From the NCBI GenBank assembly GCA_013041745.1, contig JABDRN010000045.1:1-49733 (forward strand): a stretch of DNA of 49,733 nt, read 5' to 3'. Positions 1-49,733 of the stretch are shown one piece after another. The notes under the pieces were generated by a model. That model worked only from the letters and a program-made list of their open reading frames with translations. It made no database searches and was not told the DNA's origin. Both the position numbers and the translations under genes were made by a program. The DNA comes from Gammaproteobacteria bacterium. GTDB taxonomy: Bacteria; Pseudomonadota; Gammaproteobacteria; SZUA-229. The number at the start of each line of letters is the position of its first letter. The stretch's first letter is position 1.

Positions 1-887
1 TGATCAACCAGCTTGGTTTTATGGTCTGCGGCATCGGGGTTGGAACGGCACTCGCACTCAATGGCACAGTGGCACACGCTTTCAGCCATGTGATCTATAA
101 AGCGCTGTTATTCATGAGCATGGGAGCAGTGCTGTATCGCGCCGGCAATATTTACGCCTCCGATCTGGGCGGCATGTACAAGTCGATGCCGAAGACAGCC
201 CTGTTCTGTATTATCGGCGCCATGTCTATTTCTGCCTTCCCGCTATTCAGCGGCTTTATCAGTAAATCCATGGTGCTGGCCGCGATGATCGAGGAAGGTT
301 ACGACACTATCTGGCTGCTGTTATTATTCGCTTCTGCCGGCGTCTTGCATCATGCCGGAATCAAAATTCCGTATCACGCGTTCTTTGCCAAAGATGCTGG
401 AATCCGCACCGAGGAAGCGCCGCTGAACATGCTCATCGCCATGGGTATCGCGGCAGCACTATGCGTCTTTATCGGTACAATGCCATCCTACCTGTATGCG
501 ATACTGCCCTGGGAAGTCGAGTTCTGGCCCTATGATACGACGCATGTATTAACCCAGTTGCAGTTATTGCTTTTCGCAGTACTGGCATTTGTCTGGATGG
601 AGAAGACAGGACTGCATCCCCACGAGATACATGGCGTTAATCTTGATATCGAATGGCTGTACCGTAAGCTTCTGCCGGCGACAGCCCGCGGCACATTTGG
701 CGCATCGAAACTGATCAGACGCAACGTTAAACGTTCTACGAAGGCTTCAATAAAAGGTGCAGCAAAATCTATGCGCAGTACACGCATTGCTCAATTTCAT
801 CTGGCAACGAGCTGGCCGACAGGAAGCATGGTGTTCTGGATCGCGGTCATCCTGGGATTTTTTCTTCTCGCTGATGTCATCCACTGA
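1..887 (+). CDS. mnhD: Na+/H+ antiporter subunit D (Mnh/Mrp or NuoM-like), 3' part
   Basis: The gene is cut by the window's left edge; its frame is open from base 3, before the first ATG at 21. The visible ~295 residues are membrane protein of the proton-pumping subunit family shared by Mrp antiporters and complex I (NuoL/M/N). The segment HAFSHVIYKALLFMSMGAV carries the conserved lysine and helix pattern of that family, followed by FPLFSGFISKSM. At least five hydrophobic segments are visible and the C-terminus is an additional helix. It would exchange Na+ for H+ across the inner membrane as part of a multisubunit complex whose other genes would lie upstream. The antiporter assignment rests on overall resemblance; a complex-I-like or hydrogenase-linked proton channel subunit is the alternative. 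Confidence 0.75.
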   Translation, partial: INQLGFMVCGIGVGTALALNGTVAHAFSHVIYKALLFMSMGAVLYRAGNIYASDLGGMYKSMPKTALFCIIGAMSISAFPLFSGFISKSMVLAAMIEEGYDTIWLLLLFASAGVLHHAGIKIPYHAFFAKDAGIRTEEAPLNMLIAMGIAAALCVFIGTMPSYLYAILPWEVEFWPYDTTHVLTQLQLLLFAVLAFVWMEKTGLHPHEIHGVNLDIEWLYRKLLPATARGTFGASKLIRRNVKRSTKASIKGAAKSMRSTRIAQFHLATSWPTGSMVFWIAVILGFFLLADVIH

Positions 888-1051
888 ACAACTTATATTT
901 ATCTAAATTGTGATAGTTCAGACACCGCCTGTCAGTCTACGAGGACACTCCTCCTTGATAGAACAACTGATCAATAAGTGCTTGACAGACATATTCGGGC
1001 AAGCTGTTCGCTGCTGTACCTCGCCAGTAGAAGATGCAACCTGGTCCCGGC

Positions 1052-2483
1052 TTACCTACACCGTTTAAGGCAGTCTTTAAACAGTGGCGGAGCCAGCAGT
1101 GTTGTCACCACCACCATCAATACGACAGCCGAAAAAAGTGCATCATCTAGTACACCGAGACTTTTTCCAATGGCGGCAAAGATCAGTCCGACCTCGCCGC
1201 GCGGCATCATGCCGATGCCGATAGCCATATGATTTTTTACACCAAAGGCACCAAAGCCGGAGAGTACCTTGCCCAGGATCGCTGCGACCAGCAGCCCGGC
1301 CGCCAGTATCACCACTTCCTGTTGCAGGAAGGTTTCGAGTTTTACCTGCAGCCCCATCAGCACGAAGAAGATAGGCACCAGTATTACTTCCAGCGGCATG
1401 ATCAGATCTTTGATCGTCACCGGACATTTTCTGTCATCATCCCAACTCTCAAAGTAGGCATCCTGCAATATCAATCCAGCGGCAAATGCGCCAATGATCG
1501 TTGCCAGTCCAGCCAGGTTAGCCATCCATGCCATCACCATAACGAAAAGGTATGAGACAAACATCTTGGCCTCGATGATATCGAGGCGGCAGAATAACCT
1601 GACCAGCAGCCGGATGAAATAGCCCGATATATATCGTCGCCGCCAGGAATAATGTGGCGATGATGACAGTGATCGATATATGGATCAGATCGATGCTGCC
1701 GGTAATGACGATGCCACTGATGATCGCCAGCATCAACAGTCCCAGGATATCATCGATGACCGCGGCGCCGAGAATGGTATGCGCTATCTCGGTCTTCTCC
1801 ATCTTCATCTCCTGCAACACCATCGCCGTGATGCCGACACTGGTAGCTGCAAGCGTTGCACCGAGGAACATGCTGGTGTGGAGTTCCGCATCCTCGAGCA
1901 ATAGCGTAGACGCAATCATGCCAAGCCCAAAAGGCAGCAGTACACCGATGATGGCGACACGGCTGGAGTCAGGCCCCACCTTACGCATCTCGTCGACACT
2001 GGTTTCGATACCGACCAGGAACAGCAGGAAGATGATACCGTATCGTGAGAATACATCGACGGTATGCGCGACCTGTAATATCTCGTTCCCATGCGGGCCG
2101 CGCAAGATATCCAGGATGTGCCAGGTACCTTCTGGACCTATAGCATTGAGGCATGCAAGCTCGAGCTCTTCACCCTTGAGCAGGTTTTCCACGGTTTCAA
2201 AGATTGCCGGGCCTTCACGCAATACTGTTATCAGGTCGACCTGGTAGTAGAAAGCAAGATTACCGACCAGGATGCCCATCAACAGTTCACCGATGACCGA
2301 AGGGAAGCCGAGTTTACGGGCAGAGAACCGACCGATAAGTGCGATGAAGAGGATACCGGTCACACCCAGTATGACTGGTGCCACCGGGTCATTGTGTGAG
2401 ACATGAAATTCTATCGCCGCTGCATTAGTCGAATACAGCAGCAGGCAGAGCAAAACAGACAGTTTGTGATAGTTCTGCATCAT
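1052..2483 (-). pseudogene. Kef-type (CPA2) cation:proton antiporter, frameshifted
   Basis: Two overlapping reading frames together make one Kef-like antiporter of about 470 residues. The first runs 2483 to 1518 and the second continues to 1052. The N-terminal part has a signal-like helix and then the antiporter fold, with LGFPSVIGELLMGILVGN and the AAVIDDILGLLMLAI helix holding the paired acidic residues. The second part resumes at MFVSYLFVMVMAWMANLAG and carries MPRGEVGLIFAAIG, typical of CPA2 proteins. Removing one C from the CCC run at 1623-1625 restores a continuous frame (IYIGYFIRLLVRLF). There is no C-terminal RCK/TrkA-N domain. It is either a recently broken gene or a single-base sequence error; the rest of the reading frame is intact, which makes an error quite possible. 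Confidence 0.8.
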
Positions 2484-2514
2484 TTTTTAACTACAACATT
2501 ATAACTTCAATTTT

Positions 2515-3342
2515 TCAACGACTATCTTTACCTTCCAGCTTTTCTTCGATGCGCCGCAGTGTTTTCTCCATCATATCGATACGATCTTCTATTTTCTTGA
2601 GCTCGCTCATTTCCTCCAGCTCTTCCTCTACGATCTCCTCTTCGATCTCTACCTCACCGCGGGAAACGAAATACGCCGAAAAACTCGCGGTCAGCAGTGA
2701 GAAAAAGCCAACACCAAACAGGATCACCAGGGAACCAAATACTCTGCCGGCAGTACTCTCCGGCACGATGTCACCATAACCGACGGTAGCAACAGTGACC
2801 CATGCCCACCAGAGACCCTGCCAGACATCTTCGATGGCCGGGTCGATACCGGCCATGATCAATCCTGAGATCAAGGTAAATGCCAGTGCTATCAGTAGCA
2901 CATGACCGAGATAGTTTCTCGCCAGTACTTTTCGTACGGTTGACGAAACATTTAGTAACATGGGAAAGATAAGCAGTACCCTGAGTGTTCGCAAGATAGC
3001 GATATAGTTACTACCGAACCAGAATAGAGGGAAAGCCACCATGATGATGAACAGGTTCATCCAGTTACTCCGCAGGTAACGGAGTTTATTGTCCACCTGG
3101 CTGCTGATCACTACCGTCTCGATGAAAAAGAACAGCCAGATAAGCCAGTCGGTAACTCGAGCAAAGACTGGTGTATATATTTCTTTTCCTCGAAGATACC
3201 ATTCGATCAGCATCCATATCGCCAGTAAGATCATCGGCAATTCGAAGCGGCGGGCCCAGCGCCTGGCCGTTATATTCTCCTCCGCTGCGACACCGGACAG
3301 GCCTGTCAGTATGTTAAGAACTTGATTTAATTTCAGATTCAT
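2515..3342 (-). CDS. Voltage-gated-type potassium channel, 6 TM with C-terminal coiled coil
   Basis: This 275-residue protein has the layout of a six-helix potassium channel. A cytoplasmic start of about 30 residues is followed by four helices, including an arginine-bearing S4-like segment (ILRTLRVLLIFPML). Then come a pore helix, the selectivity filter TVATVGYGD and a final helix. The last ~45 residues are rich in Glu, Lys and Leu and should form a coiled coil, probably for tetramerisation. It sits 31 bases downstream of the broken Kef-type antiporter start on the same strand, so the two may have formed an ion-homeostasis unit. The family call is secure; gating and physiological role are not visible. 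Confidence 0.9.
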   Translation of the reverse strand: MNLKLNQVLNILTGLSGVAAEENITARRWARRFELPMILLAIWMLIEWYLRGKEIYTPVFARVTDWLIWLFFFIETVVISSQVDNKLRYLRSNWMNLFIIMVAFPLFWFGSNYIAILRTLRVLLIFPMLLNVSSTVRKVLARNYLGHVLLIALAFTLISGLIMAGIDPAIEDVWQGLWWAWVTVATVGYGDIVPESTAGRVFGSLVILFGVGFFSLLTASFSAYFVSRGEVEIEEEIVEEELEEMSELKKIEDRIDMMEKTLRRIEEKLEGKDSR

Positions 3343-3387
3343 TTTTAATTCCGACTAGCTGATCAGATCACCCTGAATACCTGCTGC

Positions 3388-4389
3388 TCAGCATATACGT
3401 GGCAGAGGATCATCTTCAAGTTCTTCGAGTATACGTTCACCACCGATATCGGTCGTCATGAGTACATGTGCGATATCAGAATCGATGTTACCGATGATCG
3501 CGGCACCCGCGCCCTCTTCCAGGCCTTGCCATGTCTGCAGCAGTGCCTGTGCCTGTGCAGCATCGACGACAGCCACCACCCGGCCTTCACAGGCGAGATA
3601 CATCGGGTCGTATCCCAGCATATCGCAGACTGATTGTACCGGGTCGCGCACCGGCAGATCGGCCTGCTGCAGACGAACACCCATACCCGTCGCACGTTGC
3701 AGCTCTGAGCATACCGTGGCGATGCCACCGCGTGTCGGATCTCGCATGAAGCGCAGTCCATCGTATTTCATCGCGGCAGTGGTCAGGTTTAAAACGCTGG
3801 CCGCATCAGACTGGATATCGCCACGCAGGCCGAACTCCTCGCGCGCCAGCATCACCGCGATGCCGTGGTCGCCGACCGGCCCGCTGACGATGAGCACATC
3901 ACCATGCCTGATATTCTTCATCGACATCACGTTACCATTACGGACTCCGACGCCGGTGGTGGCGAGATACAAACCACCACCTTCTCCACGCCTTAGCACC
4001 TTGGTATCACCGGCGACGACTTTTACACCGATCTCGGCAGCGGTCACCGCCAGTGTCTCGATGATACGTTCCAGGGTAGCGATCTCCATACCTTCTTCGA
4101 TGAAAGCATTCAGGCTAAGATACTTTGGAATAGCACCAGCGACAGCGAGGTCATTGGTTGTACCATGTACTGCCAGTGATCCGATATTTCCACCGGGAAA
4201 CTCCAGTGGCTGCACAGTAAAACCATCAGTGGTGAACAGCACTTCTCCATCCTCAAGCGTGATCGGTACTGCGTCTGCATGTACATCGAGGTCAGGATTG
4301 GCGAGGTGGCGTGCGAAGATCTCTTCGATGAGTTCTCGCATATAACGACCGCCATTGCCATGCGCTAGAGAGATGTGTGTGTCCTGCAT
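3388..4389 (-). CDS. hypE: Hydrogenase maturation protein HypE
   Basis: HypE (333 aa) dehydrates the thiocarbamate that HypF places on its C-terminal cysteine, giving the thiocyanate that supplies the CN ligands of the NiFe active site. The protein ends in PRIC, the expected C-terminal cysteine motif. The PurM-like ATP-binding fold is evident from HGNGGRYMRELIEEIF at the start, FTTDGFTVQP, AVHGTTNDLAVAGA and MRDPTRGGIATV. It is the last gene of the minus-strand hypCABDFE cluster, separated from hypF by about 210 bases that contain a palindromic repeat. Length and motifs are normal, and the gene appears intact. Confidence 0.96.
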   Translation of the reverse strand: MQDTHISLAHGNGGRYMRELIEEIFARHLANPDLDVHADAVPITLEDGEVLFTTDGFTVQPLEFPGGNIGSLAVHGTTNDLAVAGAIPKYLSLNAFIEEGMEIATLERIIETLAVTAAEIGVKVVAGDTKVLRRGEGGGLYLATTGVGVRNGNVMSMKNIRHGDVLIVSGPVGDHGIAVMLAREEFGLRGDIQSDAASVLNLTTAAMKYDGLRFMRDPTRGGIATVCSELQRATGMGVRLQQADLPVRDPVQSVCDMLGYDPMYLACEGRVVAVVDAAQAQALLQTWQGLEEGAGAAIIGNIDSDIAHVLMTTDIGGERILEELEDDPLPRIC

Positions 4390-4420
4390 AATTTACCTGC
4401 CTAAACTTTTTAAAGATTTA

Positions 4421-4581
4421 ACCACAGAGACACAAAGAGCACAGAGATTTTTCAGCTTACCGCTATTGCGAGCGGAGCATGGCAATCTCCATTAAAGGCT
4501 GAGTCGTCTGCCAGAGATTGCCACGCTCTGCTCGCAATGACAGAATAAAAATTATTTTCTCTGCGTCTCAGCGCCTCTGTA
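4421..4581. repeat. Nested palindromic intergenic repeat between hypF and hypE
   Basis: Inner arms at 4465-4489 and 4514-4538 are inverted copies of each other with 2 mismatches in 25. Outer arms are a weaker pair: an ACCACAGAGACACAAAG-like stretch near 4421-4446 and its imperfect complement near 4558-4581. The RNA would fold into a long hairpin within the hyp transcript. This looks like a small miniature-transposon or REP-type element; nothing in it looks coding. Confidence 0.75.
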
Positions 4582-4599
4582 GTTCAACTCTTTCAATTC

Positions 4600-6972
4600 T
4601 TATTTATCTGCTTTATATTTAAAACCATATTCCATAACTTGCCCGAAACTGATACCGGCATCATTGACCGGAATCAACTCAGGCAGACAAACTTCAAAGC
4701 CTTCATCAACCAGCAGTGCGATTACCTTTTCAGTTAACACCCGGTTCTGAAACACGCCGCCAGAAAAACCAACCATGCTCACGCCATATCTATCACGAAA
4801 AACATTTGCCTGCCGCAGGATATTGTGTGCCAACGAATGATGAAACAGCAAGGCACGGTCAGCGACACTTAAAGCAGAATCTAACATAGCAGGAATCAAT
4901 GACTTCCAGTCTGATATCAACAACTTATCATCATATACTAAATCAAGTTCTACATAATCACTCGACAGCACTCCGTCTGAGTCAGACAGCGCTTCGAACT
5001 GCATTGGTCCCTGCCCTTCATAACTGGCGGTTTTACAGACACCGCTAAGCGCTGCCGCTGCATCGAAGAGTCGGCCGACAGCGGTCGTTGCCAATGTATT
5101 GATTTCTCTATGCCAGGCCTGCTTCAATATTGAATACTGTATCGAGTCTGTCTCTGCTATATTTTCGTAATCAAGGCCCAGTTCCCAGCATAATGCCACC
5201 GCACTTCGCCACGGTTGACGTCCTGCCTTGTCACCGCCGGGCAACTTGAATGGCCGCATACTGGCAACACGCTGCCAGTTACCGGGTTTACCGAGAAAGG
5301 TTTCTCCCCCCCATAGCATGCCGCCTTCGCCATAGCCAACACCGTCCCAGGTAAAGACCAATACTGGCTTTTCAGACGAGTCAGAACCGGTGCATTCATA
5401 GTACGCCGCTGAGGCATGCGCATGGTGATGCAGCACGCTGTGAACGGGACATGGTCGCTTCTTCGCCCAGCGAGTTGTGGTATATCCAGGATGTGCGTCA
5501 CAGATGATCTGCTCTGCTTTGACATCATAGAGTTTTTGTAGATCTTCGATGGTATCTTCAAAAACAGCAAGACTGCGTGCCGTGTCCATCTCACCGATAT
5601 GGGGCGAGATTACCGCACGATTGCCCCATGCCAGGGTGATGACATTTTTCATATGTGAACCGACAGCAAGCACCGGCTGTTCCAGCTCAAAAGGCAGCAC
5701 CAGTTCGATCGGTGCAGAACCGCGGCCGGTTCGAATCGGTCTCTGCTTGCCGGCAATGGTCCTGTATACCGGATCATCGGCCGGCCGTTGGATCGGCCGG
5801 TCATGGTGAAGACAAACATCGGCCACATGTGCGAGCCGTTTTTCGACATCATAATTATGAATCAGCACCGGCTCACCGCTGATGTTTGCCGAGGTTGCCA
5901 CCAGCGCGCCACCAAAATCATTTAACAACAGATGATGCAATGGGCTGTAAGGCAGCATAATGCCGACTTCATTCAAGCCTGGCGCCACCTGTTCTGACAA
6001 AGCATGTTCAGACGGCTGCAAGTCTGTCTTCTTTTTCACCAGCAGTATCGGTCTTGCCGGCTGTAACAAAAAAGCTCTTTCGCTTGCAGATAATGTAACC
6101 GACTTTTCCGCAAACTCGAAAGGAGTATCAGCCGGCGCCGGAAACATGACCGCGAGCGGTTTATGCGGTCGTGGTTTATTGTTCCGCAAACGGCCGACCG
6201 CCGCAGTACTGCCGGCATCACACATCAGGTGATAACCGCCGATACCTTTAACAGCAACAATCTTTCCCTGGCGCAGTGCTGTAACCGCATTCGTCAGGGC
6301 CGCCTCATCCACCGCCGTTATACTGGCATCATGGTAACTGAGTGATGGGCCGCATACCGGGCAGGCTACCGGCTCGGCATGAAAGCGGCGGTCTGCCGGA
6401 TCTTCATATTCAGCGCGACACTGCGGACACATGTCGAAACCTGCCATCGTCGTATTCGGCCGGTCATAGGGCAAACGCTGGATCAGAGTATAACGGGGTC
6501 CACACTGTGTGCAGTTTATGAAAGGATAACGAAAACGGCGGTCTGATGGATCATTTAATTCGGCAAGGCAGTCATCACATAAAAAAAGATCCGCAGGCAC
6601 GGTGATGTGCGCCGCACCCTGTTCCTGGCTTTCGAGGATACTGAAAGAGTCATAACTTTCGACTGATACCGAAACTTCTGAATCGAGTTCCGGTCGGGCC
6701 AGCGGTGGCCTTTTATCGAAGATATCGTCTTGAAACGTCTGCAGACTCAGCGGCTCTCCCTGGACATGGATCTCGACCACGCCGACACAGTTTCTGACCC
6801 AGCCTGTGAGTTTATGCTGGACAGCGATTCGATAGATAAAGGGACGGAAACCGACACCCTGGACCTGGCCTGACAATATAAGTTTTCTGGCTACAGTTTG
6901 ATTTGATTGTGTTTCACTATCAGAACGGGTGACCATGTCTGTTGAGTCCGGTTGTACGCTATATACCGTCAT
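4600..6972 (-). CDS. hypF: Hydrogenase maturation carbamoyltransferase HypF
   Basis: HypF (790 aa) uses carbamoyl phosphate and ATP to carbamoylate the C-terminal cysteine of HypE. Domains in order are an acylphosphatase-like domain (residues ~28-115, with GQVQGVGFRPFIYR), paired zinc-finger CxxC motifs (CDDC, CTQC, CPQC, CPVC; ~130-210), a YrdC-like domain (~220-400), and a Kae1-like domain with HHHAHASA and a late GFSGGVFQN motif. Length is normal for the family. The ATG at 6972 directly abuts a palindrome and has no visible ribosome binding site; the in-frame ATG at 6936 would still keep the whole acylphosphatase domain. HypF sits between hypD and hypE in the cluster. Confidence 0.96.
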   Translation of the reverse strand: MTVYSVQPDSTDMVTRSDSETQSNQTVARKLILSGQVQGVGFRPFIYRIAVQHKLTGWVRNCVGVVEIHVQGEPLSLQTFQDDIFDKRPPLARPELDSEVSVSVESYDSFSILESQEQGAAHITVPADLFLCDDCLAELNDPSDRRFRYPFINCTQCGPRYTLIQRLPYDRPNTTMAGFDMCPQCRAEYEDPADRRFHAEPVACPVCGPSLSYHDASITAVDEAALTNAVTALRQGKIVAVKGIGGYHLMCDAGSTAAVGRLRNNKPRPHKPLAVMFPAPADTPFEFAEKSVTLSASERAFLLQPARPILLVKKKTDLQPSEHALSEQVAPGLNEVGIMLPYSPLHHLLLNDFGGALVATSANISGEPVLIHNYDVEKRLAHVADVCLHHDRPIQRPADDPVYRTIAGKQRPIRTGRGSAPIELVLPFELEQPVLAVGSHMKNVITLAWGNRAVISPHIGEMDTARSLAVFEDTIEDLQKLYDVKAEQIICDAHPGYTTTRWAKKRPCPVHSVLHHHAHASAAYYECTGSDSSEKPVLVFTWDGVGYGEGGMLWGGETFLGKPGNWQRVASMRPFKLPGGDKAGRQPWRSAVALCWELGLDYENIAETDSIQYSILKQAWHREINTLATTAVGRLFDAAAALSGVCKTASYEGQGPMQFEALSDSDGVLSSDYVELDLVYDDKLLISDWKSLIPAMLDSALSVADRALLFHHSLAHNILRQANVFRDRYGVSMVGFSGGVFQNRVLTEKVIALLVDEGFEVCLPELIPVNDAGISFGQVMEYGFKYKADK

Positions 6973-7034
6973 CGCGATTTACAAACCGCTCTTACCAGCG
7001 CCTGGCTATCCGTAGCAGCGGTTTGTAAACCGCG
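6973..7034. repeat. REP-like palindrome between hypD and hypF
   Basis: Arms at 6973-6990 and 7017-7034 are complementary with one mismatch in 18 and enclose a 26-base spacer. The element lies in the 105-base hypD-hypF gap and touches the annotated hypF start codon. A diverged copy of one arm occurs at 40956-40975 upstream of grxC. That points to a dispersed repeat family rather than a gene-specific operator. Confidence 0.75.
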
Positions 7035-7077
7035 ATTATCGGTACCACTTTTAATCCTGCCATCGAATAATTAAATG

Positions 7078-8205
7078 CTAACCAACTGCTTCCTGTTCAG
7101 ACACTCTGTTTACAGTTTCGCGCATACCGCCTGCCCACCAGATCCTGCAGGCGCCCTCATCTGAGACCATGCAGGGTCCGATAGGATTTCTCGGCTTACA
7201 AGCGGTACCGAAGAGTTTGCATTCATTGGGATAGATCTTACCCAGCACGACCTGGGCGCAGTCACATCCCGGTGGCATCTGACCAGCGCGCTTGCGTGCA
7301 TCATCCGCATATGAAGGGAACTGCGCACGTACATCATGACTGCTGTACTGTTGGTTTAATACATAACCGGAACCGGGGATGATACCAACCCCGCGCCAAT
7401 TGGCATCATACACATCCATGGCCTTATCCAGTTGTCTCCGCGCTGATTTATTACCACCGGGTTTGACCAGGGAGGGATAACAGTTATCGAGGAAATAACG
7501 CTCGTCGTTTAACTGGCGCAAGGTGGAATACATCGCTGCCAGCAGGCTGTCCGGCTGAAATCCTGCGACAGCAGCAGGGATGTTATGTTTGTCGACGACG
7601 AACTCCCATTCTTCCGGCCCCATGATCGTCGATACATGGCCCGGTGCGATCAGGGCATCGAAGCCGGGTGTGCCGGAGTCGAGCAGCATGGCGACCGCCG
7701 GCCAGGTAAGCCGGCCAGACAATAACAGCGAGAGATTGTCCGGCACACCTTCGACCATCATTGCTGCAACCGGTGCCGTTGTCGTTTCAAAGCCGGCTGC
7801 AAAAAATACGACCGCCTGATCGGGATTTTGCTTTGCGATAGCGACTGCTTCTGTCGGCGAAGCGATAGGACGGATATCGGCCCCCTGTGCCTTTGCCTGC
7901 TCCAGGGTCCTCGCCTGCGCTTTTGGAACATTGACAGGTACTCGCAGCATATCGCCGAATGCGACCAGGATGATATCTTCATTGAGCGCCAGCTGAATGG
8001 CTTCGAACACGTCTTCTTCCGGACAGACACAGACCGGACAGCCGGGACCGGGAACCAGCTCGATATAATCAGGCAGGGCTTTTCGCAATCCAGCCATGGT
8101 GATCGAACGCTCATGACCACCACAGACATTCATGATCTTTACCTTATCCTTGCGCTGAGGTAAGGCATGGATCTGTTGCAGCCATTGCTTTGCGCTTATG
8201 GTCAT
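7078..8205 (-). CDS. hypD: Hydrogenase maturation protein HypD
   Basis: HypD (375 aa) is the Fe-S scaffold on which, with HypC, the Fe(CN)2CO unit is assembled. Family signatures are all present: NVCGGHERSI near residue 27, PGPGCPVCVCPEEDV near 52-66, and AAGFETTTAPVAAM in the middle. A C-terminal cysteine cluster (MPPGCDC, CKLFGTAC, GPCMVSDEGACR) binds the [4Fe-4S] cluster. Its ATG overlaps the hypB stop codon by four bases (ATGA), implying translational coupling. Length is typical and nothing is missing. Confidence 0.97.
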   Translation of the reverse strand: MTISAKQWLQQIHALPQRKDKVKIMNVCGGHERSITMAGLRKALPDYIELVPGPGCPVCVCPEEDVFEAIQLALNEDIILVAFGDMLRVPVNVPKAQARTLEQAKAQGADIRPIASPTEAVAIAKQNPDQAVVFFAAGFETTTAPVAAMMVEGVPDNLSLLLSGRLTWPAVAMLLDSGTPGFDALIAPGHVSTIMGPEEWEFVVDKHNIPAAVAGFQPDSLLAAMYSTLRQLNDERYFLDNCYPSLVKPGGNKSARRQLDKAMDVYDANWRGVGIIPGSGYVLNQQYSSHDVRAQFPSYADDARKRAGQMPPGCDCAQVVLGKIYPNECKLFGTACKPRNPIGPCMVSDEGACRIWWAGGMRETVNRVSEQEAVG

Positions 8206-9023
8206 AGCACGGCGTTATCATCATGATGCGTATGATGATGGTGATGACCTGTCTGTAACGGATTTTCTTCGAGGTAAGCGATACGCTGTTCGATCTGCTG
8301 TGTGACCCACTCGATCCAGTTGTTCATTCCGGCCAGGTTCTTGGATGAGAGCGCGATGACCGGTGCGTCACTTGCGATGTCCCGCAGATATTTTTTTGCT
8401 CTTTCCGGATCGAAATCATCGAGTATCGGCAGCAGATCACATTTACTGATCATCACCAGGTCAGCAGTACGGAACATCACGGGGTACTTCGCCGGTTTAT
8501 CATCACCTTCTGGTACCGACAGCAGTGCGACATTGACATGCTGTCCAAGATCGAAGCTTGCCGGACATACCAGGTTACCGACATTTTCGATAAAGACGAT
8601 ATCGTACTCAGAGAGATCGAGATTATGTAATGCATCATGGATCATATGCGCATCGAGATGACAGGCACTGCCGGTAGCGATCTGTATCGCTTTTACGCCA
8701 TGCTTGCGAATACGCTCAGCATCATTTTCCGTCTCCAGGTCACCCTCGATGACGGCGATGCGAAGCCCTTCTCCCATCTGCTGGATAGTTGCTTCTAAGA
8801 GAGCCGTTTTACCTGCACCCGGAGATGACATGAGGTTGATCGCCAGCACATTATGCTGGTCAAAATGTTCACGGTTGTGTTGTGCCGTATGATCATTTTC
8901 ATGCAGCAGGCTATGCAGCACCGTTACCGCTTCTCTGCCACTCTCTGTCTTCTCAAGTTTACCGCCCGGCTTTATCAGGCTTTCGTTACCATGGGTAATG
9001 TTGCATCCGCAAGTATCACACAT
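8202..9023 (-). CDS. hypB: Hydrogenase nickel incorporation GTPase HypB
   Basis: HypB (273 aa) is the GTPase that, with HypA, inserts nickel into the hydrogenase large subunit. The N-terminus MCDTCGCN holds the high-affinity nickel cysteines. The P-loop SSPGAGKT is at residues 66-73, followed by IEGDLETENDAERIR, the Ni/Zn site GSACHLDAHM and the G-domain motif SKCDLLP. Unusually, a histidine stretch (TGHHHHHTHHDD, ~258-269) sits at the C-terminus, while His-rich regions of HypB are commonly N-terminal. Such a tail could store nickel. A GGAGAGG ribosome binding site lies just upstream of the ATG. Confidence 0.97.
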   Translation of the reverse strand: MCDTCGCNITHGNESLIKPGGKLEKTESGREAVTVLHSLLHENDHTAQHNREHFDQHNVLAINLMSSPGAGKTALLEATIQQMGEGLRIAVIEGDLETENDAERIRKHGVKAIQIATGSACHLDAHMIHDALHNLDLSEYDIVFIENVGNLVCPASFDLGQHVNVALLSVPEGDDKPAKYPVMFRTADLVMISKCDLLPILDDFDPERAKKYLRDIASDAPVIALSSKNLAGMNNWIEWVTQQIEQRIAYLEENPLQTGHHHHHTHHDDNAVL

Positions 9024-9103
9024 ATATCCTCTCCAAATATTTAGACTTTCTTTGCTGTCACGAAATTCATGACAACTGATGACCTATTCACCATCGAACT
9101 TTT

Positions 9104-9159
9104 AGTTATATGTTTTAAATTGTAACTTTTTTTCATACAACATATAACTTAAAACATAT
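9104..9159 (-). promoter_or_regulatory. Overlapping alternative hairpins in the hypA-hypB gap
   Basis: The segment 9104-9114 is perfectly complementary to 9139-9149 (11 bp). The overlapping segment 9108-9118 is perfectly complementary to 9149-9159 (11 bp). The two pairings exclude each other. They lie in the 147-base AT-rich gap between hypA and hypB, the longest gap in the first half of the operon. A role in mRNA processing or attenuation is a guess; AT-rich sequence can produce such pairings by chance. Confidence 0.3.
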
Positions 9160-9170
9160 ATCACATGCAT

Positions 9171-9545
9171 CTAGTGCACCACGTCTGATGCAGACTCATT
9201 CTTTTTCTCAAGCTCCAGACTCATCAACATCATCTCGTCACCACTGATCAGCGTCGTTCGCCAGTCACCGCATTGCTGACAGGTTAATTTGTTGGGCAAT
9301 GCATCCGACTCAGCACCGCACTGGTTGCATCTGACTTTTATCGGCAGCTGCTCGATAACAAGATCTGCATCTTCCGCGACGGTACCGGCACTGGCGATCG
9401 GATAGGCATTTTTCAATAACTGCACCTCGACACCTGCCAACGGACCCATGCCGATTGTGATCGAGGTGACACGGCTGGCATCACGTTCATCGGCGATACT
9501 TTCGACCTGTTCCATCAACGACTGGCAGATCGCGAGCTCATGCAT
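9171..9545 (-). CDS. hypA: Hydrogenase nickel metallochaperone HypA
   Basis: HypA (124 aa) binds nickel through its N-terminal MHE and passes it with HypB to the hydrogenase precursor. The start MHELAICQSLMEQV is diagnostic. The zinc domain is formed by CNQC and CQQC, about 20 residues apart in the C-terminal half. The gene begins two bases after the hypC stop, so the pair is surely co-transcribed. The last ~15 residues (ELEKKNESASDVVH) extend slightly past the usual end. Family and role are secure. Confidence 0.96.
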   Translation of the reverse strand: MHELAICQSLMEQVESIADERDASRVTSITIGMGPLAGVEVQLLKNAYPIASAGTVAEDADLVIEQLPIKVRCNQCGAESDALPNKLTCQQCGDWRTTLISGDEMMLMSLELEKKNESASDVVH

Positions 9546-9547
9546 GT

Positions 9548-9778
9548 CTAAGACTGCTCCCCGGCCAGCATCTCATCATATATCTCCCAGGCAGACTGTG
9601 CCTCCTGCGGCGATATCTTCTGGATAGCATAACCGACATGGACGACGATGAAATCATCTACTTCGAGCTGGTCATCCTGCATCATGAACAGGCTGACATC
9701 GCGCTCGACACCTTTGGCCTCACAACGTGCGTTGAAGCCTTCGATTGATTTGATTTGCATAGGTATACCAAGGCACAT
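9548..9778 (-). CDS. hypC: Hydrogenase maturation chaperone HypC
   Basis: HypC (76 aa) carries the Fe(CN)2CO moiety from HypD to the large subunit and acts through its N-terminal cysteine after Met removal. MCLGIPMQI is the family signature, followed by a small beta barrel (VDDFIVVHVGYAIQKI). It is the first gene of the minus-strand hyp cluster. Its start codon is ~160 bases from the divergent hydrogenase operon, with GAGGATAATAATACG upstream as the likely ribosome binding region. Confidence 0.95.
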   Translation of the reverse strand: MCLGIPMQIKSIEGFNARCEAKGVERDVSLFMMQDDQLEVDDFIVVHVGYAIQKISPQEAQSAWEIYDEMLAGEQS

Positions 9779-9843
9779 CGTATTATTATCCTCAAATAAA
9801 TTGAAAACTGCAGCAGTTATCTTATAAATTTCTTATAAATGAA

Positions 9844-9866
9844 AACGTTATTGCATATTTAACGTT
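9844..9866. promoter_or_regulatory. Inverted repeat AACGTTA-N9-TAACGTT in the hyp/hyn divergent promoter
   Basis: A perfect 7-bp inverted repeat (9844-9850 and 9860-9866) lies between the hyp and hyn operons, on the hypC side of the FNR-like box. Dyads of this size and spacing are often operators, but the binding protein cannot be named. It overlaps the place where a minus-strand -10 element would be expected if the FNR-like box acts at -41.5. Confidence 0.4.
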
Positions 9867-9884
9867 AGAAAATACGCTGACAAG

Positions 9885-9898
9885 TTGACATATATCAA
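9885..9898. promoter_or_regulatory. FNR/ANR-type binding site between hyp and hyn operons
   Basis: TTGACATATATCAA matches the FNR/ANR consensus TTGAT-N4-ATCAA at 9 of 10 positions. It lies between the divergent hypC and maturation-protease genes, as expected for oxygen-controlled hydrogenase expression. At -41.5 it would place a minus-strand start near 9850; on the plus strand a TATACT (9913-9918) could be the -10, with a less ideal spacing. Confidence 0.65.
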
Positions 9899-9940
9899 TA
9901 AGAGTAGCACGATATACTGATAAAAAATCACATATAATTT

Positions 9941-10456
9941 ATGGGAAGCTCAGTGGACTACGAAAAAACTCTAATCCTAGGCATCGGCAACACCTTACTC
10001 ACAGATGAAGGTGCAGGCATCCACGCGCTAAACCTCCTTCAATCAGAATATCCCGATATACCCAATCTGACATACGTCGATGGTGGTACCCTTAGTTTCA
10101 CCCTGGCGACCTGGATCGAAGACTGCACAAACCTCATCGTCTTCGATGCTGCTCAATTAAACCAGCCGGCCGGCACCGTAAAAACCTTTATCGATGACAC
10201 ATTTGATGATTTCCTCGGCGCTTCCAAACGCAGTGCGCATGAAGTCGGCCTGCTCGACCTGATGGATATTGCACGCCTCACCGGACACTTCCCCAAACAT
10301 CGGGCCCTGATCGGTATCCAGCCGGAATTTATGAGCTGGGGCATGCAGCCCAGTAAACCAGTGCAGGACGCACTCAAACAGGCAGTGGATAGTGCAGCGA
10401 AACTGATCAATCAATGGCAGGAAGTTAATACAGGTCAAGAAGTTTCAGTAGCGTAA
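9941..10456 (+). CDS. hynD: NiFe hydrogenase maturation protease (HynD/HupD/HyaD type)
   Basis: This 171-residue endopeptidase removes the C-terminal tail of the hydrogenase large subunit after nickel insertion. Signatures are ILGIGNTLLTDEGAGIHAL (with the nickel-sensing Glu), VDGGTLSFTL, VFDAAQ (Asp) and SAHEVGLLDLM (His). Its expected substrate is the large subunit encoded at 14196, whose C-terminus has the matching cleavage site. It is the first gene of the plus-strand hyn operon. A GTG at 9953 is an alternative start, but the ATG at 9941 is preferred. Confidence 0.94.
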   Translation: MGSSVDYEKTLILGIGNTLLTDEGAGIHALNLLQSEYPDIPNLTYVDGGTLSFTLATWIEDCTNLIVFDAAQLNQPAGTVKTFIDDTFDDFLGASKRSAHEVGLLDLMDIARLTGHFPKHRALIGIQPEFMSWGMQPSKPVQDALKQAVDSAAKLINQWQEVNTGQEVSVA

Positions 10457-10535
10457 AATTTATTATTGACCTAATTTATTTAATCGATGAAATAAGATCT
10501 TAATCCGTAAACCTGGAGTAGCGAGAATTTAAATC

Positions 10536-10970
10536 ATGTCTGAAGTAGCGACACCCGTAAGCGGAGAGATTAAGTTTAATATCCAGGTAAGCGATGAGTT
10601 GACCCAGAATGTCAAGCCATTGTTGCACGAGATAAAACATGCGCTGGAAAGCCTGATTGAAAACGGCGATACCAGCATCATTGATCTTCGTAGTATCCCG
10701 CTGGCGCCCGGTGAAGAGGACAGGATCCTGGACACACTCGGCAAAGGCGAAGTCCAGGCTAAACTGGAGAGCCTTGGCCTGAGCGAGATCATCGAGACGC
10801 AGTATGCCGGCGTATGGGTAGTCACACACTATAACGATGATGGCAATATCATCAGCCGTTTTATAGAAGTCACTACGATGCCCAGCATACTCAGTTCACA
10901 GACTGAAGATGTCATGGCTGCATATAGTAGCCTGACCCTAGATTTGGATGAAAACCAAGAGACTATTTAG
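10536..10970 (+). CDS. HupH C-terminal-domain protein (hydrogenase expression/formation)
   Basis: The protein has 144 residues. Residues ~60-115 match the HupH C-terminal domain pattern: IDLRSIPLAPGEEDRILDTL, then LGKGEVQAKLESLG, then ETQYAGVWVVTHYNDDGNII and FIEVT. HupH-family proteins help mature the hydrogenase small subunit. Full-length HupH is roughly twice this size with two such domains; here only one is present, so this is a compact version. It lies between the maturation protease and the small-subunit gene and ends 20 bases before the latter. The domain call is good; the exact step is inferred. Confidence 0.8.
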   Translation: MSEVATPVSGEIKFNIQVSDELTQNVKPLLHEIKHALESLIENGDTSIIDLRSIPLAPGEEDRILDTLGKGEVQAKLESLGLSEIIETQYAGVWVVTHYNDDGNIISRFIEVTTMPSILSSQTEDVMAAYSSLTLDLDENQETI

Positions 10971-10990
10971 TCATCAGTGGAGATAACAGA

Positions 10991-12136
10991 ATGACAGACA
11001 GAATCAATAATAAAGATAAGTCCCCTGCTGATCTTGTTCAGCTTGAAAAAAGCCGATTGGATAAAACGCTGGGTGAGACCCTGCGTAGCCAGGGCATTTC
11101 ACGACGCAGCTTTCTAAAGTTCTGTGCAGCGACCGCTTCGATGATGGCGATGTCTCCTGCGATGATACCGAAGATCGCTCACGCATTAGAAAACGCGAGG
11201 CGGCCATCGGTCATCTGGCTATCATTCCAGGAATGTACCGGCTGTACCGAATCACTTACGCGCGCCCATGCCTCGACCGTTGAAAGCCTGATATTTGATT
11301 CCATCTCACTGGATTACCACCACACGCTGCAGGCAGCTGCGGGCCATGCTGCCGAAGAAGCGCGTGAGATCGCCATGGAAGAAAACTATGGCAAATACCT
11401 GTTAGTCGTCGATGGCTCTATACCTATGGATAACCCGGGGTACTCTACCATCGCTGGTATCAGTAACTATGACATGCTGATGGATACCGCCAAGGGTGCT
11501 GCAGCTATCATCGCTGTTGGCACCTGCGCGACTTACGGCGGTATACCTCATGCTGACCCTAATCCTACAGGCGCCGTATCTGTTGGCGACCTGATCAAGG
11601 ACAAGCCGATCATCAACGTACCGGGTTGCCCACCGATCCCGGTAGTTATCACCGGTGTGCTGACACATTTTCTTACTTTTGGCAGCATACCAGAGCTGGA
11701 TCATATCGGTCGTCCGAAAGTATTCTATGGACAGAGCATCCACGATCGCTGTTACCGCCGTCCTTTCTATGACAAAGGCCTGTTCGCAGAGACCTTCGAC
11801 GACGAAGGCGCGAAGAAAGGCTGGTGTCTGTACAAACTCGGATGCAAGGGCCCAACGACTTACAACGCCTGCGCTACCGCCAAGTGGAACGATGGAACCA
11901 GCTTCCCGATCGAAGCCGGTCACCCCTGCATCGGTTGTTCTGAACCGGATTTCTGGGATGGCGGCGGCTTCTATAAAGCACTGTCTATGCCCACAGCAAA
12001 TATTACTGAAACGGCTATCTACACAGCGGCTGGCGCAGCGGCTGCCGGAGTAGCACTGGGCGCGATGAACCGCAGCAAGAAGAACAGTGCTGCCGCTGCA
12101 CATTCAGACACAACTATCGATGACCTGGAAAAATAA
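10991..12136 (+). CDS. hynS: [NiFe] hydrogenase small subunit, Isp-type (group 1e-like), Tat-exported
   Basis: This 381-residue subunit carries the three Fe-S clusters that take electrons from the NiFe site. A Tat signal (ISRRSFLKF, residues 36-44) directs export of the folded dimer. Proximal cluster ligands begin at QECTGCTESL and continue with VGTCATYGG and VPGCPPIP; the distal and medial clusters use HDRCYRR, GWCLYKLGCKGP and CIGCSEPDFWDGG. The proximal motif has Gly where oxygen-tolerant group 1d enzymes have an extra Cys, and YGG replaces their second extra Cys. The C-terminus has an Ala-rich hydrophobic segment (~345-360) that may anchor it in the membrane. The order hynS-isp1-isp2-hynL identifies the type. 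Confidence 0.95.
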   Translation: MTDRINNKDKSPADLVQLEKSRLDKTLGETLRSQGISRRSFLKFCAATASMMAMSPAMIPKIAHALENARRPSVIWLSFQECTGCTESLTRAHASTVESLIFDSISLDYHHTLQAAAGHAAEEAREIAMEENYGKYLLVVDGSIPMDNPGYSTIAGISNYDMLMDTAKGAAAIIAVGTCATYGGIPHADPNPTGAVSVGDLIKDKPIINVPGCPPIPVVITGVLTHFLTFGSIPELDHIGRPKVFYGQSIHDRCYRRPFYDKGLFAETFDDEGAKKGWCLYKLGCKGPTTYNACATAKWNDGTSFPIEAGHPCIGCSEPDFWDGGGFYKALSMPTANITETAIYTAAGAAAAGVALGAMNRSKKNSAAAAHSDTTIDDLEK

Positions 12137-12212
12137 ATCAGCGATCTACAAGGCTATTATGCAGGCGCGATTTTTTCGCATCGACAAGCAAGTTTAAAAC
12201 GAGGATTCAACG

Positions 12213-12872
12213 ATGAGTGAAATAGAATTTCTGAACTGGGTACGTGGCCCGGGTTTTCAGATCGCAGTTATTATCTTTATTGCCGGCGTAATCATACGTT
12301 TCGCCGAGATCTTACTGCTAGGCCGTAAGACAAACCTGGCTGAAGCAAAAGGATCCGAGATGGGTGGCGGTATGCGTACCATCGTAACAAGATCGGTACC
12401 TGACAAATCAACATTGAAACGATCAGCATTTACTATCGTTGCCGGTTATATATTTCATATCGGCTTATTCGTGACGATCTTTTTATTCGCACCGCATATA
12501 TTGCTGTTTAAAGATCTCATCGGATTTGGCTGGCCATCTGTGCCGACACCGGTCGTCGATGCGATGGCTGTAGTCAGTATCATCGCCCTGCTCGCGATAC
12601 TGGTACACCGCATGCGTGATAACGTACTTAGATTTATAACCACTAAAGAAGATTACGTGGTGTGGTTACTCACGATTTTACCATTGATAACCGGCTATAT
12701 GGCTTTTCATCGTATAGGTATGACAGCGCCTACTCTGCTGGCCATACATATCCTTACTGTTGAGCTGCTTCTGGTTGTTTTTCCATTTACCAAACTGATG
12801 CATGCTTTCACCCTGGTGTTTGCACGCTGGTATAACGGTGCCATATCAGGCTATAGAGGAGTTGAGTCATGA
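12213..12872 (+). CDS. isp1: Isp1, cytochrome b-like membrane subunit of the hydrogenase
   Basis: The 219-residue protein has about five membrane helices and resembles NarI/DsrM-type cytochrome b. Candidate heme-binding histidines lie in the helices AGYIFHIGLFVTIFLFAPH and TLLAIHILTVELLL and in TKLMHAFTLVF. In Isp-type hydrogenases this protein, together with Isp2, links the periplasmic hydrogenase dimer to membrane or cytoplasmic electron carriers. It lies between the small-subunit gene and isp2, and overlaps isp2 by four bases (ATGA). Heme content and quinone reactivity are inferred from the family. Confidence 0.88.
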   Translation: MSEIEFLNWVRGPGFQIAVIIFIAGVIIRFAEILLLGRKTNLAEAKGSEMGGGMRTIVTRSVPDKSTLKRSAFTIVAGYIFHIGLFVTIFLFAPHILLFKDLIGFGWPSVPTPVVDAMAVVSIIALLAILVHRMRDNVLRFITTKEDYVVWLLTILPLITGYMAFHRIGMTAPTLLAIHILTVELLLVVFPFTKLMHAFTLVFARWYNGAISGYRGVES

Positions 12873-14125
12873 GCGCTTCATTAGAGAAAGGTATAAACGC
12901 CTTAAAAGAACAGGTTGATTCAAGCGTTGCGGCATTTTTTAGTAGCTGCGTTCACTGTGGAATGTGCGCCGATGCCTGCCTTTTCTATACTGAGACAGGT
13001 GACCCGTCACGCATGCCTATAAACAAGGCTGAGCCCTTACGCCGTATCTGGAGAGCAGAATATACATTGCTTGGTCGTGTCGGAAAGATGTTTGGTATGA
13101 CAGCAAAGGTAGATGACAAATTGCTATCTGAATGGGAGACACTGGTATACGATAGCTGCACGCTGTGTGGCCGTTGCTCGATGGTATGTCCCGTCGGTAA
13201 CGACATCGCGCTGCTTATCCGTAAGACACGTGAAGGTATGGCCGCAGCCGGTCATGCACCTGCAGGCCTGATCGGTGCCACCAAACGCTCGGTGACCATC
13301 GGTAGTCCGATGGGCGTGAAGCTGCCCGCACTCATGGCACAGATCAGTCATGTAGAAAAAGACACCGGCATGAAGATACCCGTCGATGTCGAAGGCGCAG
13401 AATATATGTTGCTGTTATCTTCGATGGAGATCATGAACTTCCCGGAGTTCATCGAAGCCATCGCCAAGATCTTTGATAAGGCGGGCGCCAGCTGGACGAT
13501 CTCATCCGAAGCCTTCGAAGCCACCAACAGTGGTATTCAGATCGGGGTTGCAGACATCGCAAAAGTGCTTGTCCAGAGAGTCGTCGATGCTGCCGAAAAA
13601 CTGAAGGTCAAAACTGTGATCAGCCCTGAATGCGGCCATGCCTATATGGCGATACGCTGGGAAGGCCCGAACCTTGTCGGTAAACCGTTCGGCTTCAAGG
13701 TCAGACATATACTCGAGATACTCGATGAGTTCCGTCAGGATGGTCGTCTCAAGATAAGCGGCAAAGAAGATCAGCGTATCACCTATCATGACCCATGCCA
13801 GATCTCACGTCGTGGCGGAGTCATCGATCAGCCTCGCAACCTGATCAATATGTTTTCAGATAACTTCGTTGAGATGCCGGACGCCGGCAAGATGAACTGG
13901 TGCTGCGGTGCTGGTGGCGGTGTCAGCTCGAACGAGCGTGCAGATGAGATCCGGCTCAAAGTGTTCCAGCGTAAAAAGGATCAGCTTGATGAGATTAAAC
14001 CAGACGCGATAGTCAGCGCCTGCTCGAACTGCCGCATCCACCTGGAAGACGGTCTCGAGGAATACAATATGGATATTCCGCTGATGAGCCTGACGGAAAC
14101 ACTTGCTGAACACCTGGCCGACTGA
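12869..14125 (+). CDS. isp2: Isp2, HdrD-like iron-sulfur protein of the hydrogenase
   Basis: This 418-residue protein resembles heterodisulfide reductase subunit D and DsrK. Two ferredoxin-type clusters are bound by CVHCGMCADAC (~residues 27-37) and CTLCGRCSMVC (~97-107). The C-terminal half has cysteine-rich CCG-type motifs: SPECGHAYM, HDPCQISRRGG, NWCCGAGGG and CSNCRIH. Heterodisulfide-type chemistry or thiol coupling is possible but unproven for Isp2. It has no signal peptide, so it should face the cytoplasm, held by Isp1. It is coupled to isp1 by start/stop overlap and lies 70 bases before the large subunit. Confidence 0.9.
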   Translation: MSASLEKGINALKEQVDSSVAAFFSSCVHCGMCADACLFYTETGDPSRMPINKAEPLRRIWRAEYTLLGRVGKMFGMTAKVDDKLLSEWETLVYDSCTLCGRCSMVCPVGNDIALLIRKTREGMAAAGHAPAGLIGATKRSVTIGSPMGVKLPALMAQISHVEKDTGMKIPVDVEGAEYMLLLSSMEIMNFPEFIEAIAKIFDKAGASWTISSEAFEATNSGIQIGVADIAKVLVQRVVDAAEKLKVKTVISPECGHAYMAIRWEGPNLVGKPFGFKVRHILEILDEFRQDGRLKISGKEDQRITYHDPCQISRRGGVIDQPRNLINMFSDNFVEMPDAGKMNWCCGAGGGVSSNERADEIRLKVFQRKKDQLDEIKPDAIVSACSNCRIHLEDGLEEYNMDIPLMSLTETLAEHLAD

Positions 14126-14195
14126 AGCCAGAGCTGAGCGAGTCGAAACATACGTGATAGTCACAAAACAGAATTCATAAGAAGAGAGAATAATC

Positions 14196-15932
14196 ATGAG
14201 CGAATCCGGTGGAAACGAAAGAGTCGTAGTTGACCCGATAACCCGAATCGAAGGTCATCTTCGAATTGAAGCGCAGATGGATGGCGACAAGATAGAAAAA
14301 GCCTATTCTTCTGGCACCATGGTACGCGGTATCGAAACCATCCTCAAAGGCCGTGATCCCCGCGATGCATGGGCATTTGCACAACGAATCTGCGGCGTCT
14401 GTACTTTGGTACATGGTCTGGCCTCTATCCGTTCAGTAGAGAATGCACTGGATTATAAGATACCTAAAAATGCAGACCTGATCCGCAACCTGATGAGTGG
14501 TGCGCAGTATATACATGACCATGTCATGCATTTCTATCACCTGCATGCACTCGACTGGGTCGATGTTGTCTCCGCCTTAAGCGCTGACCCAAAAGCAACA
14601 TCAGAACTGGCACAGTCTCTGAGCAACTATCCAAAATCTTCACCTGGCTATTTCTCTGACATGCAGAAGAAGCTGAAAGGTTTTGTCGAAGCCGGTCAGC
14701 TCGGCATCTTTGCTAAAGCTTACTGGGGGCACCCTGCTTATAAACTGCCGCCGGAAGCGAACCTGATGGCAGTGGCACACTACCTCGAAGCTCTTTCCTG
14801 GCAGCGTGATGTCGCCCGCCTGCACACTATCTTCGGTGGTAAAAATCCGCATCCTAATTTTGTCGTCGGCGGCGTGCCCTGCGCCATCGACCTGAATTCA
14901 GATTCGGCGATCAATATGAAGAAATTGTCACAGGTTCAGGACATCATCAACCAGATGATGACCTTCGTCGACCAGGTTTATGTACCTGACACATTAGCGA
15001 TCGCCGGTTTCTATAAAGACTGGGGTGCTCGTGGCGAAGGTCTGGGCAACTTCCTGACCTATGGTGACTTCCCTTCTAATGGCATGGAAGATGTGACAGG
15101 TTACATGATCCCACCAGGAGCTATCTTGAATCGTGACCTGAGTACGATCCATCCCGTCGACATGAATGATCCAAACGAGATCCAGGAGTTCGTTTCGCAT
15201 TCCTGGTATGACTACGAAGGCGGCAAAGATACCGGTCTGCATCCTTACGATGGCGAGACCACCTTCAATTATACTGGCCCTAAACCACCTTATGCTCACC
15301 TCGATGTCGACCAGTCATACTCATGGCTTAAGTCACCACGCTGGAAAGGTAACTCGATGGAAGTCGGGCCATTGGCACGTGTGCTTATGTTATATGCCAG
15401 CGGACATGAACAGACCAAGGATCTGGTTGGCATGACTCTAAACAAACTCGATGTGCCTGTAGAGGCATTATTCTCTACCTTAGGACGTACTGCTGCGCGC
15501 ACGCTGGAAACCAAGATCTTTGCTGATGCCATGCAGGGCTGGTATAACGACCTGGTGGTTAATATCAAGGCTGGAGACACCCGCACTTTCAATGAAATCT
15601 TGTGGGAACCTTCTTCATGGCCGAAACAGGCTCAAGGCGTCGGTTATATGGAGGCACCTCGCGGCGGCCTGGCACACTGGATAGTCATCGAAGATGAGAT
15701 GATAAAGAACTACCAGGCAGTTGTACCCAGCACCTGGAATGCCGGCCCCAGAGACTCCAATGGTGTCCCTGGCGCGTATGAAGCAGCACTGGAAGACAAC
15801 CACACCCTGCATGATCCGAAACAGCCGGTAGAGATCCTGCGCACCATACACAGTTTTGATCCATGTATCGCCTGTGCGGTACACTTGACCGATCCTGATG
15901 GCGAAGAAATTATTAAGGTGAAAGTAAAATGA
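14196..15932 (+). CDS. hynL: [NiFe] hydrogenase large subunit (group 1e-like)
   Basis: The 578-residue catalytic subunit holds the NiFe site for H2 oxidation. N-terminal ligands are C66 and C69 in RICGVCTLVHGLAS. C-terminal ligands are in DPCIACAVH (C557, C560). Fifteen residues follow His563 (LTDPDGEEIIKVKVK), the tail expected to be cut by the maturation protease encoded at 9941. VVVDPITRIEGHLRIE at the start is the usual N-terminal signature. Export would depend on the Tat signal of the small subunit. Its stop codon overlaps the next small gene (ATGA). All ligands are Cys codons; no selenocysteine is used. Confidence 0.97.
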   Translation: MSESGGNERVVVDPITRIEGHLRIEAQMDGDKIEKAYSSGTMVRGIETILKGRDPRDAWAFAQRICGVCTLVHGLASIRSVENALDYKIPKNADLIRNLMSGAQYIHDHVMHFYHLHALDWVDVVSALSADPKATSELAQSLSNYPKSSPGYFSDMQKKLKGFVEAGQLGIFAKAYWGHPAYKLPPEANLMAVAHYLEALSWQRDVARLHTIFGGKNPHPNFVVGGVPCAIDLNSDSAINMKKLSQVQDIINQMMTFVDQVYVPDTLAIAGFYKDWGARGEGLGNFLTYGDFPSNGMEDVTGYMIPPGAILNRDLSTIHPVDMNDPNEIQEFVSHSWYDYEGGKDTGLHPYDGETTFNYTGPKPPYAHLDVDQSYSWLKSPRWKGNSMEVGPLARVLMLYASGHEQTKDLVGMTLNKLDVPVEALFSTLGRTAARTLETKIFADAMQGWYNDLVVNIKAGDTRTFNEILWEPSSWPKQAQGVGYMEAPRGGLAHWIVIEDEMIKNYQAVVPSTWNAGPRDSNGVPGAYEAALEDNHTLHDPKQPVEILRTIHSFDPCIACAVHLTDPDGEEIIKVKVK

Positions 15933-16117
15933 TAAAGAGATTACTGACGTTCAAACTATTACCAGCGATTCTGACACTGGGCTCAGCATCTGCGATGGCG
16001 CATCCCGGACACCTGCCGAATGATGCCGTTCATGGCCTGCTTCATATCGAGCATATTATTGCGCTAGCTGCTGCAGGTGTTATCGCATACCTGGCATATA
16101 GAATACGAAAAAAATAA
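15929..16117 (+). CDS. 62-aa HupE/UreJ-like mini membrane protein
   Basis: The small protein begins with a signal-like helix (LLPAILTLGSASAMA), followed immediately by the histidine-rich stretch AHPGHLPNDAVHGLLHIEH and one hydrophobic helix ending in RIRKK. AHPGH directly after the signal cleavage site, and an HGLLH...EH segment leading into a helix, are typical of the N-terminus of HupE/UreJ nickel permeases. Those proteins are about 190-200 residues with six or more helices, so this would be only the first module. Four-base overlap with hynL shows co-translation. A nickel-binding or periplasmic metal-delivery role is inferred from its histidines and position. Confidence 0.7.
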   Translation: MIKRLLTFKLLPAILTLGSASAMAHPGHLPNDAVHGLLHIEHIIALAAAGVIAYLAYRIRKK

Positions 16118-16130
16118 TATCCGCAATACT

Positions 16131-16161
16131 AAACGCCTGAACCTTCAGGTGTTTTGTATTT
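16131..16161 (+). terminator. Rho-independent terminator of the hyn operon
   Basis: AAACGCCTGAA (16131-16141) pairs with TTCAGGTGTTT (16144-16154) with one G-U pair, followed by a T-rich tail. It starts 13 bases after the mini-HupE stop codon, which fits the end of the hydrogenase transcript. Confidence 0.7.
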
Positions 16162-16340
16162 ATGGTTGCCATCACAGGCGGAGAATATCGCAAAAAAAGC
16201 ATCGTATCTATCCTGAATTAATCATTAATATCTACATGTAGGATTAGAAGTATTGCCTGGCCGATCTATTTATGGGATTTCGCTATACGATAAGTCAGAT
16301 CACATAGCGTACAGCGACGGCAAACAATAATAGGCGCGGT

Positions 16341-16405
16341 TATAATGCGCGAGTCACTCAACTCGATTAAAGCAGTTGTCCATCGTCTACTGGTCTTAGG
16401 GCACC
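16341..16405 (+). pseudogene. Decayed tRNA-Glu-like remnant with stable-RNA-type promoter
   Basis: Bases 16378-16405 read GTCCATCGTCTACTGGTCTT and continue AGGGCACC. This closely resembles the 5' acceptor strand and D arm of gammaproteobacterial tRNA-Glu. The match stops at the anticodon arm, and no anticodon loop or T arm of the right sequence follows. A TATAAT at 16341-16346 with a GC-rich discriminator (GCGCG) sits ~36 bases upstream, as for real tRNA genes. It may be a broken tRNA or an old integration scar. The remainder of the 408-base gap (16118-16525) holds the hyn terminator and otherwise no recognisable gene. Confidence 0.35.
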
Positions 16406-16525
16406 TCATTATCAATATATAGGGTGTTAGATATCCTCGAAAATTCGAGATAACCTATAATACATGCTGATTATGTGGTTGCTTAAACCTGTTGCTATGA
16501 CGATGAATTATTCCCCTGCTTGATT

Positions 16526-17458
16526 ATGACCGAACATAAAGGCATCACAAACCTAATGCGAGATTCAGCAGACGAGACAGAAAAGCAACAGGCTTACCAG
16601 GCAATGCTGGAATACCTGGTCAGTATCGGCAACTTTGCCGATGTAAGCAAAGCGGATGCTGATGCCAATGTAAGAGTACAGTTCTGTGAAGAGATAGGCC
16701 TGTTTGCTGACGATGAACAGCTGAAAAACGCCTCTATTTATGAGAAAAAGTTACAGGTCTTAATAAATGCTAATGGGCTGCAGGATATCATTGCTGAAAA
16801 CAACGGTGCTATACCCAGGCCAAATTCTAGCGAAGCAATACAGCGATACCGCTCTGAAGAATCTGATGCCTCATCACTGGATACAGAATCTGTATTAGGA
16901 GATGATGCAGTAGCGGAAACCTTTGAGGATGAGATCAATGAGCAGTCACAGACGTCAACAGGTTTATCCTCAGTAAAACGAAACTATTTATTAAAGGCAG
17001 CCATGCACCTGGGCATATCAGCTGTCTTCACCATCATTGTCTTTGCCAGCCTGATGCTTTTGTTCAGTCATCAGCAGCAGCTGCAGATAATCAAATATGG
17101 CTTTATGCTGTCAGCCGTGCTGCTATTCATATTTGTCGGCTTATATGAGGTCAGCAGTAAGATATTGGCGCGCGCACGATTAAGCGTCGGTCTCAGCCTG
17201 TTTATTACCATGGCGACTCTTTCCGGACTGCTGTTTATGCAGCAGTGGGATGAGTCAACTTTTACAGTTCGCGACGGTCTGTTTGGACTGGTAGTCAACC
17301 CCATTGTCCGATCTGTGATAGATTCAGGTCCATACTGGCTGGGTATAGTTATTGTCGTAATAGCTTCTCTCATTTTTATCGCCATACAGACAGCCGATTT
17401 TTTACAAAACAAGAAAGGAGAAAAGAGCCGCCAGGGTAACTCGAGATCACCCATTTGA
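16526..17458 (+). CDS. Unknown protein: soluble N-terminal domain plus four membrane helices
   Basis: I do not recognise this 310-residue protein. The first ~150 residues are hydrophilic and acidic, ending in a Ser/Glu/Asp-rich linker (SEESDASSLDTESVLGDD). Four hydrophobic helices follow at roughly 165-185, 195-215, 222-240 and 270-292, then a short basic tail. The pattern suggests an inner-membrane protein with a cytoplasmic N-domain. The ATG at 16526 is preferred to an in-frame TTG two codons earlier. No clear Shine-Dalgarno sequence is visible; a TATAAT at 16456-16461 may be its promoter. Its neighbours are a tRNA-like remnant and a broken GlsB gene, so it sits in a decaying stretch. Confidence 0.65.
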   Translation: MTEHKGITNLMRDSADETEKQQAYQAMLEYLVSIGNFADVSKADADANVRVQFCEEIGLFADDEQLKNASIYEKKLQVLINANGLQDIIAENNGAIPRPNSSEAIQRYRSEESDASSLDTESVLGDDAVAETFEDEINEQSQTSTGLSSVKRNYLLKAAMHLGISAVFTIIVFASLMLLFSHQQQLQIIKYGFMLSAVLLFIFVGLYEVSSKILARARLSVGLSLFITMATLSGLLFMQQWDESTFTVRDGLFGLVVNPIVRSVIDSGPYWLGIVIVVIASLIFIAIQTADFLQNKKGEKSRQGNSRSPI

Positions 17459-17491
17459 GGACACACCGTTAGCTGATTGATCAGCAATCGC

Positions 17492-17626
17492 GATCCACCT
17501 ATGACTGCACCGACGATACTGACAACCATATTACCGAGCAAGCCAAAACATCACCCTTCATCAGGGTTCCTGCCAGCCAGCAACTTCACCAATCGCTAAA
17601 AAAATTATCAGTCCTGTTATATCCAT
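17492..17626 (-). pseudogene. GlsB/YeaQ/YmgE-family membrane protein, frameshifted and truncated
   Basis: From an ATG at 17626 (with AGG upstream) the minus strand reads MDITGLIIFLAIGEVAGW and then stops. Reading on in a second frame gives AGTLMKGD, and in a third frame LGNMVVSIVGAVIGG. In order these are the conserved blocks of the small GlsB/YeaQ/YmgE (transglycosylase-associated) membrane proteins of ~80-90 residues. At least two indels separate the blocks, and the last third is unrecognisable before the neighbouring gene ends at 17458. The rest of the 373-base gap up to 17831 shows nothing else recognisable apart from the upstream region of the next gene. Confidence 0.7.
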
Positions 17627-17831
17627 GCGTCTACCTTTCCTGTTATTAAGTTTAATTTGAAATCCGTGTAATCTCACACCTGATGATCCGGCGAATTAGC
17701 TCTGCTTTTTTTGGTGGTTGATTCAATATGCTCTAAAAAAGGTAAATCAAAATAGCTGCCATCTGATAAGGTTGCTTACAGGTTCAGACATTATCACCTT
17801 CAATACAAACACTTCACAATATTAAGGCATC

Positions 17832-19373
17832 ATGGCATTTGATATACAAAACATGCTCACCGCTAAGGTATATGATCATCCCGTCAGCCAGCTGGATCTG
17901 ATCGAAACCCATATCTCCTGGGTCATTTTGACGGGTGATTTTGCCTATAAGATAAAAAAACCGGTCGACTTTGGTTTTTTAGATTTTTCCACACTGGATA
18001 AACGTTATGACTGTTGCCAGCAGGAGTTACACCTGAACCGACGGCTGGCTCCTGTGATATACCTGGATATAGTGAACATTACAGGCAGCTCTGAAGAGCC
18101 GCATATCTCAGCAAGCGGAGAAGCTTTCGAATACGCCATCAAGATGGCCCAGTTCCCGCAATCTGCCCAGCTGGACAATATGCTGGCTGCAGGTGACCTG
18201 TCAGCTGAACACATTGACGCCTTTGCGCAGATGGCGGCTGATTTTCACCAGTCTATCGATGTCGCCGATCGCTCGGTGGTTTATGGCGACAACGATACCG
18301 TCCACCAGCCAGTCGCTGAGAACTTCATCCAGATAGAAGAACACATCGACACCACTGCTTACAGCTTGGCACTTGAGCATCTTAGGCAGTGGAGCCAGAC
18401 AGAATTTAAAAGGCTGGCGAAAGATATCAGTCAGCGAAAAGATAACGGTTTTATCCGAGAATGCCACGGAGATATGCATCTGCGCAACATGATATGGCTG
18501 AATGATCAACCGATGGCTTTTGACTGCATCGAATTTAATGCTGCCCTGCGATGGATCGATGTCATCAGCGAGGTAGCTTTCCTGGTGATGGATCTGCAGG
18601 ACAGACAGCAGTATCGACTGGCTAACCGCTTCCTCAATAGCTATCTCGAGATCACCGGCGACTACGCAGGGCTATCTGTGCTGCCCTATTATCTTGTCTA
18701 CCGGGCGATGGTCCGCGCTAAAGTAAATGCCCTGCGACTGGAACAGGATAATATAAGCAGCGACGAGAGCAACGAAGTTCGACAGGCGTTTGAATCATAC
18801 CTGGCACTCGCCGCCACATATACCAGGCAGGAGCAGCCACAGCTGATCATCATGCGCGGATTATCTGCTTCCGGCAAGAGCACGATATCACAGCAACTGG
18901 TCGATTCCATGGGTGCAATTCGGATACGCTCTGATGTTGAACGAAAACGTATATTTCATCATGAACGTTTAGCTACCGCAGGGAATGAGATCGACCAGGG
19001 CATCTATAGTGCGCAGGCATCTGAGCAGACATACTCGAGATTACAGCAACTCGCTTCAGAGATAATAAGAAGTGGTTACAGTGTTATCGTCGATGCGGCA
19101 TTTCTAAAACATGAACAACGCTACCCTTTTCAGTTACTGGCAGAGTCATTAGCCGTTAGATATAACATCCTCGAGATCACTGCGCCAGCCGATACTCTAC
19201 GCCAGCGCATCATCGCGAGAAGAAACGATGTCTCTGATGCTGATCTTGCAGTACTGGAACACCAGCTCAGTCACTGGAAACCTCTGTCTGAGGATGAACT
19301 CAGATCAGTGATGCACGTCAACACTGCTGAACATGTCGCTTTAGACTCGCTGATAGAGAGAATAAAGCTATGA
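17832..19373 (+). CDS. Fusion of aminoglycoside-phosphotransferase-like and P-loop kinase domains
   Basis: This 513-residue protein joins two kinase-like modules. The N-terminal part (~1-320) is an APH/choline-kinase fold with the catalytic loop ECHGDMHLRNMIW and the metal-binding segment FDCIEFN. The C-terminal part (~330-513) has a P-loop, GLSASGKST, and resembles small zeta-toxin/gluconate-kinase-like P-loop kinases. Such fusions are widespread in proteobacteria and their substrate is unknown; drug resistance should not be assumed. It stands alone between the decayed region and the efflux genes, with 200-base gaps on the downstream side. Confidence 0.85.
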   Translation: MAFDIQNMLTAKVYDHPVSQLDLIETHISWVILTGDFAYKIKKPVDFGFLDFSTLDKRYDCCQQELHLNRRLAPVIYLDIVNITGSSEEPHISASGEAFEYAIKMAQFPQSAQLDNMLAAGDLSAEHIDAFAQMAADFHQSIDVADRSVVYGDNDTVHQPVAENFIQIEEHIDTTAYSLALEHLRQWSQTEFKRLAKDISQRKDNGFIRECHGDMHLRNMIWLNDQPMAFDCIEFNAALRWIDVISEVAFLVMDLQDRQQYRLANRFLNSYLEITGDYAGLSVLPYYLVYRAMVRAKVNALRLEQDNISSDESNEVRQAFESYLALAATYTRQEQPQLIIMRGLSASGKSTISQQLVDSMGAIRIRSDVERKRIFHHERLATAGNEIDQGIYSAQASEQTYSRLQQLASEIIRSGYSVIVDAAFLKHEQRYPFQLLAESLAVRYNILEITAPADTLRQRIIARRNDVSDADLAVLEHQLSHWKPLSEDELRSVMHVNTAEHVALDSLIERIKL

Positions 19374-19575
19374 ATCTGACAGCTGGATATTATTGAACCA
19401 ATCAAGCGTCTTTATACTCTATAGCCCGTTTGAAATTTCTTATAAAGCCACACATCATGCAAGCTGATATCAGTGCTACTAAGCGATGCAGGCTTATTTA
19501 TTTCATGTCACTATGTGCAACGAGTTGATAGAATACCGTTAAGACTCAATTCAAATTCAATGACGCTGAGCAGAG

Positions 19576-20919
19576 ATGTTTGATCATTTATCACAATTAT
19601 TCAGGCCATTAACAACTTTTTGGCAACAGAATCGCCGATCGCCTAAAACTGTTCCGGTCATCGCTGTATTGGTCACTGCGCTACTATTGGTGATATTCAA
19701 GTTCTCTCAGCCTGAGCCACCGGTTAAGGAAAAAGAGGAGAAGACCTGGGCGGTACAGACACATCAGCTTATCGATGGCGTCAAAGTCCCGCAGCTCGAA
19801 TTATATGGCCAGGTGGAATCTCCCTATACCGCCACAGTTACTGCGATCATCAATGCAGATATCCTCTCACTGGATGTCAAAGAAGGACAGGTGGTCAACA
19901 AAGACCAGCTGTTGATCAAGCTTGACGAGTTAGATGCAAAACTGACACTAGATCAGCGCGCCTCTGATGTCGCTGAACTAGAGGCTTCGATCGAATCCGA
20001 AAAGAACCGACACAAGAATGACCTGTCTGCACTAAAACTGGAGAAGTCACTGGTCTCACTGGCGAAGAAGAAACTGTCGAGGGAAGAAAAAACCAGCAAA
20101 AGCAATCTGACCAGCCAGAACAGCTTCGATACGCAGAAACAGGCATTACAGAACCAGGAGCTCGCCTTGAAAGCGAGAGAGCTCAGTGTAAAAAACCACC
20201 CTGCGCGACTGGCTCAACTGGAAGCCAAACTGGCACACAAACGTGCATTATTACAACAGGCCGAGAGAGACCTGCAGCGCGCCGACGTATTAGCACCGTT
20301 CGATGGCATCGTACTTTCGACCAGCGTTTCTCCCGGTGAACGCGTCCGTCCGGGAGAGGAGCTGCTGAAACTTTATTCGATAGATAATGTAGAACTGCGA
20401 GCACAACTGCCACAGAAGTATGTCGATACTGTCAAACAGGCATTAGCACGAGAGGAGACCCTGTCCGCAGTCGTCAGAACTGCACATGCTGATGTTGATG
20501 TCACGCTGCACCGGGTTTCTGGCGCCGTGTCGAATACGGGAATCGGCGTCGATGCCCTGCTCGAGATAAACAGTTATGATGCCAACCTTTTTGTCATGGG
20601 TGAAGTTCACGAAGTAATCCTGAACCTGCCTGCGATAACTGACGTCTATAGCATACCAGTCTCATCCATCTATGGCACTAACCGGATCTACCGCGTAGAA
20701 AAAGGCAGGCTTGCCGCCATCAATGTTGAAAAACTGGGCGTTCAAATAAAGGGTGAGAATCAGTTCATACTGGTACGCAGTGATAGATTAGCTCCCGGTG
20801 ATGAGATCATAACGACTCAGCTGCCACATGCGATGAGTGGCCTGAAAGTTGACGTGCGCAACGCCACACCTGCTGAGCTCGATACGCCAGAGAGCGTATC
20901 ACAGTCGGGACAACGCTAA
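19576..20919 (+). CDS. RND efflux periplasmic adaptor (membrane fusion protein)
   Basis: The 447-residue protein has an N-terminal membrane anchor (VPVIAVLVTALLLVIFKF) and a lipoyl/barrel-sandwich half (VVNKDQLLIKLDELDAKL). A long coiled-coil hairpin spans ~130-240, followed by the second lipoyl half (LAPFDGIVLSTSVSPGERV) and beta-barrel domains. It would bridge the inner-membrane pump encoded 12 bases downstream to an outer-membrane channel. No TolC-like gene is in the window, so the outer component must lie elsewhere. The substrate cannot be read from the sequence. Confidence 0.9.
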   Translation: MFDHLSQLFRPLTTFWQQNRRSPKTVPVIAVLVTALLLVIFKFSQPEPPVKEKEEKTWAVQTHQLIDGVKVPQLELYGQVESPYTATVTAIINADILSLDVKEGQVVNKDQLLIKLDELDAKLTLDQRASDVAELEASIESEKNRHKNDLSALKLEKSLVSLAKKKLSREEKTSKSNLTSQNSFDTQKQALQNQELALKARELSVKNHPARLAQLEAKLAHKRALLQQAERDLQRADVLAPFDGIVLSTSVSPGERVRPGEELLKLYSIDNVELRAQLPQKYVDTVKQALAREETLSAVVRTAHADVDVTLHRVSGAVSNTGIGVDALLEINSYDANLFVMGEVHEVILNLPAITDVYSIPVSSIYGTNRIYRVEKGRLAAINVEKLGVQIKGENQFILVRSDRLAPGDEIITTQLPHAMSGLKVDVRNATPAELDTPESVSQSGQR

Positions 20920-20931
20920 CCTCTCAGCATC

Positions 20932-23900
20932 ATGAGCACAGATAACCAACCAGCATCATCCCCTGCTAACCCTGCACCTGCACCGACCGGTGGCGGCATC
21001 ATACACCTGTTTGCACAACACCCGGTTGCAGCAAACCTGTTGATGGCGATATTGATCATCCTTGGCTCATACAGCCTGGTCAAGCTTAACCGCCAGTTCT
21101 TCCCTAATTTTGCCCTCGACTATGTCAGTGTCCGCGTCATCTGGCCGGGTGCCAGCGCTGAAGATGTCGAGCGCTCGATAACGGTACCCCTGGAGCAGGC
21201 ACTGCGCACGGTCGATGGCGCCAAAGAGATGACATCGACATCGACAAGAGGTCTCAGCGTCATCGTCATCGAGTTCGAAGAAGGCAGCGAGATGGGTGTC
21301 GCGCTCGATGACGTCAAACAATTTGTCTCCAACGTCCGTAACCTGCCCTCGGATTCCGAGGACCCGGTGGTAACCAAAGTCACCCGCTATGAACCCGTAG
21401 CGACGATCATCCTCTCTGCACAGGGCGACCTCGAGGAACTCCGCCCCCTCGCCTATGAGTTCGAACGCCAGTTGCTGGACAGGGGCATCGCCCGGGTTGA
21501 CTTTGTCGGCCTTCCGGAACAGGAGATAGCGATCGAAGTCAGCTCGAAGAAACTTCAGCAGCTCGGCATGTCATTATCACAGATTGGCGACCATATCGTC
21601 AGTCAGAGTCAGGACATACCGGCCGGCACCGTCGCTGAAAATGAAGCCGCACGCGAGGTGCGTGGTCTGCAGCGTAAACGTGATGTACAGGAGTTTGCCA
21701 GGCTCGACCTGCTGACCAACCGTTCCGGGCAGAAGCTGACCCTTGACGACATCGCCGAGATACAGCGACGACCGAAAGAGAACCAGGTGGAGATCTTCTA
21801 CCAGGGAATGCCTGCCATCCTGATGAACCTGCAGCGCACCGAAAATGCTGACGCGTTGAAATCAGCAGAGATCATGGATGACTGGTTGCTGTCCAGCCGC
21901 GACCAGCTAACACCTGCAATCTCCCTGGTAGTGTTCGACGAAGCTTACTCACTGATCCAGCAGCGCATAGACCTGCTGTTAAAGAATGGTATCGGTGGAT
22001 TAATACTCGTCTTATTGATCCTGTATATCTTCCTTAACGGACGCGTCGCCTTCTGGGTAGCGATCGGTATTCCGACATCGTTCCTCGGTGCACTGGCGGT
22101 GTTGTATTTTTTTGGCGGCAGCATCAACATGATCAGCCTGTTCGGCCTGATCATGGCGCTCGGCATCATCGTCGATGACGCTATCGTGGTCGCCGAAGAT
22201 GCACTCACCCACTACCAGACCGGTGAGAATTCATTACTGGCTGCAGAAGGCGGCGCCATGCGAATGCTGGCCCCGGTCATGTCGTCTTCTCTGACCACGA
22301 TAGCCGCCTTCTTTCCGCTGTTGCTGGTAAGCGGTATCATCGGATCCATCCTGTTCGATATACCGTTTGTCGTTATCTGTGTCATCATCGCCTCCTTGAT
22401 CGAAAGTTTCCTGATACTTCCCGGACACCTGCGTCACAGCTTCCATAAATATCACCACAAGAAAAACTCTGCACTGAGGCAGAAACTCGAAGACGGTTTC
22501 AATACATTCCGTGATGATTACTTCAGGCCCGTTGTCACTCGCGTCATCGACCACAGATTTGCTACACTCACCATCGCTGTATGTTCACTGGTACTGGCGA
22601 TCTCGATGGTCGTGTTCGGCCAGGTTAAATTTCAATTTTTCCCACAGCCGGAAAGTACGGTTATCAATGCCAGCGTCAAGTTCTCTGCCGGCACGCCTCC
22701 CGAGCAGGTAAAGGCTTTTGCCATGCAGATGCAGCAGCAGCTTCAGCAGACTGATGCTGCACTGAGAGAAGAAGAGTCTTTGATTAAGGCAGCGATACTT
22801 CAGATCAATACCGCCACTTTCGACGGTGGCAGAAACTTTCAGAACGGTAATCAATACGCCATGCTGAAGGTGGAACTGCTGCAGCCAGATGAACGCGAGG
22901 TGCGTAATAATGTCATCATCGAAGACTGGCAATCACGGCTGGATCTGCCGGCCGGTATTGAGCAGTTGTCCATCAGCAGCCCAAGAGGCGGCCCTCCAGG
23001 CCAGGACATCGATGTCTTCCTCAGCGGTCAGGACGCGATAACCCTGAAACGTGCTGCTGAAGAGCTTGCTGAAGCGTTGCAGAGTTATGAAGGCCTGAGC
23101 AACATCCTCGATGACCTGCCCTATGGTCGTCAGCAATATATATTTGAACTGACTCCGCTGGCACAATCAGCAGGCCTCAACATCACAGAGGTAGGCAGAC
23201 AGCTACGAGCCGCGTTAGACGGGCAGCTGCTGCAGGTTTTCTATGATAGCGACGAAGAGATAGAAGTGCGTATCATGCTGCCTGCAAATGAACGCAAGTT
23301 TCAGAGCATCCTGGAGACACTGCCCATCATTACCGCATCTGGAGATCGCCTGCTATTGAGCAATGCAGTAACACTGACATCGCAACAGGGCCTCGAGATA
23401 TTACGGCATACCGATACCAAGATGGGGGTACACGTTACCGCAGAAGTAAATGCAAAAGTCACCAATGCCAAAGACGTGCTCAGCAGCCTGCAGGACTCGA
23501 CGATACCGGATATCGTCGACCGGTATGGACTGCAGGTTTCGTATAAAGGACGCGCAGAAGAGGAACGAGAGACCGGCAGTGATATGAAACAGGGTGGTAT
23601 GCTGGCACTGGTGATGATCTACATCATCCTCGCCTGGGTGTTTGCATCATATGCCTGGCCGCTGGCAGTGATGCTGGTCATCCCCTTTGGTATCAGTGGC
23701 GCTATCTTTGGCCACTGGCTGATGGGCATCGACCTGACCATCCTGTCACAGTTCGGTATGTTTGGACTGTCTGGCATCGTGATCAATGACTCGATCATCC
23801 TCGTGACCTTCTATAAGCAGCTCAAAGCAAAAGGGTTAGCGATACGTGAGGCACTTATAGAATCTGCCTGCCTGCGCCTGCGAGCAGTGATGCTGACTTC

Positions 23901-24120
23901 TCTGACAACAATAGCGGGCCTGACACCACTGCTTTTTGAGACATCACTGCAGGCCCAGTTCCTGATCCCTATGGCTGTCAGCATCTCATTCGGACTGGGC
24001 TTCGCTACCCTGCTGGTACTGTTCGTGGTTCCGGTATTGCTTTCTTACATAGAACAGCTTTCTGATTACATAACACAGAAACGATATGACACAACGCTGC
24101 CCGATGAAGTAAAAGCATAA
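20932..24120 (+). CDS. RND-family efflux permease
   Basis: At 1062 residues this is a full-length RND transporter with twelve expected helices and two large periplasmic loops. The N-terminal helix is followed by LNRQFFPNFALDYVSVRVIW, and WPGASAEDVERSITVPLE is a family hallmark. Helix 4 has IIVDDAIVVAEDA with the paired aspartates used in proton relay. The second half mirrors it with FGLSGIVINDSIILV. These acidic residues point to a proton-driven drug/hydrophobe exporter (HAE-like) rather than a metal pump, but the class is not settled. It forms an operon with the adaptor gene. Confidence 0.92.
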   Translation: MSTDNQPASSPANPAPAPTGGGIIHLFAQHPVAANLLMAILIILGSYSLVKLNRQFFPNFALDYVSVRVIWPGASAEDVERSITVPLEQALRTVDGAKEMTSTSTRGLSVIVIEFEEGSEMGVALDDVKQFVSNVRNLPSDSEDPVVTKVTRYEPVATIILSAQGDLEELRPLAYEFERQLLDRGIARVDFVGLPEQEIAIEVSSKKLQQLGMSLSQIGDHIVSQSQDIPAGTVAENEAAREVRGLQRKRDVQEFARLDLLTNRSGQKLTLDDIAEIQRRPKENQVEIFYQGMPAILMNLQRTENADALKSAEIMDDWLLSSRDQLTPAISLVVFDEAYSLIQQRIDLLLKNGIGGLILVLLILYIFLNGRVAFWVAIGIPTSFLGALAVLYFFGGSINMISLFGLIMALGIIVDDAIVVAEDALTHYQTGENSLLAAEGGAMRMLAPVMSSSLTTIAAFFPLLLVSGIIGSILFDIPFVVICVIIASLIESFLILPGHLRHSFHKYHHKKNSALRQKLEDGFNTFRDDYFRPVVTRVIDHRFATLTIAVCSLVLAISMVVFGQVKFQFFPQPESTVINASVKFSAGTPPEQVKAFAMQMQQQLQQTDAALREEESLIKAAILQINTATFDGGRNFQNGNQYAMLKVELLQPDEREVRNNVIIEDWQSRLDLPAGIEQLSISSPRGGPPGQDIDVFLSGQDAITLKRAAEELAEALQSYEGLSNILDDLPYGRQQYIFELTPLAQSAGLNITEVGRQLRAALDGQLLQVFYDSDEEIEVRIMLPANERKFQSILETLPIITASGDRLLLSNAVTLTSQQGLEILRHTDTKMGVHVTAEVNAKVTNAKDVLSSLQDSTIPDIVDRYGLQVSYKGRAEEERETGSDMKQGGMLALVMIYIILAWVFASYAWPLAVMLVIPFGISGAIFGHWLMGIDLTILSQFGMFGLSGIVINDSIILVTFYKQLKAKGLAIREALIESACLRLRAVMLTSLTTIAGLTPLLFETSLQAQFLIPMAVSISFGLGFATLLVLFVVPVLLSYIEQLSDYITQKRYDTTLPDEVKA

Positions 24121-24205
24121 CACCTGTAGCAGCGGAAAAAACTCTCTGAAATAGTTTTTCACGTAAGCCCCGACAGGGGTGAAGCCTAGGGATATGCTGA
24201 ACAAT

Positions 24206-24249
24206 CTTGTTTCGCAGTTGCGTTTATAGGCCAACGATTGCGAAACAAG
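24206..24249. repeat. Intergenic stem-loop after the RND operon
   Basis: CTTGTTTCGCA (24206-24216) and TGCGAAACAAG (24239-24249) are perfect 11-base complements, with an inner GTTG/CAAC pairing. It is followed by CTGCTCCTACA, a short motif that recurs as CCGCTCCTACA near 33576, so it looks like part of a dispersed REP-type sequence. It may also limit read-through from the RND genes. Confidence 0.55.
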
Positions 24250-24277
24250 CTTCTGCTCCTACAAGATCTTTTTAGCA

Positions 24278-24308
24278 ACAAAAAAGCCCGATTATCAAAT
24301 CGGGCTTT
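24278..24308 (-). terminator. Strong rho-independent terminator of the qmo-hdr operon
   Basis: A perfect 10-bp stem (24283-24292 with 24299-24308) built on GCCCGAT/ATCGGGC ends on the minus strand in TTTTTTG. It lies ~80 bases beyond the hdrB stop. With A and T runs on both sides it may also stop plus-strand transcripts from the RND genes. Confidence 0.85.
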
Positions 24309-24387
24309 ATGCTCATGGATGAGCGGTATGCCACAAAGCGCTATGGGAGTGCGGTGTGACTTACCTTACAGCTTTATTTACCAGCCA

Positions 24388-25287
24388 TTATTTGCTGGCG
24401 ATGGCTTCCAGCTGCTTGGCCTTGATGATCTGCCCATCGAGACCAGCCTCTTTACCGTTTTTACCATAAGCTACTGACATCAGTGTGCTGTAGTAAGTAA
24501 CCGGGATATGGAACTTGGTGCCATACTGTGCATTGATCTTGTCCTGATAGACTTCTACGTTCATCTGACATACAGGGCAAGGTGTTACGATCATGTCTGC
24601 ACCGCCGTCATAGGCCGCTTCGATGATGTCCTTGATCAGTGCCTGTGACTTTTCTGGCTCAGAGAATGCCAGTGCACCACCACAGCATGAAACCTTCTTA
24701 TCGTAGTTTTCGACCGGCTCAGCCCCCATGGTTTCGATGAACTTATCGAGGTATTTAGGATTCTCGAAAGACTCGCCTTCGATACCGAATGGACGGTTGG
24801 TCTGACAGCCGACGTAACCGGCGATCTTGATACCATCTAACGGTTTCTTGACGTGCTTGCCCATCTCTTCATAACCGATGTCTTCGATCAGTACTTCGAC
24901 CATGTGACGGATCTTGCTATCATTCTTCAGGTTAAGACCGGCTTCGGCCAATGCCTGGTTAGTCTCATCCATCAGGCCAGCATCATCATCAAGACGTTCC
25001 TGTGTTTCTTTCGTTGCCAACCAGCAGGCAGCACAGGTTGCGACGATGTCCTGACCGGTATTGTGCTGTTCAGATAACGCGATGTTACGAGCAGACAGTG
25101 CCAGGCGAGGCAGTTCGCCACCACCACAGTAACCGATAGATGCTGAACAACAGTTCCAGTCTGGAATCACGTTAAGCTTCACATCCAGTACATCACACAT
25201 AGATTGCACGGACTTCAGGTAGTTAGAAGAGGACGCACCGTCTTGCGATGAACAACCCGGGTAAAATGAATATTCTTTAGTAGCCAT
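24388..25287 (-). CDS. hdrB: Heterodisulfide reductase subunit B-like protein
   Basis: The 299-residue protein carries two CCG cysteine motifs: C...CC...CxxC in YPGCSSQDG, DWNCCSASIG and ATCAACW, and again in GYVGCQTNRP, VSCCGGALAF and TPCPVCQMN. In HdrB these bind the noncubane Fe-S clusters that carry out thiol/disulfide chemistry. In sulfur bacteria with QmoAB, HdrB and HdrC can stand in for the missing QmoC. It is the last gene of the qmoAB-hdrCB operon. The start at 25287 gives the usual N-terminus, YSFYPGCSS. Confidence 0.93.
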   Translation of the reverse strand: MATKEYSFYPGCSSQDGASSSNYLKSVQSMCDVLDVKLNVIPDWNCCSASIGYCGGGELPRLALSARNIALSEQHNTGQDIVATCAACWLATKETQERLDDDAGLMDETNQALAEAGLNLKNDSKIRHMVEVLIEDIGYEEMGKHVKKPLDGIKIAGYVGCQTNRPFGIEGESFENPKYLDKFIETMGAEPVENYDKKVSCCGGALAFSEPEKSQALIKDIIEAAYDGGADMIVTPCPVCQMNVEVYQDKINAQYGTKFHIPVTYYSTLMSVAYGKNGKEAGLDGQIIKAKQLEAIASK

Positions 25288-25307
25288 TGTTATATACCTG
25301 CTCCAGT

Positions 25308-25931
25308 CTATTGAGCGTTATCAACACGAGCTGCTTCCAGCTCCTGTGCTTTCTTGATCATTGCCTTGAAGCCTTTCTTGTCTTTAACGGTGTGACCGCC
25401 AACAAGTTCTTTAAGGCTCAATCGACCTGCTTTAAGCATACCTAGACCGATACCAGCCATACCCAGGGCAACCTTGACACCTTCGACCAGGCCGTTCATG
25501 AAGTAAAGGTTAACACCTAACCATAGCTCGTTTACACGACCGTTCTTGGCGAGGTTATCCCAGAACAGCTGAGCGAACTGGCGTGTCGGCTGGCCTTTAG
25601 GCTCGATTCCAAGACGTGTCGCATAATGCGCCAGGCCGTGCATGATATGTGTGATCGGCAGCTCACGCGGACAACGTACGATACAGTTGTAGCATGAAGT
25701 ACACATCCACATCGATGTCGATTGCAACACTTCTTCACGTTTACCGGCACGGATCATCATGAACAGTTCCTGTGGCGGATGATCCCAGTCGGTCCCTAAA
25801 GGACAAGAGCCAGAACATACACCACATTGCATACACATCTTGACCCAATCGCCTTCTTCGACGTTGGCTTCAACTTCTTTCAGGAAGTTGTTGCGGTATT
25901 TTTCAACCATGCCTGTATTTAAATCACTCAT
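25308..25931 (-). CDS. hdrC: Heterodisulfide reductase subunit C-like ferredoxin protein
   Basis: This 207-residue protein has two ferredoxin-type motifs, CMQCGVCSGSCPLG (~residues 33-46) and CTSCYNCIVRCPRE (~77-90), which carry [4Fe-4S] clusters passing electrons between QmoB and HdrB. A C-terminal ~60-residue segment with a hydrophobic stretch (VALGMAGIGLGML) may contact the membrane but is too short to be the cytochrome b domain of QmoC. It lies 9 bases after qmoB and 20 before hdrB. Confidence 0.93.
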   Translation of the reverse strand: MSDLNTGMVEKYRNNFLKEVEANVEEGDWVKMCMQCGVCSGSCPLGTDWDHPPQELFMMIRAGKREEVLQSTSMWMCTSCYNCIVRCPRELPITHIMHGLAHYATRLGIEPKGQPTRQFAQLFWDNLAKNGRVNELWLGVNLYFMNGLVEGVKVALGMAGIGLGMLKAGRLSLKELVGGHTVKDKKGFKAMIKKAQELEAARVDNAQ

Positions 25932-25940
25932 GGCAGTCTC

Positions 25941-28193
25941 CTAGAATTTGAATGGGCTCATACCGATCTGTTCGATCGTATCAACCATTTCGTTAATGAT
26001 TTTCGGAACTTTATGAATATCAGTGATCGATATCTCATAAGTCTGTACACGTTCTTTTTCAAGACTCAATGACTCGAGCGTATCACCAACTTTTGACATA
26101 CGCTCCTGCGCCATCAACGAACCCTTGACGAAGTGACACTGGTAGTCATCACCGCTTGGGCAACCCATCAGGATGATACCGTCATAACCACTGTTCATCG
26201 AGTCGGTGATCCAGCTCAGGCTGACAGAGCCTAAACAACGAACCGGTATGATACGTGTAAACGCACTGTATTCCAGTTTGTTCTGTGCAGCCATATCCAG
26301 TGCAGGATAGGCATCGTTCTCACAGGCCAGCACCAGGATACGCGGTTTCTCGTCGAACTCATCAGGGATATCAACTGCTTTAAGCTGTTGACCGACGGTA
26401 TCGATCGAGTAGTTCTCGAACGAGATAACACGTACCGGACAGGCTCCCATACAGGTACCGCAACGGCGACAGCGTGACTCATTGAACTCGGGATAACCGT
26501 CATCGGTTTCGTTGATAGCACCGAAAGGACACTCAACCGTGCAGCGCTTACACTGTGTACAACCTTCAGCACGGAAGGTCGGGAAACTGAGATCTGCTAC
26601 ACGTGGATGTGCTGCTTTACCCAGACCTGCATTTTCAGCTGCTGCGATCGCTTTCATCGCTGCACCCATGGCATCATCCATCGCCTGCTGGGTATCCATC
26701 GGTCGACGAACCGGTCCTGCAGTATAGATACCGGTACGCTGGGTCTCATATGGGAAACAGATGAAGTGTGAGTCAGCAAAACCGTTATCCATGTGCGGCA
26801 CGTCTTTGCCCTGACGATAGTCAAGATTCAGGATAGACTCGACATCGATACGAATTTCTTTTTCTTCGCCAGCCTTTTCAGCCGCGATGTCCTCATTATC
26901 CTGATCAGTTAACTCTGCACGGCTCGGCTGGCCTGCATTAGGTACCATGCCTGTCGCCAGCACGACCATGTCGACTTCGAGATCAACGTCTTCGTCGAGG
27001 ATCAGGTCTTTGAACTTGACCGTCGGGTTTGCGCCATCGACTACTTCAGATGCGATACCTTTGGTAAAGATAACACCTTTTTTCTGACCACTGCGATAGA
27101 AGTTCTCGCCACCAGCACCCGGGGTACGCAGATCAGAGAACAGCACCGTAGTATCGACATCTGCATTCTGATCTTTGAAATACATCGCCTGCTTGATCGA
27201 AGCAGAACAGCAGTAACCCGAACAGTGTTCCAGGTGGCCTTCTTTCTTGCTGCGTTGACCGGCACACTGGATGAACAATACGCTCTGTACTTCTTTACCG
27301 TCAGAAGGACGCTTGATAGCACCGCCGTCGGCTTCTTTTGCCAACGCTTCCAGCTCCATCTGAGTAACGACATCTTTGTTCTTGCCATAAGCGAATTCAG
27401 GCAGCTGGTTTGCATCATACTCTGTGAAACCTGAAGCCTGGACGATAGCACCGAAATCCTTGGTCTCTGTGCTGCCACTCTCAGTGCTGATATCAGCTGC
27501 GAAACGGCCTGGCGCGCCGGCTGTATTCGTCAGTGTAGAATTCAGACAAACGGTGATATTGCTATCAGCTTCAACTGCTGCAACCATCGCATCGACACCG
27601 TTATCTTCCGGGTCTGCATACGGTGCTGATGTCGGGATCTTCTTGTATAGCTTCGCGGTTGCACCGCCCAGTTCACCGGATTTTTCAACGATGGTACAAG
27701 GGTAACCGGCTTTAGACGCTTCCAGTGCAGCAGTCATGCCTGCAACACCGCCACCGGCGATCAGGATATTCTTGTTCACACTCTGCTGGCCGCTGGCTTC
27801 AGGGATCTTCATGTACTTCGACTCGGCACATGCCATACGGATATAGTCGTCTGCCATCTCCTGCGTAGTCTCACGCTGGTCGTCTTCATCAGGGCGAACC
27901 CAGATCACGCCTTCACGCAGGTTTGCACGTGACAGGGTTACGTTGTCAAAGTTAAATGCTTCTGTTTTCGCACGTCGCGAGCATGCAGCCAGCACAACAT
28001 GGTTAACACCTTCGTTATCGATATCGTCCTGGATCATCTTGACGCCGGCTTCTGAACACAGGAAGTCGTGCTGCTGACAGACCGCAGCTTTACCGTCGCG
28101 TGTCGCAGTCATCTCGAGCTGAGAGGAATCCAGACGCTCGCCGATTCCACAGCCGTTACAGATATAAGCACCAATTTTCATTTCATCAGCCAT
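25941..28193 (-). CDS. qmoB: QmoB: HdrA-like flavoprotein with ferredoxin and MvhD-like domains
   Basis: QmoB (750 aa) belongs to the quinone-interacting oxidoreductase that exchanges electrons with APS reductase. An N-terminal segment with CNGCGIGERLD precedes an FAD-binding HdrA core (ILIAGGGVAGMTAALEAS, ~residue 145 on). Two [4Fe-4S] motifs follow, CTQCKRCTVECP and CRRCGTCMGACP (~545-590). From ~616 there is an MvhD/FlpD-like domain (VLACENDAYPALD, VRCLGSV, GCPSGDDYQCHF). This domain order and length are typical of QmoB rather than plain HdrA. No APS reductase (aprBA) genes are in the window. Confidence 0.92.
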   Translation of the reverse strand: MADEMKIGAYICNGCGIGERLDSSQLEMTATRDGKAAVCQQHDFLCSEAGVKMIQDDIDNEGVNHVVLAACSRRAKTEAFNFDNVTLSRANLREGVIWVRPDEDDQRETTQEMADDYIRMACAESKYMKIPEASGQQSVNKNILIAGGGVAGMTAALEASKAGYPCTIVEKSGELGGATAKLYKKIPTSAPYADPEDNGVDAMVAAVEADSNITVCLNSTLTNTAGAPGRFAADISTESGSTETKDFGAIVQASGFTEYDANQLPEFAYGKNKDVVTQMELEALAKEADGGAIKRPSDGKEVQSVLFIQCAGQRSKKEGHLEHCSGYCCSASIKQAMYFKDQNADVDTTVLFSDLRTPGAGGENFYRSGQKKGVIFTKGIASEVVDGANPTVKFKDLILDEDVDLEVDMVVLATGMVPNAGQPSRAELTDQDNEDIAAEKAGEEKEIRIDVESILNLDYRQGKDVPHMDNGFADSHFICFPYETQRTGIYTAGPVRRPMDTQQAMDDAMGAAMKAIAAAENAGLGKAAHPRVADLSFPTFRAEGCTQCKRCTVECPFGAINETDDGYPEFNESRCRRCGTCMGACPVRVISFENYSIDTVGQQLKAVDIPDEFDEKPRILVLACENDAYPALDMAAQNKLEYSAFTRIIPVRCLGSVSLSWITDSMNSGYDGIILMGCPSGDDYQCHFVKGSLMAQERMSKVGDTLESLSLEKERVQTYEISITDIHKVPKIINEMVDTIEQIGMSPFKF

Positions 28194-28196
28194 GGT

Positions 28197-29483
28197 CTAG
28201 CCCTCCGCCTGTGCTACTTTATTAACAACCTGTATGGCTCTTAACGCAGAAGCTGTTGCACTTTGCACTGCACGGTTAACGTCCAGTGCATCAGATGAAC
28301 AACCAGCAGCAAACACACCGCCATTGGCTTCGTCATGTTCGATGAAGCCTTCGTCATTCACTTTAATTTCGATCGGGAACGTATCTTTATCGACACTTGG
28401 TTCCATACCAATCGCTAGCACGACGAGGTCATGCTCATTTGCATAACGGTTGTAACCTTCGGTGTCGACACCGTTCAATACCGGGTTGCCGTTCTCTTTA
28501 TTCTCGACGATGTTGGCAACTTTCGATTTGATGAAAGTGACGTTTTCATCGTCCTGTACCTTCTGGTAGAAGTTGTCGAAGCGGTCGATGGCACGGATAT
28601 CGATATAGTAGATCGATACATCAGCATCGTCACCAAACTTCTCAGAGACGTATGTTGACTGCTTGAGTGAAGCCATGCAGCAGATACGCGAACAATGCTT
28701 CAGATAGTTGCGGTCACGTGAACCGGCACACTGTATGAATGCGACGTTCTTGGCCTCTTTACCGTCAGATGGACGCACCAGCTTGCCTTCGGTAGGACCA
28801 AACGGGTCCATCAGGCGTTCGAACTCGACGCTGGTGATAACGTTAGCGATACGGTCATAACCATATGGCTGGATCTTGTTGGCATCATATGGACGCCAGC
28901 CGGTTGCCCAGACGACTGCACCAGCTTTCAGCTCGATGGTCTCTTCCTGCATGTCCAGATCGATCGCATCGTATTTACATGCGTCTTTGGCTTTCTGCGC
29001 ATCATCGCTGCCGATCATGCCTGGATCGATGACATAACGCTTTGGCATCGCCATGTTATGCGGCAGATAAGCACCTTTGTGCTTGTTCATGTTGTAGTTA
29101 TGCTCATCATCAAACTCGGCTTCGACTGCATCAGCACAAGCACCGCAGGCGGTACAGTTTGAGTTCACATAACGTGGGCTAACTTTCACAGTTGCTGTGT
29201 AATCGCCAGCTTCACCCTGCAGGTCAGTCACTTCCGCCATGGTAAGAACGGTGATGTTCTTGTTCGCAGCCATACGTCGCTGGTTTATTTCCAGGCCACA
29301 GGTCGGAAAACATAACTTGGGGAAGTATTTATATAATTTGGTTACTCGACCACCAACAGAGGGTGTCTTTTCAATAACAATAACCTGTTTGCCGACTTCG
29401 GCAGCTTCTAATGCAGCAGTCATGCCGCTTATGCCACCGCCAACAACCAGGATTGTCTGATTAGTTGCAACTATATCCGACAT
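28197..29483 (-). CDS. qmoA: QmoA: HdrA-like flavoprotein
   Basis: QmoA (428 aa) is the short HdrA-type FAD protein of the Qmo complex. The FAD site is VVGGGISGMTAALEAAEVGK. Cysteine motifs include CFPTCGLEINQRRM, CTACGAC near residue 113, and a late KHCSRICCMASLKQ. Compared with QmoB it lacks the ferredoxin and MvhD domains. It is the first gene of the operon; a clear GGAGG ribosome binding site lies at about 29490. Its stop is only three bases before the qmoB start. Function in electron transfer between quinone and APS reductase is by family. Confidence 0.92.
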   Translation of the reverse strand: MSDIVATNQTILVVGGGISGMTAALEAAEVGKQVIVIEKTPSVGGRVTKLYKYFPKLCFPTCGLEINQRRMAANKNITVLTMAEVTDLQGEAGDYTATVKVSPRYVNSNCTACGACADAVEAEFDDEHNYNMNKHKGAYLPHNMAMPKRYVIDPGMIGSDDAQKAKDACKYDAIDLDMQEETIELKAGAVVWATGWRPYDANKIQPYGYDRIANVITSVEFERLMDPFGPTEGKLVRPSDGKEAKNVAFIQCAGSRDRNYLKHCSRICCMASLKQSTYVSEKFGDDADVSIYYIDIRAIDRFDNFYQKVQDDENVTFIKSKVANIVENKENGNPVLNGVDTEGYNRYANEHDLVVLAIGMEPSVDKDTFPIEIKVNDEGFIEHDEANGGVFAAGCSSDALDVNRAVQSATASALRAIQVVNKVAQAEG

Positions 29484-29724
29484 CTTATTCCTCCAAAGGA
29501 TTTGTGTCAGTTTGAAAGCCCTAGAAAAATTAATGAAAATTCAATAACTTATCTGGATAAATATTTTTTATTAGCGCGTCATAATTTCAGCCCCGACGCT
29601 AGGAGTGCGTATGATACATGTTTCGGCTAATTTTCTCTATAAAATGGGCAAAAAACAGGGCTATGGTTGTTGTATGTTTGGATAAATTTTACTTATGATT
29701 AAGCAAGTTAATTTATGACCCACA

Positions 29725-30144
29725 ATGACAGGTCACACAGTAATGAAAACTAATTTAGAACCGATCGAATTATGTCCATGCGGCAGCGGCATGCCTTATC
29801 ACAGTTGCTGCCAGCCTTATATCGAGAAGAATTCCGAGGCACCTACCGCCGAAGCGCTGATGCGCTCACGCTATACCGCTTTCGTTTTATCTGATGAAGA
29901 ATATCTGCGCTACAGCTGGCACCCTGACTATTGTCCTGAAAACATCCGCCTCGATGAAAACACGCGATGGCTGGGACTCAAAATAGTCAATACTGCAGCT
30001 GGGAACCCGGACGATGAGACCGGTGAAGTCGAATTCGTCGCACGCAGCAAACGCCATGGCAGGGCCACTCGTCTGCATGAAAACAGCCGATTCTTGCGTT
30101 ATGAAAAACGCTGGGTATATCTTGATGGAAAATTTCGTAAATAA
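29725..30144 (+). CDS. ychJ: YchJ-family SEC-C motif protein
   Basis: This 139-residue protein begins with a zinc-binding SEC-C motif (CPCGSGMPYHSCCQPY) and continues with the YchJ core (LMRSRYTAFVLSDEEYLRYSWHP, quoted here only as a family block beginning at residue ~50). The end (RFLRYEKRWVYLDGKF) also fits. The function of YchJ proteins is not established. The ATG at 29743 is an equally possible start, losing six residues. It stands alone between the qmo promoter region and slt. Confidence 0.88.
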   Translation: MTGHTVMKTNLEPIELCPCGSGMPYHSCCQPYIEKNSEAPTAEALMRSRYTAFVLSDEEYLRYSWHPDYCPENIRLDENTRWLGLKIVNTAAGNPDDETGEVEFVARSKRHGRATRLHENSRFLRYEKRWVYLDGKFRK

Positions 30145-30265
30145 TCCCTATTATTACCCAGTTTGAACTAAACTTTACCATGAGCAGCATTTCTCAATAA
30201 CTGCCGACGGGCAGTTAACAAAAATAATTGTAGAAAAATAAAAACATCGGGAACACATAAGGGTC

Positions 30266-32494
30266 ATGAAAGAAAGCCTAATATTATTGTCATTCTCTTC
30301 ACTACTGGTTGCCTCTTCTGGCACCCTCAGTCAGCCTACGGACAAACCAGTTACAGCCTCAAACAGCAGAATCCAGCAAGATCAACTTGATCCCTTTAGC
30401 ACTGACCCAGAATCGAATAAAAACACACTTGAGAAGCCACTGATGCTGGCAAACATCAGTACTATCGATGACAGCCAGATATTAAAGTCAGAGTCCATTA
30501 CAAAACGTAAGACAGACACTCCCGAGGTCGAAAACAATAATCAGCCGGCGCTCAAAAATCCGTCCGCCGAAGTGGATGCCTTTCAGCCTGAAACAACCGG
30601 GCAGTCATCATCTCAAAACTTTACTGACGAAGAGATAGCACACTTGCGCCAGCTCTTCCTGCAGGCCGAAAACGCCCTGAAAAAGAATGATGAATCCGCA
30701 TATTTCTCGCTCGCTGAACAGCTGAAAGAATATCCGCTATACCCTAACCTGCGATACCAGTGGCTAAAAAAGAATCTCGACCAGGAACAACAGGTAAAAG
30801 ATTTCCTGACGGACCATAGCTCATCAAGATACGCTGGCATATTGAAACGTAAGTGGCTGCACCACCTGGGCAAGAAACAACAATGGCCACTGATATTAGA
30901 GAACCGATTAGTAACAAAAGACGCAACTCTAAACTGTTATTACCACCGCGCACAATTCAATACCGGAAACCAGCGTGCCGCACTCTATGGCGCCAGAGAC
31001 CTATGGGTCGTCGGCCGATCACAACCTCGTGTATGCGACCCCCTGTTTTCACAACTGAAAAAATCTGACCTGTTCACCCAGGATCTGCTCTGGCAGCGTT
31101 TCGATGCTGCATTAAAAAACAACAAGGTCAGCCTGGCATCCTATGTCGCCGGCCTGATGCCAAAAGAACACCAGGCCACCACCAGACTTTGGCTGAACCT
31201 GCACCGCAGCCCTGCACGTTACGTTCCTCGGCTATTAACCAAACCTGAGAACGATCAATCAGCATTGATGTTCCGACATGGCATAGACCGCCTCGCCGGT
31301 AGAGATATAGCAACTGCGATCAAGCTCTGGGACAGCTACAAAAACAATTTCGATATCGACAAAAACAGTGCCAACAAACTGGAAAAACGCCTCGCTTTCA
31401 AACTCGCTTACGAAAAAAACTCGGAGGCTTACGACCGCTTCAGCAAGCTGGACGATACTGATGAGAGCAGCAGAACCTGGCGCATCCGTACAGCCCTGCT
31501 AGAGCAGAACTGGCAGAACGTAATATCAGCGATTGCAGACCTCAACGAAGAAGAGAAAGCCCAGGATAAATGGAAATACTGGCTGGCCCGCGCTTACCTG
31601 GAAACAGACCAGGCAGATCAGGCCGAACTATTGCTAACTGACCTTGCTAACGAGCGAAGCTTTTATGGCTACCTCGCTGCCGACAGAGTAAACAGCCTGT
31701 ACCAGCTTTCCCACAATCCGGTCGACGTTACCGCCGAAGATATTGACAAGCTCAAGAATCAGAAAGAATTTCGTGTCGCCTTTGAGCTGATGGTGCTCGA
31801 TAAGAAGAATGAGGCCAAGCTGCAGTGGTGGCATGCCTCACGACACCTGGATAAAAACGAGATCCTGGTTGCAGCAAAACTGGCGCAACGCTGGCAGTGG
31901 GATGAGATAGCGATATTCACCATCGCTAAAGCAAAATACTGGGATGATATAGAAGTCCGCTTCCCTCTCAGCTACACCGACAAGATCCATGAAAACTCGG
32001 AACAGCACAACCTGAACCCGGTGATCGTTTATGGCCTGATCCGTCGCGAGAGTGCCTTCAATGAAAAAGCCACTTCACCTACCGGTGCGCGTGGCCTGAT
32101 GCAGATCATGCCCAGGACCGGACGTGACATCGCAAGGAACCTGAACGAACGCTGGCGCGGTAAGAACAGCCTGTACAACCCGGTTACAAATATAAAATAC
32201 GGCTCGTATTATTATCAAAGACTTTTAAAGCAGTTCGATGGCCATTATGCGCTGGCACTGGCTGCTTATAACGCTGGCCCTGAAAGGGTCAAGAAGTGGT
32301 TACCGGAAGACAAAGCCATACCTGCAGATATCTGGATCGAGACTATCCCCTACCGGGAGACTCGTGATTATGTCGCTTCAGTGCTGGCCTATGCTCTCAT
32401 CTACCAGCAACGTACTCAGGTCGTAGACCCCGAGGATGAGCTGTCGATGGATGACTTCACACGTGATATAGAGCCACTGGACAGCGACTCTTAA
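30266..32494 (+). CDS. slt: Soluble lytic murein transglycosylase (Slt70 type)
   Basis: The 742-residue periplasmic enzyme cleaves peptidoglycan to 1,6-anhydromuropeptides. A signal sequence (LILLSFSSLLVASSG) is followed by an acidic low-complexity region to ~120 and the helical superhelix domain. The catalytic domain has YGLIRRESAFNEKA, with the catalytic Glu, then GARGLMQIMP and ALAAYNAGPERVKKW. It is somewhat longer than E. coli Slt70 because of the N-terminal Ser/Asn/Gln-rich segment. It converges with the egtD gene, the two stops being 12 bases apart. Confidence 0.93.
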   Translation: MKESLILLSFSSLLVASSGTLSQPTDKPVTASNSRIQQDQLDPFSTDPESNKNTLEKPLMLANISTIDDSQILKSESITKRKTDTPEVENNNQPALKNPSAEVDAFQPETTGQSSSQNFTDEEIAHLRQLFLQAENALKKNDESAYFSLAEQLKEYPLYPNLRYQWLKKNLDQEQQVKDFLTDHSSSRYAGILKRKWLHHLGKKQQWPLILENRLVTKDATLNCYYHRAQFNTGNQRAALYGARDLWVVGRSQPRVCDPLFSQLKKSDLFTQDLLWQRFDAALKNNKVSLASYVAGLMPKEHQATTRLWLNLHRSPARYVPRLLTKPENDQSALMFRHGIDRLAGRDIATAIKLWDSYKNNFDIDKNSANKLEKRLAFKLAYEKNSEAYDRFSKLDDTDESSRTWRIRTALLEQNWQNVISAIADLNEEEKAQDKWKYWLARAYLETDQADQAELLLTDLANERSFYGYLAADRVNSLYQLSHNPVDVTAEDIDKLKNQKEFRVAFELMVLDKKNEAKLQWWHASRHLDKNEILVAAKLAQRWQWDEIAIFTIAKAKYWDDIEVRFPLSYTDKIHENSEQHNLNPVIVYGLIRRESAFNEKATSPTGARGLMQIMPRTGRDIARNLNERWRGKNSLYNPVTNIKYGSYYYQRLLKQFDGHYALALAAYNAGPERVKKWLPEDKAIPADIWIETIPYRETRDYVASVLAYALIYQQRTQVVDPEDELSMDDFTRDIEPLDSDS

Positions 32495-32506
32495 ACTTTT
32501 CTTGAA

Positions 32507-33487
32507 TCAGGCACCTGGACCTGCAACCTGCAGGTAGTGCACACTGAACAAACGCTCTTCATCGAGCCAGGTTTTGACACTGTTGAAGCCCGCCTCTCGG
32601 GCAAGCTGCTGGAAATGCTCGACAGTATATTTATGTGAATACTCGGTATGGATACGCTGGCCTTTTTCAAATTTAAAGACCTGGTCACCGATGCTTATAT
32701 GTTGATCCTGTCGGCTGACCAGGTGCATCTCTATGCGGTGTTTTTCTTTATTGAAAAAGGCAAGGTGCTCGAACTGCTCGAGATCAAAGTCAGCACCAAG
32801 CTCACGATTGATCCTGAGCAAGAGGTTCTTATTGAACTGCTCGGTAAATCCTTCTCTATCATTATAGGCCGCATTTAAGATCGCACTCTCTTTCTGCAGA
32901 TCGACACCGATCAACAGGCCGCCGTCATCGCCCACCATCATCCTGATCTCCCGTAATACCGTGACAGCCTGCTGTGGCAGAAAATTACCGATGGTTGAGC
33001 CGGGAAAGAAAGCGACTTTATTGACGGCTTCGACATGGTAAGGCAGTTCCAGATTGCCTGTGAAGTCGGCACATACAGCATGTACATTCAACCAGGTGAA
33101 TTCTGCCGCCAGCTTCTGCGCCTCATCCTGCAGGTAGCGCCTGGAAATATCGATAGGCAGGTAGGCGACAGGCCTGAGCGCATCCAGCAGCAAACGCACC
33201 TTATAACTGTCGCCACTACCCGGCTCGATCAACAGACAATCTTTTCCCAGCGTGTTGACGATATCATCGATATTATTCCGGATGATGCTGACCTCTGTTC
33301 TCGTCGGGTAATACTCTTGTGTGTTGCAGATGTCTTCAAACAGCCGGGAACCGGTCTCATCATAGAAATATTTGGGCAGGATATATGGTTCCGGCGCAGA
33401 CAGACCGCGAATGATGTCCTCACGAAAGTCGGCAATCTCTGGATGCTGATCAAAAAACTGGTAACGCTGCGGCTGTTTATCTGGCAT
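32507..33487 (-). CDS. egtD: EgtD-type histidine N-alpha-trimethyltransferase
   Basis: The 326-residue protein belongs to the EgtD family, which trimethylates histidine with S-adenosylmethionine to make hercynine. Conserved blocks include FDQHPEIADFREDI near the start, YFYDETGSRLFEDIC, the SAM site LIEPGSGDSYKVRLLLDAL and PGSTIGNFLPQQA. The C-terminus resembles RIHTEYSHKYTVE with AGF, as in the family. It lies next to a SelD fusion and close to SenB- and SenA-type genes, so the hercynine is probably destined for selenoneine, possibly also ergothioneine. No egtA, egtC or egtE is seen. Confidence 0.92.
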   Translation of the reverse strand: MPDKQPQRYQFFDQHPEIADFREDIIRGLSAPEPYILPKYFYDETGSRLFEDICNTQEYYPTRTEVSIIRNNIDDIVNTLGKDCLLIEPGSGDSYKVRLLLDALRPVAYLPIDISRRYLQDEAQKLAAEFTWLNVHAVCADFTGNLELPYHVEAVNKVAFFPGSTIGNFLPQQAVTVLREIRMMVGDDGGLLIGVDLQKESAILNAAYNDREGFTEQFNKNLLLRINRELGADFDLEQFEHLAFFNKEKHRIEMHLVSRQDQHISIGDQVFKFEKGQRIHTEYSHKYTVEHFQQLAREAGFNSVKTWLDEERLFSVHYLQVAGPGA

Positions 33488-33767
33488 TGTTTTGCATCGG
33501 TTTAGCTTTTTAGATTGTACTCACCCTATCGCAGTCATGGTATCGTCGCAACAAAAAACATCGGCGAATACATTCCGCTCCTACAGAACCACTCTCCTTT
33601 AGAAGCGCTATGTTAAGCGCGATCGCGACCTGCCTGTGAAGAGTCGTTCAGCGGTGGCGGCCAAGCTCTAACCAGTTCTAAAATGATGACATTTAAACAG
33701 CCATAAATTACGTGTAAGCTAGACCCTGTCGTTCCATCAAAAACCGAGTATTTCGAAAACTACCTGC

Positions 33768-36038
33768 ATGAATAACGCGAACACAATACCGGTCATAAAG
33801 GATCTCGTTCTAGTAGGCGGCGGTCATAGCCATCTTTTCGTACTGAAATATTTTGCTATGAACCCGGTACCGGGATTACGCCTGACATTGATCACCCGTG
33901 ATCTGCACACACCCTATTCCGGCATGTTGCCCGGTTATATCGCCGGCCATTACCAGTATGATGAAGCACATATCGATCTGCGGCCACTGGCACAATTTGC
34001 CCAGGCACGAATCTACCATGCCGAAGTCAGTGATATCGATCTTGAAAACAGCAACATCATCTGCCCTGGCCGACCACCAATACATTTTGATGTTGTTTCC
34101 ATCAATATCGGCTCGCGTCCCGGCACACTGCATATCCCCGGTGCCGATAGTTACAGCATGCCGGTAAAACCGATCGACCACTTCCTCGATCATTGGGCCC
34201 TGCTCTCTGACAGGATAGTAACAGCTGAAGATGATTTTCACCTCGCCATCGTTGGCGGCGGTGCCGGCGGTGTCGAGATGGCACTGGCAACACAGTATCG
34301 ACTGAAACACTTGCTCAGGCAGCAGCATCGTTCCGACGAATTCCTGCACATCGACTTATATTGCGGCAGCGATGGTATTCTTCCTACCCATAACAAGCAG
34401 GTACAAAAACGTTTTCGCCGGATCCTCGAACAACGAGATATTCGAGTGCACTTCAGCACCCGCGTAGAAGAAGTGCATGAGAACCACCTGCTGACCAGCG
34501 ATGGTGAACAGCCGCAGGCAGATGGTGTCATATGGGTCACCAACGCATCCGCGCCGGCATGGTTGGCAGAGACCGGTCTGGACCTGGATGAAAAAGGCTT
34601 CATCGCGGTAAATGACAGCCTGCAATCAAGCTCGCATGATAACGTTTTCGCTGCCGGTGATATCGCCTCGGTGATCGATCACCCGCGCCCCAAGTCGGGG
34701 GTATTTGCAGTTCGCCAGGGACCACCGTTAGCCCGTAACCTGGCGCGTGCGATACAGAATCGACCAGTCAAAGTATTCATCCCGCAGACCAATTTCCTGG
34801 GGCTGATCAGTACCGGTGATAAATATGCCATCGCCTCCCGCGGCAACTGGTCTCTCGAAGGTGCCTGGTTATGGAACATAAAAGACTGGATCGACCGGCG
34901 CTTCATGAAAAACTTTAATGATCTGCCCGAGATGCAACAGCCCGGTCTACCGCAATTCGACCGAGCGATGACGGATGACAAGACACTGCATGAGATATCA
35001 GCCATCGCCATGCGCTGCGGTGGCTGTGGTGCCAAAGTCGGCAGCACGGTGTTATCTCGAGTGATCAATCGTTTACACCCGATCAGCCGGGACGATATCG
35101 TCATCGGATTGGCTGATCCGGATGATGCCTCGGTCACCGAAGTACCCGCAGGAAAACTGGTCGTACAGAGCGTCGATTATTTTCGCAGCTTCATCGATGA
35201 TCCATATGTCTTCGGACAGATTGCAGCCAACCATGCACTCAGCGATATCTTTGCAATGGGCGCGGAAACACAGTCTGCGATGGCGATAGCTACTATTCCC
35301 TATGGTATCGAAGACCAGGTCGAGGACCAGCTGTTTCAGGCCATGTCTGGCGCCATAGACGTATTGAATGCCAGTAACACCGCGCTGGTCGGCGGACATT
35401 CCAGTGAAGGTGCCGAGCTTTCATTTGGCCTCTCAGTGACCGGCCTCGCTAGCCGCGAGCAGGTGATGAGAAAATCCGGTATGCAGCCAGGCGACATCTT
35501 GATCATCACCAAGGCATTGGGTACCGGCACCCTGTTTGCGGCCGACATGCGATTAAAAGCGAAAGGCCGATGGATCGATGCAGCCCTGCAGAGCATGCTG
35601 TTATCAAACCAGGCGGCAGGATTTTGCATGCATCGCCATGGCGCCACTGCCTGTACTGATATAACCGGTTTTGGCCTGCTCGGTCATATCGTTGAGATGA
35701 CTCGCTCCTCAGGCAACAGCGTCGAACTTGCATTAGATTCACTGCCGATCATGGATGGTGCTCTGGAGATGATCGAGGCCGGCATATTCAGTTCCCTGCA
35801 GCAGCAGAATGTCCGGCTGCGCCGTGCGATAAAAGACCCTGGCGAACTGAGAGAGCATAAACACTTCCCGTTATTATTTGATCCACAGACATCTGGCGGC
35901 CTGCTCGCTGCGATTCCAGCTGATAAGGCCGAAGCATGTTTAGCTGAACTGCGTGAGCTCGGCTACCCTGCCAGCGTGATCATCGGTTCGGTGATCGACG
36001 ACGAGCAAAGCGTGGAAAGTGTTAGCTTAAAAGCGTAA
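33768..36038 (+). CDS. selD: NDH-like flavoprotein fused to selenide, water dikinase (SelD/SenC role)
   Basis: This 756-residue protein has two parts. Residues 1 to ~390 form a pyridine-nucleotide:disulfide oxidoreductase-like domain with VLVGGGHSHLFVLKYF and a second dinucleotide site, IVGGGAGGVEMALA. Residues ~405-756 are SelD, which makes selenophosphate from selenide and ATP. Its catalytic pair is preserved as C420 and K423 in RCGGCGAKVG, followed by DYFRSFIDDPYVFGQIAANH, GGHSSEGAE, DITGFGLLGH and DPQTSGGLL. Fusions of this kind are known in cyanobacteria and proteobacteria; the flavoprotein's substrate is not established. The position between egtD and senB-senA suggests service to selenoneine synthesis. 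Confidence 0.93.
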   Translation: MNNANTIPVIKDLVLVGGGHSHLFVLKYFAMNPVPGLRLTLITRDLHTPYSGMLPGYIAGHYQYDEAHIDLRPLAQFAQARIYHAEVSDIDLENSNIICPGRPPIHFDVVSINIGSRPGTLHIPGADSYSMPVKPIDHFLDHWALLSDRIVTAEDDFHLAIVGGGAGGVEMALATQYRLKHLLRQQHRSDEFLHIDLYCGSDGILPTHNKQVQKRFRRILEQRDIRVHFSTRVEEVHENHLLTSDGEQPQADGVIWVTNASAPAWLAETGLDLDEKGFIAVNDSLQSSSHDNVFAAGDIASVIDHPRPKSGVFAVRQGPPLARNLARAIQNRPVKVFIPQTNFLGLISTGDKYAIASRGNWSLEGAWLWNIKDWIDRRFMKNFNDLPEMQQPGLPQFDRAMTDDKTLHEISAIAMRCGGCGAKVGSTVLSRVINRLHPISRDDIVIGLADPDDASVTEVPAGKLVVQSVDYFRSFIDDPYVFGQIAANHALSDIFAMGAETQSAMAIATIPYGIEDQVEDQLFQAMSGAIDVLNASNTALVGGHSSEGAELSFGLSVTGLASREQVMRKSGMQPGDILIITKALGTGTLFAADMRLKAKGRWIDAALQSMLLSNQAAGFCMHRHGATACTDITGFGLLGHIVEMTRSSGNSVELALDSLPIMDGALEMIEAGIFSSLQQQNVRLRRAIKDPGELREHKHFPLLFDPQTSGGLLAAIPADKAEACLAELRELGYPASVIIGSVIDDEQSVESVSLKA

Positions 36039-36083
36039 GTTTTTTTCATCGCTGAAGCGCAGAGCAAAAAATATAACTAATAT

Positions 36084-36160
36084 GTCATCTCGACCAGCGG
36101 GAGAGATCTTTTGTAAGTAAATATTCTCTCCTCAAGATCTCTTCCGCTGGTCGAGATGAC
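36084..36160. repeat. Long palindromic intergenic repeat between selD and senB
   Basis: Arms at 36084-36110 and 36134-36160 are complementary with one mismatch in 27 and enclose a 23-base loop. The arms begin GTCATCTCGACCAGCGG. The element lies between convergent genes and could act as a bidirectional transcription stop. Its form is that of a dispersed miniature repeat. Confidence 0.85.
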
Positions 36161-36183
36161 AGACTGTTTATTTCTCTGCGATG

Positions 36184-36244
36184 AAGGTTTTCAGCTCCAG
36201 AGGAAGATTTTCAATCTCCAGATGAAGGTTTTCAACTGAAAGAG
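36184..36244. repeat. Three tandem ~20-bp imperfect direct repeats
   Basis: Consecutive units begin AAGGTTTTCAGCTCCAG (36184), AAGATTTTCAATCTCCAG (36204) and AAGGTTTTCAACTG (36225), with a period of 20-21 bases. They end 17 bases before the senB stop. Nothing indicates coding. Confidence 0.6.
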
Positions 36245-36261
36245 ATTCGTTGAGATCAAAC

Positions 36262-37230
36262 TCAATACCCCATATCCTTTAACAGGTCAGCCCAACCCTG
36301 CTTTTCGGCTTCCCGGGTAAATAAACCCGCACGTTTCTGGCACTGTGCATGCAGCCTGTTCACATAATCCGGTTCTGCTTCCGCCTTCATCAAAAGTTCA
36401 CGCAAAGCGTCCGTTTCCTGTACCGGGTAATAGCCAGCGTAGTCTTCGCCCAACAGCCCCACTGAGCCATCTATATCGGAAGCGATCACCGGCAGCCCGG
36501 CAACGACCGCCTCAGATATAACATTAGCCCCACCCTCCATCACTGAGGACAGCACCATCAGGTGGCAGCTGCTGTAGGCCCGCCGTACCTTCCAGTGCGG
36601 TACTTCACCTAACCAGTGGTAGCGCGGATTTATCTCCATCTCATGTCTGGCATATGAAGCCCATTCATCATTATGCGCCTTGCCATAATGCAATATTCTT
36701 ATGCGGCTATCACCGGGCAGGTCCCTGGTAGCATAGGCGGCACGCATCGAGTCCTTTTCCTGCCTTAGATGACCGACCACACAGACATCGAAATGGCGGA
36801 GCGAACGTTTGCCTGATGCTGATAACGATGCAGGTAGCGGCACGGCTGACTGATGGATGACATGAACCTTATCATGCGAGGACGCCGGCAATACACGCGT
36901 TGCGAGGTGGTGTAGCGTCACCAGCCGGTCAGCAGCCCTGATCGATGCCAGTGTCGGCTCAGGATGACTGTTGATAAAACCATATAGATCCGTACCCGTC
37001 ATCGCTACGACCAGGGGGCGATCGGGGTATCGCTGTTTGAATGCTGCGATGGAATCTGCACTGCGCCATGCATGCAGCGCCAGCATTAAATCATATTCAT
37101 CACCATGCCATTTGACATCGATACTTACGCGGTGACCCAGCTCATGTAAGAACCCTGCCCAGCGCAGAGCAGTCGCTCGATTTCCACTTAGTGATTTAGC
37201 CGCGGCAGGTGTTATTATTCCTATATGCAT
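36262..37230 (-). CDS. senB: Selenosugar synthase SenB-type glycosyltransferase
   Basis: The 322-residue protein is a GT4-like glycosyltransferase of the family found with selenoneine genes. SenB couples selenophosphate with a UDP-sugar to make a 1-seleno-sugar. Recognisable blocks are IITPAAAKSLSGNRATALRW at the start, DLMLALHAWRSADSIAAF, PLVVAMTGTDLYGF, DVCVVGHLRQEKDSMRAA, NPRYHWLGEVPHW and SSVMEGGANVISEAVVAGLP. The last carries the sugar-nucleotide-binding Glu. The gene is divergent from the SenA-type gene with only 37 bases between their starts. The call rests on sequence resemblance plus the neighbourhood of selD, egtD and senA. Confidence 0.87.
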   Translation of the reverse strand: MHIGIITPAAAKSLSGNRATALRWAGFLHELGHRVSIDVKWHGDEYDLMLALHAWRSADSIAAFKQRYPDRPLVVAMTGTDLYGFINSHPEPTLASIRAADRLVTLHHLATRVLPASSHDKVHVIHQSAVPLPASLSASGKRSLRHFDVCVVGHLRQEKDSMRAAYATRDLPGDSRIRILHYGKAHNDEWASYARHEMEINPRYHWLGEVPHWKVRRAYSSCHLMVLSSVMEGGANVISEAVVAGLPVIASDIDGSVGLLGEDYAGYYPVQETDALRELLMKAEAEPDYVNRLHAQCQKRAGLFTREAEKQGWADLLKDMGY

Positions 37231-37267
37231 TACCCCATGTTAAACCAATTAAACACCTAATCGAAAT
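37231..37267. promoter_or_regulatory. 37-bp senB/senA divergent intergenic region
   Basis: Only 37 AT-rich bases separate the two start codons, so the core promoters of senB and senA must overlap each other or reach into the opposite gene. No convincing -10/-35 pair, operator or ribosome binding site stands out here. Confidence 0.4.
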
Positions 37268-38575
37268 ATGTCAGAGACAACCATCACTGAGCAGACAATA
37301 AATTCATTGATCGATGATCTAAAAGATGCTCGAAAGCGCACACTGGAACTGGTTGAAGACCTTGATGAGCAGCAGATCATCGGCCCAAAACTCGATATCG
37401 TCAACCCGCTGCTATGGGAGATCGGTCATACTGCATATTTCCATGAACTATGGACCTTGCGACACCAGGATGGCGCTGACCCGTTGCTGGAAAATGCTGA
37501 CGAACTTTATGACTCGATAAGTATCGCCCATGATGACCGCTGGAACCTTCCATTGTTATCTCTGGATGATACCAGGGACTATATGCAACAGGTTCTCGAT
37601 GCTGAAATTGACCGTCTGAAGAATAAAAAGGTTACTGCCGCTGATATCTACCTCACTCGATACGCCATATTTCATGAAGATATGCATACAGAGGCATATA
37701 CCTATAGCCGACGCACACTTGATTATCCGGCACCCATATTCGAGAACAGTGTCCTGCATGATGAGGCTTATGACACAGGCGCCCTCGATGGCGATGTGGT
37801 AATCGAGGGTGGTCGTTTTTTACTGGGCGCCCGCGAAGATACCGAGTTCTGTTTTGATAATGAGAAATGGCAGCACCCGTTAGAGATAAAAACTTTTTCT
37901 ATGGCCAGAGCAGCGACCAGCTTTCAGCAATTTGCCGCATTCGTTGATGCTGGTGGTTACCAGAACCGGAAATACTGGGACCGGGATGGCTGGAACTGGC
38001 TGCAGCAGAATAATCTGCAAGCCCCCAATGGCTGGAAAAAAGATGAAGAAGGTAACTGGCTGATCAAAGAGTTTGACCTTTGGCAACCGGTGCGGCCGCA
38101 TGCAGCGGTAATCCATATTAGCTGGTATGAGGCCAGCGCCTGGTGTCGTTGGGCACAGCGACGCCTGCCAAGCGAAGCCGAGTGGGAACTGGCGGCCTCG
38201 GGAGTACCGGGAAACATTAACCAGAAACGGAAATACCCCTGGGGCGAGGAGCAGCCGAGTGAGAGACATGTCAATATGAATTCACGCGCCATGCGCAGCA
38301 TCGATGTCAGCGCATTGCCAGAGGGCGATAGTGCATATGGCTGCCGGCAGATGCTGGGTAATGTGTGGGAATGGACCGCGGATACTTTCAAACCCTACCC
38401 CGGCTTCGTCGCAGACATGTACCAGGACTACTCACAGCCGCTGTTCGGCCAGACCAAAGTCTTACGTGGCGGCGCCTGGCCAACCCGCTCACGCATGATT
38501 CGCAATACCTGGCGTAATTATTATGGCGCGGAAAGGAATGATGTTTTTGCAGGGTTCAGGAGCTGCGCCCTATAG
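37268..38575 (+). CDS. senA: SenA/EgtB-type iron-dependent C-Se (C-S) bond-forming oxygenase
   Basis: This 435-residue protein has the EgtB/SenA architecture: an N-terminal DinB-like four-helix domain and a C-terminal formylglycine-generating-enzyme-like fold. Iron ligands correspond to H54 (EIGHTAYFHE) and H136/H140 (FHEDMHTEA). The C-terminal domain has ISWYEASAWCRWAQRRLPSE, GNVWEWTADTF, VLRGGAWPTR and FAGFRSCAL. EgtB joins hercynine to a thiol; SenA joins hercynine to a selenosugar. Divergence from a SenB-type gene and proximity to selD favour SenA. The alternative, an ergothioneine-type EgtB, cannot be excluded from sequence reading alone. Confidence 0.88.
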   Translation: MSETTITEQTINSLIDDLKDARKRTLELVEDLDEQQIIGPKLDIVNPLLWEIGHTAYFHELWTLRHQDGADPLLENADELYDSISIAHDDRWNLPLLSLDDTRDYMQQVLDAEIDRLKNKKVTAADIYLTRYAIFHEDMHTEAYTYSRRTLDYPAPIFENSVLHDEAYDTGALDGDVVIEGGRFLLGAREDTEFCFDNEKWQHPLEIKTFSMARAATSFQQFAAFVDAGGYQNRKYWDRDGWNWLQQNNLQAPNGWKKDEEGNWLIKEFDLWQPVRPHAAVIHISWYEASAWCRWAQRRLPSEAEWELAASGVPGNINQKRKYPWGEEQPSERHVNMNSRAMRSIDVSALPEGDSAYGCRQMLGNVWEWTADTFKPYPGFVADMYQDYSQPLFGQTKVLRGGAWPTRSRMIRNTWRNYYGAERNDVFAGFRSCAL

Positions 38576-38588
38576 AAACTTCGAGCAA

Positions 38589-38620
38589 AGAGGCGCAGGT
38601 ATAATCCGGCCTGCACCTCT
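38589..38620. terminator. Stem-loop between convergent senA and SH3-protein genes
   Basis: AGAGGCGCAGG (38589-38599) pairs with CCTGCACCTCT (38610-38620), with one G-U-type mismatch and a 10-base loop. No T-run follows, so it is not a classical terminator. Its location between two convergent genes suggests a 3'-end stabilising or terminating hairpin. Confidence 0.4.
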
Positions 38621-38642
38621 GTGACAACGTGAAGAGTGATGC

Positions 38643-39353
38643 TTAGAAACTATCGCCCCAGCTGTCACGCTTACGACGCCAGTTAATACGTGTGATGATA
38701 AGCCCCAGGATCAGGCTGCCGATAGATACGCCGCCGCCAATAATGAACCATTCCTGCATCACATTACTGCGAAGCTGCTGATTATCCTTGTCCAGCATCG
38801 CCACGTTAGCTTCAGCTTTATCAAGTTCCTTCTTCAGCTCCTTGTTCTTTTTCGACAGGGCTAACGGATTAGCTGCTGTTATCTTCAGGTCTTCCAGCGA
38901 GTTACTCAGGTTGGTGCGTTCATTTTGCAGTGCACTCTTCTCCTTTTTTAACTGCCTGATCTCGGTTTTTAATTCTTTTATGTTGTTTTCCAGATCGGTA
39001 ATTACCTTATCGGCATTGGCAAATTTTTTCTTGGCAGTTGCCAGACGGTCTCGCCCACTGGGGACATCCATTATTTCTTTTGTTAAAACCCAGCCTGTTT
39101 TACCCCCTGTTTCCACCTTGGTGAAGTCACCGGAGGTATCTAACACGTTCAGTGCGGTACCGCTTTTAAGAAATTTCATGATACGATGCCCGTTTGAAGC
39201 GCCGGAACGCATGGCAATCTGCAACTCATCACTGACATAGCTGGTTTTGGCGAGAACCGGCAGACTCGCTGTCATGATAAATACCGCCAACATAGATACC
39301 AGTGCGGAACGTAAAAACCTGAACTGACTATTTAACAATTTCTTTATAACCAC
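38643..39353 (-). CDS. YgiM-type SH3-domain protein with coiled coil and C-terminal anchor
   Basis: The protein has a signal peptide (LRSALVSMLAVFIMTASLPVLA), an SH3b domain (YVSDELQIAMRSG to GWVLTKEI), a ~90-residue coiled coil rich in Lys/Glu/Leu, and a C-terminal helix (IIGGGVSIGSLILGLIITRI) followed by a basic tail. This order matches the YgiM/TIGR04211 family, whose role is unclear. I place the start at the GTG at 39353 (about 236 aa), with CAGG upstream. The more distal ATG at 39401 overlaps a terminator-like hairpin and would add 16 residues that break the signal-peptide pattern. Confidence 0.82.
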   Translation of the reverse strand: MVIKKLLNSQFRFLRSALVSMLAVFIMTASLPVLAKTSYVSDELQIAMRSGASNGHRIMKFLKSGTALNVLDTSGDFTKVETGGKTGWVLTKEIMDVPSGRDRLATAKKKFANADKVITDLENNIKELKTEIRQLKKEKSALQNERTNLSNSLEDLKITAANPLALSKKNKELKKELDKAEANVAMLDKDNQQLRSNVMQEWFIIGGGVSIGSLILGLIITRINWRRKRDSWGDSF

Positions 39354-39371
39354 TTTGTATACCTGAAAATC

Positions 39372-39399
39372 GAAAAAAACCGCTCCACATTCGAGGAGC
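39372..39399 (-). terminator. Terminator-like hairpin after cysG
   Basis: On the minus strand GCTCC (39399-39395) pairs with GGAGC (39386-39382), followed by GG and a run of seven T. It lies ~75 bases beyond the cysG stop. The stem is only 5 bp, so strength is uncertain. Confidence 0.5.
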
Positions 39400-39474
39400 A
39401 TTGATGATGGTGCTTATTATGACGAAATTGACAGATTTCGTCACTCCCAATTAATTTACTAATAACTTTGAGGG

Positions 39475-40905
39475 CTATTGATCTTTGTAGGCAAACACAC
39501 TGTCTTCGTTATCGACATGGTGTTCCTCCAACCAGGAAAGCTTCTCATGTAATGACACGACTTCACCGACGATTATCAGTGTCGGCGGTTTGATATCCTC
39601 GCTGGCGATAACATCGAGCAATGTATCAAGCGTCGCTATATAAACCCGCTGCTGCGGCGTGGTGCCCTGTTCGACCAGCGCAACCGGTGTCGTCGGTGGT
39701 AGCCCATGTGCCACCATCTCCTTGCATAATGTCGGTGCTCCATGCAATCCCATATAGAACACAACCGTCTGGTTCGGATGTGCCAGCGCCTTCCAGTTCA
39801 GATCGACCGACCCGTCTTTTAGATGGCCGGTAACAAAAACACAGGACTGCGCATAATCTCTATGCGTCAGCGGAATACCTGCATATGAAGAACAGCCGGT
39901 CGCCGCAGTGATACCGGGCACCACCTGGAATGCCACTCCTTCCTCAGCCAGTAGCTCGATCTCTTCGCCACCGCGGCCGAAGATGAAAGGATCACCCCCT
40001 TTCAAGCGTAAAACACGTTTTCCCTCTTTCGCCAGGCGTACCAGCAACTGGTTGATGTTTTCCTGCTGCATGGTGTGCTTGTCGCGTTCTTTACCGACAT
40101 AGACGACCTCTGCATCGCGGCGCACCATCTCCATGATAGCTGGTGACACCAGGCGATCGTAAACCACGACATCGGCCTGCTGCATCAGTCGCAGAGCACG
40201 GAATGTCAGCAGGTCAGGGTCCCCCGGACCGGCACCGACTAAAAATACTTCACCGGGAATCTGCGGAACTACCGACTGCTCATCGATCGCTTTATCCAGC
40301 ATCTTTTTCGCGTCGTTCTCATGACCGGTAAAGACCATCTCGGCAACACTGCCCTGGAGGATTTTTTCCCAGAAGCTGCGACGTGATTCGACATCAGGGA
40401 ACGCAGCCTTTACTTTATCACGGAAACTTTCGACGAGTTTTGCCAACTGTCCGTATGCCGCCGGAATACTGCCCTCCAGCCTGGTTCGGATCAACCGCGC
40501 CAGTACCGGAGATGAACCGCCTGTAGAAACCGCGATGACGACAGGTGAACGATCGATGATCGATGGCATGATAAAGCTGCCCTGCTTTGGATTATCCACC
40601 ACATTTACCGGCACGCTGAATTTATTCGCCAGGTCAGAGATATGCTGATTAACATCATGCTGGTCAGTCGCTGCGATAACAATGACACATTCATCAAGGT
40701 CAGAGTCTTCAAAAATACGCGCCTTGTGTTCGATCAAACCCTGCTGGCTCAAGCCCTCTAGTTCTGCACAGAGCTGAGGAGAAACAACGGTGACATCAGC
40801 CTGTGCTTTTCGCAATAGTGCGACCTTGCGTGCTGCGATAGAACCTCCACCAACGACCAGACAGGGGCGGTTTTTAATCTGAATAAATATTGGCAGGTAT
40901 TCCAT
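39475..40905 (-). CDS. cysG: Siroheme synthase CysG
   Basis: This 476-residue trifunctional enzyme makes siroheme from uroporphyrinogen III. The N-terminal half is the precorrin-2 dehydrogenase/ferrochelatase with the NAD site VVGGGSIAARKVALL and a dimer domain. The C-terminal half, from ~215, is the methyltransferase: VGAGPGDPDLLTFRALRLM, YVGKERDKHTMQQ, RLKGGDPFIFGRGGEE and VVPGITAATGC. Length is normal. Siroheme is needed by sulfite reductases, including Dsr enzymes, which fits a sulfur-metabolising host. Confidence 0.96.
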   Translation of the reverse strand: MEYLPIFIQIKNRPCLVVGGGSIAARKVALLRKAQADVTVVSPQLCAELEGLSQQGLIEHKARIFEDSDLDECVIVIAATDQHDVNQHISDLANKFSVPVNVVDNPKQGSFIMPSIIDRSPVVIAVSTGGSSPVLARLIRTRLEGSIPAAYGQLAKLVESFRDKVKAAFPDVESRRSFWEKILQGSVAEMVFTGHENDAKKMLDKAIDEQSVVPQIPGEVFLVGAGPGDPDLLTFRALRLMQQADVVVYDRLVSPAIMEMVRRDAEVVYVGKERDKHTMQQENINQLLVRLAKEGKRVLRLKGGDPFIFGRGGEEIELLAEEGVAFQVVPGITAATGCSSYAGIPLTHRDYAQSCVFVTGHLKDGSVDLNWKALAHPNQTVVFYMGLHGAPTLCKEMVAHGLPPTTPVALVEQGTTPQQRVYIATLDTLLDVIASEDIKPPTLIIVGEVVSLHEKLSWLEEHHVDNEDSVFAYKDQ

Positions 40906-40955
40906 GGTAGTTTGTCTTCTTGTTTACGCTTTAGCTATAATTGCGCTTTTTTTTA

Positions 40956-40975
40956 TCGTGGTTTACAAATCGCTC
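40956..40975. repeat. Single REP-like arm related to the hypD-hypF palindrome
   Basis: TCGTGGTTTACAAATCGCTC resembles, with about three differences, the arm CGCGGTTTACAAACCGCT of the palindrome at 6973-7034. No partner arm of similar quality is seen here, so this is probably a decayed copy. Confidence 0.45.
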
Positions 40976-41022
40976 CCAGGAAGATTGCTCTGCCGAAGGA
41001 GAGGCTTGCAGGCCCCGAAGTA

Positions 41023-41283
41023 TTAAGGGTTTAGCAGTTCGTCCAGTTTTCCGCTTTGATTTAATGCCGAGAGATCATCAAACCCGCCGACATGATAGTC
41101 ATCGATGAATATCTGGGGTATGGTACGACGCCCGGTGATCTTCATCATATGATCAAACTTCGCCTGATCTTCGTCGACCTTGATGAGTTCATACTGGACT
41201 TTTTTACTCTGTAGCAAACGCTCTGCTGCTGTGCAATATCCGCAGAATCGGCCGCTGTAAACTACAATTTTTGGTTGTGACAT
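41023..41283 (-). CDS. grxC: Glutaredoxin 3-type protein, CGYC active site
   Basis: At 86 residues this is a small glutaredoxin. The active site is RFCGYCTAAERLL, so the usual CPYC is CGYC. TIPQIFIDDYHVGGFDDL gives the cis-proline and glutathione-binding residues. It would reduce protein or glutathione mixed disulfides. It is the second gene after a DUF302 gene, with six bases between them. The Pro-to-Gly change should alter redox potential; it is known in some glutaredoxins and does not prevent function. Confidence 0.93.
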   Translation of the reverse strand: MSQPKIVVYSGRFCGYCTAAERLLQSKKVQYELIKVDEDQAKFDHMMKITGRRTIPQIFIDDYHVGGFDDLSALNQSGKLDELLNP

Positions 41284-41289
41284 AATTAA

Positions 41290-41676
41290 TTATAAACCTT
41301 CGATAACGTTTCTGAGCATAGCTTGCACCTGTGATGCAACTTCGCCCAGGGTTTCATTCTGGATGGCCATCATAGACGCCATTGGGTCTACTGCTGCCAC
41401 TTCCACTTTGCCGCCCGGTAATTCCTGCACTATGACATTACAGGGTAGCATGGTGCCGATCTTATCTTCTGCCTGTAGTGCTTTATGTGCAAAACCAGGG
41501 TTACAGGCGCCCAGTATAGTGTAGCGCTGAAAATCGACATCTATTTTTTTCTTCAGCGTAGCACTCACATCGATGGCGGTTAATACGCCAAAACCTGAAT
41601 CTGCCAGGCGCGCAGTAACACGCTCGATAGCATCATCAAAACTGTCATCGATAACTTTTGAAAAATAATAACTCAT
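41290..41676 (-). CDS. DUF302 domain protein
   Basis: The 128-residue protein matches the DUF302 pattern: SFDDAIERVTARLADSGFGVLT at the start (listed as a family block), ILGACNPGFAHKALQAE in the middle and MLPCNVIVQELPGGKVEV. Its two conserved cysteines lie in GACNPG and LPCNV. No enzymatic role is established for this domain; it is common in sulfur-oxidising bacteria. It precedes grxC by six bases, which hints at a redox role. Confidence 0.88.
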   Translation of the reverse strand: MSYYFSKVIDDSFDDAIERVTARLADSGFGVLTAIDVSATLKKKIDVDFQRYTILGACNPGFAHKALQAEDKIGTMLPCNVIVQELPGGKVEVAAVDPMASMMAIQNETLGEVASQVQAMLRNVIEGL

Positions 41677-41806
41677 GAATAAAGCCTCAGTTCTGCAGAT
41701 AGCCGGAATAAGTGGGCGGGTATTATAACTGTTTGATGATATAGATGAAATCTAACTTGTGAGATAGCAGATATCCGTATTATCCACTTTCTCCTCGGTA
41801 GCAGAA

Positions 41807-43594
41807 TTAACCGTCGAGCGGTGGCGGTGCCACCCGCAGCACTTCCTCGATGGTGGTTTCCCCTTTTGCTACCTTGTTGGCGCCACTCAGTCTGAGCGGC
41901 TGTAAACCATCCCTTATGGCAGCTTTGCGCAGATCATGTATATCGGTATCCTTGGTAATCATCAGGCGAGTCTCGTTTGAAAACTGGAACATCTCGTAGA
42001 TGCCTTTTCGACCCTGGTAGCCTGTATCACGGCATTCCAGGCATCCGACAGGCTCAAACACCTGTTTCGGTTTATTTGCTTTCCACGGACTGACCAGCTC
42101 GTTCCATGCCTCATCAGAGATCTCTGTCGGACGTTTACAGTGCGGACATAATGTCCTTACCAGGCGCTGTGCCATGATACCGAGCACCGATGACTGTATC
42201 AGGTATGGCGGCACCCCGATATCCAGCATTCGGGTTACCGCAGAAGGCGCATCATTTGTGTGCAGGGTAGACAGCACCAGGTGGCCGGTCAGTGCTGCCT
42301 GGATGGCAATATCGGCAGTTTCCTGGTCCCGGATCTCACCGATCATGATGATATCGGGGTCCTGGCGCAACAGGGTACGCACACCACTGGCAAAATCCAG
42401 ATCGATATTTTTCTGTACCTGCATCTGGTTGAATGCCGGCTCGACCAGCTCGATCGGGTCTTCGATACTGCAGACATTGACATCAGGTGTTGCCAGCAGC
42501 TTTAGAGTCGAATACAGGGTGGTTGTCTTGCCTGAGCCCGTCGGGCCCGTCACCAGGATAATGCCGTGCGGCTGCCCGATCATCGACTGCCAGATCTCGT
42601 TATCTTTTTTACTGAAACCCAGTTGCCGGAAGTTCTTCACCAGTACTTCGGGATCGAAGATACGCATCACCAGTTTTTCACCGAACGCTGTCGGCATGGT
42701 CGATAGCCGCAGCTCGACCTCTCTGCCATCTTCGGTACGTGTCTTTAAACGGCCATCCTGTGGACGACGCTTTTCTGCGACATCCATACGGCCAATAATC
42801 TTGATTCGGCTTGTCACCGCTTTCATCACTGCAGTCGGAATCTGATAGACCTCCTGCATCACACCATCGATACGAAAACGTACCGGGCACATATCACGAC
42901 GTGGTTCCAGGTGGATATCACTGGCACGCTGCTCGAAAGCGTACTGCAGCAACCAGTCGACAATATTCACCACATGCTGGTCATTTGCATCAAGTTTACC
43001 GCTGCGACCCAGCTCCATGAGCTGCTCGAGATTTTGTATGTTACCGCCGCTTGCATCGGACGACGTCCTGGCGCCATGGACAGATTTTGAAATGGTATAA
43101 AACTCGAGTAACAGACGGCGGATATCGCTCGGGTTGGCGATGACCAGTTTGAACTCCTTATTGTGTATACGTGACAGTTCAGCTTCCCAGTCACGAACAA
43201 AGGGCTGTGCAGTAGCAACAGTGATAGTCGTACTATCGACTTTTATCGGCAGAACATTGAACCTGGCAGCATAAGCGTATGACATGACCTCGGTAACTTC
43301 AGCTACCTCGACCTTTAATGGGTCAATCCTGACATAAGGCAGCTCAACCCTGTCCGCAAACCACTGGGTTAGTAAATCCAGCGTCAACAGCTTCTGCGTT
43401 GTGAGGTTGATCCAGTTTCGTTCAGCGATGACTTCCAGGGGATTCTTTTTCTTATACTCGGCATCTACCGCAAGGGTTCGCAGCATCTGAGCATTTTCAA
43501 TATCCACCATCTCGTCTTCTTCGAGCCACTTCAGGATATCGCTCACTTCGAGTTGCTGGTCCTGTTTTATATTGTTATCAAACACTGCGCTCAT
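41807..43594 (-). CDS. GspE/PilB-family secretion or pilus assembly ATPase
   Basis: This 595-residue hexameric ATPase has an N-terminal GspE-type domain (~1-170) and a catalytic core with Walker A (LVTGPTGSGKTTTLYSTL), an aspartate box (CSIEDPIELVEP), Walker B (DPDIIMIGEIRD) and a His box (GHLVLSTLHTNDA). The zinc module uses CPHC and CLEC about 40 residues apart. The overall form fits type II secretion or type IV pilus extension ATPases. No other secretion genes accompany it, so the exact system is unknown. It lies 29 bases after the acylphosphatase gene. Confidence 0.9.
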   Translation of the reverse strand: MSAVFDNNIKQDQQLEVSDILKWLEEDEMVDIENAQMLRTLAVDAEYKKKNPLEVIAERNWINLTTQKLLTLDLLTQWFADRVELPYVRIDPLKVEVAEVTEVMSYAYAARFNVLPIKVDSTTITVATAQPFVRDWEAELSRIHNKEFKLVIANPSDIRRLLLEFYTISKSVHGARTSSDASGGNIQNLEQLMELGRSGKLDANDQHVVNIVDWLLQYAFEQRASDIHLEPRRDMCPVRFRIDGVMQEVYQIPTAVMKAVTSRIKIIGRMDVAEKRRPQDGRLKTRTEDGREVELRLSTMPTAFGEKLVMRIFDPEVLVKNFRQLGFSKKDNEIWQSMIGQPHGIILVTGPTGSGKTTTLYSTLKLLATPDVNVCSIEDPIELVEPAFNQMQVQKNIDLDFASGVRTLLRQDPDIIMIGEIRDQETADIAIQAALTGHLVLSTLHTNDAPSAVTRMLDIGVPPYLIQSSVLGIMAQRLVRTLCPHCKRPTEISDEAWNELVSPWKANKPKQVFEPVGCLECRDTGYQGRKGIYEMFQFSNETRLMITKDTDIHDLRKAAIRDGLQPLRLSGANKVAKGETTIEEVLRVAPPPLDG

Positions 43595-43623
43595 ATTTCA
43601 TTCGTAATCAAAGACTTAGTCGT

Positions 43624-43917
43624 CTATTTCGTACTCCAGACTTCAAAACGGCCTTTCTGGTTGTACACGAGAGAATCTACTGGACAATCTATTACTTCAA
43701 TAGTAGACACATTTGCGAATTTCGGCCCGATTTTCAGCCATTTAATTAATGTTTCAACACTGCGGGCATCTCCAATAACGTTTACCTCGACACGACCATC
43801 TCGCAGGTTTCTGACCCCACCGCTAAGATTTAGCTGATGCGCCATCTTCTGCGTGCTGTCTCTAAAAAAAACGCCCTGTACCCGGCCGCTGACGAATACC
43901 TGTTTACATACATCCAT
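43624..43917 (-). CDS. acyP: Acylphosphatase
   Basis: A 97-residue acylphosphatase that hydrolyses acyl phosphates. The phosphate loop VSGRVQGVFFRDSTQKMA contains the catalytic Arg, and GGVRNLRDGRVEV the catalytic Asn. The start at 43917 (MDVCKQ) is chosen because it has AGGAAAT at proper spacing. A longer frame reaching 43950 would begin inside the terminator of the upstream gene. It is probably co-transcribed with the GspE-type gene. Confidence 0.92.
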   Translation of the reverse strand: MDVCKQVFVSGRVQGVFFRDSTQKMAHQLNLSGGVRNLRDGRVEVNVIGDARSVETLIKWLKIGPKFANVSTIEVIDCPVDSLVYNQKGRFEVWSTK

Positions 43918-43933
43918 TGAAATTTCCTGCAAC

Positions 43934-43963
43934 AAAAAAAAGGCCCGCAAGCGGACCTTTTTT
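43934..43963 (-). terminator. Rho-independent terminator of the LysM lipoprotein gene
   Basis: On the minus strand AAGGTCCGC pairs with GCGGGCCTT across a TT loop, followed by at least five T. It lies about 30 bases after the LysM gene stop and just before the acylphosphatase start. Confidence 0.85.
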
Positions 43964-43991
43964 CTATCTTGGCAAGATATGACTACTGGCG

Positions 43992-44645
43992 TTATTTTGC
44001 CAGGTAATCACTATCAGATTGCTCTGTATCACCCAGTGACCATGCACCACGAGTCTTGGCATGATTTACTGCGGCATCGATTTCAGAGGCAGATGCATTC
44101 TGATCGATATCCAGAACCTGCCCAGGGTAAATCAGGTCAGCATCCTTGATATTGTCACGGTTTGTTTTGTAGATCAGCGGCCACTGGTATGGGTCAGCAT
44201 AGACTTCATCTTTACCAGAGATGCTCCACAGATTATCACCACGAACGACCGAGTAGCTGCTTACTTTGCCAGCCATAGCGCCACGTGAGCTACTGGAAGC
44301 TGAGCTCGCTGCAGCAGCCGCAGCATTAGCGTTGAGGAATTTCTGGTTTTCAGCATCAGCCTGTGCTACCGCTACTTCAGCTTGTGCTTTAGCTTTATTT
44401 GCTAGTGCGATTGCAGCCTCTTCATCACCAGCTGCCAGTTTTTCTTCAGCTTGCTTGATTAATTTACCGGTATCGCGCCATTCATAATTTGCAGCTTTTG
44501 CTTCAGCATTCGCAGCTTTGGCATCGGCGATGGCTTGTTCTGCAGAGATCGAATCTGCAGCTTCATCTGTTGAAGCACAGCCTGTAATCAGGCCTAAACT
44601 TAAAAGGGCTACACTAAAAAGACGGGCAGATGTACGCATGGTCAT
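43992..44645 (-). CDS. LysM-domain lipoprotein with Ala-rich helical region
   Basis: The 217-residue protein has a lipoprotein signal ending in the lipobox LITGC (Cys ~23). An Ala/Glu/Lys-rich helical segment follows (~30-115) and resembles Lpp-like DUF4398 coiled coils. Next come a Ser/Ala linker and a LysM domain (SYSVVRGDNLWSISG to DLIYPGQVLDI, ~130-185). It should sit in the outer membrane and bind peptidoglycan. The ATG at 44645 has GGAG six bases upstream. It has its own promoter and terminator. Confidence 0.87.
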   Translation of the reverse strand: MTMRTSARLFSVALLSLGLITGCASTDEAADSISAEQAIADAKAANAEAKAANYEWRDTGKLIKQAEEKLAAGDEEAAIALANKAKAQAEVAVAQADAENQKFLNANAAAAAASSASSSSRGAMAGKVSSYSVVRGDNLWSISGKDEVYADPYQWPLIYKTNRDNIKDADLIYPGQVLDIDQNASASEIDAAVNHAKTRGAWSLGDTEQSDSDYLAK

Positions 44646-44719
44646 AAATTCTCCAATTGGAATGGTGTTTTTGGTTTTATAAAATTTAGGTGATTATTTT
44701 TTTTGTTATATTGTGAGGC

Positions 44720-44749
44720 ATTATAGACCTAAAAAAATAACAATGTAAG
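44720..44749 (-). promoter_or_regulatory. Probable promoter of the LysM lipoprotein gene
   Basis: A perfect TATAAT (minus strand, 44725-44720) is preceded at 18 bases by CTTACA (44749-44744), a 4 of 6 match to the -35 consensus. The start codon is ~75 bases downstream. Confidence 0.5.
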
Positions 44750-44840
44750 TATTTAGTGTCAAGCAATGTTTTCAATAGTTTTGTGCCAAAATGGCAAAAT
44801 TCCGATAAAATCCAGCAAATATAAAAAAGGGGAATAAATA

Positions 44841-45194
44841 GTGCGTGAAAATGTCAGGATTTTTCATAATCCCAGATGCAGTAAATGCCGTCTGACAAAG
44901 GGTATCCTCGATGACAAAGGCATCGAAACCACGGTTGTAGAGTATCTCAAGACCCCGCCGAATAGTGCAGAACTGAGTGAGATACTGAACCTGCTTGGCC
45001 TGGAACCACGCGAGTTGATGCGCAAGCAAGAAGCCCCCTATAAAGACAATAACCTGGACGATCCTGCCCTGAGCCGCGAACAGCTTATCCAGGCGATGAT
45101 AGACAATCCGATCCTGATCGAACGCCCGATCGTTATCAATGGCAATAAAGCGACCATCGGACGTCCACCAGAAAAAGTACTGGAAATCTTATAA
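44841..45194 (+). CDS. ArsC/YfgD-family glutaredoxin-dependent arsenate reductase-like protein
   Basis: The 117-residue protein has the thioredoxin-like ArsC fold. The active-site region is FHNPRCSKCRLTKGIL, with the catalytic Cys and an extra Cys three residues later. The later block NPILIERPIVINGNKATIGR is the family signature. The start is a GTG at 44841 with AGGGGA upstream. The order with wrbA and a DUF2069 gene, near hda and purM, is conserved in gammaproteobacteria, where it is generally of YfgD type. True arsenate reduction is not certain. Confidence 0.9.
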   Translation: MRENVRIFHNPRCSKCRLTKGILDDKGIETTVVEYLKTPPNSAELSEILNLLGLEPRELMRKQEAPYKDNNLDDPALSREQLIQAMIDNPILIERPIVINGNKATIGRPPEKVLEIL

Positions 45195-45805
45195 TGCCAA
45201 AAACTGACACCGCTGCAGAAATTTTAGTGCTTTATTACAGTCCGGGCGGAACCACGGCCGAGATGGCAAATATCATCGCCCGAGGGATCGAAGAAGTCGA
45301 AGGCGCACAGGCCAGGATCCGTACTGTGCCGGCTGTCTCTGCCAATACTGAACAGACCCAGGCAAGCATCCCTGAAGAGGGTCCGTTGTATGCGACTATC
45401 GAAGATCTGGAGGAATGCGATGGCCTCGTCCTTGGCTGTCCAACGCATTATGGCAATATGCCGGCAGCGATGAAGTATTTCATCGATGGCACCAGCGCGT
45501 TGTGGATGGGCGGCAAACTGGCGGGTAAACCAGCAGCTGTTTTTTCAGCCAGCACCAGCATGCATGGTGGTCAGGAGAGTACCCTGCTGACCATGATGTT
45601 ACCGCTATTACATCATGGCATGCTGATCGTTGGCCTGCCCTATACGGAAACCGAACTGTTCCAGACGAAAACCGGTGGCAGCCCGTATGGCGCTACTCGC
45701 CTGACTGATGACCTGGAAGCGACCCCACTGAGCGACGAAGAGCGGAAACTCTGCCTGGCGATCGGTAAACGCGTTGCCACAACCGCAAAAAAATTACTTA
45801 AATGA
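45194..45805 (+). CDS. wrbA: WrbA NAD(P)H:quinone oxidoreductase
   Basis: The 203-residue flavodoxin-like enzyme reduces quinones by two electrons. The FMN phosphate loop is YYSPGGTTAEMA, with GLVLGCPTHYGNMPAAMKYF and SASTSMHGGQESTLLTMM completing the site. Its ATG shares one base with the stop codon of the ArsC gene, and its end overlaps the next gene by four bases, so the three are translated together. The length and motifs are normal for WrbA. Confidence 0.94.
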   Translation: MPKTDTAAEILVLYYSPGGTTAEMANIIARGIEEVEGAQARIRTVPAVSANTEQTQASIPEEGPLYATIEDLEECDGLVLGCPTHYGNMPAAMKYFIDGTSALWMGGKLAGKPAAVFSASTSMHGGQESTLLTMMLPLLHHGMLIVGLPYTETELFQTKTGGSPYGATRLTDDLEATPLSDEERKLCLAIGKRVATTAKKLLK

Positions 45806-46182
45806 ATCAGAGTCAATTGATAAAACTGGGGCGATGGCTGACCCTGCTGGGCTACTTCAGCCTGCTTTTCGGGCTGTTTGCATGGCACCTGCTGATCGAA
45901 CCGCCGGCAAAACACCTCATATCTATCATCATATTTTTTCAACTGGGCCCTTTGATGCTGCCATTGTTCGGCTTGCTCAATGGCAAGCTGTATACCCATG
46001 CCTGGTCGATGTACCTGGCGATATTTTATTTCGTCATCGGGGTCTGGTATGCGGGGCACGACGAGGACCTGATGATCGGGCTTTATGTCATTTTTACCAG
46101 CCTGGTGTTTTTTACTGGTACGGTGGTTTATACGCGGTATATGGGGAAGCAGTTGAAGGCGACTTCATCTTCGTCTGATTAG
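45802..46182 (+). CDS. DUF2069 membrane protein
   Basis: This 126-residue protein has four predicted membrane helices (LTLLGYFSLLFGLFAWHLL, the ISIIIFFQLGPLMLPLFGLL block, a third around FYFVIGVWYAG, a fourth around LVFFTGTVVYTRY). It ends in a short polar tail. It matches the DUF2069 family, which usually follows wrbA in gammaproteobacteria. Function is unknown. It overlaps wrbA by four bases (ATGA). Confidence 0.87.
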   Translation: MNQSQLIKLGRWLTLLGYFSLLFGLFAWHLLIEPPAKHLISIIIFFQLGPLMLPLFGLLNGKLYTHAWSMYLAIFYFVIGVWYAGHDEDLMIGLYVIFTSLVFFTGTVVYTRYMGKQLKATSSSSD

Positions 46183-46190
46183 TTTATATA

Positions 46191-46964
46191 GCATTTACCT
46201 GGTTCTTTTTGTTAGGCATTGTGGGTCTCGCCCCACAGGCGAGGCACTCATTCCTTCGTTGGATGAATTCTCTCTTTTTGACGCTGCTTAAGTACGTGAA
46301 TTGTTATCACGAGTTTCGCCTTGTTACGGCGAGTCACTTTTCTTTCAATAGCAAAAGAAAAGTAACCAAAAGAATGCCATCCCGCATTGTTTGCCCCGAG
46401 AAAAGCGCTCGGGGTGCCTGAATTGCTTACTGTTGCCAACGAGCCCGCCCTGATGCGCCATCCGGGCGCACAAGGCTAAATTCGCCGTCCATGGCGAATT
46501 TGCTCTACCAACAGTGAGCAATTCAGCAAACAAAAAGGGAAGTTAAGTCAAAAACCTAAAAGCAAAACCAGTGTAAATGTTTCAGCTCGGTAAGCAGTCG
46601 GCGATACCGGTTTCTGTTTTTTCTTTTGGTTTAGGCTTTCAACCCACCTTAGCAAGCCATTGAGGCGGTGCTGTTAGCATGGGCTTTCTGGGCCAGCTGT
46701 CTGAGCGTTTTCTGCGAGTTCTGGCACAGCATGATAACAGTATTGCCTCAATGGGAACCCCTGTGCCTTCTAGAGGGGCGTAGCTATAGTGGCGGCCTTT
46801 TACAAAACACGTCCTGTGTTTTGCCCTTCGGGCCAGCCAAATAACAGCTGTTCAATTTTGCTCCTTGCAAAATTAGTCTGGGTACTCTTTTGGGCTGTTG
46901 TAAAAGAGTACCTCGCCTGTGGGGCAAGACCCACAATGCCTAACAAAAAGAACCAGGTAAATGC
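46191..46964. mobile_element. ~774-bp non-coding element with 59-bp terminal inverted repeats
   Basis: Bases 46191-46249 and 46906-46964 are inverted copies with two mismatches in 59. The interior holds more dyads: 46657-46680 with 46731-46754 (20 of 24 bases), CTGAATTGC...GCAATTCAG arms around 46419 and 46515, AAATTCGCC/GGCGAATTT, and a GTCACTTTTCTTT/AAAGAAAAGTAAC hairpin near 46330-46365. No open frame inside resembles a transposase. It fills the whole gap between the convergent DUF2069 and hda genes. It looks like a non-autonomous transposon or a stack of intergenic repeats. Confidence 0.75.
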
Positions 46965-46996
46965 CGAAAAATACCAATCAATGAAAAAAGACAAAA

Positions 46997-47737
46997 TCAT
47001 AACTCATCAGAAAAAACCGACTTGACCAGCGGAATCGTCAACCGCCTCTGCATCGCCATCGACGCTTTGTCCAGCACCGATAAACGTTCGAACAGACCAA
47101 ACATGTCACGCGGATAACGCTTCATCAGATAATCAGCCACATTCTCAGGCAACTCCAGCCCACTCTGCCTGGCACGGAAGCTCAAGGCCTGGTATTTTTC
47201 TTTATCAGATATATCCTGCAGGTGAAACACCGGCCCCCATGCCAGCCTTGAGCGTAGATCAGGCAGCTTTACAAAGTCTTCATCTGGCGAATGCGACGAT
47301 GCCAGCATCAGGCAATTGCCTTTCTCACGCATGCGGTTGATCAGATCAAAAAGTGCAAGCTCCCAGTGTGGCTCGACTAACCAGGTCTCAATGTCATCCA
47401 GGCACACAAGCTCGATCTGCTCCAGGCCGTCAAATATATCCGTTGTCTGGTTGTGTATTTCATCATGTGTCAGGTAGCAGACGGTATGCCTGTTTTTTGC
47501 CGCGAGGTTGCAGCTGGCCTGTAACAGATGGCTTTTACCGAGACCGGGCTCTCCCCAGATATATAGCTGCTGCTCACTTTTCGCAGCATTCGAATAACCG
47601 CTCGCTGCCATCTGCCGGGCAAGACCGACGGCGACAGAGTTTTTGCCTGCAACAAAACTATCAAAGGTAAACAGCTCACCGGGTTCGAAGCCCAGTGGTA
47701 ATTGCGGATGGATCAATGCAGTCATTTGCGTCAGCAC
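46997..47737 (-). CDS. hda: Hda, DnaA-related regulator of replication initiation
   Basis: Hda (246 aa) works with the sliding clamp to convert DnaA-ATP to DnaA-ADP after initiation. The N-terminus holds a clamp-binding QLPLGF motif. The AAA+ core shows WGEPGLGKSHLLQA (Walker A), LVCLDDIETW (Walker B) and LPDLRSRLAWGPVFHL (sensor/arginine region). The GTG start shares a base with the stop of the upstream DUF2066 gene; an ATG four codons later is also possible. Position beside DUF2066 and purM is the conserved gammaproteobacterial arrangement. Confidence 0.93.
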   Translation of the reverse strand: MLTQMTALIHPQLPLGFEPGELFTFDSFVAGKNSVAVGLARQMAASGYSNAAKSEQQLYIWGEPGLGKSHLLQASCNLAAKNRHTVCYLTHDEIHNQTTDIFDGLEQIELVCLDDIETWLVEPHWELALFDLINRMREKGNCLMLASSHSPDEDFVKLPDLRSRLAWGPVFHLQDISDKEKYQALSFRARQSGLELPENVADYLMKRYPRDMFGLFERLSVLDKASMAMQRRLTIPLVKSVFSDEL

Positions 47738-48948
47738 TAATTCAGATACTTATAATAGTAAACCGGTAACGGATTAATCATTTCAGCCTGACTTTCGATT
47801 TCATTTTCAGCACCAGTCCCTGTGCCTGCGAGAGCGCCGGATGTGTCACCTGGACCCAGGTTCGGATCCATCACACCAGCTGGTTGAGAATCCTGCCTGT
47901 CAGGTTTCGCCGCCTGCTGTTTTTTTACTGCTTTGACCTCGACCAGCTCGGCATCATTTTTCACCAGGTTTAAAAAATCGCCCTCGCTGCTTCGAAGTGT
48001 GAGCTCAAAAATCGCTGACTGGCCGTCTACCCGTAGTGGTTTCACCATCTCAACAGCACTTAATTCACGCAGGTAGTTTTCCAGCTTACGGTAGGCAGCG
48101 ATAGATTTAACTTGCTGTATATCTAGCTGGATCCGGGCAAGATTCTGGCTATTAGAAACACCGTGAATCGCAAAAACGATACCCATGGCGTCAGCTGCCT
48201 GGTCGACCGCTTTATTGATCAGCACTTCGTAATCTTTGTCCTCTATACTCCAGTGCCGATTACCACTCTCCATCAGCAGGCTCCAGCTGCTCTGCCATTT
48301 ACTGCCATTCCATATCAGGCTGCCGGTCAATGCCGGCCCGCGGCTATATCGCTTCGATGCCTTTGCAACGGGGTCTTTAAAACCACCGCGGATATCAGCA
48401 ACCTTCAGCACCTTCCTGTCTTTATAATCAAACAGTGGCCAGCGATCGGGCACACCACGTCTATGCATTGCCTGTTGCGCTGAAGTTTTCAACAGAGAAT
48501 CATCTGTATCTTTTAATACATATTCATTTCTGCCGTCCCTGATCGCCATCCATACCACTACCTCGGAGCGGTGCTCACCCCATACCGGAAAACCGTTATC
48601 ACGCAGGTATTTCTCCATGGCACTACCGTTATACTGGATCTTGATACGATGACTCAGCAGTTTGCCATCTTTATTACTCTCAGGATTTTCAACAGGGACA
48701 TAACTGTACTGTTTAACATAACGGCTGGCCGCTGGACGTTTTAACTTGTCCATCACGATACTATCACCGGAAATCCGCACGAAAACTTCATCCAGCCCAT
48801 CTTTGAGCGCTCGCCAGCGGGTATCGGCGGATTCATCGGCAACCAGAGACTCTACGTCATATAGCGAAACTGATGGCTCCGCCAGAGCCTGGCTAAAAGT
48901 AAATAACAAGCTAACGAAAAAGAATAATTTCCCATTAGAATTCAACAT
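47737..48948 (-). CDS. DUF2066 exported protein
   Basis: This ~403-residue protein has a signal peptide (KLFFFVSLLFTFSQALA) and then the DUF2066 domain (VSLYDVESLVADESADTRW and DGLDEVFVRISGD). A charged, Pro/Gly-rich C-terminal tail follows. The domain has no established function. I place the start at the ATG at 48948, which has AGG seven bases upstream and gives a proper signal peptide. A GTG at 49008 would add 20 residues. The gene is divergent from purM and coupled to hda. Confidence 0.87.
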   Translation of the reverse strand: MLNSNGKLFFFVSLLFTFSQALAEPSVSLYDVESLVADESADTRWRALKDGLDEVFVRISGDSIVMDKLKRPAASRYVKQYSYVPVENPESNKDGKLLSHRIKIQYNGSAMEKYLRDNGFPVWGEHRSEVVVWMAIRDGRNEYVLKDTDDSLLKTSAQQAMHRRGVPDRWPLFDYKDRKVLKVADIRGGFKDPVAKASKRYSRGPALTGSLIWNGSKWQSSWSLLMESGNRHWSIEDKDYEVLINKAVDQAADAMGIVFAIHGVSNSQNLARIQLDIQQVKSIAAYRKLENYLRELSAVEMVKPLRVDGQSAIFELTLRSSEGDFLNLVKNDAELVEVKAVKKQQAAKPDRQDSQPAGVMDPNLGPGDTSGALAGTGTGAENEIESQAEMINPLPVYYYKYLN

Positions 48949-49054
48949 TTGAGACCTGTGATAAAGAAATTTGTACGAAAAATGGCTGACAAGCGTGTAC
49001 AATAACACATCTTTTTATTGCCAGCTAAACCTATCAAATCACACATTAAAATCG

Positions 49055-49733
49055 ATGTCTTCTAATCAATCAAAATCACTAAGTTACCGCGATGCGGGCG
49101 TTAATATCGATGCCGGCAATGAGTTTGTCAAAAAAATAAAATCCAGCGTTGCCAGCACCAGCCGCCCTGGGGTAATGGGCAGCCTCGGTGGTTTCGGCGG
49201 CCTGTTTGAGCTGCCCGAAGGTTACACACAGCCGGTGCTGGTTTCCGGCACTGACGGCGTCGGTACAAAGCTCAAACTCGCGATCGATCTAAACAAGCAC
49301 GACACCATCGGCATCGACCTGGTAGCAATGTGTGTCAATGACATCCTGGTACTGGGTGCAGAGCCACTATATTTCCTGGACTATTACGCGACTGGTCAAC
49401 TCGACACCGAGATTGCAGCCAGCGTTGTAGAAGGTATCGCCGAAGGTTGCCGACAGTCAAATGCTGCCCTGATCGGTGGCGAGACAGCAGAGATGCCTGG
49501 CATGTACGGTAAAGGTGATTACGATCTTGCGGGCTTCTGTGTAGGCATTGTCGAAAAACAGCAGATCATCGATGGCTCCAAAGTCAAACCAGGCGATACC
49601 ATGATCGCGATCGCTTCGAGCGGGCCACACTCCAACGGTTATTCATTGATCCGAAAGATCATCGAAGTGAGCGGAGCGGACATTAACCAGGCTTTCGACT
49701 CGACAGAACGTACCCTCGGCGATGCATTACTGG
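49055..49733 (+). CDS. purM: Phosphoribosylformylglycinamidine cyclo-ligase PurM, 5' part
   Basis: The first 226 residues are visible; the gene runs off the right edge. PurM closes the imidazole ring of AIR in purine synthesis using ATP. The start [20 protein letters not shown], then [43 protein letters not shown] and [11 protein letters not shown] are all typical. No frameshift is present in the visible part. It is divergent from the DUF2066-hda pair. Confidence 0.96.

Follow-up and report, generated by a model that had tools for sequence, protein, structure and literature searches.

Selenoneine, a compound made from histidine, is a very strong antioxidant, and its origin in the sea is a matter of debate. 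The sen cluster and the selenoneine pathway of Variovorax paradoxus were reportedly described by Kayrouz et al. in 2022. A stretch of 49,733 nucleotides (the window) from a gammaproteobacterium, kin to the sulfur-oxidising Thiotrichaceae, carries genes of this type together with egtD, and raises the question of which product such a block makes and whether its composition is unusual. In the accessible text of PMC9814287, PMC10702425 and PMC10891094, the senA-senB-senC cluster of V. paradoxus is the selenoneine pathway, which these sources follow from selenide through selenophosphate, a selenosugar and a selenoxide to selenoneine. To place the locus in its genomic setting, we used the host assembly (2.97 Mb, 138 contigs, 95.7% complete), in which absences are provisional.

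The genes egtD (-), selD fusion (+), senB (-) and senA (+) form one 6-kb block at 32507-38575, with the following features:

32507-33487, minus strand: egtD, 326 aa, L-histidine N-alpha-methyltransferase (TIGR03438, substrate-site residues)
33488-33767: intergenic region of the divergent genes egtD and selD, 280 bp
33768-36038, plus strand: selD fusion, 756 aa, Ndh-like flavoprotein plus selenophosphate synthetase (TIGR03169, TIGR00476)
36073-36171: inverted repeat of 38 bp where selD and senB converge, one copy of a repeat dispersed through the genome
36262-37230, minus strand: senB, 322 aa, predicted Se-glycosyltransferase (selenosugar synthase; TIGR04348, solved matches)
37231-37267: intergenic region of the divergent genes senB and senA, 37 bp
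37268-38575, plus strand: senA, 435 aa, predicted iron-dependent selenoneine synthase (NF041186, TIGR04373, residues, trees, model)

The 37-bp gap must hold or overlap the start regions of both senB and senA, and a sigma-70-like match for senB is predicted at 37243-37214 by consensus alone. The convergent selD and senB are spaced by 223 bp, and the inverted repeat between them is a genome-wide dispersed element that is not specific to the sen locus, its arms having 17 matches in the genome against 0 for the reversed control. Further away, Hdr/Qmo-like redox genes at 24388-29483 (two HdrA-like flavoproteins with HdrC/HdrB-like subunits) are those that an initial annotation, made from the sequence, called lithotrophic energy genes. 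A siroheme synthase gene, cysG, is found at 39475-40905, and a TwoAYGGAY RNA (RF01731) matches at 46403-46541 of the minus strand with 65 bits, where the gathering score is 43.

All four genes lie at the coordinates given in that annotation and carry the identities it had named, each passing its NCBIfam equivalog cut-off; on sequence these are strong matches, well past chance. EgtD scores 399 bits against TIGR03438 (NCBIfam, cut-off 291) and has M. smegmatis EgtD as its best solved match. In the alignment its N168, Y208, M254, E282 and S284 fall at the positions of the EgtD substrate site, where they presumably have the roles of the aligned residues at the histidine site. A role of Asn166 in this site is described in PMC9103826. 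The selD product joins an Ndh-like flavoprotein domain (approximately residues 12-383) to a selenophosphate synthetase domain (approximately 415-750) and exceeds the cut-offs of both TIGR03169, the N-terminal-to-SelD model (486 bits against 310), and TIGR00476 for SelD itself (291 against 125), while it falls under that of TIGR04369, 'fusion_not_SelD' (474 against 700 bits). Within its CGGC motif (C417-C420), C420 aligns with C17 of E. coli SelD, and K423 with K20, which we take to be the active cysteine and lysine. The glycosyltransferase, originally called SenB-type, scores 403 bits against the SenB equivalog TIGR04348 (NCBIfam, cut-off 300) and matches 8k5u, 8jjn and 8fbx among solved structures. 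Its N17, T20, K159 and E232 correspond in the alignment to N20, T23, K158 and E231 of V. paradoxus SenB, the catalytic lysine (K158) being kept as K159. The motif EGGANV replaces the EGGAHV of characterised SenBs, and is found in 88 of the 88 related frames scanned.

The SenA protein passes two NCBIfam models, NF041186 (484 bits, cut-off 420) and the TIGR04373 signature (82.7, cut-off 71). Its residues H54, H136 and H140, already recognised as being in place, match the three iron-ligand histidines in every EgtB, SenA and OvsA row of the alignment. The presence of EgtD, the first enzyme of ergothioneine synthesis, allows another reading of the block, in which the oxygenase takes a sulfur donor to make ergothioneine and senB and selD are adjacent by chance; the oxygenase superfamily is common to both pathways, and the SenA fold is close to that of EgtB (Z 49.7). 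However, SenA scores 306 bits against the EgtB model TIGR03440, under the cut-off of 360, and has M139 and W92 in place of EgtB residues, EgtB rows having Q (or R) at position 139. Its H88, W92, M139 and A143, residues of the selenium branch, also occur in Variovorax SenA and in 66 of the 66 clade members.

Phylogenetic placement was the check set beforehand for the oxygenase, and we used two trees, one of 89 rows and one of 63 rows to which a second Variovorax-type sequence was added. A selenium branch comprising SenA, OvsA and Variovorax SenA stands apart from the ergothioneine EgtBs with support of 99/99 (89 rows) and 100/99 (63 rows), and the window's protein falls within it. In the 89-row tree it nests with its own relatives (100/98) in a senB-adjacent clade of 67 rows (94/94), throughout which the senB adjacency is kept, and both EgtB types of the host's bacterial family form further separate clades. 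Ergothioneine synthesis through EgtB is rejected on the model score and the tree. For the polysulfide route through EanB, which requires Cys412 and adjoins its EgtD homologue, the host genome gave no long multi-rhodanese EanB-like frame, its reading frames with rhodanese domains reaching 361 aa at most, a search in which divergent domains could be missed and which speaks weakly against this route. Altogether we consider an ergothioneine locus highly unlikely.

A closer contender, absent from the initial annotation, is an ovoselenol-type locus, in which the oxygenase would be an OvsA that adds selenium at C5 of histidine while EgtD serves elsewhere. Among solved structures, the sequence search with SenA ranks OvsA (330 bits) above EgtB (243) and Variovorax SenA (219). 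The AlphaFold model of SenA, which reached pLDDT 94 with 55 sequences and 55 with 12 sequences, ranks them alike, with Z 50.5 for OvsA, 49.7 for EgtB and 43.1 for the SenA-hercynine complex. The nearest solved structure by both sequence and fold is thus OvsA of Halomonas utahensis (8u41, 8u42, 8ux5; 40% identity, 417 residues aligned), ahead of Variovorax SenA, to which the identity is 38-39% over the structural alignment. Moreover, in related loci of Thiotrichaceae (L088, and probably L079-L086 as well) ovsA and a methyltransferase accompany a senB that is 65-69% identical. The NF041186 score does not by itself separate the two enzymes, since this model also admits an OvsA-type protein of Halomonadaceae (L130, 428 against 420), and automatic annotation through it may label ovoselenol genes senA. 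By contrast, TIGR04373 is passed by the window's SenA and a Variovorax-type protein, and OvsA-type proteins are not among its listed matches.

What separates the two enzymes is the substrate triad, which in the alignment is Y388/N417/Y418 in the window, Y/N/F in V. paradoxus SenA and M/Q/A in the histidine-binding OvsA and two relatives. The OvsA variant M401Y/Q430N/A431F (8ux5) is titled in the PDB as hercynine-binding, with selenoneine-biosynthetic activity. As M/Q/A thus occurs in OvsA and Y/N/F in its hercynine-binding variant, we read the Y/N/Y of the window as a hercynine-type site with Y for F at the third position. OvsA also forms its own 100/100 clade in the 89-row tree with the window's SenA outside it, although in the 63-row tree both alternatives tested for how OvsA and the two SenA groups branch had p-AU 0.39. 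Finally, the locus includes EgtD and lacks a methyltransferase of the type that neighbours OvsA. The triad, the clade and the type of neighbouring methyltransferase lead us to reject OvsA, and an ovoselenol product is improbable.

In seven Thiotrichaceae-type loci (L079, L080, L083-L086 and L088) senB and selD occur and senA is missing from their vicinity. An OvsA-type gene and a SAM methyltransferase gene lie near them in L088, and this methyltransferase recurs at the edge of L085, so that the set looks like ovoselenol loci. Separately, T replaces N at SenA position 417 in 15 of the 66 senB-adjacent SenA relatives, and the acceptor may differ in these proteins.

The hercynine-type triad and the linked hercynine-making EgtD agree, and support the reading that the four-gene block very probably makes selenoneine. 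EgtD would trimethylate L-histidine to hercynine, and the SelD domain of the fusion would form selenophosphate from selenide and ATP, with the N-terminal flavoprotein domain perhaps helping to supply reduced selenium. SenB would then convert selenophosphate and a UDP-sugar into a 1-selenosugar, and SenA with iron and O2 would place selenium on C2 of the hercynine ring, giving a selenoxide that would collapse and be reduced to selenoneine. This chemistry is carried over from characterised homologues (PMC9814287, PMC10702425, PMC10891094), in keeping with the earlier statement that the SenA-SenB-SelD route is already established. The original selenoneine reading is therefore supported, although the product is one that we infer, as did the initial annotation, from the enzyme identities and active-site type that the sequence gives. 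We count as points against selenoneine that by overall similarity OvsA is the nearest solved structure, that the 63-row tree does not choose between the possible orders of SenA, OvsA and Variovorax SenA, that Y418 replaces F and that SenB has EGGANV. The last two, together with the Ndh-SelD fusion, mark a lineage that departs from the Variovorax type and would suit a further, undescribed hercynine-based selenium metabolite, for example one that retains the sugar. Such a product is the least probable that we considered, as no additional tailoring gene is conserved within the block and both SenB and SenA retain their catalytic residues.

The selenoneine reading may also be set against the other possible uses of selenium and hercynine in the cell. 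The host genome encodes a single SenA/EgtB-type protein, one EgtD and one SelD over the cut-off. No other EgtB-, OvoA- or OvsA-type oxygenase was found in this 95.7%-complete genome and the locus contains no second ergothioneine gene, which agrees with the description of egtD as the only such gene and leaves hercynine with no other visible consumer. SelA was not found in the host assembly (138 contigs, 95.7% complete), SelB exceeded the cut-off in 0 of 54 genomes of the order, and the only other selenium user found in the host is MnmH, for tRNA selenouridine. With one SelD and MnmH in the genome, the fusion therefore seems to supply selenium for selenoneine and selenouridine alike. A related genome, G024, has SenA and the SelD fusion with neither SelB nor MnmH over the cut-off, so selenoneine may be its sole use of selenium.

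Across the order SenA accompanies the fusion SelD (12/13 against 3/41) and EgtD (12/13 against 10/41), and stand-alone SelD accompanies MnmH, with shared ancestry inflating all of these counts; the one exception to the pairing of SenA and fusion, G018, has its gene interrupted by a contig end (L111). According to the accessible text of PMC2398784, fusions of this kind that carry a CxxC motif, known from 2008 onwards, are common in marine samples and have functions that are not fully clear. The window's protein resembles these marine Ndh-SelD fusions in its NADH-dehydrogenase-like N-terminal domain and CxxC active site, and the accessible text of PMC2398784 and PMC4561486 names no small-molecule use for them, whereas the window's fusion is part of a sen block and its genome is one where neither SelA nor SelB was found. 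This would give one concrete use for a protein type common in marine metagenomes. We rejected the idea that the fusion is exclusive to selenometabolites, because two of four full-length Rhodobacterales plasmid fusions (L232, L233) adjoin mnmH, the other two records being unannotated; the Ndh-SelD fusion thus also accompanies tRNA selenouridine.

As in the V. paradoxus sen cluster, SenA, SenB and a selenophosphate synthetase are encoded together in the window with catalytic residues kept. Unlike that cluster, the block includes egtD, has an Ndh-SelD fusion rather than a stand-alone SelD and is arranged as two divergent pairs, so that its particulars are a lineage-specific form of SelD and an integrated egtD. 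The initial annotation was correct in placing egtD within the block, but its view of this linkage as notable did not hold. In a species-genome scan that gave 465 SenB relatives, of which the best 80 were examined for egtD, the gene lay in the fetched stretch of at least 18 of these 80 sen loci, many contigs ending early. In an even class sample of 369 members, SenB exceeded the cut-off in 23, all of which (23/23) also encode EgtD; in 8 of the 23, egtD and senB lie no more than 10 kb apart. Hercynine synthesis accompanies SenB throughout this sample, and the linkage of egtD to sen genes is recurrent in two layouts, that of the window and senA-egtD-selD. EgtDs from the senA-senB-selD-egtD layout form one clade (100/99) apart from the egtB-linked EgtDs of the family.

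The block also appears at more than one site. The order pilB-DUF302-cysG-SH3-(senA senB selD egtD)-slt-ychJ is conserved in the window's genus (L076, L078, L142, L228), and the genus g14 (L225, L226) has these four genes, likewise ordered, without the pilB, DUF302, cysG, SH3, slt and ychJ neighbours, which is evidence, from gene order, for movement of the whole block between sites. The family's egtB-egtD pairs (L014-L017) likewise combine EgtD with an EgtB-fold oxygenase, but this is a true EgtB (590 against 360 bits in L014) and senB and selD are not adjacent. One such pair, in G033 (L221, G033:C34, 9869-17460), occupies the same SH3-cysG-DUF302-pilB site, and the simplest reading of this single contig (L221) is that the sulfur version and the selenium version were exchanged there. 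From the occurrence of a selenium block and a sulfur pair at one site in different genera, and the mobility of the block, one might propose that in this family, whose members are presumed to oxidise sulfur, selenoneine takes the place of ergothioneine as histidine-betaine antioxidant, the lineage switching between sulfur and selenium by gene replacement as the block moves as a unit; we hold this to be a tentative and rather doubtful proposal. If true, the site swap would mean that evolution can exchange the sulfur form of a metabolite with its selenium form.

While the selenoneine pathway itself is known, this locus adds a block that seems mobile as a unit and an intermediate with no other visible use in the cell. 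The block compactly combines hercynine synthesis with the insertion of selenium, and it lies in a genome where hercynine has no other visible consumer and no selenocysteine system was found. It provides a clean set of genes with which to test selenoneine production by bacteria.

Two minor observations concern relatives of these proteins. Four genomes of the same family (G029, G030, G031 and G049) encode a second EgtB-like type that scores 204-266 bits against the SenA model, yet gave no EgtD match. Stand-alone kin of the fusion's N-terminal flavoprotein domain occur on Burkholderia glumae plasmids (for example NZ_CP045091.1, 78759-79844), where the gene adjoins that of a TIGR04282 arsenosugar-type glycosyltransferase.
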